From contig JAUWYY010000012.1 of NCBI GenBank assembly GCA_030615605.1, positions 1 through 64,000 of the forward strand: a stretch of 64,000 nt of DNA, in the 5' to 3' direction. Numbering within the stretch: the stretch's first letter is position 1; each line of letters opens with the position of its first letter. The translations under genes and the position numbers were made by a program. Below are positions 1 through 64,000 of the stretch, one piece after another. Source of the DNA: a bacterium (GTDB lineage Bacteria; Armatimonadota; Zipacnadia; Zipacnadales; Zipacnadaceae). The notes beneath the pieces are model-generated. The model saw only the letters and a program-made list of their open reading frames with translations. It was not told the DNA's origin and made no database searches.

Positions 1-376
1 TGTAGCGAATCGAGGAGTACCACTTAGACGGGTGTTGGGGAACATTCACCCCCTCCTTTATGCGGGGGCCGCTCCCGCGGCCGGCACCCAGCGCTCCCTC
101 CACCTCCACCAGGCGACCGCGACTGTTATGATGCAAGGGCCCCAACTTCTCGGGACGCCTCGGGGGCAGCGAGATCCCTTCGGGCAGCTCCTCGGGAAAG
201 TCTTCCCTTGTTGGACAAATCAAGGCATTTGTCTCCAGAGGCGGAGGGCGTGACGCTTCCTCTGCGTGCGCTACATTCCTCATCGGCAGCCTCTGTTCCT
301 CTGAAGTGCTGAGCCACAGAACTGCCGACACGACCAGTACACCACAGAGAACTGACAACACCATAATCTTGGTCAC
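1..376 (-). CDS. partial secreted protein with N-terminal signal peptide (runs off window edge)
   Basis: Minus frame open from about 376 (GTG, AGGAGGT upstream) to position 1: (VTKI)MVLSVLCGVLVVSAVLWLSTSEEQRLPMRNVAHAEEASRPPPLETNALICPTREDFPEELPEG...; no stop before the edge, so absent from the ORF track. Confidence 0.5.
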   Translation of the reverse strand, partial: MTKIMVLSVLCGVLVVSAVLWLSTSEEQRLPMRNVAHAEEASRPPPLETNALICPTREDFPEELPEGISLPPRRPEKLGPLHHNSRGRLVEVEGALGAGRGSGPRIKEGVNVPQHPSKWYSSIRY

Positions 377-402
377 TATCTCGACCTCCTTTTCTTACGG
401 TT

Positions 403-640
403 GAGTTGCAAATTGCTCTTCACCAGACCACTTGCCGCTGCTCTCGACCCGGTAGTAATGGGTAGTATCGGAATCCAAGCCAACCATCTCTATTTTGCGG
501 CTCACCATCGACGGAAAGATGTCATCCTCCGCGGAGTGATTTGCATAATCGTCAGGGGCACCCCCGGCATGGGATGTAGTATGCCAGTGAAGCTTGAAAG
601 TGCCAGCGGCTCTGCAGGCCCTATATCTGACGGTCGGCTA
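403..640 (-). pseudogene. C-terminal remnant of a secreted/FnIII-like protein
   Basis: Minus frame not in the ORF track reads PTVRYRACRAAGTFKLHWHTTSHAGGAPDDYANHSAEDDIFPSMVSRKIEMVGLDSDTTHYYRVESSGKWSGEEQFATQP*, preceded by an in-frame stop. Confidence 0.35.
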
Positions 641-879
641 TGAATAAATGGCCCGTCCGCTATTTGCAGAACCAGTCTGAGCATACCCATCCAACTAAGC
701 TCGATGGCCATCAAACTCTGCCAGGAATGGCTGCGATTCGCTGAGGTTGTCGCCGACAGTTGGCCTGTGCGATTCGGCACACCAGCAGCGACTTGCCATC
801 AGCAACTCTTCAGCGTCACCCCGACTCCGCTTTGCCCACCAGCCCAGCGCTACCGCGGCCGACGTTCCCTGGGCCGTGG

Positions 880-2109
880 CTACATATGATGCAGAAGTGT
901 GTGCATACCTTTCTTGAATACATCTACAGAGTCCCTTGTTGCCCTGTACGGCCCTGCCGTTCCTGCGTTCATCTCATAGAAGATGGCGGGTATGCCCAGA
1001 CGCTTGGCCAACTGATAGCACATAGTACTTTTGGGATGAGTGCTACCCGTAGTACCAGAGGATGAAAGCCCGGTCGTCTCTAGGCGCATTGTGTCACACA
1101 GGGCCTGGTAAAGCCGCGCCTGATCGGGATCCTGGAAGAGGTCTCTAGGCACCTCGTGCCACCCATCGTAGGGATGTTCGCTGGATTCACGCCAGCCCTT
1201 GTAGCAGTGAATGTTCATCCACAGCGCAATTCCCTGTTCGGTCGCTTTTCGCCAGAGCAGCTTGTTCTCGTGGGCTTCAGGCTCCGATGCGTCGGGATCA
1301 TCGCGAAAGGCTAACCACATATTATGGCCCTCGGCGTTAAAGGCGTTACGCCCTGCCACATTTCCATCGGGGTTGACTAAGGGTATTACCTCGACCAGCA
1401 ACTCCTCTCTTAGGGTAGCGGCATCTGGCAACAGAGATGTGATGAAGTCAGCGATGCCACGCATCCCCCAGATGCCGGAGGTTTCGGTGGGATGCTGGCC
1501 GGCAATGCATAGTACCTGGGGCTTGCCTGGCGTCCCCGCACGGATGCCCAGGATGTCGCGGCCTTGCACAGATTTACCCAGGGTGAACAGTTCACAGCGG
1601 TCGTTACGCTCATCAGCTAAGTGCTGCACAAATTCACAGGTTTCGCTATAGGGCGCGGGCCAAAGATTGGTCACCCTGACAGTCTGGTTCTCCGCCAGGA
1701 GTATGTGAATCACAATGTGGTCGCCATGATACTCTACTTGCTGTTGCTCCAATGGCTTATAGTGGGGCGCGCCCGAGGACTGAATCCAGATGGTGGTTGG
1801 AAAATTGGCTATGAACCCCTGGGGATCATTGATGACCGGGTCGTGCCACACCTCGACAGTAGCGTGAGTCTGCGGACCATCATTCTTGATGTCGAAGCAG
1901 AAATAGTAGCACCAGACCGGCTCGTCACCAACTACTTCTAGGCGATAGCGGTTATCCTCGATATGTTGCACGTTCTTGGCGTTGCCACATTCAAAGTCGC
2001 TTGTGATCGTTATCATTGTGACTCTCCCATTCTCAATATAGATCCTTAAGGCCTCATACTTCTCTGGATTGTACCGCAGTTCCTCCTCCCGCGTCCCGTT
2101 TATTAACAA
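880..2109 (-). CDS. M14-family zinc carboxypeptidase
   Basis: 409 aa; GQHPTETSG...NPDGN...NIHCYKGW and late ...FYEMN, consistent with M14 metallocarboxypeptidase motifs. Confidence 0.85.
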   Translation of the reverse strand: MLINGTREEELRYNPEKYEALRIYIENGRVTMITITSDFECGNAKNVQHIEDNRYRLEVVGDEPVWCYYFCFDIKNDGPQTHATVEVWHDPVINDPQGFIANFPTTIWIQSSGAPHYKPLEQQQVEYHGDHIVIHILLAENQTVRVTNLWPAPYSETCEFVQHLADERNDRCELFTLGKSVQGRDILGIRAGTPGKPQVLCIAGQHPTETSGIWGMRGIADFITSLLPDAATLREELLVEVIPLVNPDGNVAGRNAFNAEGHNMWLAFRDDPDASEPEAHENKLLWRKATEQGIALWMNIHCYKGWRESSEHPYDGWHEVPRDLFQDPDQARLYQALCDTMRLETTGLSSSGTTGSTHPKSTMCYQLAKRLGIPAIFYEMNAGTAGPYRATRDSVDVFKKGMHTLLHHM

Positions 2110-2148
2110 GGGCCTAGTGTTGTGTCCGGCTAATAATGGTTCTGTATG

Positions 2149-2280
2149 TCACGCTACCAACGGCTTGCCTGTATAGGTCCAGTTGAATGGTCTCGGCCGG
2201 TTGTCGTTGTAGTCTTTGAAGTAGTACATGATCTGCTGGGGTAACTGTTGCTTGGATTTCCACACACTGCCCTTGGTGGA
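2149..2280 (-). mobile_element. IS630-family transposase C-terminal remnant
   Basis: Minus frame reads ...SVWKSKQQLPQQIMYYFKDYNDNRPRPFNWTYTGKPLVA*; the 'PFxWTYTGKPL' ending is typical of IS630-type transposases. Confidence 0.6.
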
Positions 2281-2747
2281 GACTGGTGTAGAACCCACAT
2301 TGTTATTATAGCAGCGGAGGGATTTGAAGGCAAGGGCATGTTATGATAGAATGGTGAGTAACAGATGCTGGATTATCATATGGCAACGACGAGGTAGGAT
2401 ATGCAGGGCGAACACAGCAATCAAAGCAGCTTCTTTGGCATGATCTATGAAGAGTTGATCCCCGCCGACCATCTGCTGTGTAAACTGGCGGCAGCCGTAG
2501 AGCTTAGTTTCGTCTCGGAGACAGTCAGCGACAGTGGGGTTGCTAGCCGAGACCTCGACGTTAATGTGGAGTGCATATCGCGATATACCGAGCACGCGGG
2601 CACTTGCCAAGAATCAACCTGGCTGGTTAGCCACTGGGTCAACACATGCAATCGCAGGCAAAACGCCAGTAGCAGAACGAAGGCAGCGCGGGCTACGACC
2701 CGCCGTGCTGTAACTTGCCAGCTCCGTAATCAAGAGAGGATAGACAA

Positions 2748-3698
2748 ATGACACCACTCTATACGGACTATTTCAAGCTTGGAATCAACCATCACCTGCT
2801 GTTCCCGGCAGTTACCGATGACTGGGATCTGCACGAGCAGACACTGAAACAACTGGCCCAGATGGAGGTTTTTGAGGTATTGGACCTATTATTGCCCCTC
2901 GAGGCCGAACGGCTGGGCCGCGAGGTTGACATCATACAGGCCTCCGGCAAGGAAGTCATTTACAACCCTCCCCTGCTGGGCCTGGAGCCGGGACTGGATC
3001 CGAACAGCACCAATGCGAAGGTTCACGAACGCACTGTCCAGCGTGCCCTAGCCCACTTGGAGGCCGCCCATCGGGCCGGTGCCCGCAAGATGAACATTGC
3101 TAGTGGTCCGGATCCCGGCCCGGCGGAGCGTCCTGCTGCCAAAGCGGGCTTTGTTAAGTTTCTGTACGAACTGGGCAGCGAGGCTGCTGACCGCCAAATG
3201 CTGGTCCTTATCGAGCCCTTTGATCGTTCTATCGGCAAGAACTTTCTGATCGGACCAACCGCCGAGGCGGTCGAGATTGTCGAACGTGTTCATCAAACTG
3301 GCGTGGAGAACGTTGCGTTGATGCTTGACCTGGGTCACGTGCATTTGCTGAACGAAGACATTCATCAGGCCTTCCAACTCTCCGCGCCATACCTGCATCA
3401 CACCCACGTGGGTAGCTGCGTTAAGCGCGATCTGGACAGCGAATTCTATGGCGACACACACCCGCCGCTGGGCCTGGCGGAGGGCGAATGCGATGTGCCG
3501 GAGGTCGTAGAGTTCTTTGAGGCCGCCTTCGCGGTGGGGTACCTGCGCTCAGGTCACCGGGCCACCGTCACCCTGGAGATGCAGCCCTATCCTGGTCTCA
3601 GTGCTGAAGAAAGCATTGATATCTTCCTGGAAAAACTTGAGCAGGCCTGGAGCCTGTACTGGGAACAGGCTGGACCGGCTGAGGATGCGGAGAATTAA
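2748..3698 (+). CDS. sugar phosphate isomerase/epimerase (AP endonuclease 2-like TIM barrel)
   Basis: 316 aa; ...VLIEPFDRS...VALMLDLGHVHLLNED...HHTHVGSC...EMQPYPG. Confidence 0.75.
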   Translation: MTPLYTDYFKLGINHHLLFPAVTDDWDLHEQTLKQLAQMEVFEVLDLLLPLEAERLGREVDIIQASGKEVIYNPPLLGLEPGLDPNSTNAKVHERTVQRALAHLEAAHRAGARKMNIASGPDPGPAERPAAKAGFVKFLYELGSEAADRQMLVLIEPFDRSIGKNFLIGPTAEAVEIVERVHQTGVENVALMLDLGHVHLLNEDIHQAFQLSAPYLHHTHVGSCVKRDLDSEFYGDTHPPLGLAEGECDVPEVVEFFEAAFAVGYLRSGHRATVTLEMQPYPGLSAEESIDIFLEKLEQAWSLYWEQAGPAEDAEN

Positions 3699-3764
3699 TG
3701 GTGTAGCTATATCTCGTAGAGAGTGTGGCTTTCCGATTCCTGTGTGAGGGCAAATGCCCGGCGA

Positions 3765-4493
3765 TCAATACACGTACAGGCGGCCGTAGGGTCGGGTACT
3801 GCGTGGGGTCAGCTTCACGAAATCACCCTGACAAAACTGTGCAGGGTCCCGGTCAAATTCTGTGCAATACTCACCCAGTATGCTGCCCAGCGACTGCCAG
3901 TCTGACTCCTCAAGACACTCAAGTCCGACCTCCTGACCCAGTTGATAAGCTTCCACTGTGCCCCGCAGGTAGATCACGCCCCCATGCATGCCGGTCCCGA
4001 TGTAGTCACCGGCGGCAAGCTGGTCGCCAGAGTTGAGATTCAGTACCGCCAGGATGCCGCCGGCCATGTACTCGCCGAGATAATCCTGGGCGGTACCGCC
4101 CACCACTACCACCGGAAAATGATCGTGGTAGGCCTTCATGTGAATTCCGGCGCGGTAGCCCACGCTATCTTGCACGAAGATCTTCCCGCCCCGCTGGGCG
4201 TAGCCGAGAATGTCACCGGCGTGGCCGTGGATCACTATCTTACCTGCATTCATGGTATTGCCCACGCCGTCCTGCGCGTTACCCCTGACGATAATCTCAG
4301 CACCATCCATAAACGCTCCTAGATCGTTGCCGGGCACGCCGTTGATGACGATTCGCCCGCTGCGGAGGCTGGTGCCCAGGTATCGGTGGCCGCAGACATT
4401 TTCCACCACCACCTCATCGGCCCCGTTGTTAAACGCCGCGCGGATCTGCTCGTTAAGCTGCCGGTAGTAGACGCCTGTCGCGTTGATCGTCAT
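3765..4493 (-). CDS. glutamate synthase GXGXG-domain protein (GltB domain 3 type, stand-alone)
   Basis: Repeated G-rich beta-helix motifs (NVCGHRYLGTSLRSGRIVINGVPGNDLGAFMDGAEIIVRGNAQDGVGNTMNAGKIVIHGHAGDILGYAQRGGKIFVQDSVGYRAGIHMK); start moved to internal MTINATG, giving a 4-bp overlap with the upstream gene. Confidence 0.85.
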   Translation of the reverse strand: MTINATGVYYRQLNEQIRAAFNNGADEVVVENVCGHRYLGTSLRSGRIVINGVPGNDLGAFMDGAEIIVRGNAQDGVGNTMNAGKIVIHGHAGDILGYAQRGGKIFVQDSVGYRAGIHMKAYHDHFPVVVVGGTAQDYLGEYMAGGILAVLNLNSGDQLAAGDYIGTGMHGGVIYLRGTVEAYQLGQEVGLECLEESDWQSLGSILGEYCTEFDRDPAQFCQGDFVKLTPRSTRPYGRLYVY

Positions 4494-5779
4494 ACCTCTA
4501 TCCCCATCCCCGATACCAGATGCTTTCTGTACTCGGTGGGCAGGCTGATGACGCCAAAATCCTCGGTGAGCAACAGTTCCTTGCAACTGGCGACATCGAT
4601 TTCCTGTTTGATGAGTCCAGTGAAGATGCCGGCGCGATCAATGTCGCCGACAAAGATAGCTCCCACCACCTTCTCATCGCACAGGACAATCTTCTTGTAG
4701 CTGGGTGCTTCTTCATCCAGAGCGGTCAGCACCTCACAATCCTCATTGTCGGGAGTGGTCATTCCTACCGAGATGGTAGGTAGGCCACAGATGTCCACTG
4801 CATTCATAACGAGCCCGCCGCGGTAAAGCTGGTCGGCTCCCGCCATGTTCTGCCCGGCAACGCATCCCTGACGGTAGGCATTGGGCAGGATGGGGATACA
4901 GCGCCTCTCGTCGCTGAGCAGAGCTGGAGCCTGCGCCACATCACCGGCCGCATACACATCGGCCACCGATGTTTGCATATGGTCATCTACCAGTATGCCC
5001 CAGTCCACTGCGATTGAGGTGTCGGCCACCATCTGTATGTTCGGTCTTACTCCAATGGCGAAGACAACCAGTTGGCAGGATATGTGCTGGCCAGTGTGCA
5101 GAATCGCTTCTTTTACCTGTCGGTCCTCGGTGGCAATCTCAGCGACCGTGTTGTTGCACAGAACCGTCACGCCGGCTTCTTCGAGCATGGTCTGTGCCAG
5201 CTCGGCAGCCGTCTGGTCAAAGGTAGCGCTCAGGATGCGGTCCGCTAACTCGACGACTGTTGTTTGCAGGCCTAGCTCCACCAGAGCTTCGAGCGACTTA
5301 AGCCCAATAAGACCGCCCCCGACCACTACCGCCTGCTGCACGCCTTGCTGGGTAACAAAGTCGCGAATATTGCGAGCATCGTCCCATGTGGTAAAGGTGA
5401 ACACCCCATCAGCGTCACTGCCCGGTATGTCAGGCGGCACGATGGGTTGGCCGCCAGCGGCGATTAGCAGCTTATCGAAAGCGATCCTATGGCCGTCAGC
5501 AGTTTGCACAGTCTGGTTCTGGGGATCGACACTGATTACTTCTTGGCTGAGAATCACGTCGACACGGTTCTGCTCGTAGAAGTCTTCGGGCCGGTAGAAC
5601 ATGTCACCGTCATCCACCTGGCCGCTTAACCAATAAGAGATTAGTGGTCGCGAATAGGTATGGTGCGGTTCTCTGGCAAGGATAGTAATCGGCGTATCGT
5701 CGTCTACCTGCCGGATACCTTCAACCCCGGCGATTGCTGCTACGGAGTTGCCAATTATCAGATACGGATGTCTTTTCAT
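4490..5779 (-). CDS. FAD-dependent pyridine nucleotide-disulphide oxidoreductase (GltS-associated)
   Basis: 429 aa; LIIGNSVAAIAGVEGIR, VVVGGGLIGLKSLEAL, YAAGDVAQA. Confidence 0.9.
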   Translation of the reverse strand: MKRHPYLIIGNSVAAIAGVEGIRQVDDDTPITILAREPHHTYSRPLISYWLSGQVDDGDMFYRPEDFYEQNRVDVILSQEVISVDPQNQTVQTADGHRIAFDKLLIAAGGQPIVPPDIPGSDADGVFTFTTWDDARNIRDFVTQQGVQQAVVVGGGLIGLKSLEALVELGLQTTVVELADRILSATFDQTAAELAQTMLEEAGVTVLCNNTVAEIATEDRQVKEAILHTGQHISCQLVVFAIGVRPNIQMVADTSIAVDWGILVDDHMQTSVADVYAAGDVAQAPALLSDERRCIPILPNAYRQGCVAGQNMAGADQLYRGGLVMNAVDICGLPTISVGMTTPDNEDCEVLTALDEEAPSYKKIVLCDEKVVGAIFVGDIDRAGIFTGLIKQEIDVASCKELLLTEDFGVISLPTEYRKHLVSGMGIEV

Positions 5780-6222
5780 CGGACAGCATCATCCTCGTAT
5801 ACCAGTGCTTCGTTGGGGCAGTTGACAACACACACGGGTATCTCTGCCTCCATACATAGATCACACTTGGAAGCCACCTGGTCTTCAGGCCCACGCCTTA
5901 TGGCGGCGACCGGGCAGACCATCACGCACATCCAGCAGCCCACGCAACGGTCCTGGTCGCATATCACTGCCTCAGTCTCCGGATCTCGATACATCGCCCC
6001 GGTCATACAAGCTTCAATACAGGGAGCATCTTCACAGTGACGACACTGCAGCGCAAAAGAGACGTAGCCGGATTCCTCGACATGAATGCCGGGCACTATG
6101 CTCTCGCGCTCCTCCCGAAACGCCTTTATGATCTTCTTGGACTTGGAATGCTGCACCAGGCAGTGTATCTCGCATAGCCGGCAGCCGATACAGTGCTGTT
6201 CATTTATTTTGATTCGCTTCAT
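5776..6222 (-). CDS. 4Fe-4S dicluster ferredoxin-type electron transfer subunit
   Basis: 148 aa with CIGCRLCEIHC, CRHCEDAPCIEAC, CVGCWMCVMVCP, CDLC motifs. Confidence 0.9.
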   Translation of the reverse strand: MKRIKINEQHCIGCRLCEIHCLVQHSKSKKIIKAFREERESIVPGIHVEESGYVSFALQCRHCEDAPCIEACMTGAMYRDPETEAVICDQDRCVGCWMCVMVCPVAAIRRGPEDQVASKCDLCMEAEIPVCVVNCPNEALVYEDDAVR

Positions 6223-6226
6223 GAGA

Positions 6227-7762
6227 CTATTCTCCGGCCGCCTTAATGCCGAGAATCTGCAGTTCGCGGTTGGTCAGGCCCAGACCCCGCAGATGCTCAC
6301 GGTTCCCCCGCAGACTCTCCACAGCGTTGATGCCCATTCCTCCCATTAGTTCTTTGATCTCCAGTGCCCAGCTTTCCAGCAAGCTGACCAGCCGGCGCGT
6401 CGCGATATTCGGATTCAGTCGCTTGGTGAGATAGGGATCCTGAGTAGCTATCCCCCAGTTACACTTGCCGGTATAGCACTTCTGGCATAGGTGGCAGCCC
6501 ATCGCTACCAGGGCGGCGGTGCCAATGTTGACGGCGTCAGCGCCCAGTGCAATTGCCTTGGCCACATCAGCGCTGCAACGGATTCCACCGGAAGCAATCA
6601 GGGAGGCCTGATGGCGGATGCCTTCCTCGCGCAGGCGCGAGTCAACTGCCGCCAGTGCGAACTCGATGGGTATACCCACATTGTTGCGAACCATAGTGGG
6701 TGCAGCCCCGGTCCCTCCGCGGTATCCATCAATAACCAGCACATCAGCTCCTGCCCGCACGCACCCACTGGCGATGGCTGATACATTATGAACCGCGGCT
6801 ATCTTGACAAGAATCGGCTTCGAATAGCAGACGGCCTCCTTGATGGCATAGATGAGTTGGCGTAGGTCCTCAATCGAATAGATATCGTGGTGGGGAGCGG
6901 GGGAGAGGGCGTCGGTGCCTTCGGGAATCATCCTGGTGGCGGAAATCGCCGCGTCTACCTTTTCCCCGGGCAGATGTCCACCGATCCCGGGCTTAGCGCC
7001 CTGGCCAATCTTTATCTCCACCGCCGCCCCTGTATTCAAGTAATCCGAGTCAACGCCGAATCGCCCGGAGGCAACTTGAACAATCATGTGGTCGGCATAT
7101 TCACGCAGGTCCTTATGCAGGCCGCCTTCGCCAGTGTTGGCGAAGGTTCCCACTTGCTGGGCAGCTTGCGCCAAAGCCACAGAAGCGTTGTAGCTTATCG
7201 AGCCATATGACATCGCCGCGAACATGACTGGCACTTGTAGCTGGAGCTGTGGCTCCAGTTGGGTGGTCATACGCGGTTGTCCCGCAATCCTCTCGAACTG
7301 GACCGAATCGGGCTTCCGCCCTATGTAGGTCAGCAGCTCCATCGGCTCACGCAGTGGATCAATGGAGGGGTTAGTCACCTGACTGGCGTTGAGTAGCATG
7401 CGGTCCCAGTACATAGGCTGGTCCTGATCGTTGCCCATTCCAGTTAGTAGGACCCCACCGATATCGGCTTGCTTATAGAGATTACGCAGGGTGGAAGCCG
7501 TCCATACCGCGTTTGGGCGAAATTCCAAAGGAAACGGTCGAATTGATATTGCATCAGTGGGGCACAGGGTCGCACAACGATGGCAGCTAACACAGTTGGT
7601 ACTGTCGCTGTACACGACCTCTTCTTCCTCGTCGTATTCGTGCACATCATTAGCGCACTGGCGCACACACACGCCACATTGGATGCACTTCTCCGGATCT
7701 CGCTCGATCCTGAACTCCGGTTCAACCAGCCACTTGCGCAACTGCACTATCCTCTGCTCCAT
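6227..7762 (-). CDS. gltB: glutamate synthase central/FMN-domain protein with N-terminal 2x[4Fe-4S] (archaeal-type GltB)
   Basis: 511 aa; CIQCGVCVRQCAND, CVSCHRCATLCP, then GEGGLHKD, KIGQGAKPGIGGHLPGEKV, CHLCQKCYTGKCNWGIATQDP. Confidence 0.9.
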   Translation of the reverse strand: MEQRIVQLRKWLVEPEFRIERDPEKCIQCGVCVRQCANDVHEYDEEEEVVYSDSTNCVSCHRCATLCPTDAISIRPFPLEFRPNAVWTASTLRNLYKQADIGGVLLTGMGNDQDQPMYWDRMLLNASQVTNPSIDPLREPMELLTYIGRKPDSVQFERIAGQPRMTTQLEPQLQLQVPVMFAAMSYGSISYNASVALAQAAQQVGTFANTGEGGLHKDLREYADHMIVQVASGRFGVDSDYLNTGAAVEIKIGQGAKPGIGGHLPGEKVDAAISATRMIPEGTDALSPAPHHDIYSIEDLRQLIYAIKEAVCYSKPILVKIAAVHNVSAIASGCVRAGADVLVIDGYRGGTGAAPTMVRNNVGIPIEFALAAVDSRLREEGIRHQASLIASGGIRCSADVAKAIALGADAVNIGTAALVAMGCHLCQKCYTGKCNWGIATQDPYLTKRLNPNIATRRLVSLLESWALEIKELMGGMGINAVESLRGNREHLRGLGLTNRELQILGIKAAGE

Positions 7763-8843
7763 TCTTCAATTTGCCGACAATAGGAACACCGCCCTGGGCA
7801 TGCCACGTCACATCCGGCTTAGGGCATATTTCGGTGATGGCTGCCTCTTCGCTGGCTATGTATAGTCTGTCCTCGTGGCGCGCGGCCACCATCGGACGGA
7901 GTTTGATGCGATCATTGAAGCCGATCATACCTGTGCTGTGGCCTACCACGACCGAAAACGGCCCATTTAGCAGCGCTCCCCCGTAGACGGTGCGGATGGT
8001 GCGGGCTAACTCGCGCTGCTCCGGCGCCATGCGCTCAATTTCTGCCCAGAACGGTGGCGCCATTGCCATGCAGGCAACCTCCAGGGGCAAGTCGTGTTTT
8101 CGCAGCAGCAAATCGAAGATGTAGGCTATCACTTCTGTGTCGGTCTGTAGAGTGCAGTAGTATCCGAAATTGGCCAGATAGCGTCGATTTATGCCATAAG
8201 AGGATATCTCGCCGTTGTGCACCACCGACCACTCCAGCAAGCCGAAGGGGTGAGCGCCTCCCCACCAGCCGGTAGTGTTAGTGGGGTAGCGACCGTGCGC
8301 TATCCAGATGTAAGCGTCGTACTCATCAACTCTGAAAAACTGCCCGATATCCTCAGGGTAGCCTACTCCCTTGAAGATGCCCATGTTCTTCCCGCTGGAA
8401 AAGACAAAACCACCTGATACGTCGGTGTTAATGGTCATAACGATGTTAGCCATTATGTCATCTTCGCTAAGATCGTAGTACCTTTCCAGTTGTTCGGGCT
8501 TCACCGTCACGAAGTATCTATGCAACAGCGGGCGCTGCTTGATGACGTGCAGAGGATGGGTGGGAATAGGCTCGGCTTCGTGGATGAGGCAGTTCTGCTG
8601 GATTATCTGCTCGGTCGTCTGCTGATCCTGCCCCGACTCGTACATCACGTGCAGCGCATAGTGGTCTTTGTGTTGCGGATATATCCCGTAGGCGGCATAG
8701 CCGCCCCCCAGACCGTTGGCGCGCTCGCGCATGTTGGCGATTGAACGCATGACTAGCTCGCCGCTGAATAGCTCGCCGTTTTCCGCCATGATACCGGAGA
8801 TGGCGCAACCGCCTATATCTTTTCCTCGGTCCCGTCTGTTCAT
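7722..8843 (-). CDS. class II glutamine amidotransferase domain protein (stand-alone GltB domain 1)
   Basis: Internal start MNRRDRGKDIGGCAISGIM; WIAHGRYPTNTTGWWGGAHPFGLLEWSVVHNGEISSYG is a typical GATase-II motif. Confidence 0.8.
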   Translation of the reverse strand: MNRRDRGKDIGGCAISGIMAENGELFSGELVMRSIANMRERANGLGGGYAAYGIYPQHKDHYALHVMYESGQDQQTTEQIIQQNCLIHEAEPIPTHPLHVIKQRPLLHRYFVTVKPEQLERYYDLSEDDIMANIVMTINTDVSGGFVFSSGKNMGIFKGVGYPEDIGQFFRVDEYDAYIWIAHGRYPTNTTGWWGGAHPFGLLEWSVVHNGEISSYGINRRYLANFGYYCTLQTDTEVIAYIFDLLLRKHDLPLEVACMAMAPPFWAEIERMAPEQRELARTIRTVYGGALLNGPFSVVVGHSTGMIGFNDRIKLRPMVAARHEDRLYIASEEAAITEICPKPDVTWHAQGGVPIVGKLKNGAEDSAVAQVAG

Positions 8844-8965
8844 CGATTTACCAGGTGGGCCGCCGCAGGACGGCGTGTTCATAACGTGAGACTCATATGT
8901 TACTCTATTAGCTTCTTCTGTCAAGTGGTGAGCGCCGTCGCACTCCGCCACAGCACACGAGTCGG

Positions 8966-9352
8966 TTGACTAGCCCGCACCGGACCGCAACCGCTGTTGC
9001 CGGCAGACAGGGCATCTCCGCTGGTATTGAACCTGGCGAAGGAGGGAGCTGGCAGGCGGCCGACCAAGCTCTCCGTTTCGATGGCAAAATCGTCGCTGGT
9101 TTTCTGCTAGGCCTGTTGGTGGCCCGTCGCGGTGCCCGTGCGGTAACAACCGGCCTAATCACCGCTGCCGGTGTACTGTGGCTGTTGGGTATGCGAGGAA
9201 CGCCGTAGCTGTTTGCATTTGCCCTGTTCGGTGGTGGGGAACTGGCGGGCGTCTACTACCTGAACTACTGCGTGTCAGCCTCAGTTCCCCGGTTTGTCAA
9301 GCGGAACAGGGCCCTGCTGTACTTGCGCAACGTGCCAATAGCCGCAGCCTGA
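8966..9352 (+). pseudogene. MFS transporter fragment with in-frame amber stop
   Basis: FDGKIVAGFLLGLLVARRGARAVTTGLITAAGVLWLLGMRGTP*(TAG 9206-9208)LFAFALFGGGELAGVYYLNYCVSASVPRFVKRNRALLYLRNVPIAAA*; same frame on both sides of the stop. Confidence 0.6.
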
Positions 9353-9777
9353 CGGAACATACCAAAGCGCCACATATATTGCTAAGAGCCTGGCGTCGGC
9401 TCGACCACCAGATCGTCAGTACCAAGCGAGCCTTGACACGGTAAGCCTTATCTGTTGTGTGTTGGCAGCACCTATCCAGGGCAGTGGTCATAACAACAAA
9501 GGATTATCCGGCATATGCAGAGAAAGTTGGATCGGACGCTGTCGATGAGGTGGACTGCAGGTCGTTAGGCAATAGCGACAAAGGTTACTGCCCGGGTCAC
9601 GTCCACCAACGATATAACCAGCCGGTTGACAAGCTGGAGGAATTTTCGTATACTATGGTCAATTGGTAGGTAATAGTCAGAGGTGCTTTGAGCCAGCTCT
9701 GGCTATGAGTGACAGCTAATCGCTCCACTGATAGCATAGGTGTGTAACGGCTAAACCCAATTCAGCAAGCAGAGGAG

Positions 9778-10503
9778 ATGAGGAGCATGTCAAGCACGCG
9801 AAGTGGATTCACTCTGATCGAGCTGCTGGTTGTGATTGCGATCATCGCAGTCCTGGTAGCTATCCTCTTCCCGGTCTTCGCGAGGGCAAAGGAAAAGGCG
9901 AACCAGACCTCGTGCCTGAACAATGTCAGGCAACTTACTATGGCGCAGCTCATGTATCTGCAGGACTACGACGGCACCTTCCAACCAGCGTGGGGGAGCT
10001 TGATGTGGGACACAAGAATCTATGACTACACCACCACGTGGGTGGCAGTGCTGAATAAGTATGTCCGGAACAGACAGATGTGGTATTGTCCCTCGGCGAG
10101 CTACAGGGGCGACGGCTATTGGGTCACTTACTGTGCCAACTCAAACCTGATAATCGACCCCTTGTTCATCATCCCCTTGGTAAACGTGAGTGAAATCGAG
10201 CAGCCTTCGCAAGTGGCATTTATGTGGGAGACCAGTCGGTACTTTACCGCACCCTTTTACACCCTGGTAGGCGACTATCAAGAGGCGCTTTGGTGGAGCC
10301 TGGACATCCCAATTTCCGACGGCCGGCACAATGACGGCGACATCATCGGCTTCTGCGATGGGCATGCCAAGCGGTACTCTATGACCGATCTGAAGCTGTT
10401 TTATCCGGCACTCCGCATATACTACTATCCGCCCCGCGCCCGCAACATGGTCGAGGCAGAATGGTGGGTATTGCCGCAAGCCTCCGACGACTACTACTAC
10501 TAA
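9778..10503 (+). CDS. prepilin-type N-terminal cleavage/methylation protein, DUF1559/H-X9-DG type
   Basis: [44 protein letters not shown]-terminal [12 protein letters not shown] fits H-X9-DG. Confidence 0.9.
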
Positions 10504-10536
10504 CGGCAGGTCACGCGCCACTGCAAATCACTGCAG

Positions 10537-10570
10537 GCGCCGAGCCCTGTGCTCGGCGCTCTTTTCTTTC
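10537..10570 (+). terminator. Rho-independent terminator after the prepilin gene
   Basis: gcgccgagc-cctgt-gctcggcgc (9-bp stem) followed by tcttttctttc. Confidence 0.8.
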
Positions 10571-10623
10571 TCACTACATCTGCTGGTTACTTAGAAGCGG
10601 TGGCTGTTAGGTAGAAGCTGTAG

Positions 10624-11811
10624 ATGCAAGGATTACTCTGTCGCGAATATTGCCCTGAAGATACAGCAGACGTCTTAGCGGTGCGAAACCCCATATTTGG
10701 TCCTCTGAGCGAGGAGGATTGGGACCGCTACTGCCCACGAATGACGGCGGGGATGGCTTACTTGGACGGTGAAGTGGCCGGGGCTATACCTCTGGATCAG
10801 CGTGACTTCTTGCTTGCTCCGCAACTCAGTGTGCCGGTGGCGTTCGAGAATGCCGTAGGCGTGAAGGAAGAATACCGCAGCCGTGGGATAGGCGGCGCGA
10901 TAATTGAAGCAGCTCGGGAGTTTATGGCTGATCGCTGCGACCTGTTGATGGTCTATCGGGGCGCAGAACGAACTGCCGGCTATCGGTTCTACCACAAAAG
11001 CGGCCATCGGTACCTGTTGTACCTCGCCCAAGTCCGCTGGGATCCACCCTCCGGGCTTTCCAGCGATGCCCAGCGCGTTGACATCGAGATGCTCCACAAC
11101 CACCAGGATGAGATACTTCGCGTCTATAACTCAACGTATTCCTCCTCCGGAGGGCATGCTCCCCGTCGCCGTGGGTACTGGCGCGAAGCTCTGGACGGGC
11201 AGATTTTCATTGCTGTACCTGCAGAAATACTGTTTTACCGCTATCCGGGTGCTGGGGGAATCACCGCTTACGGAATTTTCGAGATTCGAGAACACGACAG
11301 AGAGGGGAAAATCGAGGCATTAGAGATAGCGAGCCGCACAGGCCTCGGTGGTGCTCGCGAAGTATTGCAGGCCGCCGCAGTTGAAGCTTACAAACGAAAT
11401 ACAGCGGTAATTGACTATGTCTCAGTCCACCATCCCTATCGCCATCTTTATCGCGAGCTGGGCTTTGTTGAGGACCTTCGAAGCTTGATAATTATGGGTC
11501 AGGTCATAAACCCGCAGCGGCTGTTTGGACGTGTTTGCCGATTTCCCGAGCTTGTGGCCGACCTGAAGATCAACGTCTGGACGCCCACCAAAGACTATGT
11601 GCTGTTTGAAGGACCGGGCGCCAAAAAGGAGATCATTCTGGAGGCGAAGGATATCGTCATCGAACGGCTGCTGACCCGTCGTTTGGACGTCATGTCGGCA
11701 TTTCGCCACGATCTTCTCACTATTCGCAATGAGGATGAGGACATAGCAGAGCGCCTGGCCAAGGCGTTGCCCTTTAGCCCCTGGTGCTACCATCACCTCG
11801 ATTGGATATAG
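10624..11811 (+). CDS. GNAT-family N-acetyltransferase
   Basis: 395 aa; VKEEYRSRGIGGAIIEAAREFM motif. Confidence 0.75.
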   Translation: MQGLLCREYCPEDTADVLAVRNPIFGPLSEEDWDRYCPRMTAGMAYLDGEVAGAIPLDQRDFLLAPQLSVPVAFENAVGVKEEYRSRGIGGAIIEAAREFMADRCDLLMVYRGAERTAGYRFYHKSGHRYLLYLAQVRWDPPSGLSSDAQRVDIEMLHNHQDEILRVYNSTYSSSGGHAPRRRGYWREALDGQIFIAVPAEILFYRYPGAGGITAYGIFEIREHDREGKIEALEIASRTGLGGAREVLQAAAVEAYKRNTAVIDYVSVHHPYRHLYRELGFVEDLRSLIIMGQVINPQRLFGRVCRFPELVADLKINVWTPTKDYVLFEGPGAKKEIILEAKDIVIERLLTRRLDVMSAFRHDLLTIRNEDEDIAERLAKALPFSPWCYHHLDWI

Positions 11812-11910
11812 ACGCACAGCCCCCAGAGGTTGATATGGCGAGGTAATAGTCAGGTAGTCGAGTTGCAACCGGGCACTAAGCCAGTTAGCTTGCAGGGTAG
11901 GGGTCAAGCC

Positions 11911-12603
11911 TTATCGGGAATCAGACGGTGGCGACGGCGCTGGCGTAAGGGTGATAGTCAGCAGACCAGGCTGAACGACAACCTTTTCCAGTCGCAAGTC
12001 GCTTTGCCCCAACTTTTGCTGGATCACCTTGTCAATGGTACGCCCAATCTTCTTACGGAACATCCCCGGCAGGCCGATCTTGCCCGCCTTGGTCTCCTCG
12101 ACGTGCAGCACCAGCTTACCGTCGGTGACTTCCGGAATGATTTCCACGCGCATCCGCACCGGGATGAAGGCAATCTTGGTGCGTATGCTCCCCTCTATGT
12201 AACCATCGCTGAAGGCGACTTTAGGATCCCCCAGGCCCGAGGGCAAGTTAAGCTCGTCGCGATGCCCTTTCAGATAGGCATTGACATCGGCGTCTGAGAG
12301 GTGGATTTGCACCGTGGGCTTCACTCCGCGGACCGCCCGCATCTGGGCTTCGGTCAATTGGGTGGTTGCTCTTTCGACGGTATTAGCGCCACTCAGCGAC
12401 CGCTTGGCCCGGGCGACGATCTCTTCCGGGGAAGAAAACAGCATTATGAGTATCAGGGCAAAGATGAAGGTCAGGACAGCCGTCGCGATGAGGCTCGCGA
12501 TGAGGCATCCGCAGCAGAAACCGGAGCGGCGGCGCGGACTCTTGCCTGCGTCCACCTCGCCCACATTCAGAGAAGCTTCTGTCTTCGTCCGGTTAGCGTC
12601 CAT
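11911..12603 (-). CDS. hypothetical membrane-anchored protein
   Basis: 230 aa, N-terminal TM (CLIASLIATAVLTFIFALILIMLF), intact ORF. Confidence 0.6.
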   Translation of the reverse strand: MDANRTKTEASLNVGEVDAGKSPRRRSGFCCGCLIASLIATAVLTFIFALILIMLFSSPEEIVARAKRSLSGANTVERATTQLTEAQMRAVRGVKPTVQIHLSDADVNAYLKGHRDELNLPSGLGDPKVAFSDGYIEGSIRTKIAFIPVRMRVEIIPEVTDGKLVLHVEETKAGKIGLPGMFRKKIGRTIDKVIQQKLGQSDLRLEKVVVQPGLLTITLTPAPSPPSDSR

Positions 12604-12847
12604 AGCGGTTATGCTTCAGATAGATATGAATACTCTCCGTAATTGTAGCCGCTGGTAACGCCTGATGTCAATGACGTGAGCGCATACAATCACTCTCCAG
12701 CGAGTTGTTTCTCCGGATACTTCTCTACCAGGTGTGATCCACACGCCAGTATAGGGTCACGAATGGGCTGGTTTAGATTTGCGCTGCCGTGGGTAGCCTG
12801 TTAAGAAGGTGTTGGACATAAGTTTATCACAATTTTTTACTTAAGTA

Positions 12848-12876
12848 TTGACAAGTCCTGTAAAAAAGTTTATAAT
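12848..12876 (+). promoter_or_regulatory. consensus sigma70-type promoter
   Basis: TTGACA (12848-12853), 17-nt spacer, TATAAT (12871-12876), upstream of the 12921 gene. Confidence 0.8.
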
Positions 12877-12920
12877 GTACCATATCAGTTACATAAGATA
12901 CGTTCAGGGGTGAAATAGAG

Positions 12921-13967
12921 ATGTGGACACAGCAGAAAGATTCGCAGCGTGGTACGGTAGTGATCCTGGTGGTTTTGGCGCTCATGGCGCTGCTGGGAAT
13001 GGCGGCTTTGACCATTGATGTAGGGTTACTGGTCCTAGCCGCCCAGCAGGCTCAGGACGTGGCTGATGCGGCGGCCTTAGGAGCGGCATTGGAGGTGCCC
13101 GACTACACTAGCGGTCGGGCTGTGGCATTATCCCTGGTTGACGCCAACAATGAGTCCTCCGCGGGCTTCCAGGCCACCTGCTCCTCCCACAATGGGGATG
13201 TTCTCTTTTGGGGACCTCACGAAACCATCCCGGATTACGGTTCGCTGGACAGCAGCACCTATGGCGTGCGCGTGAGGGTTCATATACCGGTCGACTTCGT
13301 GTTCGCCCCTGTGGTGGGTCTAGCGGGTACTACGGTGACACGAAGTTCCACATCGGTGCGCATGCGCTCCGGGGCAGCGCCCATTGCTCCCATGTGGATG
13401 AGCTATGAGCCCCCGTTAGATCCCGCCGTGGATTATGGCGTGGAGCGAGAGATGCTCATGGCAAGCAGCGGCGACGCTGCGAATGTGCCCGGTTCGTTCG
13501 GATGGCTTGAACCACTGTCCGGCGGCAGCGACTTTCTTGAACTGCTGCGTGGCTACGAGCTGACTCCTGACCAGGTAGAGGCTAACATGGTAACCGAGGG
13601 CGATGTGGTGACCGCCTATACTGGTCTCAGCGTGGGGCAATGGCGAGCAGCACTTGACTATGCCAATGACGGCCTGTCCCGATTAGAGCGGGCCACGGAC
13701 CCGGAGGGCCAATGGGCAGGCGATACGTTCGACCACTTCCAGAGTGATAACCCCCGCATAATCCTCGTCCCTATGGTTGAGTATCTAGGTAGCACAGGCT
13801 CCGGAGCAGAGTTTCTGATTCATGATTTTGCCGCCTTCTGGATTGAGTCAATCAATAGCCAGAACCCGCCTTATTCGATCACTGGCCGGTTCATCAAGTA
13901 TCAGTTACCCGGCACCGGCACCGATGCCCTCGGCGAGACGGTCTGGACAGTCAGCATGGTCCAGTAG
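12921..13967 (+). CDS. TadG/Tad-like secreted pilus-associated protein
   Basis: RGTVVILVVLALMALLGMAALTIDVGLLVLAAQQAQDVADAAALGAA (Tad-domain N-terminus). Confidence 0.75.
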   Translation: MWTQQKDSQRGTVVILVVLALMALLGMAALTIDVGLLVLAAQQAQDVADAAALGAALEVPDYTSGRAVALSLVDANNESSAGFQATCSSHNGDVLFWGPHETIPDYGSLDSSTYGVRVRVHIPVDFVFAPVVGLAGTTVTRSSTSVRMRSGAAPIAPMWMSYEPPLDPAVDYGVEREMLMASSGDAANVPGSFGWLEPLSGGSDFLELLRGYELTPDQVEANMVTEGDVVTAYTGLSVGQWRAALDYANDGLSRLERATDPEGQWAGDTFDHFQSDNPRIILVPMVEYLGSTGSGAEFLIHDFAAFWIESINSQNPPYSITGRFIKYQLPGTGTDALGETVWTVSMVQ

Positions 13968-14155
13968 CAGACTGTCGTTTTCAGGACACGGTGAGTTATT
14001 CTGGCAGCCCAGCCTTGGCGTTGATCCAGTGACAAGCCAGGGCGATGTCTCATCATAGTAGCCGCTGGCGGTCTGCGCCGGATGGCTTCAGAAGTGAATA
14101 GAGAATCACGCGCATGCAATGCACTAACCAAAAGACAAGAAGGAGAGTAACGAAG

Positions 14156-14698
14156 ATGTCTGTTCTTAGTAAGAGCGTGCTTGCTGTAGTTGTGTGTTTG
14201 GGTTTGGTAGTATTGGCGGGCTGTGGTGGAGGTGGCAATGGCGTCAGTGGTGGAGGCACTGGCGGGGACTGGTGCCCCTCGTGTCCCGATTCGTGGGCCG
14301 AGCGTGAAGGGGATCCCGTGCCGCTTTCGGGATACAACATAACCTATATGGGGAGTTATTACGATGCCCTGCGCGACGAAACGAGCTTCTGTTACCTGGT
14401 TGAAGGTAACGGCGAGCCCCCGGGCCTCAGTCACTTCGTTGTGGGACTACCGGAGTGTATCGTCTGGGAGGATATCGTCGCGTACAGCCCGGAGGGTAAT
14501 GTTGTTTTCTCCGATCCCGACCCGACGACCGGTGTCCGCGGCCTGAAGTACGATTTTGGGCTAGCCACCGACGGCAGCCAGATGTACTGCTTCACGCTGG
14601 ATGGCAATTACGCGGAAGGCACCATCGTGGTCGGTGTGAAGGCTGGTCAACTTGCGGAAACTGGGGAAATCACCGGGCCCGCCTGCTCGGGTGAATAG
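14156..14698 (+). CDS. putative lipoprotein
   Basis: MSVLSKSVLAVVVCLGLVVLAGCGGGG lipobox; GGAGAG upstream. Confidence 0.7.
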   Translation: MSVLSKSVLAVVVCLGLVVLAGCGGGGNGVSGGGTGGDWCPSCPDSWAEREGDPVPLSGYNITYMGSYYDALRDETSFCYLVEGNGEPPGLSHFVVGLPECIVWEDIVAYSPEGNVVFSDPDPTTGVRGLKYDFGLATDGSQMYCFTLDGNYAEGTIVVGVKAGQLAETGEITGPACSGE

Positions 14699-14763
14699 AC
14701 CGTAATAGGCCTGTGGATTCACCTAATCGCCAGCGAACTACCATTCGAAAAAGGAGAGGGGTA

Positions 14764-14931
14764 ATGGAAGCAATCAGGGCTTTGTATCGTGACGAAGACG
14801 GTGTCACGACGGTGGAGTACGCCTTGCTGTTGGCTGTTCTGGTCGTGGGTGGTGCTGCCGCCTGGACCACGCTTCGCGGCGCGCTAATCTCCAGTGTGAA
14901 CACGGCCAGCGCTGAGTTGGCTGGCGCGTAG
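14764..14931 (+). CDS. Flp/Fap-type pilin
   Basis: MEAIRALYRDEDGVTTVEYALLLAVLVVGGAAAWTTLRGALISSVNTASAELAGA; short Flp-like pilin with E in the TM start, RBS aggagagg. Confidence 0.85.
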   Translation: MEAIRALYRDEDGVTTVEYALLLAVLVVGGAAAWTTLRGALISSVNTASAELAGA

Positions 14932-15217
14932 TTACTCAACCTGCAATCTTTGGTGCAGTATTGCTGGACCGGCCCGTGGCTCGCTGATTGCCAGGGGTCG
15001 GCTTGCCGTCTTGGGCTACGCTCTCCAAGTGATGCCGCGCAGCGGCGGTTACGCCTTGCGCACTCATGACGCCGAGCGGCTGGCCACCTTATGATCGCAG
15101 TGGGCAACATCGAGATAGGCCACCCACGTCTGTTCCTATGAACTCTGGGATCCTCCGCAAGCCCCAACAGAGGTAGTTCAGCAGCGGGAACTCAACCTCT
15201 GGTTATTCCAACTTCAG

Positions 15218-16282
15218 CTATTGCACCATCTTCACCGTCCACAGCCCGGTCTCCATTGACAGAGGATCGCCTGCTGCGCCTGGCAAGGTGTGCTGTATGA
15301 ACCGGCCGATAATGTCATAGGGCTTCTTCTTAGTGTTAATTGACTCGATGTAGAACGCGCCAAATGCGTGAATCTGGAACTGGGCATTGTCCCCGGTACC
15401 ACCCAGATACTCGCACATCGGTATGATCACGATACGAGGGTTGTCGTTGTGGAAGCTGTCAAATGTGTCCCCTGTCCACGGCTCCCACATTGCCCGATCC
15501 ATCCGCGCTAAACCGTCTGGAGAGGTATGCAGTGCCTTTGCCCACTGCCCAACGGCGAGACCGGTTCGAGCAGTGCAGATGTCGTCTATGCTCACGTAGT
15601 TGGCCACTATGTCTTCGTAGGGTACTTGATAGCCCCGCAACAGGTCCAGGAAGATATCATTGTTTCCGGAAGGCGGCTCCAGCCAGCCAAACGAACCGGG
15701 AATATTCGCGCAGTGCGGCCCGTCAGCCATGAGCAATTGCTGTTCCTGTCCGTAGATGTAATCAGTTTCATAACTTATCCACATGGGACAAATCGGCACG
15801 CCCCCGACGGGCATGCGCACGACCGTGCAGCTACGAGAGATTGTCGCGCCCTCCAGGCCCAGCACAGGCGCAAAGACATAATCAACGGGGATGTGCGTGG
15901 TAACCCGCATGCCCCAGGCATAATTGCCCAGCAGGCCAAAGTCCGGGATAGTGTCATTGGCGCCCCAGAAGGTGATGTCACCGCTATCCGGCGAGCAGGT
16001 CGCGGTAAATCCGCCCATCGACTCGTTGTTAGCAGTCACCAGGTTCAGTGCCACGCTCTGTGCCGTTCCGTGGCTAGGTAGCTCGCGGCCGGCCCCGAGC
16101 GCGGCCGCGTCGGCCACATCCTGGGCAACCTGCGCGGCGATGACCAATTGTCCGATATCCACTGTCAAGGCGGCCATGCCCAACAGCGCGACCAGTGCCA
16201 CCACCACCCAAACCAAGACTATGCCGTGCCGCCGGTTGCATGCCGAAAGCAATGCTTGGGGCTGCAGCCCTTGTCGAGCCAT
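15218..16282 (-). CDS. TadG/Tad-like protein, paralogue of 12921-13967
   Basis: LLGMAALTVDIGQLVIAAQVAQDVADAAALGAG...; alignable along its length to the 12921 protein, both ending in TV(S/K)MVQ*. Confidence 0.75.
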   Translation of the reverse strand: MARQGLQPQALLSACNRRHGIVLVWVVVALVALLGMAALTVDIGQLVIAAQVAQDVADAAALGAGRELPSHGTAQSVALNLVTANNESMGGFTATCSPDSGDITFWGANDTIPDFGLLGNYAWGMRVTTHIPVDYVFAPVLGLEGATISRSCTVVRMPVGGVPICPMWISYETDYIYGQEQQLLMADGPHCANIPGSFGWLEPPSGNNDIFLDLLRGYQVPYEDIVANYVSIDDICTARTGLAVGQWAKALHTSPDGLARMDRAMWEPWTGDTFDSFHNDNPRIVIIPMCEYLGGTGDNAQFQIHAFGAFYIESINTKKKPYDIIGRFIQHTLPGAAGDPLSMETGLWTVKMVQ

Positions 16283-16685
16283 GATACCCGCCTCCACATG
16301 ACGTAATGTTGACCTTAAACTTAGCCATCCTTGATATACCCAGAGGTATGTCCTCATAAACATAGACGTGGGCACAAACTGCGTCGGGGATCAGCAAGGG
16401 GGCGACTGACCAGGGGCGACCGGCATACCCGCTTTCGTCCTCCGGTGTTGTCAAGGGCAAATGGCGATCTAACCTGCCGCGGTGACTGCCTGCTGGCCCC
16501 TGATCAGACTATCGAGGCTGCCGCCATCATCCGCTGGCCCGGCCTGTTCTTCAGTCGTCGTTTCCGAGTATCCTGAGCACGCAAGCAGGTAAAGAGCACC
16601 CAATCGCGAATAGTAGACCTATGATGGGCCTGGCCACCTCCACCGCCGGCAAAACTAACCTCGGACAGACCGGTGAGCGACTGAT

Positions 16686-17576
16686 ATGAGCGGTCTGGAT
16701 ATACTAGTGGCGCTGGAGCGCATCCGCTTTCCTGCGCTGAATCTGTTCTTCGAGGGCATAACCTACCTGGGCGCCGAAGAAGCCTACTTGCTGCTCTTCA
16801 TTGTTGTTTACCTGTGTATCAACCGCCGTCTGGGCTTTCGGCTGCTCATGGCCTTTGTGGTCTCGGCCTATGTTATGGCGGTCTGCAAGGAACTCTGGGC
16901 GGTTCCGCGCCCCTATGTGGAACACCGCCATCTTCTCCACCCCCTGGCCCTGTCTACTGCTGAGGGCTATTCGATGCCCAGCGGTCATGCCTTGCTCCCC
17001 ACAGTAGTATGGGGATACATCGCTCTGCAACTGCGCTCCTGGCGTTGGCGCGTGATACCGGTTGCCATAATCGTGTTGGTCGCTTTCTCACGGTTATATC
17101 TGCAGCTTCACTGGCCCGCCGATATTCTGGCCGGGTTGGCGCTGGGAGCTGCTTTACTGGGCGTTTATGTGAAGGTGACGGGCTGGATTAACACAGGACG
17201 ACTCAAGCTGAGTACACTGCAGTGCGTCGCAGTGGTAGCTGTCGCCGGCACAGTAATGTACATATTCGGGAAGGACCTGCCGAGCGGTGTGGCAGCAGCC
17301 GGTGCGCTGCTGGGTGGCGGCCTGGGCTATCTGGCTCTCCGCCACCTTGACAACTACAGAGAAGAGGCCAGTATTGGAGGCCACTTGCTCAAGGTAATCC
17401 CCTCCGTTGCCCTGCTGCTGGCCGGCCGCTATGCTCTCAGGCAGACGATTGGCTCAGCACCGCCCGCCCAGATGCTGACATACGCCGGTATGGCGTTTGC
17501 GGCGACTTTCATTATTCCGGTGGTAATACAGAGGCTGACCAGGAGCCGCTCGCAGCAATGTGAAGGAGCGCAGTAG
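16686..17576 (+). CDS. PAP2 superfamily membrane phosphatase
   Basis: KELWAVPRP, YSMPSGHALLP, SRLYLQLHWPADILAG match the three PAP2 signature motifs. Confidence 0.9.
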   Translation: MSGLDILVALERIRFPALNLFFEGITYLGAEEAYLLLFIVVYLCINRRLGFRLLMAFVVSAYVMAVCKELWAVPRPYVEHRHLLHPLALSTAEGYSMPSGHALLPTVVWGYIALQLRSWRWRVIPVAIIVLVAFSRLYLQLHWPADILAGLALGAALLGVYVKVTGWINTGRLKLSTLQCVAVVAVAGTVMYIFGKDLPSGVAAAGALLGGGLGYLALRHLDNYREEASIGGHLLKVIPSVALLLAGRYALRQTIGSAPPAQMLTYAGMAFAATFIIPVVIQRLTRSRSQQCEGAQ

Positions 17577-17766
17577 AAGAAGCCGAGAAGAGAGCACCTG
17601 GTAAGTAGCAGGATAGCATCCTGGTGATTGTGCAGGAAATAGCGAAAGTCAGCATCCATGATGGTTGGCCGCACCAGATGCCCATGAATTTGACGGCCCA
17701 ATAATCCTGGAGTCGCTTGCGAAATACATCCCTACCTACCTGCCAATGTGCCAGCGCAGCTCGGTC

Positions 17767-18875
17767 TCACGATCGCTCCTGGCGCTCGGCTGCTGGCTTA
17801 GAGGCTATCGGCTCGCGGCTGTGGAGCGACTCGGCCAATGCGTATTTGCTGAAGGTATGGAACAGCAGCAGCATAACCACCGGGAAGAATTCGTAGTAGG
17901 CGCGTAGCTCGTCAATCCACGCGAACACCATTGCCAGTGGCAACACAATCGCCAGTGCTCCCAGCCCACACTTCAGTAGCCGGGGCTTGTGCTGCCAGTC
18001 GTGGAAAAGCCCTCCCAGCAGCACAAACAGCACCAGCACCGAGATAATATCATACGGCAGGTGGCGAAAGACATAGAGATTGTGCCCGAGCAGATGGACC
18101 TCAAGCTGGCCTCCGGCATTATGCTGAAATGACCAGTACAGCGGGGCCTGAATCACTGCGAAGATCGCCAGTTGAGCCGCCGAGTGTTGTAACAGCCTGG
18201 TGCGTGGCATCCGGCGCAGGTAGTACCACGCAAAGATCGGAGTAAGTAGGATGAATGTCTCTTTATTCAGGCAGCCTAGCGCAATAACAATGTAGAATGC
18301 TGACCACCTCTGGGCAACCAGCAGGTACAACGAAAGCGTGAACAGCAGTAGCGTGGGGAAGTCGTGCAGGTAGGCCAGATTCGCCTCCCGAAAGGTGACC
18401 GGCAGCCACAGCAGGGCAAATACCGGCACGAGGTCAGCAGCCAGGGCCGACCCGGAATACAACCTCAGGAAGAGCAGCCTGATCGCATAAGCAAAGCCGA
18501 CCAGGCAGGTAAAAAGAAGGGCAGCGGCGATTATGTATTCAGAAAAGTAGTCCGCATCAATCGGGTTCCGTGCGAATATCCCGGCAAGCCGCTGATCCTC
18601 CTGGCCATTCGGGTAAGCGACTGCCGCCACGCGCTGGGCAGTGCTGAATTGACTCCGCGAATGATCAGGGGAATCAGTTGCCGGCGCACATAGGGACAGG
18701 GTGCCTGACCCGTCACCACAGTATGAAAATACAGCATCGGCTTGTTGTGATTCTGATCAATAGCTGGTCGCAGCCATAGTTGAAAGACGAAGATGGCCAA
18801 AGCCAGGTAAATGACCAAGATCAACCATTTTCTCATTGGCCTAGTTGCCATTAGCCGACCTGTTTTGCTTTCCAC
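17767..18875 (-). pseudogene. polytopic membrane protein (glycosyltransferase-like) split by a frameshift
   Basis: ORF 18531-18875 gives the N-terminus (signal/TM, ...RRQLIPLIIRGVNSALPSA) and ORF 17767-18630 continues in another frame (VAAVAYPNGQEDQRLAGIFARNPIDADYFSEYIIAAALL...). Confidence 0.6.
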
Positions 18876-18917
18876 TAACGTGCGGAGGCGTAGACCGTAC
18901 GATTGGCGGCCACCGAC

Positions 18918-19142
18918 TTATTCGTTGTCGTCCGACTCTTCCGAACTCTGCTCATCCTCTTTTTCTTCCACCCAGACCTTACGCCTGCCCCCACAATAGG
19001 AGCAACGAACAGTGCCCCACTGCTTCTTGCCACGGCCGGCAGCAGTCAAGCAAACTCGACAGCTTCGGCCCCCGGCGGCCGTGCAGGTCCCCTGGCCTCC
19101 ACAATGCTCACATTCTACTAACTTTTGCGCCATCTTTACCAC
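18918..19142 (-). CDS. small DnaJ-type Cys-rich zinc-binding protein
   Basis: CEHCGGQGTC...CRVC...CSYCGG. Confidence 0.6.
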   Translation of the reverse strand: MVKMAQKLVECEHCGGQGTCTAAGGRSCRVCLTAAGRGKKQWGTVRCSYCGGRRKVWVEEKEDEQSSEESDDNE

Positions 19143-19164
19143 TCATCCTATTATAGCTTGGAGG

Positions 19165-21564
19165 TCATCTTAACTCCTGGTCGCTATCTACCCAGTATGC
19201 CCACAGCAACTTGGGCACTACAACAGGTCCAGCCGCCTGCGGCTGAAAGGCTTCTGACAGCAGCGGCGCCAGCTCGTGAGTGTGCTCGGGCAGAGCACCA
19301 CTAAAGGCGTTGCGGGCCGCCTGCAACATTTGCGGGAGATCGCCGTCGGTAGAACTTAGCCCGGCAGCTCTCGCTGTCGCCAGCACACACCCAAGCGCGC
19401 GGCGTGCTGCCCAAATGGCACTGTCAGGTCCCGACCACATGAGATATGCGGCCCTCCAGCGAAAGCTGCCCTCAATGATCGGCAGATCAGCGGTGGCCAG
19501 CAGGTACTTTGCTGCGAGCGACTCGCTTGAGGTGCGTCCTTTGAGCTCAACGATCGTGCCCGCCTGATTGCGGCCCTCCACCAGACCGCCTACCGCCTGC
19601 CACGGTCTGGCTCGTCGGATCTCGATATCCTGCCGACGCAGTGCGATGTCATCCAGCAGCTCTCGGCTGACAAACTCCAGCGGAGACGATTTGGACAGTA
19701 TGTTTAATGGCTCATCCTGAGGGCCGTCGCGATACTGTTCCCCGGGTAGTCGGCCCAGGCCACGTAGCAGCGGAGTAAGCTCCCGGAAAAACGGAGTATA
19801 TGGCTGGCGCCAGGCAAAACGCAGCCGCGGTTGTCCCTCACAGCGTCCCTCCACAGTTATGACTGTATGACCATTATACTTACCAACATTCGCCTGTACC
19901 TGCCACCCATCAGGTACCTGACCACTCAGGCCGCCATCTGGCGATGCCCAGTTAATGGTTTTTCCTAACAGTTGGGCAGGGATGGTTGACACCAGGCGGG
20001 GCAAGGAAAGTCCGGTCAATATCTTCTGTAATCTGGGCAGGCATTGCTCAAATTGCTCGAGAGGCGCATACGCTGCGGTCAACAGAACAATCGGCTCGTC
20101 TGCAGCGATAGTGACAATGGCCCAGGTGGCATCGTCTCCCAGCGCGAGAGTGCCGCTGAAGACGTCAAAGACTTGGCCGTAGCGCTCGATAGAAAGATGA
20201 CTGCTGGCAGTAAAGCTATGGGCCATTAACTGTTGCCAGTATTGGCAGATTACGTCAGAGTCCCTGTTTGCACTGGGAGCCAGGTCGGCGATTGACGGGA
20301 TACTAAACAATGGGCAAACCATGATGCCTTCGGTTTCCTCTGGACCATAGGCATGAAAGACGCCACTATCAACAGTTGCCGACCAACCGGGGGGCGTCCG
20401 TAGGGTGATCCCTGCGGGAAGTATATGCTCAATCCATCGGCCCGGCATCACCTGTTCACCTGGCGCGGTAGCCGGTGCCTGCTCTCCTGCTGGTGGAGGT
20501 GATGGCACACTTACAGGCTCAGTCTGTGGAGGAGGGTGGACGGTGCTAGCTTCTGACAGTGCCTCGGCGACGGGTTGCCGCGTAGCGGCCCTAGGCTCGG
20601 GCGGACGCAGTGCCGTTGGTATACTCGGTTCTCGATCAGTCTCCGGCAGCAAGAGAGGTTGTAGAGGAGCCCCCGTTCGATCCGGCCCGATAGAGGTGCT
20701 TAGTGATGCTGCCGGGAGAGGCTCCGTCACCGTCAGCGGATGTTCAATAGAGGCGGAAGTCTCAGGACGATCGGTGCGAGGAGAGCTTGCTGGTGCGGGC
20801 AGCGACGAGGGAGCCCCCGTTCGATCCGGCCCGATAGAGGTGCTTGGTGATGCTGCCGGGGGAGGCTCCGTCACCGTCAGCGGATGTTCAATAGAGGCGG
20901 AAGTCTCAGGTCGATCGGTACGAGGGGAACTTGCCGGTGCGGGCAGTGGCGACGAAGCACCACTATTCTCCGCCCCGACCGCCCCGACACTTCTGATAAC
21001 TGTCTGGAATAATCGCACGATAACTTCCCTATCCGCCGGGAGGCAAAAGGTGCCCACCACAATACTGTGGTCCGAAACAGCGTATCCAGCAAAGACTACC
21101 AGAAGCGCATCTTCGCTGGCGCCAATCTTTCCGGTGACCCTCACGCCTGGTAAACCGAAAGTGCTGGTGAACGGCTCGCTATTCTCGCGCTGGTAGTTGT
21201 AGTGCTGGTTCAGTAGTTGCTCGTGTCCGGCCACAGCTTGTTGGGGGCTGTGGCTGGGCGCTGGGCTGGTCCAGGCGACCAGCTCTATTGGCCAGAGCTC
21301 GATCTCCCGATCAACTGCACCGCTCAGCGCGGTCAACTGCCTCTGAGCCTCAGCGCTGGGAACCAGACGCGCCGCCTGTCCATCAAGCAACTGGATATGC
21401 CAGCCAGCGGGCAGGTGCAGCGAGATACCAAGCTCATCCACACAGATTCGCTCTGTTGCCAGGGCGTCGGGCTGACCGATGCTGTCGGTAGCGGCGCTGT
21501 CGGCCAGGTAAACTAACAGTGCCGCAACCGCCAATATGTAGCAGGCCGATGCAGTGATCTTCAT
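19165..21564 (-). CDS. large secreted/anchored protein with Pro/Ser-rich repeat linker
   Basis: 799 aa intact ORF with N-terminal hydrophobic segment and internal 48-aa duplicated linker. Confidence 0.7.
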   Translation of the reverse strand: MKITASACYILAVAALLVYLADSAATDSIGQPDALATERICVDELGISLHLPAGWHIQLLDGQAARLVPSAEAQRQLTALSGAVDREIELWPIELVAWTSPAPSHSPQQAVAGHEQLLNQHYNYQRENSEPFTSTFGLPGVRVTGKIGASEDALLVVFAGYAVSDHSIVVGTFCLPADREVIVRLFQTVIRSVGAVGAENSGASSPLPAPASSPRTDRPETSASIEHPLTVTEPPPAASPSTSIGPDRTGAPSSLPAPASSPRTDRPETSASIEHPLTVTEPLPAASLSTSIGPDRTGAPLQPLLLPETDREPSIPTALRPPEPRAATRQPVAEALSEASTVHPPPQTEPVSVPSPPPAGEQAPATAPGEQVMPGRWIEHILPAGITLRTPPGWSATVDSGVFHAYGPEETEGIMVCPLFSIPSIADLAPSANRDSDVICQYWQQLMAHSFTASSHLSIERYGQVFDVFSGTLALGDDATWAIVTIAADEPIVLLTAAYAPLEQFEQCLPRLQKILTGLSLPRLVSTIPAQLLGKTINWASPDGGLSGQVPDGWQVQANVGKYNGHTVITVEGRCEGQPRLRFAWRQPYTPFFRELTPLLRGLGRLPGEQYRDGPQDEPLNILSKSSPLEFVSRELLDDIALRRQDIEIRRARPWQAVGGLVEGRNQAGTIVELKGRTSSESLAAKYLLATADLPIIEGSFRWRAAYLMWSGPDSAIWAARRALGCVLATARAAGLSSTDGDLPQMLQAARNAFSGALPEHTHELAPLLSEAFQPQAAGPVVVPKLLWAYWVDSDQELR
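20667..20954. repeat. tandem 144-bp direct repeat (2 copies) inside the 799-aa ORF
   Basis: Copies start at 20667 and 20811 (gagcccccgttcgatccggcccgatagaggtgctt[a/g]gtgatgctgccggg...); 48-aa period in frame. Confidence 0.85.
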
Positions 21565-21831
21565 ACTATCAGGCTATCAACTACTCATCTTCTGGCTTTG
21601 GTTCGTAGTATAGTGTATCCCCCCGCCATCATGTCAAGGATAATTCGCCACTCTTCGGGCTCAGGACTGGCTTGATTATCATAAGCTGCACTGGCACCGT
21701 CCAGCGCCTCAGTGTATTCCAGTGCATTGGACGCCGACCACAATTTTTGTTATAATATTGGGAGGAGAGTGTGGACAGCACGTGAAGCACACGTGCTACC
21801 AGTCTCTCATCCGGTCGAAAGAAAGGCTGTA

Positions 21832-22926
21832 ATGTTTATAATGAAGTACCGTCCTTTGGGCAAAACTGGTCTCCAGGTATCGGCGCTGGCGATGGGTTGC
21901 ATGCGCCTGCCCGAGCATGATCCGGAACTAGCGGCGGAGGTGGTAGATGCAGCGATCGCCGCCGGCGTGAATTACTTCGAGACCACCCGCAGGTACATAA
22001 ACGGCAGGTGCCAGCACTTGACGGCCCCGGGCTTGAAGGGCCGCAGCCGAGGCTTGATCGTCTCGGGCAAAGCTGCCCTGGACGAGGAGACGTCGGCGGA
22101 CAGCTATCGCCAGGAGATCGATTTGCAGATGGAAATTCTGGAGGTGGACTACCTGGAGTTCTTCCAGGTAGGATGGTTTGCCCTCGATAAACTGGAGCTT
22201 CTGACGAAGAATGGTGGCGCACTTGAAGCTCTTGACAAGGCTCGAGATGAGGGGATCATAGGCCATATCGGTTTCACCGGCCACGACAAGCCGGAGAACT
22301 TCACCAAGGTGGTCGAGACGGGCATCTTCGAAAGTGTGACTCTCCCCTACAACATGCTGAATCGCTCCTACGCGCCGACGATCAAGCGCGCAGGCGAACT
22401 TGATATGGGCGTTGTCGTGATGTGCCCGGTTGCAGGTGGCATGCTCGCCAGCCCTTCGCCACAACTCCAGGATATTATCCCAGGCGGGGCGGCGACGACA
22501 GCCGCAGCTGCTATCCAGTTCGTTCTTCGGAACCATGACGTCAGTTGTGCGTGCTCGGGCATGAGCACACTGGAGATGCTGAACGAGAACGCGGCGACGG
22601 TCAGCTCCTTCGAGGGCATGAGCGCCGACGGGCAGGCCCGCATGGATCGCATTCTGGACGAGTTCGCGGCCGTTGGCGAGAAGTTCTGTACGGCCTGCGG
22701 ATACTGCATGGACTGCCCAAACGGCGTGGACATCCCGGGCAACTTCCGTCTTTACAACCACGCCCGGATCTACGACCTGACGGAGTGGGCGCGGTCTCAG
22801 TACCAGGCGATGGACGAGCAGAAGCGCGCCGCAGCGTGCACCGAGTGTGGTGAGTGCGAGCCGAAGTGCCCCAACACCCTTCCCATCCGGGAGCAGCTCA
22901 AGGAGGTCGCGCAGGCGCTGTCGTAA
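21832..22926 (+). CDS. aldo/keto reductase with C-terminal 4Fe-4S binding domain
   Basis: MKYRPLGKTGLQVSALAMGCMRLP; CTACGYCMDCPNGVDIPG; CTECGECEPKCPN. Confidence 0.9.
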   Translation: MFIMKYRPLGKTGLQVSALAMGCMRLPEHDPELAAEVVDAAIAAGVNYFETTRRYINGRCQHLTAPGLKGRSRGLIVSGKAALDEETSADSYRQEIDLQMEILEVDYLEFFQVGWFALDKLELLTKNGGALEALDKARDEGIIGHIGFTGHDKPENFTKVVETGIFESVTLPYNMLNRSYAPTIKRAGELDMGVVVMCPVAGGMLASPSPQLQDIIPGGAATTAAAAIQFVLRNHDVSCACSGMSTLEMLNENAATVSSFEGMSADGQARMDRILDEFAAVGEKFCTACGYCMDCPNGVDIPGNFRLYNHARIYDLTEWARSQYQAMDEQKRAAACTECGECEPKCPNTLPIREQLKEVAQALS

Positions 22927-22949
22927 GCGTGGTTGGAATAGTCATGGCG

Positions 22950-22973
22950 CTACGTCCCCGCGCGGGGACGTAG
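22950..22973. repeat. 24-nt perfect palindrome
   Basis: CTACGTCCCCGCGCGGGGACGTAG, self-complementary, between 22926 and 23022. Confidence 0.9.
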
Positions 22974-23021
22974 TGAGCTGGTACTGTTCCTGGAACTCTG
23001 AGACAGGCAGGAGAAGCAACC

Positions 23022-23477
23022 ATGTCATTCACCTTCCTGATTCCGAAATCGCACCGTTCATCATCTGAAGGGCCACGAATTGGCTGGCGGTCTGTCTCGA
23101 CTTTGTCGTTTGGCAGCCTGTCCCTGCGCCGCCCCGAGACAGGCTTCAGCCCGCCTGTTGATGTCTATGAGACTGAGACCGAGGTGGTGGTGCGTATGGA
23201 GATTGCGGGGATTGACCCTACCACTGTTGACATCGTGATAATGCAAGACACACAACTCTTGGTTATCCGCGGTCGGCGCAGCGACCCGGCTGCTGGCCAG
23301 CCGCGTAAATATCACAATATGGAGATTGAGTGCGGTGAGTTTAGCCGCCAGATTCGCCTGCCGCGTGATGTAGACCGGGAGGGTACGTCAGCACATTACG
23401 AAGACGGCTTCTTAGTGGTAACTCTTCTCAAGAGTGCACCGGATGGGCCGATGCCGCGCTCGGTGCCCATCGAATAG
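23022..23477 (+). CDS. Hsp20/alpha-crystallin small heat-shock protein
   Basis: PPVDVYETETEVVVRMEIAGIDPTTVDI...CGEFSRQIRLPRDVD... Confidence 0.9.
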   Translation: MSFTFLIPKSHRSSSEGPRIGWRSVSTLSFGSLSLRRPETGFSPPVDVYETETEVVVRMEIAGIDPTTVDIVIMQDTQLLVIRGRRSDPAAGQPRKYHNMEIECGEFSRQIRLPRDVDREGTSAHYEDGFLVVTLLKSAPDGPMPRSVPIE

Positions 23478-23485
23478 CCGAAAGG

Positions 23486-25849
23486 TTGTGGAGTGAAGAG
23501 ATGGAGATAGAAGCCCCCTTACCAGAACCTACTCTACCTGCCGAATTGCCCATACTACCTGTCAACGAGATGGTCGTCTTCCCTTATATGGTGGTGCCGA
23601 TAGCCGTCGGGGAAGAGGACAGCGAGTTGATCAATGCGGTGGCTGCCGGCGACCGTTTTCTGGGTTGCATCATGCGACAGCCTGCTCCCGAGCAAGCCAG
23701 CGACAGTGAGCCACCCCTCCATGAAGTAGGTTGTGCCGCCCAGCTTCATAGGATGATGCAGATGCCCGACGACAGCCGGCGTATCCTGCTCCGCGGGGTT
23801 ACCCGCATACGGATTGGCGAGTTGACTCAAGTCGAACCGTATCGCATCGCCAAAATAACCGAGTTGGCCGAGACCCCCGCTGACGAATCTGATGAAGAGA
23901 TTCAGGCGCTGCGCCAAAGCCTGTTAAACACCTTCGAAGAGATCATCGAACTGTCCCCTGGCATGCCCGAAGAAGCAGTTATCCAGGCGCTGAATGTCCC
24001 TAATCTGTCGATGCTCACCGATCTTATCGCCTCCGCGCTGGATATTGATATCCAGACTAAGCAGCAAATGCTTGAGATGACTGATGTTGCCGAGCGGCTG
24101 GCTGCGGTGCACAAAGCCGCCCACGAGCAGTTGGTGCGCCTGCAGGCGGCCCGGCGCGTTTCGGCTGACATCCAACAAGAAGTAGAGCAGACTCAGCGTG
24201 ACTACTACCTGCACAGACAACTGGAAGCAATCCGCAAAGAGTTGGGTGAGGCGGGCGAGACCGATGAAATCACGGAGCTGCGCCAGCGCCTGGAGGAGGC
24301 CGAGCTGACCGAAGCCGCCCGTGAAGCCGCCGATCGGGAAGTTGACCGTCTGGCTCGGATGAATCCGGCTGCCGCTGAATACAGTGTAGTGCGCACCTAC
24401 CTGGAGTGGATTATCGAGCTGCCCTGGCAGGCAGGCTCCGAAGAGCATATTGATGTCAAAGAGGCCCAGCAGATTCTAGACGAAGATCACTACGACCTTA
24501 AGGATGTCAAAGAGCGCATAGTCGAATATCTTGCCGTCCGCCGGATTAAACCCGATATGAAAGGGCCGATCCTCTGCTTTATCGGGCCTCCCGGCGTGGG
24601 TAAGACCTCATTGGGTCAAAGCATCGCGCGGGCAACTGGGCGTGAGTTCATCCGCATCTCGCTGGGCGGTATTCGCGACGAGGCTGAAATCCGCGGCCAC
24701 CGCCGCACATACGTCGGCGCGTTGCCCGGCCGCATCATCCAGGGCTTACGCAACATAGGGACCAATAATCCGGTCTTTATGCTCGATGAGATTGACAAGA
24801 TCGGAGCAGACTTCCGTGGCGACCCGTCGTCGGCGCTTCTGGAAGTCCTCGACCCAGAGCAGAATGACAGCTTCTCCGACCACTATCTGGAGATTCCCTT
24901 TGATCTGTCTCGGGTTATGTTCATTACCACCGGCAACGTTACGGCCACTATTCCGCCGGCGCTCCAGGATCGCATGGAGATAATCCGGCTGCCCGGCTAT
25001 ACTGATGAAGAGAAATTCCATATCGCCAGGAACTATCTCATTCCTCGCCAGCTTGAGCGCCACGGCCTGAAGGCCAGCCAGCTACGTATTACCCCCGGTG
25101 CCTTGCGCCACATCATCGGTGACTATACCCGAGAAGCCGGTGTCCGCAACCTGGAGCGAACGATTGCCACCATCTGCCGCAAGGCGGCCCGCCGCGTCGC
25201 CGAGGGAGAGACTGAGGCCACCAAGATCAAGATTGCGGACCTGGAAGAGTTCCTGGGCCATCAGAAGTTCTTTCCTGATGTCGCCGAGCGCATTACTATG
25301 CCCGGGGTGGTAACCGGGCTGGCCTGGACCGAGGCGGGCGGGCAAATCCTGTTCGTGGAGGCCTCGCGGATGCCAGGTGATAAGAAGCTGACTCTCACCG
25401 GTCAGCTCGGGGAGGTAATGCAGGAGTCAGCCCAGGCCGCGCTGAGCTGGGTGCGTAGCAACGCCGAAGCACTCGACGTTGCTCCTGATTTCTACGAGCA
25501 CAGCGATATCCATTTGCATGTCCCCAGTGGAGCAACGCCCAAAGATGGACCTTCGGCGGGTGTGGCCATGGCTGCCGCTCTGACGTCACTACTCACTGGT
25601 CGCTTGGCCAAGGACAATATCGCAATGACTGGCGAGATTACCCTGCGCGGAAAGGTGATGCCGGTCGGGGGAATCAAGGAGAAGGTGCTGGCCGCCAAGC
25701 GCGCCGGCCTGGACACCGTCATCCTCCCGGAGCAAAACCGGGGCGCGGTGCAGGATATGGAAGAGGACCTCCGCGCCGGCATAAACTTCATCTTCGTAGA
25801 CACGGTGGACGAGGTTATCGCCGCCGCGCTGAAACCGGACAGATCTTAA
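23486..25849 (+). CDS. lon: ATP-dependent Lon protease
   Basis: 787 aa; [53 protein letters not shown]; catalytic [15 protein letters not shown] and K ([14 protein letters not shown]). Confidence 0.98.
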
Positions 25850-25910
25850 CGACACCGCCGCCAACAGCTTCCTTGTGCTACCTCAATTTGCTGAGACAAG
25901 CTAGGGTAAA

Positions 25911-26603
25911 ATGAGCGATAGCACCTTTTCCTCAGAAGTAGCACGCCACTACGACCGCTGGTACGAGACGAGGTGGGGGAGATATGCGGATCAGCGCCAG
26001 CGGCAGCTTCTCGTACATATGTGCGAGCCGCAACCCGGTGAGCAGGTGCTGGATGTCGGCTGCGGGACAGGGCGCTATTTGCAATGGTTCGCGGAAATGG
26101 GCCTGGAGCCAACCGGGGTGGACAACTCCGCCGAGATGGTGCAGGTCGCTCGGCAGCGACTTGCGGGGAGTGGGGAAGAGGGGCATGTCCTCCTTGCCGA
26201 CGGCACCGACCTGCCCTTCGCTGACGACAGCTTTGACCTGGTCACGGCCATAACTGTGCTGGAGTTCGTCGAGCATCCCGACAGGCTCATTGCCGAGATG
26301 CTGCGTATCTCCCGCGACCGCGTCTTCCTGGGCGTGCTAAACCGCTATTCTCCGTACTACCTCCAACAACGGCTGCGGCGGGGTAGGATTCTCTCACGGG
26401 CGCGCTTCTACTCAGTGGGGGAAGTGCTGAGACTTGTCCGCGAGGCTGGTGGCCAAGACATTACCTGGCGCACGACGCTGCAGGGCCCGGCCATCGGTCC
26501 GCCTGTACTCCACCATATCAGCCGCCTCCGCGACTGCCTGCCGGGCCTTTCAAGACTGCCGTGGGGGGCGTATATCGGGCTGTGCGTAGACTCGCGTTCG
26601 TAG
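25911..26603 (+). CDS. class I SAM-dependent methyltransferase
   Basis: VLDVGCGTGRYLQWFAEMG...LPFADDSFDLVTAITVLEFV. Confidence 0.9.
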   Translation: MSDSTFSSEVARHYDRWYETRWGRYADQRQRQLLVHMCEPQPGEQVLDVGCGTGRYLQWFAEMGLEPTGVDNSAEMVQVARQRLAGSGEEGHVLLADGTDLPFADDSFDLVTAITVLEFVEHPDRLIAEMLRISRDRVFLGVLNRYSPYYLQQRLRRGRILSRARFYSVGEVLRLVREAGGQDITWRTTLQGPAIGPPVLHHISRLRDCLPGLSRLPWGAYIGLCVDSRS

Positions 26604-26727
26604 AGAGGTAGGAGAGATACGGTGGTAGCCGACTTACCTCGCAGGGAAGGAATAAACGCACTGCATTAAGAATACTCCGAGTGGTATCCGGGAACGCTAA
26701 CGTAATTGAGGCAAATGGAGGTTGCTT

Positions 26728-27819
26728 ATGGGCGAACTTGCGGAAGAACTGAACCCCGTAATAGAGAAAGCGAAACGGCGCTTGCAGTCAGGTGAAGCCC
26801 TGAATGAGAGGGCAGTGGAATATGGTGTGGTAATGCCTATTGTGAAAACCCTCGGTTGGGATCCGGAGAATATGGATGAAATGCGCCCTGAATACGCCGT
26901 AGAATCCCGGAGAGTGGACTGGGCGTTTCTCAAGGACGGTAGGCCGTGCCTGTTCCTGGAAGAAAAGGCGCCTGATCAAAATCTGTCCGCCCATGAGGAG
27001 CAATTGCTCGACTATGCCTTTAAGCAAGGTATTCGTCTGGCTGTGCTGACTAATGGGCGAGAGTGGTGGTTTTACTTGCCGCTTGAGGAAGGGCCCTGGG
27101 CAGAGCGAAGATTTCTCACTGTTGACCTGGTGAACCAGGAAACTGCCGAAGTTAATTTGCGCCTGACCCAGTTTCTAAAAAAAGAGTTCGTGTTCGGCGG
27201 GCTTGCGTACAAGAATGCCAAGCGACGCTACGACGAATCCAGAGAGCAACAGCGGATTGAGAGAGATCTGCCCAGAGCAATACAGCACTTGCTTTCGGAT
27301 CCTTCGCCACAGGTTATCGAGTTCCTTCAGAATCAGACTCAAGGCGCAATCGGAGCACTTCCACCACCTGAAAGTGTTAGGAAGGCGCTCAAAGTCGTGT
27401 TTGCCGACGGAGATCACACTATTGAGAAGCAAGGGAACCAACCGGAGCGCGCCCCTAATGGATCGGGGAAAAGAGGCCTCGGCGTGCCGCCTCTTTATGC
27501 TAAATTGGTAGGAGTCGCAATCAAAGGGGAGACCTTACATGTTCGAACGTGGAGAGACGTGTTGGTGCAGACAGCCAATTGGCTCATATCCAAAGGCTAT
27601 GCGGACAGACTGCCTTACGAGGTCATTATTGGTACCAAAAGGATTCTTGTGAGTAAGTCAGAGGGCGGATTAACCGCGCCAAAACAGTTGACAAATGGCG
27701 CCTACATTGACAGCTACGCCAATTGCACAGATATGGTCAATAGAACTCGTTGGCTGCTGCGGCAGGTGGGTTTGGCAGAGGATAATCTTCAAGTGGAGTG
27801 GGAGGAACGTACGGAGTAG
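26728..27819 (+). CDS. solitary type I restriction HsdR N-terminal-domain protein
   Basis: NERAVEYGVVMPIVKTLGWDPENMDEMRPEYAVESRRVDWAFLKDGRPCLFLEEKAPDQNL...LTNGREWWFY; HSDR_N nuclease-like fold motifs. Confidence 0.7.
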   Translation: MGELAEELNPVIEKAKRRLQSGEALNERAVEYGVVMPIVKTLGWDPENMDEMRPEYAVESRRVDWAFLKDGRPCLFLEEKAPDQNLSAHEEQLLDYAFKQGIRLAVLTNGREWWFYLPLEEGPWAERRFLTVDLVNQETAEVNLRLTQFLKKEFVFGGLAYKNAKRRYDESREQQRIERDLPRAIQHLLSDPSPQVIEFLQNQTQGAIGALPPPESVRKALKVVFADGDHTIEKQGNQPERAPNGSGKRGLGVPPLYAKLVGVAIKGETLHVRTWRDVLVQTANWLISKGYADRLPYEVIIGTKRILVSKSEGGLTAPKQLTNGAYIDSYANCTDMVNRTRWLLRQVGLAEDNLQVEWEERTE

Positions 27820-27858
27820 CTCTTCGGAGTTGAGAACCTCTTTCTTCGGTTTGCAATC

Positions 27859-27885
27859 GGCGGATGTTTCAATGAAGCATCCGCC
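27859..27885. terminator. hairpin in convergent intergenic region
   Basis: GGCGGATG ...TTCAATGAA... CATCCGCC. Confidence 0.5.
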
Positions 27886-27974
27886 GCCCCACATTTAGTG
27901 CTATTATTACCGCGCAGTGGGCTGGGCTTGTTGCCCAGGCCGCTGCGCCATGCAAAAGTCTTTGCGGAAGGGGT

Positions 27975-28013
27975 GCGGGGAAAGCCACTTTCTTCAGAAA
28001 GGGGTTTCCCCGC
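27975..28013. terminator. nested hairpin downstream of convergent genes
   Basis: GCGGGGAAA...CTTTC-TTCA-GAAAG...TTTCCCCGC. Confidence 0.55.
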
Positions 28014-28036
28014 AATTCCGTTCTCTTCCGTTCCTC

Positions 28037-31000
28037 TTATCCGCCCACCACCTCAATCTCGATTGGCTTGGCGTCGGCGCGGTTGTCCGGGTTATAGTAT
28101 TCGTAGGCGGTGCTCTTGGGCGTCTTGGCCTTGATTGGGAATTTCGCTTTCAGCCGGTAGCTGAACTTCACCACCTGCCGCGGCTCCAGCTTCTCGAGAT
28201 AGACGATGATCTGCCGACCGGTCAACTTGTACTTGTCAATGACCTTGCTACCGACCAGTTCGGCCAGGTCGCCGCTCTGCACCTCGAAGCCGGGCGGGAT
28301 GCCCAAGTCCACGATGATCATGCTCGTCGTACCCGGTGTATTGTTGCGCACCGTGATGTTGGCGGTAACGATATCATCCTGGGCCAGCTTAGTCTTATCG
28401 TAGTCTACATCAATGGCGAGCACTTCCTTAGCTGGTGGGCTGATCTGCTCCCAGGGCAGGTAGTAGCGACTAACGATCTGATAGAGCATGCTGCCTTCGC
28501 CCTCGAAGCGAATCTCGATCTCATTTTCGCCCTCTTTGGTCCATTGTTGGCAGTCTATCTGGCGCAGCACGTCGGCATTTTCCGCAGTGATGTGGAAGGT
28601 GCTGGCCTGCTCGCCGTTGATGTGAACGGCGATGTGGGCATCCACCTTCGTCGTTGTCGCCTCTTTTTGGGCCAGCAGCAGTGCCCGCAGCGCCAGAGTC
28701 GTAGCATTGGTCGAATGCCAGGTGCCGTTGGCGTCTTTCTGCGAGATCAGATAGTTCAGCACGCGACTGGCGACCTGCGGGTAGCGGCCCGACTTGATGA
28801 AGGCGATGGCGGCCATACCGGTCGCCTCCAGGTCCGCTGACTTGCCAGTGGAATGCGTAATGCCGCTGATATTGGTCTCCCACCACATCTTCTCGCCTTC
28901 GGTCTTGGCCATATCGCGCAGACGGTCGAGTACCTCGATAGTGCGGTCATCCAGATTATCACCCTGGAGAAGATCGGCAGCGACCAGAGCGTTGGCCACC
29001 ATGCTGAGCACGTAGGGGTCCTTCGCCTCGTCGGCGTGGTCGCGAACGAAACTGACCGCCTTATCCAGTTCGGCGCCTTTATACTCCGACCACGCCAGAC
29101 CCCAGGTTACATACGCGGTGGGGGGGAGCTGCTTGAGCTGGATACGGTTCCAACTGGACCGGTGCAAGTACGCTTCGTCTGGCTTCCAGCTTCCGTCACT
29201 CTCCTGTTGGCTAACCAGCCATTGTTGCGTGCGCGAGATTACCTTGGGGTCAACAGGATGGACCGCGTCCATATCGTGGAACAGCATCAAGCCGTAGGCA
29301 GTGAGGATCTTGTTAGCGGGTGGATCGCCGAACCACGAGAAGCCGCCACCGTCCACCTCATAGGCCACCAGACGCTGGTAGCCGGTATTGATGAATCCCT
29401 CCGCCTTCATCTGAATCTCCGGGTTGATCTGGTTCGTGGACTTCATATAGTCCATGACCAGCACGTTCGGATAAGTCACCGAGGAGGTCTGCTCGAAGCA
29501 GCCGAAGGGCATCCGCAGCATGCTATCCAGGCCCTCGACCGCCTGCGAGAAAATACCGGGGTAGATCTTGACCAGAATCTTGGAGGCGTCATCAATTGCC
29601 CCTTCGGGGATACTGAGCATCTGGGTGACGGTTTCGGTCAGGCGGTCGTTGACCGTCTCTTCAATCTTTTTACCGTCGGGTTCGATGCGGATGTCGCGGG
29701 AGATCGCGTCGCTCATCTTCGTGCCCAGCCCGTGGACGGTCAGCTTGTGGCTGCCCAACTCCTGCGCCGTGATGGTGAAGTAACGCACGGTCACCTCGTT
29801 GGGCTTGATGTTCAGCTCGTAGGTCTCGTTCCCCGTTAGCTTGAACCAGTCCACCTTCGTCAGCTCAATGCGTACCTTCTGGTCGGTGGGCAGGTAGTTG
29901 TAGACGGCTACCGGTATCGAGACCTGGTCGTTCTGGGTGAGCGCCACCGGCAGGTCAATATCAATGAAGAAATCCTGGAAGCAGCGCAGGCCCTTGGTCG
30001 TCGAGCCCAGTTGCCCGATAGCACTGTTAGCCAAAGCCGCCAGCCGCCAGGTGGTGATTGAATCGGCCATCGGCATAGTGAGCGTGGCCTTGCCGTCACC
30101 GCCGGTGATCAGCGCCGGCTCGAAGAACAGCGTCTCGGGGAAGTACTCACGAATGCGCACTGTCTTCTTGGCAGGCATTTCGCCTTCAGCGGGTGCCATA
30201 GCAGGCGCGGGAGCCCCCGCCTTGAGCATGCCAAGCTCTCCGCCTAATCCGGGCGCCCTCTCTTCGGCCATTGCCATATCCCCTCCGAGGGCGAAGAACT
30301 GGCGCCACATCATCTGCGGCTGCCGCGCGCTATCCTTGTCGGCAAAAGCTTGCTGAGGGAACTGCGTATTGAAGTAGAAATCGTCCTCAGTACCTTCCTG
30401 GCCATCAGGCCCGGCAGAGAAGACCACCAGGAAGTAGACCGGATCGTGGCCAGGAGTTATCTCCAACCGGTTATCCCATGGATCAACTAGCTCCCGTTCT
30501 TTGAGGAGCCTCGAGTCAAGCAGTTCACGCACGACGGTATCTGCCGAGGGCGCCTCTCCTATCTGCTGAGTATACTTGCGCAGCGCCGTGCCAATATGCT
30601 CGATCAGCGGGCGAAGCTGCTCCGCCCACTTCTCGCGCGCCTCAGCCAGACGCTCGGCATAGCTGTTGGCCTGGAAGACGTCCAACTCAGGTACATCCGC
30701 CGCCGCGAACAGGAACTGCGCTGCCTGCTGCTTGCGGACGTCTTCGGTCAGGGGGATGACCGGTCCCGGACCCGGCGTGATGATCCCGGGCAGCTCCAGT
30801 CCGTGAATCTCGAAGCGCGGCTTCATCAGCTCCTTCTCCAGATAAAAGTAGACCTTCTCCATCCCGGGCTGCAGCTCCTGAAGCGCAAAGACCGCCTCGT
30901 CCACCACGTTAATCCCCAGCGCCGCGGCTACCGGCTGACCGTCACTGTTGGTCACCGTGAAGTTCAGGGTGGCCTCGCCGCCGGGCAGATAGGTATCCTT

Positions 31001-32779
31001 GTCGGCGTCAATACCGATATTGAGATCTGCCGCGGGCTCGACGTACAGCGGACGCGTGTCGCGCACAATCTGACCACTGGGCATAATGCGGTAGGCGCTC
31101 AGGTAGATGGTGCCGCTCAATTGCTGGCTAAGCGGAATGCTTATCTCGGCGCGACCCGCCCTTATGTCAGCGGCACGCGTCAGCATCGTCTGACGATCCT
31201 TGACGACATCAAAGTAGACCGTTCCGCGCCCGGCCGGCATCGTCAGCGCCGTCGCCAGCACGCTGTCACCGACAGTGTAAAGGGCGGCATCGGTGCGCAA
31301 GAGGATATTTCCAGCGCCTGGTTGGGCTTCAGTGGGCAACTCAATCTGTCTCTCAGCGGTGAACCCGTCGGCAGTACGGGCACGAATATTGAGTATAACC
31401 GGGGCAGAAGGTGGGGAAGAGGGACGCCCCTGACGCTCAAAGAACATCGGCTGCCCGAGCCGACCGCCGCCTGCTTCAGTGGACGTCTCAGCAACGACGA
31501 AGGTGATCGTGCCCATCCCCATCTCATCAGTGACGCGCACCACTTCACTGAGTGGAATCTGCTCGCCATCACTACCGGTGGCCTCGATAAACTCGAAAGT
31601 GGCGCTGACCGGTGTGCCGTCGGGCTTGGTAGTCATAATGTAGACGCGATTTTCCAGATTCGGCACGAGGTTGCCGGATTCGGGTACCGCGTTGATCATT
31701 ATATGAGAGGCGGCCACTGTGGAGGTCTTGAAGGTTGTCTCGCTGTGCTCAGCGGTGTCAATAACTTTCACTTCAAATTCCAGGAAGGCCTTGCCCTGCT
31801 CAAGGGGCTGGCCCACAAAGCTGGTGGGCAGCTTGGTCTCAAAGTCAAAAGTGCCCTCGCTATTGGTTTTTCCTTGGATCTGAGAAATCTCGGTGTACTC
31901 AACATCAAAGGTCTTGACGGTAACTTGCACATCCCCGCCGGCGACTGGCTTGCCGAAGAAGTAGTCAGCCTGGACGGTTCCCTCGACCTGCTCACCGGGC
32001 AGGTAGTAGTCGCGGTCGGTAGTGAGTGTCACCTTGAACTTGGGCAGGACATAACGCTTGACGGTGACCTTCTTCTCGGTCTCCTGGTCCTCGATAATCG
32101 CGCGAATCGTGTAGCGACCCATATTGACCTCGTCGGCCAACTGGAAATCAATCGCCGCGATGCCGAAATCGTTGGTCTTCTGCGTTTGCTTGAAGACCTT
32201 GTTGCCCTTGGCGTCGGCGACCTCCAGGGTCAGAGGCGTGTCGGTGACTGCGTGCAGATTGGGCCGTTTGAGCGCCAGCGCGCGAATGTGCATTAGCTGA
32301 GCTGGCTGATAGATGGGCTTGTCAGTAGTCAGCAACACCTGATAGACCCGCTTGAGCGTGATACGCTGAGTCAGTGAATCGCGAAACTCATTGTAACGCG
32401 CCCGTATGATGAGGTCATAGGAACCGGGTTCAACATTGGGGATGCCAAAGCCGGCCTGCAGTGTCCCTTTGGTATCGGTGCGGCCAACGAAAAGCTGTCT
32501 GGTGTGAGGCGTATCAAGCGCCGAGAGGCGAATTGACACCAGCGCCCCGACGGCGGGCTGGTGCTGTTGATGATCAGTAACCACCACCCGCAAGGCGCCG
32601 CGACTGCTGGCCAGCAACTCGCGCGGGCCGACGATCTCGATACCCAGAGGATTAAGCGTCCGCTCCTGGCCGGTGACCGGGCTGAGCATTCCCCAGACTA
32701 GAACAAGCACGGCTGCCACGATTATCGCGGTCGCCATGTAGTTGGCACGAAGGCGTTGGTTCCGGTCGGTGAGAGACAT
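28037..32779 (-). CDS. alpha-2-macroglobulin family protein with thioester motif
   Basis: 1580 aa; MG-type repeats (LTTDKPIYQPAQLMHIRALAL), YFPETLFFEPALITGGDGKATLTMPMADSITTWRL, GCFEQ thioester motif at about 29489-29503. Confidence 0.95.
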   Translation of the reverse strand: MSLTDRNQRLRANYMATAIIVAAVLVLVWGMLSPVTGQERTLNPLGIEIVGPRELLASSRGALRVVVTDHQQHQPAVGALVSIRLSALDTPHTRQLFVGRTDTKGTLQAGFGIPNVEPGSYDLIIRARYNEFRDSLTQRITLKRVYQVLLTTDKPIYQPAQLMHIRALALKRPNLHAVTDTPLTLEVADAKGNKVFKQTQKTNDFGIAAIDFQLADEVNMGRYTIRAIIEDQETEKKVTVKRYVLPKFKVTLTTDRDYYLPGEQVEGTVQADYFFGKPVAGGDVQVTVKTFDVEYTEISQIQGKTNSEGTFDFETKLPTSFVGQPLEQGKAFLEFEVKVIDTAEHSETTFKTSTVAASHIMINAVPESGNLVPNLENRVYIMTTKPDGTPVSATFEFIEATGSDGEQIPLSEVVRVTDEMGMGTITFVVAETSTEAGGGRLGQPMFFERQGRPSSPPSAPVILNIRARTADGFTAERQIELPTEAQPGAGNILLRTDAALYTVGDSVLATALTMPAGRGTVYFDVVKDRQTMLTRAADIRAGRAEISIPLSQQLSGTIYLSAYRIMPSGQIVRDTRPLYVEPAADLNIGIDADKDTYLPGGEATLNFTVTNSDGQPVAAALGINVVDEAVFALQELQPGMEKVYFYLEKELMKPRFEIHGLELPGIITPGPGPVIPLTEDVRKQQAAQFLFAAADVPELDVFQANSYAERLAEAREKWAEQLRPLIEHIGTALRKYTQQIGEAPSADTVVRELLDSRLLKERELVDPWDNRLEITPGHDPVYFLVVFSAGPDGQEGTEDDFYFNTQFPQQAFADKDSARQPQMMWRQFFALGGDMAMAEERAPGLGGELGMLKAGAPAPAMAPAEGEMPAKKTVRIREYFPETLFFEPALITGGDGKATLTMPMADSITTWRLAALANSAIGQLGSTTKGLRCFQDFFIDIDLPVALTQNDQVSIPVAVYNYLPTDQKVRIELTKVDWFKLTGNETYELNIKPNEVTVRYFTITAQELGSHKLTVHGLGTKMSDAISRDIRIEPDGKKIEETVNDRLTETVTQMLSIPEGAIDDASKILVKIYPGIFSQAVEGLDSMLRMPFGCFEQTSSVTYPNVLVMDYMKSTNQINPEIQMKAEGFINTGYQRLVAYEVDGGGFSWFGDPPANKILTAYGLMLFHDMDAVHPVDPKVISRTQQWLVSQQESDGSWKPDEAYLHRSSWNRIQLKQLPPTAYVTWGLAWSEYKGAELDKAVSFVRDHADEAKDPYVLSMVANALVAADLLQGDNLDDRTIEVLDRLRDMAKTEGEKMWWETNISGITHSTGKSADLEATGMAAIAFIKSGRYPQVASRVLNYLISQKDANGTWHSTNATTLALRALLLAQKEATTTKVDAHIAVHINGEQASTFHITAENADVLRQIDCQQWTKEGENEIEIRFEGEGSMLYQIVSRYYLPWEQISPPAKEVLAIDVDYDKTKLAQDDIVTANITVRNNTPGTTSMIIVDLGIPPGFEVQSGDLAELVGSKVIDKYKLTGRQIIVYLEKLEPRQVVKFSYRLKAKFPIKAKTPKSTAYEYYNPDNRADAKPIEIEVVGG

Positions 32780-33149
32780 TCCCCATCATCTCCATAGGTA
32801 AGGCGCTGTTTTCAAGGGTTGTCAGTACTGTACACGTCCAACTTGGGTAGTTTCGGTGGGTTAGACGCAGGCGATGCCATGAAGGTTCCATTATTGGCGC
32901 TGTGTCTAGCAGATTACCTGCCACGGGCAACTATCGCAGAGGGCCAAAGTGGGGTGGAGTAGTACGGTTTCTAATGTTTAATACAATGCTTCGCATAATA
33001 TATCTTATGTTAACTTCGCGCTGCACGCCACTACACTGTACTAAACACATACCTCAGTAAGGAAGGTCTGGCAACAACCACGGTGAAAAGGACTGGCGGA
33101 GGTTTTAACACGTAGCCTGTCGCCTGGAGTCTTAGTCGAGGTGAATTGA

Positions 33150-33815
33150 ATGAGTCGTCGTGTCGTGGGCATTGCGTGTAGTCCCCGGGCAGGTGGTAAT
33201 TCGGATGTGCTTGTGCAGAAAGCTCTGGCCGGCGCTGAGTCAGCGTGCGCGACAGTGGAATTGATAGCTGTGCGCGACTCAGAGATAGCACCTTGCCAGG
33301 AATGCAACGCCTGCCTGAGCAGCGGCGAATGTCCTCTGGACGATGACTTTCCCGAAGTTCTGGAGAAACTTCTGGCGTGTGACTGCCTAATTGTGGCCGC
33401 TCCTATCTTCTTTATGAGCATCACGGCTTATGCCAAAGCGTTGATTGAGCGCTGTCAGTGCCTGTGGGCCCGTAAGTACGTGCTCCGCCAGCCGCTGTTC
33501 CCTGATCAGCAACGGGACCGGCGCGTTATGCTGATTTCTGTCGCTGGCACAAGAAGCGAACAAATGTTCGAATGTGTCACCCTTACCCTCAAGTACTGGC
33601 TTGATGTGGTGGAAATGAAGCACGTCAGCAGCCTGTTTGTCAATCAGATAGACGCCAGGGGCGACATACTGAAGCATCCCTCGGCTCTCGATGAAGCCTT
33701 ACGCTTGGGACGGAATCTCGTAACGGGTCCCCAGCCACCAGATAAACCAGAGGTAGTGAGGCTATTCGGAGGGTTGCCCGACGAAACTGAATTACCAGGA
33801 GAGAATTCGACCTGA
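33150..33815 (+). CDS. NADPH-dependent FMN reductase / flavodoxin-fold iron-sulfur flavoprotein-like
   Basis: GIACSPRAGGNSDVLVQKALAGAE...CQECNACLSSGECPLDDDF...ADCLIVAAPIFFMSITAYAKALIER-type pattern. Confidence 0.8.
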   Translation: MSRRVVGIACSPRAGGNSDVLVQKALAGAESACATVELIAVRDSEIAPCQECNACLSSGECPLDDDFPEVLEKLLACDCLIVAAPIFFMSITAYAKALIERCQCLWARKYVLRQPLFPDQQRDRRVMLISVAGTRSEQMFECVTLTLKYWLDVVEMKHVSSLFVNQIDARGDILKHPSALDEALRLGRNLVTGPQPPDKPEVVRLFGGLPDETELPGENST

Positions 33816-33920
33816 CAATCTACCTGCTGCGCCATGGTGCTGCCGGTCGGGGTTCTGACCAACAGATGGCCACTACGGCTCAGTAGCATTCGTCAAGCCG
33901 GAAAACTGGGAGTGGAACTG

Positions 33921-34460
33921 ATGTGCACGACTAATTGCCCGTGGCAACGCGGCTATGTTCAAGTCTACACAGGTGATGGTAAGGGCAAGACGACAGCCGC
34001 GCTGGGCCTAGCGCTGCGGGCGGTTGGAGCTGGCGCGAGGGTGTTCATCGCCCAGTTTGCCAAAGGCAGGCCCACCGCAGAGTTGGCCTCGCTAGCCCGG
34101 CTCTCTGATCTGATCACGATCAAACCGTATGGACGAAGCCACTTCATTCTGGACGAGCCAGAGCCTAAAGACATTGACGCCGCTCAGCAGGGGCTGCAGG
34201 AAACTCAGCAGGCAATCGCCTCCGGCAAATATCCGCTGGTTATCCTGGACGAGGCAAATGTGGCTGTGGATCTGGGGCTATTCTCGGTCGAGGCGCTGTT
34301 AGCAGCCGTGAACTTAAAGCCTGAGCATGTGGAGATTGTCATAACCGGGCGCAATGCACATAAACGCATCATTGACCGGGCCGACCTGGTCACCGAGATG
34401 CGCCAGGTCAAGCACTATCACAGCAAAGGAGTGGAAGCCCGCACCGGCATCGAAGAATAG
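33921..34460 (+). CDS. cob(I)yrinic acid a,c-diamide adenosyltransferase (CobA/CobO/BtuR family)
   Basis: GYVQVYTGDGKGKTTAALGLALRAVGAGARVFIAQFAKG...VILDEANVAVDLGL...VEIVITGRNAH. Confidence 0.92.
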   Translation: MCTTNCPWQRGYVQVYTGDGKGKTTAALGLALRAVGAGARVFIAQFAKGRPTAELASLARLSDLITIKPYGRSHFILDEPEPKDIDAAQQGLQETQQAIASGKYPLVILDEANVAVDLGLFSVEALLAAVNLKPEHVEIVITGRNAHKRIIDRADLVTEMRQVKHYHSKGVEARTGIEE

Positions 34461-34656
34461 CGACAGGCCGCTGGTGTAGTGGTGGAGCTGCGACACACAC
34501 AACAGCTCCCGGTAGAGTCACTGCTGCCGCATCAGCGAGCAAGTTTTGATCTGACTGCCGAAGAGATGACCGATCTGATCGAGAGCATCGCGCAGTTGTA
34601 GGTCGGCACCGGCTTGCTGAGCCTCGACGTCTACCTGGGGGCGTCCGGCAGCCTGA

Positions 34657-35400
34657 TCAGTTGTTCTTGTACATCAGACCCAGGTACTGGCGGCGCTGTG
34701 CGGAGCCGGTGAAGTTATTGCGGTGCAGGCGGTAGGTGATGCCCAGCTTGCCGCTGAGTGTGTAGTCTAGGCTGACATCGAAGGTGTAGCGCAGCCGCTT
34801 TCTGCGCACACGAAACTCTCCCAGGACATCGTAGCTAGTCTCGGGATTGATGCTCAGCCCCAGCCGCTTCCAGTCGCGGTGATACTGGAACAGAGCCCCC
34901 ACATCAGCGGCCCAGCCCTCTGAGCTGCGCACATCCTTGCTGGCGCCCCCCGTGAATTCAACAAACCCGCCAGAGAATTCCCGTCGCATGCCACCAGCAA
35001 GCAATGTAAGCGCTCTGTCGAAGCTGTGATCGCCCTCGGTGGACAGCGTTATGACCGGATTCCACTCAGTGGCAGGGCGGTCCTGGTAGATGCGGCGAAA
35101 CCAGGTCTTGAGTCTATCCACCTTCGTACCGGCGGTGTCTTGCCTGCTGTAATCCGAGTCTACCGTAATTGAGAACAGTCTGTCTTGCCCGTGTCGAGCC
35201 CACAGGCCGTCAAAGCTCCAGGAATAGTCGCGGAAGCTGCCTCCTGCGCTTTCGTTTTCGGAAATGCTGGCGGAAACTTCAAACTTGTCCTGCGTCCAGT
35301 CTTCCGCTCTCGCTTTGGCCGCTGTCAACAAGCATACGGCGGCCACGCCAAAAAAGGTTATACTGCGACTCACTGCAGATACCTCCCAGTTGTCGTCGAG
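34657..35400 (-). CDS. putative outer-membrane beta-barrel protein (DUF481-like)
   Basis: Signal-like VSRSITFFGVAAVCLLTAAKARA and alternating hydrophobic strands ending LGITYRLHRNNFTGSAQRRQYLGLMYKNN; start uncertain. Confidence 0.5.
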   Translation of the reverse strand, partial: LDDNWEVSAVSRSITFFGVAAVCLLTAAKARAEDWTQDKFEVSASISENESAGGSFRDYSWSFDGLWARHGQDRLFSITVDSDYSRQDTAGTKVDRLKTWFRRIYQDRPATEWNPVITLSTEGDHSFDRALTLLAGGMRREFSGGFVEFTGGASKDVRSSEGWAADVGALFQYHRDWKRLGLSINPETSYDVLGEFRVRRKRLRYTFDVSLDYTLSGKLGITYRLHRNNFTGSAQRRQYLGLMYKNN

Positions 35401-35599
35401 TGGATATATTGTTGGAACAGGTGATTCGTGAGCTGGTGGGCATCTTCTCTGTTCTATTCTGAAAACCTCCCTATCCTGGCACAAGTTGTACACCCCTGGG
35501 AGGAGAATAGTGCCCGCCAGCGAACGTGATACCAGCCCCAGGGCACTAGCTCATCAGGCAGGCATAAGGTCGCCTGCTCGGTGCAAAGGAGTATGACAT

Positions 35600-37318
35600 A
35601 TGAGCAACATCCAGCGACTTGCTTCACAGATCGAAGTGTCCGCGAAGGTGCCGACTTTCGGAGTTTGTGCGACCAGTGACCCGCGTATTGATGAGCAATC
35701 GCGGCAGCGCTGTGTCAACATTACTGAAATGACCGCCAACGTCATCGGTGAAGCTGTGCAGATGCCCGATGGTACTCCGGCAAGTGTGGTCTACTCGCCC
35801 ATTCTCATTGACGGCGAGCCGCAGGCCGATATGGTCGCCCGCCAGTTCAAGGAGGCCGGAGTTGACGCTATTGTCTGCGTACCGGACACCTGGGCATTTC
35901 CTCAGCCCAGCTTGATCTCGTTGATCGCGCAGTTTCCGAAAGATATCCCGCTTAATCTGACCTGTGGGAACTCGGGGCCCAAGCCGGGGGTCGTCTTCGT
36001 CCACGCCTGTAGCGGCGCCATATCCCAGTACGGCAAGCTAGTACATATCAATGTGGGCACCTGGCCGGATACCGGAATGAATCCGCAGATGACCCCCGAG
36101 ACGGCTGAGGCCCTCATTGACTGGTGCTACGCAGCGATGACTTACAGCGGATTGCGGGGTCGGCGCGTCGTCATCTTTGGGCACGATTCAATGGGTATGG
36201 AAACCGCCCTGCAGCACGTCATCCCCATCCGCAACCTGCTCGGGCTGGAGATTACCCGTCTGGATATGAAGCTGCTGGCCGATATGTTGAGCAAGCAGGC
36301 CTACGACCCCGGCGAGCTTGATGAACTGCGCGGGTGGATTGAGCAGCACGTCGGCGACCGGGTAGAGATTCGTGACGACGAAGAAGAGGCCCGCTTCCGT
36401 CAGAGTCTCGCACTATATCTGGTTGTCCGCGACCTGATGGAGGATCTCAATGCGGTTGGGGGCGGCTTTATGAGCCAGTTGGAATGGGGTTCGGACGTGC
36501 GCGGAATTCATCTGCCTGTCGCGGACGTGATGGAGTCGCTGTTCAACTCCACTTTCGATCATACCGGCCGCAAGGCCCCTCTCCCCTATGCCACCGAAGC
36601 CGACGTGCAGGGCTTGCTCACGCAACTCTATTTCACCTGGCTCAGCGGCGGTAACCCCCCGCTGTTTATGGACTTCCGCAAGGTCTGGGAGCCCTGGGAG
36701 ATTGACCGCCTGGCCCACGAACTGGGCCTGGGCGAGGTAGAGCCGTCTGCGCTGTGGCGGCGCACTGGCTTTGTGGATGGCGACAACTCCGGCAGTGCTG
36801 CCTTTGACTGGGCCGCCGAGCCCGGTGCCAGCATCGAGCAGATTATGTCCCAGGTCAGCTTCCCGCTGGCCGATGAATTCTACTTCCCCGGCGGGGGCAA
36901 TTCGGTCAATTTCGTCTCGCCGGCAGGAATTGCGGGTATCGCCGGGCGCATGGCCTACAGCGCGATGAACAATATCTTTTCGCTCGTCTGGGATGAGGCC
37001 ACTACTGTAAGTCTGCCCGACAAGCTCACCCAGGCGGTCTGTGAGACATCTACGCCGACGTGGCCTCATACCTTCGTGGTCCCCAAGTACGCTACGATGG
37101 GCGAATATAAGCAGTTTGCCCCGGCCAATCATTTTCATATGACCTGGGATCTGCAGGTCTCGCGCCTGGAGTACTGGATGGACCTGGCCAACGTCCTATC
37201 CTGCACACCGTGGCAGGCCCGGGCCGACTATCTCGAGGGCACCGACCGGCCCACACCGCTGCTGTACATCATGAACGGCGGAGAGACTGCCACTAAATTA
37301 ACACTGGCCAAGCAGTAA
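35600..37318 (+). CDS. L-fucose/L-arabinose isomerase family protein
   Basis: 572 aa; VPTFGVCATSDPRIDEQSRQRCVNI...FGHDSMGMETALQH...NHFHMTWDLQVSRLEYWMDLANV. Confidence 0.8.
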   Translation: MSNIQRLASQIEVSAKVPTFGVCATSDPRIDEQSRQRCVNITEMTANVIGEAVQMPDGTPASVVYSPILIDGEPQADMVARQFKEAGVDAIVCVPDTWAFPQPSLISLIAQFPKDIPLNLTCGNSGPKPGVVFVHACSGAISQYGKLVHINVGTWPDTGMNPQMTPETAEALIDWCYAAMTYSGLRGRRVVIFGHDSMGMETALQHVIPIRNLLGLEITRLDMKLLADMLSKQAYDPGELDELRGWIEQHVGDRVEIRDDEEEARFRQSLALYLVVRDLMEDLNAVGGGFMSQLEWGSDVRGIHLPVADVMESLFNSTFDHTGRKAPLPYATEADVQGLLTQLYFTWLSGGNPPLFMDFRKVWEPWEIDRLAHELGLGEVEPSALWRRTGFVDGDNSGSAAFDWAAEPGASIEQIMSQVSFPLADEFYFPGGGNSVNFVSPAGIAGIAGRMAYSAMNNIFSLVWDEATTVSLPDKLTQAVCETSTPTWPHTFVVPKYATMGEYKQFAPANHFHMTWDLQVSRLEYWMDLANVLSCTPWQARADYLEGTDRPTPLLYIMNGGETATKLTLAKQ

Positions 37319-37355
37319 CGGCGGTGCGTGGTCCGCAAGGAGTGGCTCACATGTG

Positions 37356-38552
37356 TCAGCTGTCCTCGGTTGCACGTTCGGCTTCCATCCAGAAGTATAG
37401 CTGGTGGAGCAGATTCACAAACAGATAAGTGCCCTGCCCAGTTCCGCTCGTAATCACACCAAGCCTCTTCATTCGCTGAATAAAGTTATCGAAAACCCTG
37501 ACCTCGTCTTCCGACAGAATCTCCAGGGCTTCTCTCCTCCGGAATTCTGCCCCAACCGGCAATCGCAATTGTACCAACTTGCGAAGAATGCTCCGGTATG
37601 TATCGCTCCTAATTGCTTTGAACACTTGGGGTTGGAGATGCTTTCGACCGACGATCTCCGCCGCGTCGAATACAGCACTCCTGGCATCCTCCACATCGAT
37701 TACTCCGTCGTCGTCGACGCGGAAGGCCGCATCCCCGATTTCGTGGGCCATTACAGGGAAGCCACCCGACATACGGAAGAAGATATCCAGCGCATCATCT
37801 TCCACGCTCACATCCACGCTTGAGAATGCTTTTTCGTAGAACTCCCTTGTTTCGTCCTCAGACCACGTACGGATTTCGACCACGTCAAAGACCCTTGCGA
37901 GTGAGGGTTGACACGCGATGAGCTCTTGCCGCCGTTCCTCAAGCCCCACGACCAAGACACACAAAGGAAGTGGCTGCTCAGAGGTAGCGATCTCGTCAGT
38001 TAAGCTCTTTAGCCAGTTCGCGAACTCTTCAGATTGTGAAAGACCGTTCACGTCATCCAGTATAAGAAGGATTCCCTCCTGCTCGTCAGTCATCTGTTGC
38101 ATCAGTCCGCGGAGCGCTCCCGGGAAGTCGCGAACAATCGCTCCCAAGTCATCCTCCGAAGCACGGAACTCAAACTCCAGCCCAAGCAGACCCACCTTCC
38201 GTACGTGTCTCCCCATCAGCTCGGTTAGCCTCATGTGCCACGGCCTCCCGATGCTCTCCTTGACAAGACGGTCCAATACTTTCTGCACCATTGCCTCGAG
38301 TGATCTCACACCTCCCAACTGAGCATGGACTCCTATGATCCCGTATTCCCGCTCGACCATAACCCTGACAAAGTGAGCTAGCGAAGTTTTTCCAATACCT
38401 CGTTCGCCGCTAAGAAACGCTACTTGCAGCCGACCGACCCGCACGCTGGCAACCTTTTGCATGAGTTCTTGGATTTCATCCCAGCGGCCCACAAAGAACT
38501 CTACAGAGACGGGCTGTCCAGGGCTAAAAGGACTGCTGATTCCTATAGCCAT
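37356..38552 (-). CDS. P-loop AAA ATPase (Orc1/Cdc6-like or STAND-like)
   Basis: FFVGRWDEIQELMQKV...FLSGERGIGKTSLAHFV (Walker A), ILLILDDVNGL (Walker B). Confidence 0.75.
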   Translation of the reverse strand: MAIGISSPFSPGQPVSVEFFVGRWDEIQELMQKVASVRVGRLQVAFLSGERGIGKTSLAHFVRVMVEREYGIIGVHAQLGGVRSLEAMVQKVLDRLVKESIGRPWHMRLTELMGRHVRKVGLLGLEFEFRASEDDLGAIVRDFPGALRGLMQQMTDEQEGILLILDDVNGLSQSEEFANWLKSLTDEIATSEQPLPLCVLVVGLEERRQELIACQPSLARVFDVVEIRTWSEDETREFYEKAFSSVDVSVEDDALDIFFRMSGGFPVMAHEIGDAAFRVDDDGVIDVEDARSAVFDAAEIVGRKHLQPQVFKAIRSDTYRSILRKLVQLRLPVGAEFRRREALEILSEDEVRVFDNFIQRMKRLGVITSGTGQGTYLFVNLLHQLYFWMEAERATEDS

Positions 38553-38978
38553 CTTGTGGCTCCTTTCCTCCTGTCGAGTACGCTTCTCTCCTGCTAGGTC
38601 GGGCAATGGTACAAATACTATGAATGGACCACGATTACTCGCGCTTGTTTCCGCACTCTCGACTTAGATATCACAGTAGTTTGTGGACGCGCAGAAGAAT
38701 ACCTCCTTATGCTATGAATCTTAATTCGCCCTTATGTCTAGTTTCCCCTGCTCTGCGCCGGGTTCCCATTGATATATGCAATCGGCATGCCAGTTGGTTG
38801 CCTGCACATAGATAACACTGGACGGGTGAATCTCCATTGGGAACTTCGACGGGTAAGCGAGGATGTCCTCTTAGCACAGAAGGACTATGCTTGATCGTGG
38901 CGAATTCGTATACTAGTACCGCATGTTAAGCTAAGCCTGAGAGGTACATAGCTGCTGGAATAGGAGCGCTGGAGTCCA

Positions 38979-39320
38979 ATGAAAACTCTCGCATACCTGA
39001 TAGGCGGATTGCTCGGGATTGTGGGCATTGTCTTTCTCATCGCCGGGATCAGTTGGGTCCGGGTGCAGTGGATAATCATCGGCCCAATACTTGTCGGGGT
39101 GGCCTTCTTTGTTGTATACATGGCGCGGACCAAGGTGCCCGACCAGCGCATTATCCAGGAGATTGATCTGTCCGGCGATGTCCACCCCGAGGAGATGACC
39201 TGTAACAACTGCGGAGGGCCCCTGGAACGGGACAGCATCTCGCTACGGGAGGGCGGAGTCTTTGTGGACTGCCCCTACTGCGGCACCTCCTACCAGATTG
39301 AGGAAGAGCCCAAATGGTGA
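38979..39320 (+). CDS. 2-TM membrane protein with C-terminal zinc ribbon
   Basis: Two hydrophobic helices, then MTCNNCGGPL...VDCPYCGTSYQIEEEPKW. Confidence 0.7.
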   Translation: MKTLAYLIGGLLGIVGIVFLIAGISWVRVQWIIIGPILVGVAFFVVYMARTKVPDQRIIQEIDLSGDVHPEEMTCNNCGGPLERDSISLREGGVFVDCPYCGTSYQIEEEPKW

Positions 39321-40735
39321 GCAGGATCGCGCAGGCTGCTGGACGGCTGGCAGGAGTAGTAAGTGATGATCTGCGCCGCTTTCGGGCACAGCTTTATGCG
39401 CTGCGACCCGCCAGCAGTTGCGTACCGGGTCTGTACACATACCGCATTACTGCTTCTGAAGGCCAGATGCGCCTGCATCTGCGCATTCACCAGGACTACA
39501 CAGGTCTGTTGCTAATCAACGGGCAGGAGGCAGTTCACCTGACGCCGACCGCAGCACATATGGCCAAGCTGGCGCTCGATGAGGTGCCCGCAGCAAGTGC
39601 GCTGGCTGCATTGGGACGATCATATCCGGAGGTGCCGCCGGACAGACTACGCGAAGATCTGCCGCGGATAACCGAGATGATAGGCACGCTCCGCCAGCCG
39701 ACATCAGGCTGTTCACTGTCTCAGATAGACACCGAAAAGACGGGGCTGTATAGCCACAGAGCACGTGCTCCCTACAAGGCTGACCTGGCCGTGCATTATG
39801 CCTGTAACAACAACTGCAGCCACTGTTATAACGAGCCAGGACGGCGGACTATGCTGTCCGTGCCGCTGGCCGATTGGAGGCGCATACTTCGCAAGCTGTT
39901 TGATATCGGAGTGCCTTACGTGATCTTCACTGGCGGCGAGCCAACGCTGCATCCGCATATTCTTGAGCTGATTGGCTATGCCGATAACTTAGGCCAGATT
40001 ACCGGTATGAATAGCAATGGCAGGCGGCTGGCCGACGCTGATTTTGCCACCCGCCTCAAAGAATCAGGCCTGGATCATATTCAGATAACACTTAACTCGC
40101 ATCGCCCTGACCTGCACAATCAGATCGTCGGGGCCAATGCGTATGACGAGACGATTGCCGGTCTGCGCAATGCCCTGGCCGCCAGACTGCATACTATCAC
40201 CAACACCACTCTGACCCAGGCTAACGCAGATGAAGCTCTGGAGATGGTGGACTTCCTGTGCGGGCTGGGTGTACGCACCTTTGCTATGAACGGTATGATC
40301 CATTCGGGGTGCGGGACGCGCCACGAGGGCACTTTGACCGAAAGCCAGTTGCGTCCACTGCTGGAGAAGGTTGCAGAGCGCGCCGCCGAGTACGGTATGC
40401 GCTTTCTGTGGTACACTCCCACGCAGTATTGCCGCCTCTCCCCTATCGAACTTGGACTGGGCCCGCGCACCTGCAACGCGGGGGAGTATTCAATCTGCAT
40501 CGAGCCTAACGGCGACGTCCTGCCCTGCCAGTCATACTACGAGAGCGCCGGCAATATACTTGACGACCCCTGGGACGAGATTTGGAACAGTGAGCTATTC
40601 CGTAGCTTCCGCTACCGCCGCGAAGAGCCGCAGGTAGCCGGCTTGCCTGAGAAGTGCTGGAACTGTGAGTTACTACGCGTCTGTGGCGGAGGCTGCCGGC
40701 TGAAGCGACACGCGCGGACCTCGGAGGTGAACTGA
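39314..40735 (+). CDS. radical SAM/SPASM peptide-modification-type enzyme with N-terminal PqqD/RRE-like region
   Basis: 473 aa; VHYACNNNCSHCYNEPG (CX3CX2C), FTGGEPTLHPHI, SPASM: TCNAGEYSICIEPNGDVLPCQSYYESAGNILDDPWDEIWNS...CWNCELLRVCGGGCR. Confidence 0.9.
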   Translation: MVSRIAQAAGRLAGVVSDDLRRFRAQLYALRPASSCVPGLYTYRITASEGQMRLHLRIHQDYTGLLLINGQEAVHLTPTAAHMAKLALDEVPAASALAALGRSYPEVPPDRLREDLPRITEMIGTLRQPTSGCSLSQIDTEKTGLYSHRARAPYKADLAVHYACNNNCSHCYNEPGRRTMLSVPLADWRRILRKLFDIGVPYVIFTGGEPTLHPHILELIGYADNLGQITGMNSNGRRLADADFATRLKESGLDHIQITLNSHRPDLHNQIVGANAYDETIAGLRNALAARLHTITNTTLTQANADEALEMVDFLCGLGVRTFAMNGMIHSGCGTRHEGTLTESQLRPLLEKVAERAAEYGMRFLWYTPTQYCRLSPIELGLGPRTCNAGEYSICIEPNGDVLPCQSYYESAGNILDDPWDEIWNSELFRSFRYRREEPQVAGLPEKCWNCELLRVCGGGCRLKRHARTSEVN

Positions 40736-40737
40736 TC

Positions 40738-42057
40738 ATGACGCAGGCCTCTCTACTGCAGAGATTCATTGACTCGCTCAAGATACGACCAGCCAGCCCG
40801 TCTGTCGGGCCGGAACCGGGTCTGTATCACTATGAGTATCTGGAGAAGGAGTGGCCGACGCGATTTCATCTGCGCATTGATCCCGACGGACAGGGTCTGC
40901 TGCTGGCCAATGCCGCCCAGGCGGCGATGCTATCGGCCAGCGGCGTGCTGATGGGAAAGGGACTGCTGGAAGGCTGGAGCAATGATGAAATCGTTGCCGA
41001 GGTCGCGGCGGCATTTCCTGGGGCCACGGCTGAGCAAATCGCCGCCGACCTAGCTGAGGTTCGTGCATTGATTGCCGACCTCGGCACGCCCGGCGACAAC
41101 TATCCGATCTCTAATCTGGACGATCCCTATGCCGCGACGCGCAGTCGAATGCTGGCCGCGCCACTGCGGGCAGATGTTGTGCCGGGCGAACCTGAACAGA
41201 CCAAACAGATCCTGCAGCAACTTTGGGAGGCCGGCATCCCTCAGGCCACTATACTTGTTCAGTCCGAGGCCACTAGCGAGACTGTTGTCCGGATAGTCGA
41301 GAGCGCCGAGGACCTCGGGATGATCGCCGGGCTGCGTACTCTGGCTCATTGGCTACCCGCCGATGTCCTTGATGAAGCCGCCAATGCCGGGCTTGATCAT
41401 CTGACCCTGGCCTACATCTCCCCTATCGCCCAGCAGCACGATGCGCTGACCGCTGCGGGTGACCATGACCTGGTACTGCGACACTTTGCTCGCTGCCACG
41501 AAGTGGAGCTGTGCCCCGTCGCGCAGGTTCCGCTGCTCCGCGATAATGTAGACGGGCTTGAGACTCTCATCGCCGATCTGGGCGAGCGGGGCGTTACCAA
41601 TATCTCATTCTTCGCACTGGCGTGCCCCGACGATGACCAAGCCGCCCGCCAGGTAGGCGCTCTGTCTGGCTCGACGCTGCCGCAGGTGGCTACCACAATC
41701 AACGAAGCTGCGGAGGCTGCCCAGGTGCGTTATCTGTGGGAGCCGCCAGTGCGGTTTGATGTGACCAAGTCGCTGAGCGACCATATCGTTGCCGGGCCGC
41801 GCGCCGCCGGTGATGTGAGCATCCGGGTTGACTCAGATGGTACCGTCTACCCGGCGCGGGGGCCGCGCAGAGCAGCAGGTAACATTTTGCACGACGACTG
41901 GGAGCAGATCTGGCGCAGTCCCTGCTTTGCCCGCTACGGCGAGCGGCTGGCCGCCCCGACGCGCTGCGCAGATTGCCCGGATCTACCCATCTGTGCCGCG
42001 GACTGTCCGCGCGACCCCCGTGGCTGGAGCGATGATACCACAGGTGGTGATGAGTGA
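40738..42057 (+). CDS. radical SAM-like/SPASM paralogue lacking the CX3CX2C motif (putative pseudoenzyme partner)
   Basis: 439 aa; N-term PGLYHYEYLEKEWPTRFHLRIDPDGQGLLLAN aligns with PGLYTYRITASEGQMRLHLRIHQDYTGLLLIN of the upstream gene; C-term AAGNILHDDWEQIWRS...RCADCPDLPICAADCPRDPRG. Confidence 0.8.
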   Translation: MTQASLLQRFIDSLKIRPASPSVGPEPGLYHYEYLEKEWPTRFHLRIDPDGQGLLLANAAQAAMLSASGVLMGKGLLEGWSNDEIVAEVAAAFPGATAEQIAADLAEVRALIADLGTPGDNYPISNLDDPYAATRSRMLAAPLRADVVPGEPEQTKQILQQLWEAGIPQATILVQSEATSETVVRIVESAEDLGMIAGLRTLAHWLPADVLDEAANAGLDHLTLAYISPIAQQHDALTAAGDHDLVLRHFARCHEVELCPVAQVPLLRDNVDGLETLIADLGERGVTNISFFALACPDDDQAARQVGALSGSTLPQVATTINEAAEAAQVRYLWEPPVRFDVTKSLSDHIVAGPRAAGDVSIRVDSDGTVYPARGPRRAAGNILHDDWEQIWRSPCFARYGERLAAPTRCADCPDLPICAADCPRDPRGWSDDTTGGDE

Positions 42058-43841
42058 TGAGGCGTTACTTGATTGCAGCCCTGATTCTGGTACTGGTGGC
42101 TGGGACAGCGAGTTGGGCGCAAAACTACTCCTTCTCAGTCCCCCGTATGCTCCTGGAGGTCACTCCCAACAGCGATGCCTCAGTGACCCTGGACTATACA
42201 ATAGAGTTCTACTGCCAGCAAGGCGCCCATCCCATTGATGTCGTAGACGTCGGCCTACCCCATGAAGACTACGATATCAGCAATATGCAGGCAAGCATTG
42301 GCGGTTATGCTGCAAGTGATATTCGCAAGTCGCAAGAGATAGCTTGCGGCGTGGAGGTCCATCTGGATCCCTATCCCATACAACCTGGCCAAAGCGGCGA
42401 GTTTCACTTCAGTGCCACGATGCCTAACCTTGTCTTCCAGGACACCACCAACAAGGATAACGCCTCACTGCAGATCACGCCCACATGGTTTGATGCAGAT
42501 TTGCTGCAGGGCTCCACACAGTTGAATGTGGTTGTGTACCTCCCGCAATCGGTCAAGCTCGACGAAGCTCTGTATCAGAAAAAGCCGTTTAGCGACAAGC
42601 TGCAGCTACAGAATAGAAATGCCGTTGTGTGGCGCTGGGAGCAGACGCGGATGGATGACCGGCACCCGGTGGGGGTCTCCTTCCCCCAGCGCGACCTGGA
42701 GCGAGTAGCGCCCATGACGAAGCTGATGCTGGTGGGCAAGTGGTGGCGGGACAATCCCACCATCCGCTTCTTCTGGGCCATAGGCCTATTTGTGCTCTTT
42801 GGCTTCATCTTCTTTCGTCTGACCAGCGGGACCGGAGTAACCGTCTTTATACTTCTGCTGGGCGTCTCGGCCATCACCTTCGTGACGCACCCCTTCCTCG
42901 AAGCAATCGCGCTGCCGGTGCTCTTGTTCATCTGGTGGGTCGGTGAGCGTAGCCAAGTGGGCCGTCGGCACAAGTACCTCCCCCCCATCGCCTCAGTGGA
43001 ACACGGCGGCATCAAGCGGGGTCTGACGGTACCTGGGGCAGCAGTAGTAATGGAGTTGCCGCTGGGCAAGGTACTCACGCTGGTCGTCTTCGGCCTGCTG
43101 AAGAAAGACATCGTCCGGCAGGTTCAGGCTGATCCTCTGGCGCTGGAGCTGGTTGAAGATTACCACGGGAGCCGATCTGAGCGGCAGGCCACTGCTCGGG
43201 AAAACGGCACCGTCATCCACGCATACGAACAGCCTTTCCTGGACGTCTTTGAAGAGAATCCGGGAGTGCCCATTGAAGATTTGAACGTGCAGGAGCCAAT
43301 GAAGGGCCTGATCGAGAAGGCCGCCGAGCGGATGAGCGGGTTCAATCTCCCGCAGACTCGCGAGTATTACCGCTCGATTGTACACGGGGCCTGGACGAAG
43401 GCCAAGGCCATCGGCGACCTCAGCGAGCGGACCCAGTTCGTGGACGAGAACTTCCTGTGGCTGCTGCTGGATGATGGTTACGACGAGAGCTTCAATACCT
43501 GGTACGGTCACGGCTACCACTATCACCCCACCTGGACGCGAGGCGGGGCCGGAGCTGGCCTGCCCGCACCGGTGACAACCGGAGGCCGCACCACCACCGG
43601 AGACGTAGCCGCCTCCTTCGCCGGATGGTCGGAGAACGTCACTGGCAGGCTGGCCAACACACTTGACCCAGTATCCCTGGGTACCGCCGGGCCACCCGGA
43701 ATTGACCTCTCCGGCGTGGATCGGGTCACCCTTGATGTGCTCGAATCTATGGCGGAGAGCTCGGGAAGCGGAGGCGGCGGAGGCGGCTGTGCTTGTGCGG
43801 GATGCGCCTGTGCCTGTGCTTGTGCCGGTGGTGGGAGATGA
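42057..43841 (+). CDS. signal-peptide/TM membrane protein with Gly-Cys-Ala repeat C-terminal tail
   Basis: MRRYLIAALILVLVAGTASWA..., central TM helices, ...SGSGGGGGGCACAGCACACACAGGGR* (alternative GTG start at 42054). Confidence 0.85.
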   Translation: MRRYLIAALILVLVAGTASWAQNYSFSVPRMLLEVTPNSDASVTLDYTIEFYCQQGAHPIDVVDVGLPHEDYDISNMQASIGGYAASDIRKSQEIACGVEVHLDPYPIQPGQSGEFHFSATMPNLVFQDTTNKDNASLQITPTWFDADLLQGSTQLNVVVYLPQSVKLDEALYQKKPFSDKLQLQNRNAVVWRWEQTRMDDRHPVGVSFPQRDLERVAPMTKLMLVGKWWRDNPTIRFFWAIGLFVLFGFIFFRLTSGTGVTVFILLLGVSAITFVTHPFLEAIALPVLLFIWWVGERSQVGRRHKYLPPIASVEHGGIKRGLTVPGAAVVMELPLGKVLTLVVFGLLKKDIVRQVQADPLALELVEDYHGSRSERQATARENGTVIHAYEQPFLDVFEENPGVPIEDLNVQEPMKGLIEKAAERMSGFNLPQTREYYRSIVHGAWTKAKAIGDLSERTQFVDENFLWLLLDDGYDESFNTWYGHGYHYHPTWTRGGAGAGLPAPVTTGGRTTTGDVAASFAGWSENVTGRLANTLDPVSLGTAGPPGIDLSGVDRVTLDVLESMAESSGSGGGGGGCACAGCACACACAGGGR

Positions 43842-44581
43842 GTTCGCCGGACCAGGATGAGCCAGGTTGGCCGGATTTGCCCTCGGAAGCCCAGGTTCAA
43901 CAGCTCTCCCAGTGGCTGGCCGGGCCGCGCTCGCGGGCGCTGCGCCGGGCGGCCATCGGTCATCGCCGCCATGTGCTGGAAGTGGGCGCCGGTCATTGCG
44001 TTGTCACCAGCGAGCTTGCCCACCGCGGCAGCGGCCAGGTCATTGCGCTTGACCGTCGTGCTGATGTCCTGGCTGGCTGCACTGCGCCTGAAGTCAGCTT
44101 TGTGGCCGGGGACGCGCAGCAACTACCCTTCGCCGATGCCAGCTTTGACCTGGTCTTCTTCCAGAACACGCTGCTGTGGATCGCTAATCCAGGGACCGCT
44201 ATTGCCGAAAGCATGCGGGTGCTGCAATCAGGTGGCGCAGTTGTGGCGCTGGAACCCGACTACGGAGGTATGATGGAGTATCCTGATTGGGGCATCCGCG
44301 AACTGTGGATTAGCGGATTGTCTCAGGCCGGTGCCGATCCTCTAGTCGGCCGTAAGCTGCCCGGGCTGTGCGAAGCGGCTGGGATAGAGACGTGGGTGGA
44401 GCTAGTACATATTCCCCAGGCAGCCCAGGCCCAGACGCTGAGCTTGCTAGATGACCTTCCTCTGACCGACAATCAACACCAAATCGCTCAGAATGTGCAT
44501 GGCTATATCGAAAGAGCCAACGGCGACTGGGCCGTATTCCTGCACGTGCCCTACTTCCTCATCGTGGCAACGAAGCCCTGA
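43838..44581 (+). CDS. class I SAM-dependent methyltransferase
   Basis: Start MSSPDQDEPG overlaps upstream stop (ATGA); HVLEVGAGHCVVTSELAHRGSGQVIALDRR...LPFADASFDLVFFQNTLLW. Confidence 0.9.
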   Translation: MSSPDQDEPGWPDLPSEAQVQQLSQWLAGPRSRALRRAAIGHRRHVLEVGAGHCVVTSELAHRGSGQVIALDRRADVLAGCTAPEVSFVAGDAQQLPFADASFDLVFFQNTLLWIANPGTAIAESMRVLQSGGAVVALEPDYGGMMEYPDWGIRELWISGLSQAGADPLVGRKLPGLCEAAGIETWVELVHIPQAAQAQTLSLLDDLPLTDNQHQIAQNVHGYIERANGDWAVFLHVPYFLIVATKP

Positions 44582-44642
44582 CGCCAATTAGAGACAACAG
44601 CTCTCTCTCACACCACTCCACGGGACGGCCCAGCGCTAGCTA

Positions 44643-44790
44643 TTCGGTCTCATCAGGCGCGTATGGTTCCATCGCCGCTGCCAGATTGGCTGCAACAGCG
44701 TTGGGCGAGATTTTCTCCGGCTTCCACAGTTGATTCATCATGCGCACCACCTCGTCTGAGATGACCTGCCCGGCGCGGTTGGCCCCGCCT
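44643..44790 (-). pseudogene. C-terminal gene remnant, function unknown
   Basis: Minus frame reads GGANRAGQVISDEVVRMMNQLWKPEKISPNAVAANLAAAMEPYAPDETE* with no complete ORF upstream. Confidence 0.3.
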
Positions 44791-44876
44791 GGAGACTGTT
44801 ATGCAAGGTCTGCCATCCTGGCAGAGCATCGCGTCGGTCGACGGTTCGACCAGCAATCACGATTCAACAAGAGGAA

Positions 44877-45902
44877 CTACTCGCCGATCTGGATCGGTAG
44901 CTGCCAGGCAACTTGGTCGTTCACCTTCACCTGACAACGGTATTCGCCCGACTGAAAGCTCGCCGCATTGCGGGGATAGACTGTTACCGCAAACTTGCGA
45001 TTACCCGACAGGAGAATCGGACGCTGCAACAACAAGCGGTTGCCGTGAAACAACTGTACAGTGACCTCGGTGTTGTCAGGAGCCTCGGTCAACTGCAGCA
45101 AAACAACCAACTGAGCGGTACCAACGGGAAACTTCTCTCCTACATTCACCAGCTTGTTGTCCTCGTCCAGGGAGGTGCCCACCGCAACTTTTCGTAGGCA
45201 ACTGTCCAGATCACGGACGACGACATCCGACCGGTTGTCGTCGGCAGGTTCGGCAGCTTGAGGGGTGCGCTGCTGGCTCTCCTGGTTAGCCTGATAGGCC
45301 AGCAGAGCCTGTTGGCTGGTATCGAGCTTGGCCCATTGCTGCCCGTTGTCGGGCCGGATGCGCAGACTGCCAACTAATTGATTGATGATCTCGTCGGGCC
45401 TCACCTGCGCTGAGTCTGCGAATGTCAGGCTCAACTCCCACAGGTGTTCGGAGGCAGCCAGTACCCAGATTTGCGCTTGCAGTTCGGTCCCGTCCTGCAG
45501 CAAAGTGCCAGCCACACTGACCGCCGGAATGCCGCCGATATTGTCCAGGCTTGCTGTGGCCAGGCGAAACTGCTTGTACGTGCGGAGTGTTTCTTCCAGG
45601 CTTGCCCGCAGGCTGTTCAGTTCCAGCGGGCCGGTGGCCGGCTGCACTGTTAGAGTGACGCTGGCCCCTGACTGTTCCTGGACCAAAACTACAGACGCCC
45701 CACCCCCTGGCAGTGCGCGGTGGGGTTCAAAATGCCAGGAAGCCGGGGCGGTCACCCGTACTGAACTGGCGCCGACGGGCATAAGCACCCACTCAGGGCT
45801 TGCCTTCTCTTCCTCTGCCCCAGGCCCACTCGCGAGCCCCACAAGTGCAAGTGTCACCAGCACAATTACAGCATAATATCGGCGGAGCTGCCGCATGGTC
45901 AT
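44877..45902 (-). CDS. secreted hypothetical protein
   Basis: 341 aa, N-terminal signal YYAVIVLVTLALVGLASGPGAEE; Ig-like C-terminal segment. Confidence 0.6.
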   Translation of the reverse strand: MTMRQLRRYYAVIVLVTLALVGLASGPGAEEEKASPEWVLMPVGASSVRVTAPASWHFEPHRALPGGGASVVLVQEQSGASVTLTVQPATGPLELNSLRASLEETLRTYKQFRLATASLDNIGGIPAVSVAGTLLQDGTELQAQIWVLAASEHLWELSLTFADSAQVRPDEIINQLVGSLRIRPDNGQQWAKLDTSQQALLAYQANQESQQRTPQAAEPADDNRSDVVVRDLDSCLRKVAVGTSLDEDNKLVNVGEKFPVGTAQLVVLLQLTEAPDNTEVTVQLFHGNRLLLQRPILLSGNRKFAVTVYPRNAASFQSGEYRCQVKVNDQVAWQLPIQIGE

Positions 45903-46152
45903 CGCTCACGTAGCTAATCGGCTATTTCCCAGCGAAGATTAAGCCAGATAACGCAATTCTGTTATACCCAATAAGAGCGCATCTTGAACTTATCTTTAGT
46001 TGCCAAATACTCGCCATGTTGGGCATCTGAGATTAAATCAATGGAGAAACATCAGATACGAAGCATACGGCGCAGTGACGCCTTCAGGTGGCCAGCAGGG
46101 GTTTTCCGTCATACTACCAAACGGAGTGGGCACGAACAACCATCACCACAGC

Positions 46153-46208
46153 AACCCGGAAGACTACTCTGGGGGAAGCAGCTTCTTCCCACGGTAGTCT
46201 TCCGGGTT
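46153..46208. repeat. long inverted repeat/hairpin
   Basis: AACCCGGAAGACTAC (46153-46167) / GTAGTCTTCCGGGTT (46194-46208), inner GGGAAG...CTTCCC. Confidence 0.85.
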
Positions 46209-46272
46209 ATAACTCCAGCTTCAATCAGTCAGCCAACCGGCTGTTTGCTGCAGCGGAGCAGACTGCCAGCTA

Positions 46273-46962
46273 TCAGTCAGTCTCTCTGCGCCGGCGGACA
46301 GCCGCCCCCAGACTCATTAGGCCCAGGGCTAGCATAGCCATGGTGCTGGGTTCCGGGACATAGGAGTCGGGACGCAGAATGTGTCCGTCCAGCGAGCCGT
46401 CGCTGGGCGGGAGGAGGGGGTCGTCGAGTAGGAAGCCGCTGTTCCAAAATTGGTTAAGGCCTTCCCCGCCTGCCTGACCATCTTTTGCATAGAAGTCGCC
46501 CCACACCGGCAGTCGATTGCTGGTGAACTCGACGGTAAAGGTTGTCCCCCAGGCGTCGTCGAATTTCGTGCCGTACAGGTCACCGGGCATGTCCGGGTTA
46601 CCTGATCCGGGGTAAAACCATTCGCCGATGAATGCCTCCGTATAGTCCCCAGTGATGTCCCAGATGTCGCCCTCCGGGAGTGGCTCGGAGGTTTCCATAA
46701 TAAAGTGACTGACGGCCCCATCGTAGACGCGGATTTCGTATTGGTAGTGGTAGAAGCCAGCCTCCGTTTCGGTGATCCACCATTCTATCTCGGCGGGAAA
46801 CCAGTTCTCATCATCACCCGGGTCAATCACCCAGATGCCCGTGCCGTCGTCGGACGTGCCAGTCAACTGACCGTGATAGGTCGTGTCCGTCATTGCAGTA
46901 ATACCAGTCAGCAACACTACCGCCAGCATGGCGGCGAGCAACATATAACCGTATCTTGTCAT
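46273..46962 (-). CDS. PEP-CTERM sorting-domain protein
   Basis: Signal peptide plus C-terminal YVPEPSTMAMLALGLMSLGAAVRRRRETD. Confidence 0.9.
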   Translation of the reverse strand: MTRYGYMLLAAMLAVVLLTGITAMTDTTYHGQLTGTSDDGTGIWVIDPGDDENWFPAEIEWWITETEAGFYHYQYEIRVYDGAVSHFIMETSEPLPEGDIWDITGDYTEAFIGEWFYPGSGNPDMPGDLYGTKFDDAWGTTFTVEFTSNRLPVWGDFYAKDGQAGGEGLNQFWNSGFLLDDPLLPPSDGSLDGHILRPDSYVPEPSTMAMLALGLMSLGAAVRRRRETD

Positions 46963-47013
46963 TTCACCTACACCTCACTCGCTCAAGTGTCTGTACAGCA
47001 GTACAAAGATACC

Positions 47014-47319
47014 TCACACAGTGGGAACTTCGGACCTGTCTATTTTGATTGGCACGGTGCTGTCAGTTTCTGCGGCAACCTGGTTATGCTCACACTGATG
47101 ACAGGCTCGCCAGGGCGAAATTCGTTCCCCCAGCAAGGGGGCGTGTAGACGACAGCGCAATTCTTTGTATTCCTTCACCTTCCCAAGCCAGGAATGTCGC
47201 CAGAATACGAAGGTCACAAAATGCTCGCACCGCGGTTGGTATTGTTCTAGCAGACCGCCTAGCGTCCGAACCAATCGTCCCCACCAGCCAACCAAGTTCA
47301 CGATCTGTTCGATACTCAT
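47014..47319 (-). CDS. hypothetical small protein
   Basis: 101 aa beginning MSIEQIVNLVGWWGRLVRTLGGLLEQYQ; TTGACA-containing AT-rich upstream region on the minus strand (about 47361-47395). Confidence 0.4.
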   Translation of the reverse strand: MSIEQIVNLVGWWGRLVRTLGGLLEQYQPRCEHFVTFVFWRHSWLGKVKEYKELRCRLHAPLLGERISPWRACHQCEHNQVAAETDSTVPIKIDRSEVPTV

Positions 47320-47816
47320 GATCTACACCACCAAAAGTCTTCCTTTATGTGAACCTTATCAAACATAGTTTAGTATAATGTCTGAACTTTGTCAAGTGCT
47401 TCTGAAGATATGCGTATTTTGACTGAATTATCCCAATTATGAAAAGATGAAACGAGAGAACAATCTCCTGACGGACAAGGGAGTGATAGAGGAGTCAGCG
47501 CACATACCAGGACTCCGCACTGCGCCCGCGCAAACGCATCAGCGCGGGCGGGAAAGTCGCTTACTCAGGCTATCTTCCCCGTGGTGGTCCGAAAGAGGTG
47601 GCTATCGGGAGTCATCTGGCCGCGTGCGAAGTCGCGGCGAATCTCCTTGTTATTAGGGGACCTGTTCGTGGCAGATCAAGAGGGACCTGGATAACCAGGC
47701 TACTGGCCTAGACGAGAAGCTGGGCGGTGTCTTTGCTTCTCACAATTGGCCGGAGGGCGGTGGCGTAAGTTTCGTGGAAATGACTATGATCGCGGCCATG
47801 CTGGTGCATGGCATGC

Positions 47817-49342
47817 TCATCTACTCAGGTGGCTCACAGCCAGTTCAATCTCCATTTCCTGATGATCCGAGTGCCAGGTAGCACTTAGGTCAGGCGAGGC
47901 TTCGTTGCAGCGCGGGTACCTGCCAGTAAAGTACACCTCCGGTTCAAAATCCAAATTGTACAAGTGCGCCAGAGCGCCTGACAATACCCAATCGTTTTTG
48001 AAAACAGAGACGGGCCCGTAGTCTGCCGGCGCATTCTCCACGCAAATTGAACGCGCCGACTCGGGCCATTGCGGGAGAGCAGTTTTGAAGCCAACCAGAT
48101 ATTGCTGCTGGATCAGATTGGCCTCACGATAGGCTGAGACTACACCGAATATTGCATTCGCGGAGAAGGCTATTATCAATAGCAATGGCACCCACGCTGC
48201 TCGCCGAAAAGCTCAGTGCAGCAGAATAATCAGGGCAAACGACAGCCACGGAGCTACCGGATACAATGCTCGCACCGGGAAGTAAGAGCTAAGCACAAAG
48301 GGAGCAATGCCGCCCAGTGCCGCCAGTATGCAAGGGACCAGGAACGGAGACATCTGCTTGACTCGCTGTGGGTCGCTGCGCCGGGCCGCGACGACCACCG
48401 TCGCCAATATGATGACGATACCGGGCCAGACCCACGGATGGTTCGTCAGCCACTGCAGACCAATACCCTGGGTGGTCCAGCCCAGATATACGCGGAAGGG
48501 CCCTAGGAATTTTGCCAGCGACAACTGGAAAGCCAGTTCGCGTGAGTATCCTGTCAGATAGCGCGTACTCATGAAAAAGCCCAGTCCTATGACTGAGCCC
48601 AGGATCCATGCCGGTACTGTCTCACGCCACAGTTCGGTCACCTTGCCCCGCAGTAACCAAATTCCAACCGCCAGGCCCAATGCGATAAGCGCGCTCAGCT
48701 CATAGAACAGCACACAAAGAAATAGCAGCAGGAAGACTATAGTCCGCCGCCTTGTCATCGAGATACTCGGACTCATGCTGACATGGGCCGCAATCAGCAA
48801 CAGCAAAGCCGCAACTAAGTACTGACCGGCAGCGAACCAAAAACAGCCTGGGCATGCAACGGTAGCAGCGCCAGCATAGCTGCTGCCAGGGTTGCTGCGG
48901 AGCTGTTTTGATTGACTCGCATAATCAAAGCATACAGCAGAAGACAGCAGCTCAGATGCATCGCCAGTTGCACAAGATGCGTGATCGCTGTGTTTAACGA
49001 AAACAGAATCGCCAAGTAGTAGACCAGGAAGGCGAGAAAAGGTCTACCCGCTGCCTGGAGGTGCCCCTTGATAAAGTAGTCAAAATCGTGGGTGGTGGCC
49101 GCATATATCAAGCAGTGATCGTCGCCATGAATGCCCAGTCGAGCCACGTCGGGGACAAGGATGATGAAAACGACTGTCAATATGACCAGCACTGCCCAGT
49201 GCCGCCTGGCTCCCGCAGATAGCACCGCCATCCGCCTCTGCAGTGTTGTAGTCTCCTCAGAATTCACCGCGACCTCCACATCAACCAATCCTTTGCTAGG
49301 GCAGTCGGGCGTCACTGCTCCAGTCAATACTGCCGTCCTCAT
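47817..49342 (-). pseudogene. polytopic membrane (glycosyltransferase-like) protein broken into three ORFs
   Basis: ORFs 48815-49342, 48213-48806 and 47817-48191 read as one protein; frameshift near 48830 (VFGSLP|..GQYLVAALLLLIAAH) and in-frame TGA at 48213-48215 (LIILLH*AFRRAAWVPLLLIIAF). Confidence 0.7.
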
Positions 49343-49366
49343 CGTAGGCAGTCAAGCCAGATTCGG

Positions 49367-49621
49367 TTAGAGCCTAGCGAAAGGGGGCAATACCACTTCC
49401 CGGATGTGGTTGGCCACGGGCAGATTCTCCCACCCGCTGGCCGGTTGAATCGGTACTTCCGTAAGGACCTCCGGCTCGTAGCCACTCAGTGAGCGATTTA
49501 CATGACCACGAGTTTGGGAAAGCTCGTGTAGACCGCCTTCGGCGACCAGTCGCTCGACAATTGTCGGGGTGAATGCGTCCAGGCCGACGATTACCAGTTT
49601 CTTCGCCCTTGAACTACTCAT
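49367..49621 (-). pseudogene. alkaline phosphatase/type I phosphodiesterase superfamily remnant
   Basis: KKLVIVGLDAFTPTIVERLVAEGGLHELSQTRG start typical of the family, but only about 84 aa. Confidence 0.45.
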
Positions 49622-49722
49622 GACATTGTTTGCTCCCAAACTACACTTCTGCATTCTTAGAGTTAGCTTATTTTGCTTTGTGCTCACTTTCGCTTACACA
49701 GTGAAAGTCACCTCCCGGCGGT

Positions 49723-50295
49723 GTGGGAAGGATTATGCTGGCTGCCCGCGAAAGACATCTCCGCGCGTCAATCACAATGCTGTGCGCGCCTTCATATCTT
49801 GCTCTGAAACCATTATGTGGTCTTCTCGGCGAGGCTGAGGAGTCGTGGCGACTGTGGGCGCAGTGGTCGGGAGTCATAGCTGCCGACGAGCCGTATACTC
49901 AGCGCGTGTTTCAGGCGGCGCCTGAGCTGCAGTTGATTGCTCGCGACGGCGCCGGCTTTGACAGCATTGACTTGCAAGCCGCGACTCGTCACGGCGTGAT
50001 TGCCAACAACGCTCCGGTGGTACATGAGGCGGCGGCCGATCTCACCTGGAGGCTGATTCTGGCTACAGTGCGCAGGATAGTGGTGGCTGACCGCGGTGTT
50101 CGGGAGGGCCAGTGGGCGGATCGGGACGCTTACCTGTCGTCAGGAGTTCACGGCAAGACTCTCGGCATAGTCGGCCTGGGTTGGGTGGGGCGGGCGGTAG
50201 CACGCCGGGGTAGCGGCTTTGATATGAATGTTATTGCCTATGATGTGGCGGATCTCGCGGTAGCTGGGGAGTTGAAAGGGCGGCTGGCATCCTAA
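49723..50295 (+). pseudogene. truncated D-isomer-specific 2-hydroxyacid dehydrogenase
   Basis: LQLIARDGAGFDSIDLQAATRHGVIANNAPVVHEAAADLT...GKTLGIVGLGWVGRAVARRGSGFDMNVIAYD, then stops before the C-terminal catalytic half. Confidence 0.65.
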
Positions 50296-50365
50296 CGAGG
50301 GGCCCCAAGGCACCATCTATGCCCAACGGGCAAAGCGGCAGAGATAGGATTCGAGATGAGAAATG

Positions 50366-50395
50366 TTGACAATGTTACCTAATTGGGGGTAATAT
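50366..50395 (+). promoter_or_regulatory. sigma70-like promoter
   Basis: TTGACA - 18 nt - TAATAT. Confidence 0.45.
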
Positions 50396-50484
50396 GACCG
50401 TCAAGAGAGTTACAAACTCACATTCTGCAGATAAATGTCTGAGAAGGAGAGAAATTCCTGCGTCGGATGGGGAATCTTAACAGT

Positions 50485-50511
50485 AGCAATAAACCATATG
50501 GGCAATTCCGG
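50485..50511 (+). repeat. dispersed leader repeat copy A
   Basis: agcaataaaccatatgggcaattccgg. Confidence 0.8.
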
Positions 50512-50630
50512 TTGAAATCGTGCCTCGCTCTCGCAGAGTACTCGCTGAAGCCGCGCGATGGTCGCGGAGGAAAGGCTAAATGGGAAATGTCAGTTTAGGG
50601 CACTTTTGACAACCTTCAACGGAGGGAAGC

Positions 50631-51053
50631 ATGAAAACTAACAACGGTAAGTTGGCAAGCATGAGGATGTTGTTGGTTTTGTTGTGAGGACTGGTTATTT
50701 GGAATTATTCTGGCAATTCGGTAACCGCTGCTGAGACATTCGGGCCAGAACTAATCGTTAACGGAGACATGGAGGAAGGAAATCCTCCCGTCGGTTGGAA
50801 TGCTGGCGGAAGAATCGGAATGGGCGCGGATACCGACTCCCATTCCGGCAAACAGAGCCTGAGGATATTCGCTGTGCATCATCAGAGCTCGGTTTCGCAT
50901 AGTGTCACGATAAAGCCGGATACGAAGTATCGGGCTGAATTATGGTACAAATGCAGCGGAGTCGGAGAAGTAATATGCTGTGTTCGCGTAGTGGCCTTGC
51001 CCCCGAAAACGAATCCAGGAGTAATGTTGGTACTTGAGAAATCTGGACTGTAG
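50631..51053 (+). pseudogene. secreted carbohydrate-binding-module-like protein with in-frame TGA in signal peptide
   Basis: MKTNNGKLASMRMLLVLL*(TGA 50685-50687)GLVIWNYSGNSVTAAETFGPELIVNGDMEEGNPPVGWNAGG... Confidence 0.6.
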
Positions 51054-51105
51054 TCTCGCTAACAGTCGGCAGGAATTAGTGCAGGGCACAGAGAATACCA
51101 GACGC

Positions 51106-51130
51106 AGCAACAGACGATATGGGAAATCCC
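51106..51130 (+). repeat. dispersed leader repeat copy B
   Basis: agcaacagacgatatgggaaatccc. Confidence 0.8.
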
Positions 51131-51206
51131 AATTCTGCTGGAGAAGACAAGCGGCATGACTTATCCTTAGGTGGCGCGCAAGCCACAGGCCCGGAAGGAT
51201 GAACCC

Positions 51207-51368
51207 ATGCCAGGCAAGAGAATAGCACCCAGTGAGCAGGTGTGCCATAGACTGGAGGACTTTCTGCCGGGGAGCATCGGGCAGGACGAGTCGCCGACAT
51301 CGACGTTGCTGAACCTGGTGGCGCGGGGCGTGCGGCAGGAGGCCCTGGAGGCGGAGCAGCAAGAATAA
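51207..51368 (+). mobile_element. IS256/Mutator-type transposase N-terminal remnant
   Basis: MPGKRIAPSEQVCHRLEDFLPGSIGQDESPTSTLLNLVARGVRQEALEAEQQE*; 'L..a.r.v.QEALEAE' resembles IS256-family N-termini, truncated. Confidence 0.5.
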
Positions 51369-51460
51369 CGGGAGACTGGGTTTCCCGCATCATCGAGAGC
51401 GACGACCACTATATTCTGTACGCGGCGGCCGCCGTACAGCAAGTCAGAAAGGGACGCACG

Positions 51461-52231
51461 ATGGAGATCGTAGTCTTCGGCAGTGCCGGCTGGGTGGGAC
51501 GGGCGATCCTGTCCCGATCCGTCAACCGAGCGGAGATCCGGGCATTCGACCAGGGACCCGAGGCCTGGGACGAGTTGCGCGACATCGACGGAGACTGGAC
51601 AGGCGGCGAGGTGATACACGGGGACATCAGCGACTTCTCGACCGTCGCCCGCGCGGTGTCCGGCATGGACGCGGTGATCCACACCGCGGTCTACTATTCG
51701 AGGGGAGACATGGACGACGACCCGCGGCCGTTCCTGGTCAATCTGAAGGGATTGTGGAACGTGCTCGAGGCGGCCCGGCGGCATGACGTCGGGACCGTTG
51801 TTCACGTCGGGTCATGCATGACGATCCACCCCAGGGGGCTGTTCTTTGACGCAGATGTGCGCTCAACCGAAGGGGGTCTGTACGGGATCTGCAAGCGGCT
51901 CCAGGAAGAGATGTGCCGTCAGTTTTATGACGCGTTCGGCATGAGGACAGTCGTTCTCCGGCCTGACCACATCGTGGATAGCCGTCTGGGCATCGAACGG
52001 GATCGAGGAAAGGTCGGCACGGAGGAGCACCCCTGGCGGATGGGATGGGTCTGTCGTCACGACCTGGCCGAGGCGTGTCTGCTTGCTGCGGAGAACAAGC
52101 AGATTGACCATGAGGTCCTTCACATTGTCGGTACCCCGGGCGCCGAGCAATACTGCAACGTCAATCGAGCCAAGAAAGTTCTGGGCCTGGAATTCCGTGG
52201 AGACTTGGATCGATTCCGGCACCCCGCGTAA
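51461..52231 (+). CDS. NAD(P)-dependent epimerase/dehydratase (extended SDR)
   Basis: MEIVVFGSAGWVGRAILSR...DAVIHTAVYYSRGDMDDDPRPFLVNLKGLWNVLEAARRHDV...YGICKRLQEE. Confidence 0.85.
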   Translation: MEIVVFGSAGWVGRAILSRSVNRAEIRAFDQGPEAWDELRDIDGDWTGGEVIHGDISDFSTVARAVSGMDAVIHTAVYYSRGDMDDDPRPFLVNLKGLWNVLEAARRHDVGTVVHVGSCMTIHPRGLFFDADVRSTEGGLYGICKRLQEEMCRQFYDAFGMRTVVLRPDHIVDSRLGIERDRGKVGTEEHPWRMGWVCRHDLAEACLLAAENKQIDHEVLHIVGTPGAEQYCNVNRAKKVLGLEFRGDLDRFRHPA

Positions 52232-52325
52232 CACCTGCAGCCCTTGGGTCCGATCGGGAACGGGCCGGGCAGGACGACATTGCCCGCAAGAAGGGTTAGT
52301 GCAGACAACAGAAAATGTTAAACGG

Positions 52326-52350
52326 AGCAACAGATGATATGGGAAATCTC
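52326..52350 (+). repeat. dispersed leader repeat copy C
   Basis: agcaacagatgatatgggaaatctc. Confidence 0.8.
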
Positions 52351-52361
52351 AGGCAAGGAGG

Positions 52362-53165
52362 ATGAGTACAGACATGGCACCGAAAGTCGACGTGGAGTTT
52401 CTGAAGAATTACCCGAACGCAGAGAAGTCCTTTTTGGAAATCTGCAAGGAATTTCTGGACAAGCTTGAGGAAGGTCAGGGAGACAATTTCAGGAAAGCGG
52501 GAGAAGTCATAGGTAAGCGTCTGATCCAGGACAAGGTCATATTTGCCGTGGGAACTGGCGGGCACACATACATGCCGGTGATGGACATGGTACACCGAGC
52601 CGGTGCGCTGGTGGCGGTGGACGGCATACTGGACCTATCCACATCTCCTTTTGCCGGCGGAACCCGCAGCATTCGCTTGGAGAGGCTGGCTGGATACTAT
52701 ACCGAGTTGATTGACCTCTACCAGATCGGCAAAGACGATGTGGTTATCGTTTTCAACAACATCGGCGTCAACAATGCTTCCATAGAGGCTTGCGTGGCAG
52801 CGCGGGAACGCGGGGCTTTTGTTATTGCAGTCAGTAGTGTTGCCTGGCACGAGGCAATCCCTGCCGACCATTCCACACGTCATGCCAGCAAAAAACACAT
52901 GAGTGACGTGTGCGATCTCTACATTGACGACTACAACCCGGTAGGCGATTCGGTGCAGATTGTTCCCGGCCTGGGGACGCCCATTTCCCCTATTTCCACC
53001 ATCACCTATGGGTACCTGACCCGCCGCATAGAGGAAGAAGCCATCCGCTATATTCTGGGCCAGGGAGTGGAACCAGAGGTTTTTTGGAGTGGCAACCTGA
53101 AGGACGGTATGGATAAGAACCGGCAGTATGAGCGTAAGTATTTCCGCCGCTTGAAAATATTCTGA
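52362..53165 (+). CDS. SIS-domain sugar isomerase-like protein
   Basis: VIFAVGTGGHTYMPVMDMVHRAGALVAVDG...DDVVIVFNNIGVNNASIEACVAARERGAFVIAVSS. Confidence 0.75.
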   Translation: MSTDMAPKVDVEFLKNYPNAEKSFLEICKEFLDKLEEGQGDNFRKAGEVIGKRLIQDKVIFAVGTGGHTYMPVMDMVHRAGALVAVDGILDLSTSPFAGGTRSIRLERLAGYYTELIDLYQIGKDDVVIVFNNIGVNNASIEACVAARERGAFVIAVSSVAWHEAIPADHSTRHASKKHMSDVCDLYIDDYNPVGDSVQIVPGLGTPISPISTITYGYLTRRIEEEAIRYILGQGVEPEVFWSGNLKDGMDKNRQYERKYFRRLKIF

Positions 53166-53262
53166 TGTCCAACTGCAAGCGGGGTTTCTTTTGCACTATG
53201 AATGGGTTACAACGCTCGTGAACGGTTACGGGAAACTGAACAATTGAAGGAGGCAAGTTGGA

Positions 53263-54501
53263 GTGATAAGTGAGAGAGCTGAGGCGCTTTCGCCGTCTCA
53301 ACGTTATCTGGAATTGGTTCGCAAGCACATTGAAGGCATCCGCGAGGATATACCGCACTTGATCGCAACAGGCGAGAAGATGGCGGGCTATCTGCTGAAC
53401 GGGGGAAATATTTGCACGCCAGCGGTGAATCCTTTTTGGCCGCCGGAATTTGGGGGTCGTGCCGGCGGACTCATGTGCATCAAAGGCAATGTGGACAACA
53501 GCAAGGATGTGGCTTATTTCGCGCTGAAGGATGCGGGTAAGTCCGACCCAGCCAAGAACGAAGAATTGCAGAAGCTGATCGAAGGCAAGGCGCATCTGTT
53601 CGTCATCGGGCGTCGGGAAGACCTTGGCCCCCTGGCCGATCATCCCCGTATCGAGGCGTGCACGGGCGGGACCGATCCCGAAGAAGGGTTTTATCAATAC
53701 GACGAATTCGCGCCGCTTGCCAATGTGCGCGAATTCGAGCAGTTCGTCCGGGGATGGATCACGGCCGGTGAAATGATCGCGGCCTGCATCAGGGCGGAAA
53801 AAATGCCGGTTGTATGGATGAGCGTCTGGCTGGAAGGCTCGCATGCGCGTAATGCCAGTTTCGCTCATAACGAGCAGAGTAATTACGGCGAGCCGCGTGA
53901 ATTTGGGTGGAGTTCTCCATTGCAGTTATTTCATCGGAACCGCATTATTCCGCCGTTAGCGCCGGGGTATGTGGCGGAAGAATTTCTCAAAGCAGCGGTA
54001 CTATTTGTCGATGCTTTGGACAAACAAAGCGCGATTCTCAACAAGGCTGGCCAGTGGATGGCTGATGCCTTTTTGGCCAAGAAGCGGATTTGGACTGTGG
54101 CCACAGGTCACAGCTATCCGGAGATACTGGAACTGCCCGAAAAGCACAACTATCCCATTGAATGGGGCGCGCCTCTCCACAGCATCCTCCGGGCGATTCC
54201 AGACGATCTGAAAAAGGGCGATGTCGCCCTGCATCTGGGTTATATCCCGATTCATCTGAAGAATCTGAAGAATCTGCTCAAGCGTGGGGTAAATTACATT
54301 CATACCACTCCGTTCGGCAAGCTGGCCGAGATGCCCGAATGCCCGAACTTCCTTTGGTTTGACCTCCCCTGGCGTCCCGCGGATGCCTGGGTTGACGTGC
54401 CAGGCTACGGTGTGCGGATTGTCCCTTCCAGCAGTACGGCCCATAGCATCGCGTACAACGCTATTCTGTGCGAGATGGCGGAACAGCTCGGGTGGAAATG
54501 A
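53263..54501 (+). CDS. SIS-like sugar isomerase-related protein (GTG start)
   Basis: 412 aa, KRIWTVATGHSYPEILELPEKHNYPIEWG, GDVALHLGYIPIHLKNLKNLLKRGVNYIHTTPF. Confidence 0.6.
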   Translation: MISERAEALSPSQRYLELVRKHIEGIREDIPHLIATGEKMAGYLLNGGNICTPAVNPFWPPEFGGRAGGLMCIKGNVDNSKDVAYFALKDAGKSDPAKNEELQKLIEGKAHLFVIGRREDLGPLADHPRIEACTGGTDPEEGFYQYDEFAPLANVREFEQFVRGWITAGEMIAACIRAEKMPVVWMSVWLEGSHARNASFAHNEQSNYGEPREFGWSSPLQLFHRNRIIPPLAPGYVAEEFLKAAVLFVDALDKQSAILNKAGQWMADAFLAKKRIWTVATGHSYPEILELPEKHNYPIEWGAPLHSILRAIPDDLKKGDVALHLGYIPIHLKNLKNLLKRGVNYIHTTPFGKLAEMPECPNFLWFDLPWRPADAWVDVPGYGVRIVPSSSTAHSIAYNAILCEMAEQLGWK

Positions 54502-54583
54502 CGAGAAGGAGCTGTCTGAGAACTGTCCTGTCATATGCAATGATGCGATCCAAGTCAATGTTGGGAGCGGAATGTCCCTTAGA

Positions 54584-54610
54584 AGCAACAAACCATATGG
54601 GCAATTCCGG
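54584..54610 (+). repeat. dispersed leader repeat copy D
   Basis: agcaacaaaccatatgggcaattccgg. Confidence 0.8.
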
Positions 54611-54787
54611 ACACTGGTGTTCATCCCCCGGTGCTGGGGCGTGGGTGCTATTGCTCTGTGGCTATCAGCAAAGCGGAAATGACAACAAGCAATTGGTAAG
54701 TACGGGTACAACTCTACGAAGGAGGGACTGACAACGACTGACTCGAATGATCGTGGTAGCCGTCCGCACCAGAGGGGAAGCACCCGC

Positions 54788-55090
54788 ATGAGGCTCGTCA
54801 TTCGCGTTGAGGCAATCAAGGGCCGCTGCCCTGTCTATGACGTGGGCGATCTGATCGTCCTGGACGGCGGTATCCGCCTCAACCTCCGCGAGACCACCAA
54901 CGGCTGCATGCACTCTTTCGCATCGATCATTCCATACCACATAGCTCTCGCCAACGGCGTCAAGCCCGAGCAGATGGGCCTTGCTCACAAAGACAGAAAA
55001 GACGGCAAGGCGTACGTCCAGTGCCTGGACCCGTGTGACGTGACCGGCGGCGGCACGGTCACGTTCAGCATCGAGAGACAGGGAAGCTGA
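54788..55090 (+). CDS. TIGR04076-type small protein
   Basis: MRLVIRVEAIKGRCPVYDVGDLIVLDGGIRLNLRETTNGCMHSFASIIPYHIAL...KDGKAYVQCLDPCDVTGGGTVTFSIER. Confidence 0.8.
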   Translation: MRLVIRVEAIKGRCPVYDVGDLIVLDGGIRLNLRETTNGCMHSFASIIPYHIALANGVKPEQMGLAHKDRKDGKAYVQCLDPCDVTGGGTVTFSIERQGS

Positions 55091-55136
55091 CCGGCAAGCA
55101 GGCGGCTGATGGGGTAAACACCAGGCGCAACTGACT

Positions 55137-55621
55137 TCATTTGCTCTGCAGGCCGATGCGGTCTACGGGGATAGGCTCGAAGCCTAACGCTAAGGCCGGC
55201 GAGTCCGGCTTCAGCCGGTAGTCACCGTTCTCGACATCAACAAACAGCGGATCGGCGACCACAGAATGAGCATCAAAGCCCATCTGCTGCCACTGACGTA
55301 AGAACTGCCCGGCGCACCTCTGCCGACCAGCGCGCCTTCCTCATCGTAGTACAAATTGTAGTCACACTCAGAGACTCCGTGTCCGTCGCGGGTGGCCAGT
55401 AATGCTGCCCCCCGGTTAATAGCACAAACGATGTTTCTGACAAAGCGGCTGCCCTGACCGCCCATCCTCAAGTCCATCCGCCGCTGAAAGCTGCCGATGA
55501 AGATATTGTTTTCGATCAAGTTATTATTGGGATCGCCGACCGGCATACTGACTCCACCCAGCACATTACCCACACAGATGTTGCCATAGATCCTCACGTT
55601 GATCGGTGAATTGTCCATACA
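55137..55621 (-). pseudogene. right-handed beta-helix (pectate-lyase-like) C-terminal fragment, frameshifted
   Basis: NVRIYGNICVGNVLGGVSMPVGDPNNNLIENNIFIGS...ECDYNLYYDEEG then shifted frame RQWQQMGFDAHSVVADPLFVDVENGDYRLKPDSPALALGFEPIPVDRIGLQSK*. Confidence 0.8.
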
Positions 55622-55652
55622 TGCTGGATACATCACCGCCTGATACCACGAT

Positions 55653-55889
55653 AAGAACGCCACGGCGTTGCACTTCGCCGCATTGGGAGGGCAAGCCGAG
55701 GGCACAAGAGTTCTTCTTGCTGCGGGGGCTTCCGTGAAGGCGCAGACAGAGCACGGCCTGACGCCTCTTCATCTGAGTGCACCAAGAGGCAATGCGCAAA
55801 CAGTTGAGGTCTTATTGGACGCGGGAGCTGCGGTCAACCCCATAGACTCATCTGGTAGGACAACCGCTCCACATCTGGCATTCCTCTAA
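55653..55889 (+). pseudogene. ankyrin-repeat protein fragment
   Basis: ATALHFAALGGQAEGTRVLLAAGASVKAQTEHGLTPLHLSAPRGNAQTVEVLLDAGAAVNPIDSSGRT; about 2 ankyrin repeats, no upstream start. Confidence 0.7.
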
Positions 55890-55921
55890 TCCGAACGCAG
55901 TCAACAATTGGTTTCAGCGAG

Positions 55922-56607
55922 CTACCTTTCTCCTTCATTGGTACATTGTGGCTGAGGGTCTATCCCCTTAACCGGAACAGCCCAGGTGTGGCCGCCATCG
56001 CAAGACCTTCGCATGACTATGCCGCCGCCTAGCTCGAAGAAAATGGCTGCACTTCCGTCCTTGAGTATTGATAGTTCGGCTTCCATTGTCTCAGCAATAC
56101 ACCCGCGCGTCAGCTCCCGCAGTCTCTGGTCGCCCTCTACTATCGACAGGGGCGCGTCATCCACACCCACAAATCCCATCGAGCACTACGGCCGCCAGCG
56201 GATCAGGCTGACGCCACCTAGCAGATAGTTGCCGTGGCAGGTGAGTATGGAGCCATCGTCCAGCAGCATCTGGTAAAGGTGTCCGCAGTTGCCATCCACC
56301 CAGTATTTGCCGTCATAGTATTCATACTCGTCCAGGATGTAGCTGCGGCTCAAGTCCCAGGTCAGCCCGTTGTCCTCACTGAGTGTAGCAAAGACGCCAA
56401 ACGGCAGGTGGTAGGAAGCATAGGCACACAGGATACGCCCGTCGGCCAGTTTGAGTGGATGGCCATCAACTCCAGAATGCTGGCAAACGGCTGCTGGTCG
56501 AGGCGTGAGTTCATGCCTGGTGTCTCCTGGGCGATGGTCAGGCCGACCGTTAACGGGCACAGGCAGATTGCTATTGCCAATATAAAGCACAGCTTGTCAA
56601 CATTCAT
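55922..56607 (-). pseudogene. BNR/sialidase-like protein relic (fragments)
   Basis: LSEDNGLTWDLSRSYILDEYEYYDGKYWVDGNCGHLYQMLLDDGSILTCHGN..., RRSCDGGHTWAVPVKG and a detached signal peptide MNVDKLCFILAIAICLCPLTVGLTIAQETP, in different frames. Confidence 0.6.
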
Positions 56608-56759
56608 GGCAAGGGCCCCCTCTGCATTGCTTCACGTATAGTCGCCCTGCCAAATCAGCTTGCTAAGTACGAGCGAAGACACCCTCCTGCAGCCATCCCG
56701 GCTCCCGGTGCCGCGCAGCACCGGGAGCTTGGGCTTGCTTGTACCAGTCCCCCGCCAGC

Positions 56760-59037
56760 TTACGCCGGGCCTACTGTGACCGCGGTGTGGAAACGACTGC
56801 GGCTGCCTACCTCACGGAGCCCCTCCAGTTCAAGCTTGCCCTCCAGGCGAATGTCCTCGGACGAGGCGCCTATCATGACCTCAAACTCTCCTGGCTCTAC
56901 GACGAGATTCATATCCCTGTCATGATAAGCCAGCAGCTCGATGGGTAACGCAAAGGTGAGTCGTTTCTTCTCACCGGGCTCGAGCGTGATACGCCGGAAG
57001 CCCTTGAGCTCTTTGCGGGGGCGAGTAACGCTAGCCAGTGGGTCGTGGATATACAGTTGCACCACCTCGTCACCGGTACGCTCGCCCACATTCTGTACCT
57101 CACAGCTTATCTGGATCTCCTCCTCATCCTGAACGTGTTCAGGCGCGATCTCCAGGTTGCTGTAGGCAAACTCCGTATAGCTCAGCCCGTGGCCGAAGGG
57201 ATACAGCGGCTCCCGGGGAGTTTCGACATAATGGGCGAACTCAGCAGAAGACGAGAGGCGTCGATCATAGGTGGTAGGAGCTTGGCCGACGGTGCGCAGC
57301 AGCGAAACAGGAAGCTTACCGCCGGGATTGTAGTCGCCAAACAGCACGTCCGCCACCGCGTTGCCCCCCTCTTCGCCGGGTAGCCATGCCTCGACTATCG
57401 CCGGTATGTTTTCCGTCATCCATTCGATGGTGAGCGGACGCCCATTTACCAGCACAGCTACTATCGGCTTGCCCGTCTCGTGCAATGCTTTGAGCAACTC
57501 CTTCTGGACGCCGGGCAGATCCAGTTCAGTCCGATCCAGGTTCTCACCGGAAGTGCCATCTTTGTGCGACGCCGACCTGCCCCCCACCACGGCAATCACC
57601 ACATCACAGTCGGCGGCGGCCTGGAGGGCCTCGTCAAAGCCCTCCGTCGACTTGTCCATCACATCGCAGCCCAGTGCGTAGCGGATTTCCGTATCAGGCG
57701 AGACGTGCTTCTCGATACCCTCCAGAATGCTCACAATCCTGACCGCGTCGCCCTCCGACTTCTTATAGACGGTGAACGCGTAGTCTCCGTGAAGGTTGTG
57801 AGTACTGGCCGCGTTAGGGCCCACCACAGCGATAGAATCAACAGCATCATCCAGCGGGAGCAAGTTCTCGTCGTTCTTCAACAGGGTAATCGAGCGGCGA
57901 GCTGCTTCGCGAGCCACCGCGCGGTGCTCGGGGAGGTCGAAGATCTTGTTGACCTCGCCCGCCGGGACATACGGATCATCGAACAGACCCAGCAAGAACT
58001 TCAACCGTAGGTGACGACGAACCGACTGGTCCACGATCTCTTCGGGGAATTCGCCTCTCCTGATAGCCTCGATTAGCCCCTCGGCGTAGCAGTCTGGGAC
58101 GGGGATCTCTACATCGAGTCCGGCACTCAAGGCCTGTTTGCCGGCTTCGGTGGCATCGGCGGCCGTGTAGTGGAATCCATACAACATCTGGGTCACTCCC
58201 CAGTCAGCCACCACAATTCCCTCGAATCCCCACTCACCACGCAATATGTCGGTCAGCAGTTCTTTCGAGGCGGCGCACGGCACCCCATCAATCTCGTGAT
58301 AGGCGGCCATTACTGACTGGGCGTGACCTTCTTTGACAGCCGCTTCGAAGGGAAACAGGAAGACGTCGCGCAGCTCTCGCGGGCCGACGTGCACTGGCGC
58401 GCAGTTGCGCCCGCCCTCCGGGAAGCTGTAGGCGACAAAGTGCTTGAGGGTGGCTATGATTCCCTCACTAAGATCTTCGCCCCTCAAGCCCTGGACAAAG
58501 GCCGTCGCCATTCGCGCGACGAGATACGGGTCCTCACCCAGAGTCTCTTCGGTCCGCCCCCAGCGGGGATCCCGCGCCACCTCGAGCACCGGCGAATACA
58601 TCAGGTGACTGCCGGCGGCCCGCGCCTGCTGTCTGATGATATCAGTCATCTGGGATTCTATTTCCGGAGACCAGGTAGCGGCCATTCCGATGGCCTGGGG
58701 GAAGTGCGTGGCCCCCATACAAGTAAACCCGCTAAGGCACTCGTCGTTGACGATCGCCGGAATGCCCAGGCGCGTCTCCTCTACCAGAAACCGCTGGACA
58801 GCGTTGGCATTCTCGGCTGTCTTTTCGGCAGGCTGTTCAGAATCACCACCTGACAGCGCGATTTGGCCTATCCCGCCGCTCAGATACTCTTCGAGCTTGT
58901 CGTGGGATATCTGGTTGTCTTCCACGAATTCCCGAATCTTGCGCCCAGTTAGCTGCGCCATTTTTTCCTCGAGCGTCATTTCTTCTAGCAGTTGCTCAAT
59001 TCGCGTTTGCTGACATACAGTGAGATCAAACAATGTG
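56760..59037 (-). CDS. glycoside hydrolase family 3 beta-glucosidase/xylosidase
   Basis: RIEQLLEEMTLEEKMAQLTG...SPVLEVARDPRWGRTEETLGEDPYLVARMATAFVQGL...GIVVADWGVTQM...GHGLSYTEFAYSNL; start uncertain. Confidence 0.92.
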
Positions 59038-59130
59038 TGCACCTCCACGCGCAAAATATCACGGCAATTGATTAAGCTTCGGCCCTTTCGCGAGAACTCT
59101 TCGGTTCCCTCCTGCACCAGCCCGCGAGTA

Positions 59131-60815
59131 TCAACCCAGCCCATTTGCAGCGCAGTACTCGTCTACCGTCTCCAGCATTGCCTCCAAGTGTTCCAAATGG
59201 GTATCGTCAAACATATTATTCGAGGTCGCCAGGATATGCTTGAAGCCTTCGCTTTCCTCCAGTATTTGCCAGGTCTTAGACTTGATTTTCTCAATTGGCC
59301 CCTGCCAGAGCAGTGAGTCCTCCAGGTTGCCCTTGGTAATGGTCGCCTCGGGGACAAACCTGCGCAGCCGCGGCCAGTCGTCAACATCCCCGGCCGGCGG
59401 ATCGTTCAGACACTCCAATATGTCCACCCCGAACCGGTGGTAAGTATTGTTTTCCAGCAGGCCTTTCATATGCCCGCAAGTGTGAATCCAGAACAGCGCT
59501 CCGCCGGCATGCGCCTGCTCGCTGCTGGCCTGGAGGTACGGGGTTATGTGCTCTTCATACATCCGCGGCGAGAACTGCTCATAACCCCACACAGCGGTTT
59601 GCATAGCATCAACATTCGCTTCAATGCCAACTTCAACCTGAAAGTGGGTGTAGGCCATCACCTTCTCCATCAGCTCATGGGCCAGCTCGGGGTAGTCGTG
59701 CAGGAAGTAGTGCAGGCTCAGTTGGGTGAAATGAAGCTCCAGAACCTCCACAAAGGGCATCCAGTAGTGAATGATTGACAGGCCCCGGTCGGCGACCTGT
59801 TCCATTCGGGGCATAATCTCATTCAGTAATGCTTGCTTGATCTCTGGGCGGCGCTGGTCGAGTACTCTGAGGCACTCGTCAAGGTACCAGACCAGCGCGT
59901 CGAGGTTATCACCATCTTTTATCATCTCTTCGACATGATAGGTTAACTGGCTCTTCTTATGACACCGCGTACGCTCGCGAAGCTCGCCGTGAGGGGTCTG
60001 CAGGGTGCGCGTCTTTTTCACCACCTGCTCGTCCTCCACCACAGCTTCATCCCAGCACAGGTGGTCAGCCCAATTGTCGCCGAAGACTTGCCCATTTGAT
60101 TAGAAATGAATCTGCCAGCCGTTAAGTTGGGCATGACCAGTGGCCGGCCGCCCCGGGAGCGAATGGATAGACGCGCAGTACGGCCTCCCCCGGCTTGACC
60201 GCATCGCTCTCACCTCTTTCGCAGTATGTGACTGTATTGGCCACTGGCTCAGTGAACTATCGGGCAGCTTGCTTAGTACAATTCCACACCATTCAGCATT
60301 AACCTCCTGCGACAACGAACGCCTTCTTAGCAGAGACTGCTGTGAGAGTTATTTCTAATCATCACAGATAACCCGTCGGCTGCAAGAAGGTTTGCGCTAT
60401 CAACATTTAGCTCTCCTCCTGCACTAGTTAGCGCCCCTCAACCTAGCTATACTCGGTGGGCCCGCCGCCAGCTCTCTCAGACACGCCTGGCCTTCTTCAA
60501 CCGATTTTACTTGGCAATTCGGCGCCCATCATGCTGCTTATGACAGCCTCGCCCAGATGATTGATAGCGACCAGGGGAAGCAAATCTGAGCCGATCGCCA
60601 GTGTGTCACACAGGACTTGATATTGCGCTGCGAAGAAATGCTCGAGCCACCGTCCGCATTCCGGCCCGCTCATATACTCGGGGTTCGTCACGTGGATACC
60701 CAGCGGAATCCAGCCCTGCGGCTGTCGAGGCAAAGGCCTGCTGGTAACGCTGACGCACGCGGGCGACATGCTCAAGGTCGTACAGATCCGCCAGATCGCC
60801 AGGTGCGCCGCTCAT
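59131..60815 (-). pseudogene. uroporphyrinogen decarboxylase (URO-D)-family protein, split by a ~400-bp segment and frameshifted
   Basis: C-terminal part 59131-60097 (SNGQVFGDNWADHLCWDEAVVEDEQVVKKTRTLQTPHGELRERTR...WIHTCGHMKGLLEN) and N-terminal part 60497-60815 (MSGAPGDLADLYDLEHVARVRQRYQQAF / QGWIPLGIHVTNPEYMSGPECGRWLEHF..LPLVAINHLGEAVISSMMGAELPSK). Confidence 0.65.
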
Positions 60816-61151
60816 ACGCAATCACCCAGCGCTTGCATATCCTCTTCCACTAATCTCTCCTTGGTTAGTGGTTAGTCAACACACGCAATGTCATTCCATT
60901 CGCCCTCGTAAATCAGTCGAAACGGTGGCTGTCGCATCGGTTACTCCTCCCTTTGTGGTCGTTTTCGGTGCGGCTCATCCCCTACTTCCCCTCAGCCGAT
61001 GTTGCAACCCTCTTGCTGCTTGCTGCGGCGAGCACCGTGCCTAAACACTACGATGGGCAAGGCGCTCATCTCACGCCTTGCCCATCAACTGCGATAACTG
61101 GCCAGGCTCTAATTCAAGCCTCTGTGGGGAGCCATGAATCTGCCGACTGAC

Positions 61152-62309
61152 CTAGCTCCAATGCCACTCAATTTTCTCAGTAGAGCCGTCTACCCACTCA
61201 ATCTGGCCGGTGCCGGCCTGCAAATCACCGCTGAAGGTGGCCAGCAGCTCTCCCCCAGCGTCACGCACCTCGCCGCTGATCAGCCAGTTTTCGACGACAA
61301 TCGTGGCGGTCATGCCGTTGCCCAGATCAATCTCCTGCGACAGCGAGAACCACTCGATGTGCTGGTCGGAATCAAACGCGCCGGCGAGCACGCCGTCGTG
61401 ATGGGCCCATAAGAACCCTTCGCCGGCCAGCACGCCGAAGTAATAGTCGAGGTCAACTTCAAAGGTAAAGGCATAGTCCTCACCGAGTGTGCCACTGACC
61501 GCGTGGGTTCCTTCGATCTTGTTATTGACCACCCATTGCTCAGCTTCGTAGATGGCGAACTCGTCGTTCATAGTCCACGTGCCGCTGAAATCCGTCCACT
61601 CGTCGCCCTCGCGGTTGACGGTGAGACTGATGTAGTCGTCCAGATAAGCTCGTCCCTCGTAGTCGTAGCCAGTGCCTGCCGCCGCCACCCCACCGTCCCA
61701 GTCCTGGACATCCATCCGGCAACTGATATAGCCACCGGCGGTGATGGTAGCATGCGCTGAAGTGAGGCCGACAGTGCCGCGGATCTCGATGTCTGCGTCG
61801 GTATCAGGCCCTTCGCCGTGAATAGACCCGTTGATGGTGTTCAGATTGATCACAACGCTGCCCGTCCAGTGGATATCATCTATTAACCAGTCTATCTCGT
61901 AGGTCTCGGCGGGCCGGACTTCACCCTCTGACTGGGGCATCTGCGCGGCCAGGTACCTGGCGAAACTAGCCATCGCCGTCACGGTCGTGGCAGGTGCGTC
62001 GTCGGGAGCGCCAGCCGCCATCAGCCCGGTTTCCGCTAAAATGCGACTGACCAGCGCAACCAGCGCGTCAATGTTGGCGTTGGCAATCGTCCAGAGGTTG
62101 GCTTCGGAGATGCCGCCTATCTCGTGGATAGCAGCGACCGCCTCGTCACCGGCAAAGCCCGCCTGCTCTCCCTCGTCAGCTACTTCCGGCGGCGGCGTGT
62201 AGGCAGGCCAGTTGGGCCCCGTGGCACCACCACCGCCACCTCCACAACCGCCAGCAACGACTGCTAAGACAACGATAAAGACTAGGGCAGCTTTTCCCAG
62301 ATGCTTCAC
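61152..62309 (-). CDS. putative lipoprotein
   Basis: VKHLGKAALVFIVVLAVVAGGCGGGGGG lipobox; 402-aa ORF, internal start likely. Confidence 0.65.
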   Translation of the reverse strand: MKHLGKAALVFIVVLAVVAGGCGGGGGGATGPNWPAYTPPPEVADEGEQAGFAGDEAVAAIHEIGGISEANLWTIANANIDALVALVSRILAETGLMAAGAPDDAPATTVTAMASFARYLAAQMPQSEGEVRPAETYEIDWLIDDIHWTGSVVINLNTINGSIHGEGPDTDADIEIRGTVGLTSAHATITAGGYISCRMDVQDWDGGVAAAGTGYDYEGRAYLDDYISLTVNREGDEWTDFSGTWTMNDEFAIYEAEQWVVNNKIEGTHAVSGTLGEDYAFTFEVDLDYYFGVLAGEGFLWAHHDGVLAGAFDSDQHIEWFSLSQEIDLGNGMTATIVVENWLISGEVRDAGGELLATFSGDLQAGTGQIEWVDGSTEKIEWHWS

Positions 62310-62695
62310 AGCAAATCTCTCCCTTACGGTAGGCTTGTCCGTTCTAGCGTATGCTCGCAATAATCATACCCCGAATACTAAGAGTCTACTCCCTGCACCG
62401 TCCAGGTCGGCTCGGCCCTGCGGACAACCTACCAGTTTTGGCAATCTCACAGATTCGCCGACAGTTACCCAATATCCTTCGCAGATCCGACTAATTGACT
62501 TGCCCCGAACCTCCTGCCCCCGGAATCATGCCCTGACGGGGTCAGATGTGCTCGTCGTTACCTCCCAACTGGGCCCCCGAGCGCGCAGATGGGACTTGAC
62601 TGCTAGCGGCGGTTGCTGTTATAGTCAGTGAGGAAGTCGCTGAAGCAGTACGCAGGGCCGATAGGATTCCCAACTTAGGGAGATTATGGCGGCAG

Positions 62696-62965
62696 ATGAA
62701 CGGATTGATGCACCTGATATGGGGTGCCATTGGAGCGGTAGTTGGCTTTGGGGCGGGAGTAGTGGCCTACCTTGTTATCTTCAAAATGTTTCCCGAACAA
62801 CTGGGGCAAGTTCCCACTTTGTCAATGGTCGCGATATTCGCCCTGGGCGGTGGAGGTATGCTGGGAGGCGGATGGATAGCCCTGTATCTGGCGGCACGAC
62901 GCGACAAAGCTAAGCGCGACAAGGCTCGCGAAGTACGCAAGAAATTTGGTGCCAAACGGCGCTAG
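62696..62965 (+). CDS. small 2-TM membrane protein
   Basis: MNGLMHLIWGAIGAVVGFGAGVVAYLVIFKMFPEQLGQVPTLSMVAIFALGGGGMLGGGWIALYLAARRDKAKRDKAREVRKKFGAKRR. Confidence 0.6.
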   Translation: MNGLMHLIWGAIGAVVGFGAGVVAYLVIFKMFPEQLGQVPTLSMVAIFALGGGGMLGGGWIALYLAARRDKAKRDKAREVRKKFGAKRR

Positions 62966-63004
62966 TAGGACTATACTATCCCTACGGAGGGAAGGTGACC
63001 GATT

Positions 63005-63274
63005 GTGAGTGAAGAGCAGATGGCAGGCGAAGAGCTGATCGGCGAGGTTGCCCATTACTTCGACCATGTATCAGCGGCGGTGCTGGCTCTGACTACGCAG
63101 CTTCAAGTCGGTGAGACTATCCACATCAAGGGCCACACCACCGACCTGGTCCAGCAGGTCGAATCAATGCAGCTTGACCACGCCGACGTCCAGCAGGCCG
63201 GACCGGGCGAGGATGTAGCCATCCTGGTTAGCGACCGGGTCCGCGAAGGTGACGAGGTCTATCGGGTTCAGTAG
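63005..63274 (+). CDS. translation elongation factor-like small protein (EF-Tu domain II-like)
   Basis: EELIGEVAHYFDHVSAAVLALTTQLQVGETIHIKGHTTDLVQQVESMQLDHADVQQAGPGEDVAILVSDRVREGDEVYRV. Confidence 0.75.
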   Translation: MSEEQMAGEELIGEVAHYFDHVSAAVLALTTQLQVGETIHIKGHTTDLVQQVESMQLDHADVQQAGPGEDVAILVSDRVREGDEVYRVQ

Positions 63275-63366
63275 CCAACGGGCCTCGCCCCTCGGCCGTG
63301 CAAGCCCCCGGCACACGCGTTTGTGCCTGAGCCGGCGAACATAATGGTGCCTATGGCTGTCTAACC

Positions 63367-63395
63367 TTATTGAAAGCAGCCAGATGTGGTATAAT
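63367..63395 (+). promoter_or_regulatory. promoter of tmRNA
   Basis: TTATTG (63367-63372), 17 nt, TATAAT (63390-63395), 12 nt before the tmRNA 5' end. Confidence 0.7.
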
Positions 63396-63407
63396 AGTGG
63401 TGGCAAT

Positions 63408-63758
63408 GGGGGCGACATGGATTCGACGGGGAGGCAGCGAGTTAGGGCTGCAGGCCGAGATCTCCGCTGACTCGTAAAACGCGGAAACCAATAACTGCCA
63501 ATCCAATGGCAATAGCCGCTTAACAAAGTGGCTCGTCCCCTCGGCCCCGCTAATCGGGTTGAGGTGTGACGTCATAAAGATTAGCTACTCGCCGGCGGCG
63601 GTTGGGACAACCGGCGGGGAAACTGAAATCCCATCTAGCTCCTGGGTCAAGCCCGGTGTGGGGGCTCATCAGGGGCGAAACTCAATACTCGCACTAAGCC
63701 TGTAGATGCCTTAGCAGCACCTCTTCGGACGCGGGTTCGATTCCCGCCGCCTCCACCA
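63408..63758 (+). ncRNA. ssrA: transfer-messenger RNA (tmRNA)
   Basis: GGGGGCGACATGGATTCGACGGGG 5' end and GGACGCGGGTTCGATTCCCGCCGCCTCCACCA 3' end; 7-bp acceptor stem GGGGGCG/CGCCTCC; CCA encoded. Confidence 0.97.
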
Positions 63759-63847
63759 GCCGTCGCTCGGGAAACTTTGACAAGTTCCCCGAGCTATGGC
63801 TGGCGAGCCGCTTTCTTCGGATCGTCAGAGTTTCCCGAGCGACGGCT
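63758..63847. repeat. 19-bp perfect inverted repeat directly 3' of tmRNA
   Basis: agccgtcgctcgggaaact (63758-63776) / agtttcccgagcgacggct (63829-63847). Confidence 0.9.
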
Positions 63848-63905
63848 GCCCGCCGTAGCTTTCGTGTCCGCCGTAGCTTTGGCGAAGGCGGAAGCGAAGG
63901 CGGGC
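63848..63905. repeat. REP-like nested palindrome
   Basis: GCCCGCC(gtagctttcgtg)TCCGCC(gtagctttggcgaa)GGCGGA(agcgaa)GGCGGGC. Confidence 0.75.
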
Positions 63906-64000
63906 CACAAGCAGCCAAAGAAGTCGCCCCGCCACGGCTCGCAAGCCGAGCCCAACAAACGGTCATTGACACCACGAGAACAAGTATGAAATGCGTATAC

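Follow-up and report, generated by a model that had tools for sequence, protein, structure and literature searches.

The window analysed here comprises 64,000 nucleotides from a bacterium of the Armatimonadota (contig JAUWYY010000012.1, positions 1 to 64,000). Five genes, designated A to E, lie at 38979-44581, all on the + strand, and an ORF check returned the coordinates given in the initial annotation. The junctions of the operon proposed there were reproduced: A and B overlap by 7 bp, B and C are separated by a gap of 2 nt, C and D (GTG start) overlap by 4 bp, and D and E (ATG start) overlap as ATGA. Domain searches bear out the gene order that had been read, namely a zinc-ribbon protein, a radical SAM/SPASM enzyme, a paralogue of it, a membrane protein with a Cys-Ala tail and a methyltransferase. 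The genes and their features are:

38979..39320, + strand: A, small membrane protein with a hydrophobic N-terminus (about 2 TM) and a CX2C...CX2C zinc ribbon (weak zinc-ribbon matches)
39314..40735, + strand: B, RRE(PqqD-like)-radical SAM-SPASM enzyme, proposed tail modifier (domain matches, conserved motifs, genome-level pairing with the tail)
39458..39673, + strand: RRE/PqqD-like region of B, residues ~49-120 (TfuB1 RRE, 1.6e-4, profile positions 45-116; PqqD matches in relatives)
39797..40258, + strand: radical SAM core of B, C164-X3-C168-X2-C171 (domain search, motif alignment)
40472..40669, + strand: SPASM domain of B with the auxiliary-cluster cysteines (domain search, alignment)
40738..42057, + strand: C, degenerate paralogue of B (radical-cluster cysteines and GGE motif lost, C-terminal CX2C-X5-CX3C kept)
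42054..43841, + strand: D, membrane protein of 595 aa carrying the Cys-Ala tail, GTG start (ORF, alignment of relatives)
42132..42686, + strand: beta-sandwich of D, residues 27-211, predicted extracytoplasmic (AlphaFold2, pLDDT mostly >90; Foldseek)
42756..42974, + strand: three predicted TM helices of D, residues 235-307 (AlphaFold2; TM-like segments in relatives)
43029..43541, + strand: all-helical domain of D, residues 326-496, predicted cytoplasmic (AlphaFold2)
43788..43838, + strand: invariant C-terminal tail of D, CACAGCACACACAGGGR, residues 579-595, proposed modification substrate (alignment of relatives, tail scans)
43838..44581, + strand: E, class I SAM methyltransferase (Methyltransf_11, 5.8e-19; profile search)

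Protein B had been read as a radical SAM/SPASM enzyme with a CX3CX2C motif, and its matches to Radical_SAM (1.8e-24) and SPASM (1e-12) confirm this. The motif is present in all 88 B proteins, and the SPASM cysteines are conserved. The PqqD/RRE-like N-terminus also claimed for B holds at the level of the family, in which 11 of 28 members match PqqD (best 2.5e-6) and the B profile matches the RRE protein TfuB1, but it is weak in the copy from the window (PqqD E-value 0.17). Solved relatives of B include SkfB, PqqE, SuiB and CteB, plus the TfuB1 RRE, and the SkfB match begins within the RRE/PqqD-like region. CX3CX2C, SPASM cysteines and an RRE/PqqD-like N-terminal domain, features of radical SAM/SPASM peptide maturases, are all found in B. 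NirJ2 and AhbD are among its best NCBIfam matches, far under their cut-offs (128 versus 500 and 109 versus 500, respectively), and membership of B in these heme-pathway families was rejected.

Protein C is a degenerate paralogue of B, as had been suggested, with about 25% identity across its length, a SPASM match of 8.7e-6 and no CX3CX2C motif. Second proteins of this kind split into two separate clades, C and, in Chloroflexota, B2; catalytic motifs are lost in both, and neither is present in any of the 20 archaeal loci seen. The need for a radical SAM pair, as assumed in the initial annotation, is not upheld, since the second protein has no radical-cluster cysteines, is missing from these archaeal loci and belongs to two separate clades.

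Relatives of D are roughly 560-600 residues long, with conserved folded domains. TM-like segments number 1 or 3, and thus are odd in number, in all 43 relatives, each with a positive loop of cytoplasmic type after them; on this topology the tail is predicted to be cytoplasmic. No Pfam or NCBIfam model passed for D, and no significant match was found among PDB sequences. Foldseek placed mainly the beta domain next to the beta domains of M1 aminopeptidases and to ribophorin I/Ost1 of OST; TM-scores were low and this likeness was not adopted as a function. Protein A ends in ...CPYCGxxYQxEExPKW, and its residues C75, C78, C98, C101, P111 and W113 are invariant in 21 relatives; it adjoins D or B in most loci. 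The assignment of E as a class I methyltransferase stands on its Methyltransf_11 match, and its profile matches in the PDB include phosphoethanolamine N-methyltransferases and the methyltransferase LahSB. E is common among the loci, rather than established as universal. The resemblance of A and E to members of the DVU_1556/1557 cassette is weak, with scores far under cut-off, and was rejected as an assignment.

D ends GGGGGGCACAGCACACACAGGGR, in agreement with the Cys-Ala tail first described, which holds six to eight closely spaced cysteines. The composition of the tail is simple. Its 17 residues are identical in 29 of the 30 relatives read, and these 29 are encoded by 29 different DNA sequences. 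Such conservation exceeds chance and places the tail under strong selection at the protein level. Outside the tail D varies far more, and 14 of the 20 invariant columns of the protein fall in the tail. A scan for the tail alone, across about 85,000 species genomes, returned at least 118 matches; those listed come from some ten phyla of bacteria and, among archaea, from the Asgard group and Thermoplasmatota, and each is C-terminal in a D-like protein or stands in frame at the edge of a contig. The tail is nearly unchanged from Asgard archaea to Chloroflexota. Cultured hosts of the system include Bellilinea caldifistulae, Levilinea saccharolytica, Ornatilinea apprima and Leptolinea sp. HRD-7.

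Among the matches listed, B lies in the same sequence chunk as the tail in 91 of 118. The other 27 listed matches have no B in the chunk; 20 of their genomes were searched and all 20 encode B, 18 at 558-698 bits (one with an internal stop) and two as partial copies at 216 and 420 bits. Further B-like matches listed in these 20 genomes are mostly at 142-167 bits, and one at 398 bits directly behind B is probably a dead paralogue. In 301 sampled genomes of Chloroflexota, independent searches found the tail in 20, and the genomes with a B scoring at least 650 bits were those 20 and no others; a reversed-pattern control for the tail gave 0 matches in the same 301. B and D agree likewise in 291 genomes of Armatimonadota, where the three cases of D only lie at contig ends. 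A sister clade of B, recovered as one branch (100/100), adjoins D-like proteins that end in (CHSA)n instead. The initial annotation had named tailed homologues occurring mostly without the radical SAM pair as evidence against its proposal; where tested, the tail never occurs without catalytic B. As every tested tail-bearing genome has B, the tail of D is very probably the target of B, and the genomic side of the earlier proposal that the tail is a radical SAM substrate is strengthened, also by the sister clade with its other Cys tail. Co-occurrence of this kind speaks to the pairing of tail and enzyme, not to the residue changed or the type of bond.

The neighbours of D that recur across lineages are A, B, C or B2, and E only; in the neighbourhoods of homologues the remaining flanking genes are lineage-specific. 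No conserved protease, peptidase or exporter was found there, so the classical RiPP logic of a cleaved and exported product is inapplicable. In Asgard genomes A and D lie at one site and B and E at another, and both are kept, which makes linkage alone insufficient as an explanation.

The closest known system is that of the TIGR04222 proteins, multi-domain membrane proteins whose low-complexity Gly/Ser/Cys C-terminal tail is the proposed substrate of a neighbouring RiPP-type enzyme, in their case an MNIO (DUF692) (PMC12452194). That set is mostly from Actinomycetota, is loosely tied to MNIO, which 490 of 1372 genomes lack, and has tails predicted to be periplasmic (PMC12452194). D is likewise a multi-domain membrane protein with a Cys tail beside a RiPP-type enzyme; however, the enzyme is a radical SAM protein rather than an MNIO, the match of tail and enzyme is complete where tested, and the tail is predicted to be cytoplasmic, is almost invariant and is also found in archaea. 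The TIGR04222 model gave no match to D of the window, weak matches to 5 of 43 relatives (best 7.1e-5) and a score of 30.9, below the cut-off of 43, for a type II D relative. GeoRSP (TIGR04302/04303/04304), first put forward as the closest described arrangement, resembles the operon in that a radical SAM/SPASM protein containing a PqqD-like part is accompanied by another SPASM protein. Membership was rejected, as B scores 100.7 and C 28.7 against the TIGR04303 (GeoRSP_rSAM) cut-off of 400, and the TIGR04222/MNIO proteins are the closer parallel; to our knowledge GeoRSP has no Cys-tailed partner. The RRE-radical SAM-SPASM maturases SkfB, SuiB, CteB, RumMC and PqqE have RRE, radical SAM and SPASM/Twitch parts as in B, but their substrates are short peptides, whereas here the sole candidate is the C-terminal tail of a membrane protein of about 600 residues. 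The His-Xaa-Ser (Hxs) and ACGX systems also employ radical SAM enzymes, whose targets bear repeats that differ from the tail of D; B belongs to neither (HxsC, 58.8 versus 267.9; HxsC4, 66.5 versus 500; TIGR04340, 79.4 versus 400). DUF2207 proteins (PF09972/PF20990) have an extracytoplasmic beta domain, TM segments and a cytoplasmic domain in this order, similar to that of D. The DUF2207 cut-off is cleared by L194, a D-like protein of type II, but not by D, and 1 of 43 relatives has a weak DUF2207_C match. Literature searches found no work joining radical SAM and DUF2207, nothing relevant on tails CACACAGGGR and ACHSACHS, and no published description of this tail/enzyme system.

The gene content, the invariance of the tail, its co-occurrence with B, the topology predicted for D and the loss of catalytic motifs in C and B2, all computed here, are probably best explained by an operon that yields a membrane protein D whose tail is modified post-translationally by B. 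The membrane anchor of D would leave the beta-sandwich on the extracytoplasmic side, and both the helical domain and the (CA)n-GGGR tail would face the cytoplasm. The RRE domain of B would bind D, and B would modify the alternating Cys/Ala tail; we infer that the cysteines are most likely the residues modified, perhaps as sactionine-type thioethers by analogy with SkfB and RumMC. SkfB combines RRE, radical SAM and Twitch parts and is a sactisynthase (PMC6231123), and a SPASM enzyme has been documented to form a thioether to alanine (PMC8188230). Where present, the catalytically dead C (or B2, in Chloroflexota) may serve as a substrate-binding or scaffold subunit, E may introduce an additional mark, possibly on the invariant GGGR terminus, and A may be a membrane partner. 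The product would not leave D: it would form a sulfur-rich tip in the cytoplasm, tethered to the membrane, which perhaps senses metals or redox state.

It is unlikely that the tail is instead a thiol arm that stays unmodified, or does no more than bind metal or Fe-S, while B makes another product, such as a tetrapyrrole-like cofactor held by the tail. So many closely spaced cysteines would bind soft metals, A is a zinc-ribbon protein and NirJ2 and AhbD are among the best matches of B; against this, those matches fall far below cut-off, B has an RRE-like peptide-binding domain, and a differently patterned tail with a sister enzyme clade fits a substrate-matched enzyme better than the maker of a shared cofactor. 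A second rival treats D as a delivery scaffold whose tail serves as a precursor: B and E would turn it into a small product that is released, be it a cofactor, a signal or an antimicrobial, as with PqqA, mycofactocin and sactipeptides. The relatives PqqE, MftC, SkfB and SuiB do act on such precursors; this reading is nevertheless improbable, given the missing peptidase or exporter, the size and conserved folded domains of the supposed precursor and the predicted cytoplasmic side of the tail. Most secreted RiPPs, moreover, lack the near-total invariance across phyla seen here. A low-complexity tail that persists through chance or DNA-level repetition and is unrelated to the operon would accord with its plain make-up but is hardly credible: the single peptide behind 29 DNA versions and the exact match with B in 301 genomes refute this reading, and conservation from archaea to Chloroflexota also speaks against it.

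The usual view of RiPP-type radical SAM enzymes is that they produce small peptides, which are then released by cleavage; the enzyme described here appears to work on the C-terminus of a large membrane protein retained in the cell. It is rather likely that bacteria and archaea share a widespread and hitherto undescribed system of post-translational modification, with dedicated RRE-radical SAM enzymes that rewrite a nearly invariant Cys repeat at the cytoplasmic terminus of a membrane protein. The outcome would be a sulfur-rich tip that stays in place and resembles a cofactor, as opposed to a peptide for secretion, and the tail codes would number at least two, (CA)n-GGGR and (CHSA)n, with a separate enzyme clade for each. 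From conservation between Asgard archaea and Chloroflexota we infer a basic physiological role, possibly in metal, redox or envelope sensing. With cultured hosts at hand and with enzyme, substrate, substrate boundaries and a mutant control all defined, the chemistry is directly testable, and the specificity of the enzymes can be probed naturally through the second tail code.

Re-reading of the window upheld all five genes of the initial annotation, in the order and with the overlaps given there, and domain searches agreed with its assignments of B (radical SAM plus SPASM), E (class I methyltransferase) and A (zinc ribbon). In these searches C, the degenerate paralogue of B, retains the SPASM part alone, and the window copy of D, the membrane protein with the Cys-Ala tail, matched no curated family. 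Upstream of the operon lies an AAA/STAND-like ATPase gene (37356-38606, minus strand); the wider loci read showed no relative of it next to the operon. An L-fucose isomerase-like protein (35600-37318, plus strand) was seen upstream of the operon in the same genus only (L037, L049), and a secreted protein with the PEP-CTERM-like C-terminus PEPSTMAMLALGLMSLGAAVRRRRETD is encoded at 46273-46962 (minus strand).

A homology search turned up D relatives in 40 of 150 related genomes. The exact C-terminal sequence CACAGCACACACAGGGR is present in 29 of the 30 D loci read (the window's own and 29 relatives), while whole-D identity to the window copy is mostly about 50-60% (range 49-89% in the loci read). 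The sole exception, L011 (G010:C388:232-1955), carries a frameshift just ahead of the tail in the assembly; its D ends early at residue 530 and the tail codons are matched in another frame. No two of the 29 identical tails share a DNA coding sequence (mean difference 10.7 in 54 bases), and among 43 diverse D proteins (mean column identity 27%) the tail holds 14 of the 20 invariant columns. This marks the D tail as a feature at the protein level. In the AlphaFold2 model of D (mean pLDDT 82.8), an extracytoplasmic beta sandwich is followed by three TM helices and then a helical domain, and the tail is disordered. TM-like segments number one (n=28) or three (n=15) in the 43 relatives, odd in all, and are followed in 43/43 by a positively charged loop, so the tail is predicted to be cytoplasmic, whereas the tails of TIGR04222 proteins have been proposed to be periplasmic (PMC12452194).

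The genome collection was also scanned with a degenerate DNA pattern, CACACAGGGR-stop, which at least 118 stretches match. Bacterial taxa among the matches listed are Chloroflexota, Armatimonadota, Planctomycetota, Acidobacteriota/Aminicenantes, Zixibacteria, Coatesbacteria, Fermentibacterota, Edwardsbacteria and Hydrogenedentota, along with two 'Deltaproteobacteria' bins; archaea listed are Asgard archaea and Thermoplasmatota, including Methanomassiliicoccales. Each match listed either forms the C-terminal end of a D-like protein or falls at the edge of a contig or chunk in the same reading context. For 91 of the 118 matches listed, B is encoded in the same chunk as the tail; for the other 27, B is encoded in all 20 genomes searched, where it often sits apart from D. 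Asgard genomes have A and D at one place and B and E at another, both retained. Among 301 evenly drawn Chloroflexota genomes, 20 contain the tail pattern and the same 20 contain B (at least 650 bits); the reversed tail pattern, used as control, gave no match in the 301. Across 291 Armatimonadota genomes B and D also coincide, the three D-only cases being located at contig ends. Such genome counts are not independent of phylogeny; the association is seen in several distant phyla and two domains. The tail had initially been tied to the radical SAM pair, which holds for B, present wherever searched, but not for the degenerate partner, absent from some loci.

The three-cysteine radical motif is missing from C in the window lineage (20/20) and from B2, the degenerate partner in Chloroflexota (36/36). 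The two form separate clades in the tree: of the SPASM cysteines C retains the last four and B2 none, although GGE is kept in B2. Twenty archaeal loci showed no degenerate partner, and family f19 (L031, L032; order A-D-B-E) has none either, which argues for an accessory role, probably as a binding subunit. At L033:11082-13790, B and C form a single fused ORF. Three Chloroflexota loci (L075, L086, L147) carry, with the usual tailed D and B2, an extra B-like enzyme with a C-terminal extension beside a short tailless D-like protein.

A sister clade of B, comprising genes at 280-360 bits to the B profile, forms one branch (support 100/100), with CX3CX2C intact in 11/11 enzymes checked. These enzymes adjoin D-like proteins with C-terminal CHSACHSACHSAC... 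repeats; the loci are L191-L201 in Armatimonadota and L204 and L205 in Chloroflexota. In genomes G021 and G022 the enzyme and the (CHSA)n protein are both present on separate contigs.

Features of the type II loci
L191-L201, L204, L205 (e.g. L197:333-3621): type II, a second and related system, DUF2207/TIGR04222-like membrane protein with (CHSA)n plus sister radical SAM/SPASM enzyme
L197:3625-4797; L198:8173-9345; L194:8009-9058: coiled-coil or unassigned protein, about 350-390 aa, 3' of the type II radical SAM gene

One type II D-like protein scores above the DUF2207 cut-off and another is a weak TIGR04222 match. A different tail with a different enzyme clade is the pattern that an enzyme-substrate pair would show. 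Apart from weak matches, neither A nor E was found at type II loci, so E is dispensable for the basic pairing of enzyme and tail. In loci L191 and L202 a zinc-ribbon protein is encoded close by, in L191 with an SPFH/Band-7 domain, a neighbourhood that recalls PspA-type membrane-stress operons (PMC11237479).

The B profile matches SkfB, PqqE, SuiB and CteB in the PDB, and its N-terminal part matches the RRE protein TfuB1. The RRE-radical SAM-Twitch layout is also that of SkfB, a sactisynthase (PMC6231123), and a related enzyme makes thioethers to alanine (PMC8188230). Cys and Ala residues alternate in the tail, which mostly has two arms flanking a single Gly or Ser, an arrangement that would suit putative thioether bridges. 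Matches of the E profile include LahSB, a methyltransferase of a lanthipeptide system, with likeness limited to the generic methyltransferase core; together with the invariant GGGR end, this match makes methylation of the tail end by E possible.

Follow-up and report, generated by a model that had tools for sequence, protein, structure and literature searches.

Why would a membrane protein end in alternating cysteines and alanines? In the window (the whole stretch of 64,000 nucleotides that was analysed, from a bacterium of the Armatimonadota), the frame at 42057-43841 (+) encodes a membrane protein of 594 amino acids that ends in ...GSGGGGGGCACAGCACACACAGGGR, followed by a TGA stop codon. A preliminary description had proposed a cysteine-rich C-terminal tail with six cysteines after a glycine linker, and the frame bears this out. 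A Ser/Gly linker (SGSGGGGGG, residues 569-577, at 43761-43787 (+); predicted to be disordered, with pLDDT of 30-40) leads into the tail itself (CACAGCACACACAGGGR, residues 578-594, at 43788-43838 (+)). The alternation, which had been called strict, is not quite so: the spacing is mostly CxC, but CACA is followed by a single glycine and then by CACACACA, with one CxxC among the CxC spacings. Below, we argue that this tail is very likely to be modified chemically, and that it is probably the built-in substrate of a radical SAM/SPASM enzyme that is encoded two genes upstream.

The tail gene belongs to a tight operon of five genes (38979-44581), all on the + strand, which abut or overlap. A small membrane-anchored zinc-ribbon protein (38979-39320 (+); 113 amino acids, with two hydrophobic helices and CNNC..CPYC) is followed by the radical SAM/SPASM enzyme (39314-40735 (+)), whose gene starts within the zinc-ribbon gene. 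Next comes a pseudo-radical-SAM/SPASM partner (40738-42057 (+)) that has lost the CX3CX2C motif and has weak matches to the Pfam families SPASM (8.7e-06) and PqqD (0.01). The ATG of the tail gene overlaps the stop codon of this gene, and the stop codon of the tail gene is in turn overlapped (ATGA) by the start of a class I SAM-dependent methyltransferase (43838-44581 (+); Methyltransf_11, 5.8e-19). The tail had been described as lying next to a SPASM enzyme. The adjacent upstream gene does encode a SPASM-like C-terminus, but without CX3CX2C, and the competent enzyme lies one gene further. Outside the operon, we found no conserved neighbours that were common to different phyla.

We then considered whether the tail could be functionless low-complexity sequence that arose by slippage or codon bias. 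It is a simple two-residue repeat after a run of glycines, and a protein of the TIGR04222 type has a glycine-rich low-complexity tail. But the codons are mixed even within the window gene (TGT and TGC for cysteine; GCT, GCG, and GCC for alanine), and across 37 homologous tails, every codon varies synonymously while the peptide is fixed. (The regular expression for this set demanded the peptide, but 30 Armatimonadota members came from whole-protein similarity.) The DNA pattern of the tail is found in 37 of 291 Armatimonadota genomes, nearly always in one copy per genome, while the reversed control pattern is found in none of the 291, so the tail is not due to chance. Together with conservation across domains of life, these observations lead us to reject slippage or low complexity, whose probability is close to nil. 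The earlier view that selection acts on the peptide holds up.

A search with the whole protein, which was blind to the tail, found the protein in 37 of 101 related genomes. Every full-length Armatimonadota homologue whose C-terminus lies on its contig has the tail, with the ending CACA(CA)GCACACACAGGGR; a divergent member of the phylum (G053) ends in ACACACASCACACAGGGR. Among these tail-blind relatives, the tail is invariant, as compared to roughly 50-60% identity over the remaining protein. More broadly, nine consecutive residues (C585-G593) are invariant in an alignment of 43 bacterial and archaeal sequences that are overall as little as 25-45% identical to the window protein. This alignment spans Heimdallarchaeota, Methanomassiliicoccales, Thermoplasmatota, Chloroflexota, and Pirellulales. 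A caveat is that most cross-phylum members were picked by their tail pattern, so the variability of the tail outside of Armatimonadota and Lachnospiraceae is underestimated. Conservation within the membrane protein is highest in the tail. Loss of the tail from close homologues, which the preliminary description had named as evidence against a role in maturation, was not seen.

Several lines of evidence tie the tail to the enzyme. First, among the 101 Armatimonadota relatives, 31 have both the enzyme and the tail, 2 have the enzyme only, 4 have the tail only, and 64 have neither (Fisher p = 2.6e-19). Both enzyme-only genomes can be explained: in one (G023), the contig stops before the tail, and the other (G053) has the variant tail. 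The four tail-only genomes are draft metagenome-assembled genomes (MAGs) in which the tail is close to the end of a contig. (The incompleteness of MAGs affects such absences.)

Second, we identified the enzyme in 12 of 150 Lachnospiraceae genomes, and all 12 have an adjacent tail gene (nine end in CACACAGGGRAGC and three in the SSGR variant CACACASSGRAGC). This test is independent of the tail.

Third, the preliminary description had suggested scanning genomes for the tail pattern and tabulating the neighbours. Among the matches listed from such a scan, which selected loci on the tail pattern, at least ~110 are genuine tail loci, and 86 of these have the enzyme in the locus DNA. (Chance matches in GC-rich genomes, such as those in Streptomyces and Oerskovia (L139 and L074), were left out of the counts.) Where the enzyme was not in the locus DNA, 15 of the 17 genomes that were tested carry it, again among the matches listed; the other two tail-bearing genomes (L116 and L178) had no enzyme at E ≤ 1e-60, and this absence is uncertain. 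The pair is also found in Heimdallarchaeota, Methanomassiliicoccales, Chloroflexota, and Pirellulales. In three Clostridial loci (L077, L079, and L176), two or three tail-protein genes lie beside a single radical SAM gene, and some of the tails have irregular CASS or CAHSS units. A tail that is kept nearly letter for letter and is nearly always beside a radical SAM enzyme is very probably a site of modification.

Fourth, the type of tail tracks the lineage of the enzyme. The next-best homologues of the enzyme, in eight Armatimonadota genomes, are about 30-35% identical to it and are associated with another cysteine-repeat tail. These sister proteins (L216:6853-8580, L219, L220, L221, L222, L223, and L245-L250) are membrane proteins that end in Cys-His-Ser-Ala repeats (...DACHSACHSACHSACVHDACHS...ACVSSF or ...ACVSGGAR/H), and profiles identify them as homologues of the window protein (E values down to 1e-26). 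The (ACHS)n pattern is present in 13 of 291 Armatimonadota genomes; the enzyme is within about 1.5 kb in 12 of these and is on another contig in the thirteenth. All 13 ACHS-paired enzymes group together in one clade (support 0.977) that excludes every CA-paired enzyme, which is what one would predict for a tail that serves as the substrate. Thus the proposal that the tail is a maturation substrate of the SPASM enzyme is supported by its distribution, its gene order, and its sequence type, on genetic and structural grounds.

Is the enzyme suited to such a role? The window enzyme matches Radical_SAM (1.8e-24) and SPASM (1e-12) in Pfam, as do all 44 of the family's enzymes that we compared, and CX3CX2C (C164/C168/C171) is invariant among 44 homologues. 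By sequence alone, the window enzyme has no match to PqqD, while PqqD is matched in 6 of the 44 enzymes and exceeds the Pfam cut-off in a Heimdallarchaeota enzyme (L070). In the AlphaFold model of the window enzyme (pLDDT 88.8), N-terminal beta strands and three helices form a PqqD/RRE-like domain, which is followed by the radical SAM barrel and then by the SPASM region. The best folds in the PDB are SkfB, SuiB (both free and peptide-bound), anSME, CteB (5why), and PqqE, and the alignment to SuiB spans about 460 columns. The Pfam matches in the family, the model, and the SuiB alignment all point to an RRE (PqqD-like) recognition domain. With CX3CX2C, SPASM, and a co-conserved neighbouring target peptide, the locus has the features of a peptide maturase cassette.

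These features also bear on whether the tail is instead a metal or cluster thiolate site (metallothionein-like, Fe-S, or Zn/Cu) with unmodified cysteines, in which case the radical SAM enzyme would act elsewhere or would aid in cluster assembly. CxC repeats are typical of metal-thiolate proteins, histidines lie beside the cysteines in some Clostridial tails and in the sister (ACHS)n tails, and the operon includes a zinc-ribbon protein. But a simple metal site would not be expected to be so strictly coupled to a peptide maturase fold of the RRE type. Also, the residue after cysteine is alanine in 977 of the ~1,098 cases that were counted, which, from general knowledge, is unusually strict for metallothioneins. 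We consider a metal site to be quite improbable.

The enzyme does not belong to any specific family in NCBIfam or Pfam. Its best scores to the SPASM equivalogs of NCBIfam (SkfB, AlbA, PqqE, GeoRSP, and ACGX) are around 130-140 bits, as compared to cut-offs of about 300-850 bits. By its name, rSAM_ACGX (TIGR04340) would combine a SPASM enzyme with a cysteine repeat, but the window enzyme scores just 79 bits and the ACHS-paired enzymes score 83-112 bits, which is under the 400-bit cut-off, so we rejected membership.

Cassettes of a radical SAM/SPASM enzyme and a target peptide, including those for sactipeptides, SCIFF/ranthipeptides, mycofactocin, and TvgA/TvgB, reportedly form a class (the Haft and Basu 2011 class). 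As in that class, the window has an RRE-bearing SPASM radical SAM enzyme that adjoins a conserved, cysteine-rich or repetitive target. Likewise, TvgB acts on a repeated motif, TVGG (PMC9062424). Whereas the class has small free precursors, the enzyme in the window would act on the C-terminal tail of an integral membrane protein of about 600 amino acids, and the system is conserved across archaea and bacteria without a curated family model. The form of a sactipeptide or ranthipeptide RiPP precursor does not fit either: the tail ends a 594-residue membrane protein and there is no small leader-core peptide. Some SPASM radical SAM enzymes modify proteins: QhpD forms thioether cross-links in the gamma subunit of quinohemoprotein amine dehydrogenase, and anSME forms formylglycine in sulfatases. 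We liken the window enzyme to these from general knowledge (anSME is also a fold match), although the tail here is an appendage of a membrane protein. Formylglycine formation as in sulfatases was rejected, as the tail has no CxAxR motif.

What might the modification be? SkfB and CteB, which form thioethers, and SuiB, which matures streptide, combine radical SAM, SPASM, and an N-terminal recognition domain, and are among the best folds. They are just 16-22% identical to the window enzyme, act on other substrates, and belong to equivalogs whose cut-offs are far above its scores. Thioether-forming maturases are among the closest folds and cysteine is the invariant element, so we tentatively favor thioether (sactionine-like) links. 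Alternatively, the enzyme might alter single residues, by epimerizing alpha carbons or by another C-H oxidation, to give a repetitive modified strand without cross-links. An alternation of two residues would suit modification of every other residue, and the structure of the epimerase EpeE is among the fold matches, but it is a weak match at rank 50, behind SkfB, SuiB, anSME, and CteB. If only the alanines were modified, then six conserved cysteines would be superfluous, and the sister (ACHS)n tails do not alternate. Single-residue changes therefore seem unlikely. Several cysteines for auxiliary clusters are missing from the SPASM region in Clostridia, so the chemistry might vary by clade.

The model of the tail protein (pLDDT 84.9) has a signal helix, an extracytoplasmic beta domain, membrane helices, and a helical cytoplasmic domain; hydrophobic segments span residues 3-23 and about 234-293. 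Judging from hydropathy and from basic residues past the membrane segment, the C-terminus is probably cytoplasmic, which is the side where the enzyme is expected. The predicted ectodomain resembles the N-domains of M1 aminopeptidases and subunits of oligosaccharyltransferase. The protein falls outside all families in NCBIfam and Pfam. A tail protein from Lachnospiraceae is weakly similar to the N-terminal domain of DUF2207 (PF09972; E = 0.014), and archaeal and ACHS-type members are weakly similar to TIGR04222, but all of these scores are below the curated cut-offs, so we rejected both assignments. (A bona fide member of TIGR04222 in Streptomyces has a glycine-rich end without cysteines.)

In the model, the protein ends with a short helix (residues 552-568, ...SGVDRVTLDVLESMAES, at 43710-43760 (+)), followed by the disordered linker and tail. 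A motif at this helix, LSGxDkvTxdxLxxxaeSs, is kept in Armatimonadota, Chloroflexota, and Pirellulales, and the helix is a candidate for a built-in segment that the maturase would recognize. In Clostridia, CACACAGGGR is followed by a conserved AGC[ST]xKDF[YF] (as in L069:1973-3448) and the protein ends about 20-35 residues on; in Armatimonadota and archaea, this follower is absent and the protein mostly stops at GGGR. The follower is a candidate recognition or cleavage sequence. We propose that the RRE-like domain of the enzyme would dock on the conserved sequence that flanks the tail: the predicted helix before the glycine linker in the window protein, and probably the C-terminal follower (AGC[ST]xKDFY) in Clostridia. 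The flexible linker would then pass the CA units one by one into the active site at the cytoplasmic face of the membrane. The likeliest product would be thioether cross-links within the tail, from the sulfur of cysteine to the alpha carbon of a neighbouring residue.

The pseudo-radical-SAM protein lacks CX3CX2C in all 33 of the orthologues that were checked, and at 23 bits, it is not a member of the pseudo-SAM/SPASM family TIGR04347 (cut-off 525 bits). Among the loci that we read, it co-occurs with the tail only in Armatimonadota, Chloroflexota, and Pirellulales. In one locus (L063:10085-12910), the radical SAM enzyme and the pseudo-radical-SAM protein are in one open frame of 942 amino acids, which supports the idea that they act together. 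The methyltransferase adjoins the tail gene in Armatimonadota, Chloroflexota, Pirellulales, Heimdallarchaeota, and Methanomassiliicoccales, and none was seen beside the Clostridial pairs that we read. Perhaps the pseudo-radical-SAM protein serves as an additional subunit for docking or scaffolding, and the methyltransferase as an optional tailoring enzyme. A conserved zinc-ribbon gene precedes the radical SAM gene in Armatimonadota, Pirellulales, Thermoplasmatota, and Methanomassiliicoccales; one of the tail proteins from Lachnospiraceae instead contains a zinc ribbon itself.

What would the modified tail be for? The carriers include anaerobic archaea and Clostridia and usually have a single copy, which argues against a secreted antibiotic, and such strict conservation across domains suggests a housekeeping-type role instead. 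The tail could be a prosthetic group, made by radical SAM chemistry at the cytoplasmic C-terminus of a class of archaeal and bacterial membrane proteins, with its grammar, (CA)n-GGGR or (ACHS)n, set by the clade of the enzyme. It would then be a cofactor or a structural device and not a secreted natural product, but we offer this as a conjecture. Most of what is known about radical SAM peptide maturases comes from small secreted RiPPs, along with a few protein cofactors. The lineage described here is linked to the tail of a membrane protein that is usually present in one copy, and its carriers include environmental bacteria, Asgard archaea, methanogens, and common gut Clostridia such as Gemmiger formicilis, of which the strain ATCC 27749 has the tail gene (L207). 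The system is widespread, has no curated family, and very probably involves chemical modification; its two tail grammars and two sister enzyme clades are a natural experiment in enzyme-substrate specificity. In the literature that we searched, mostly outside of subscription journals, we found no description of the tail protein or the enzyme, and nothing relevant on the tail motif, on SPASM with DUF2207, on ACGX, or on tail-modifying radical SAM enzymes.

Elsewhere in the window, the operon is flanked by genes at 35600-37318 (+) and 37356-38606 (-), for an L-fucose isomerase family protein and an AAA/STAND-type ATPase. Also, the protein encoded at 46273-46962 (-) has a sorting signal that resembles PEP-CTERM (VPEPSTMAMLALGLMSLGAAVRRRR).
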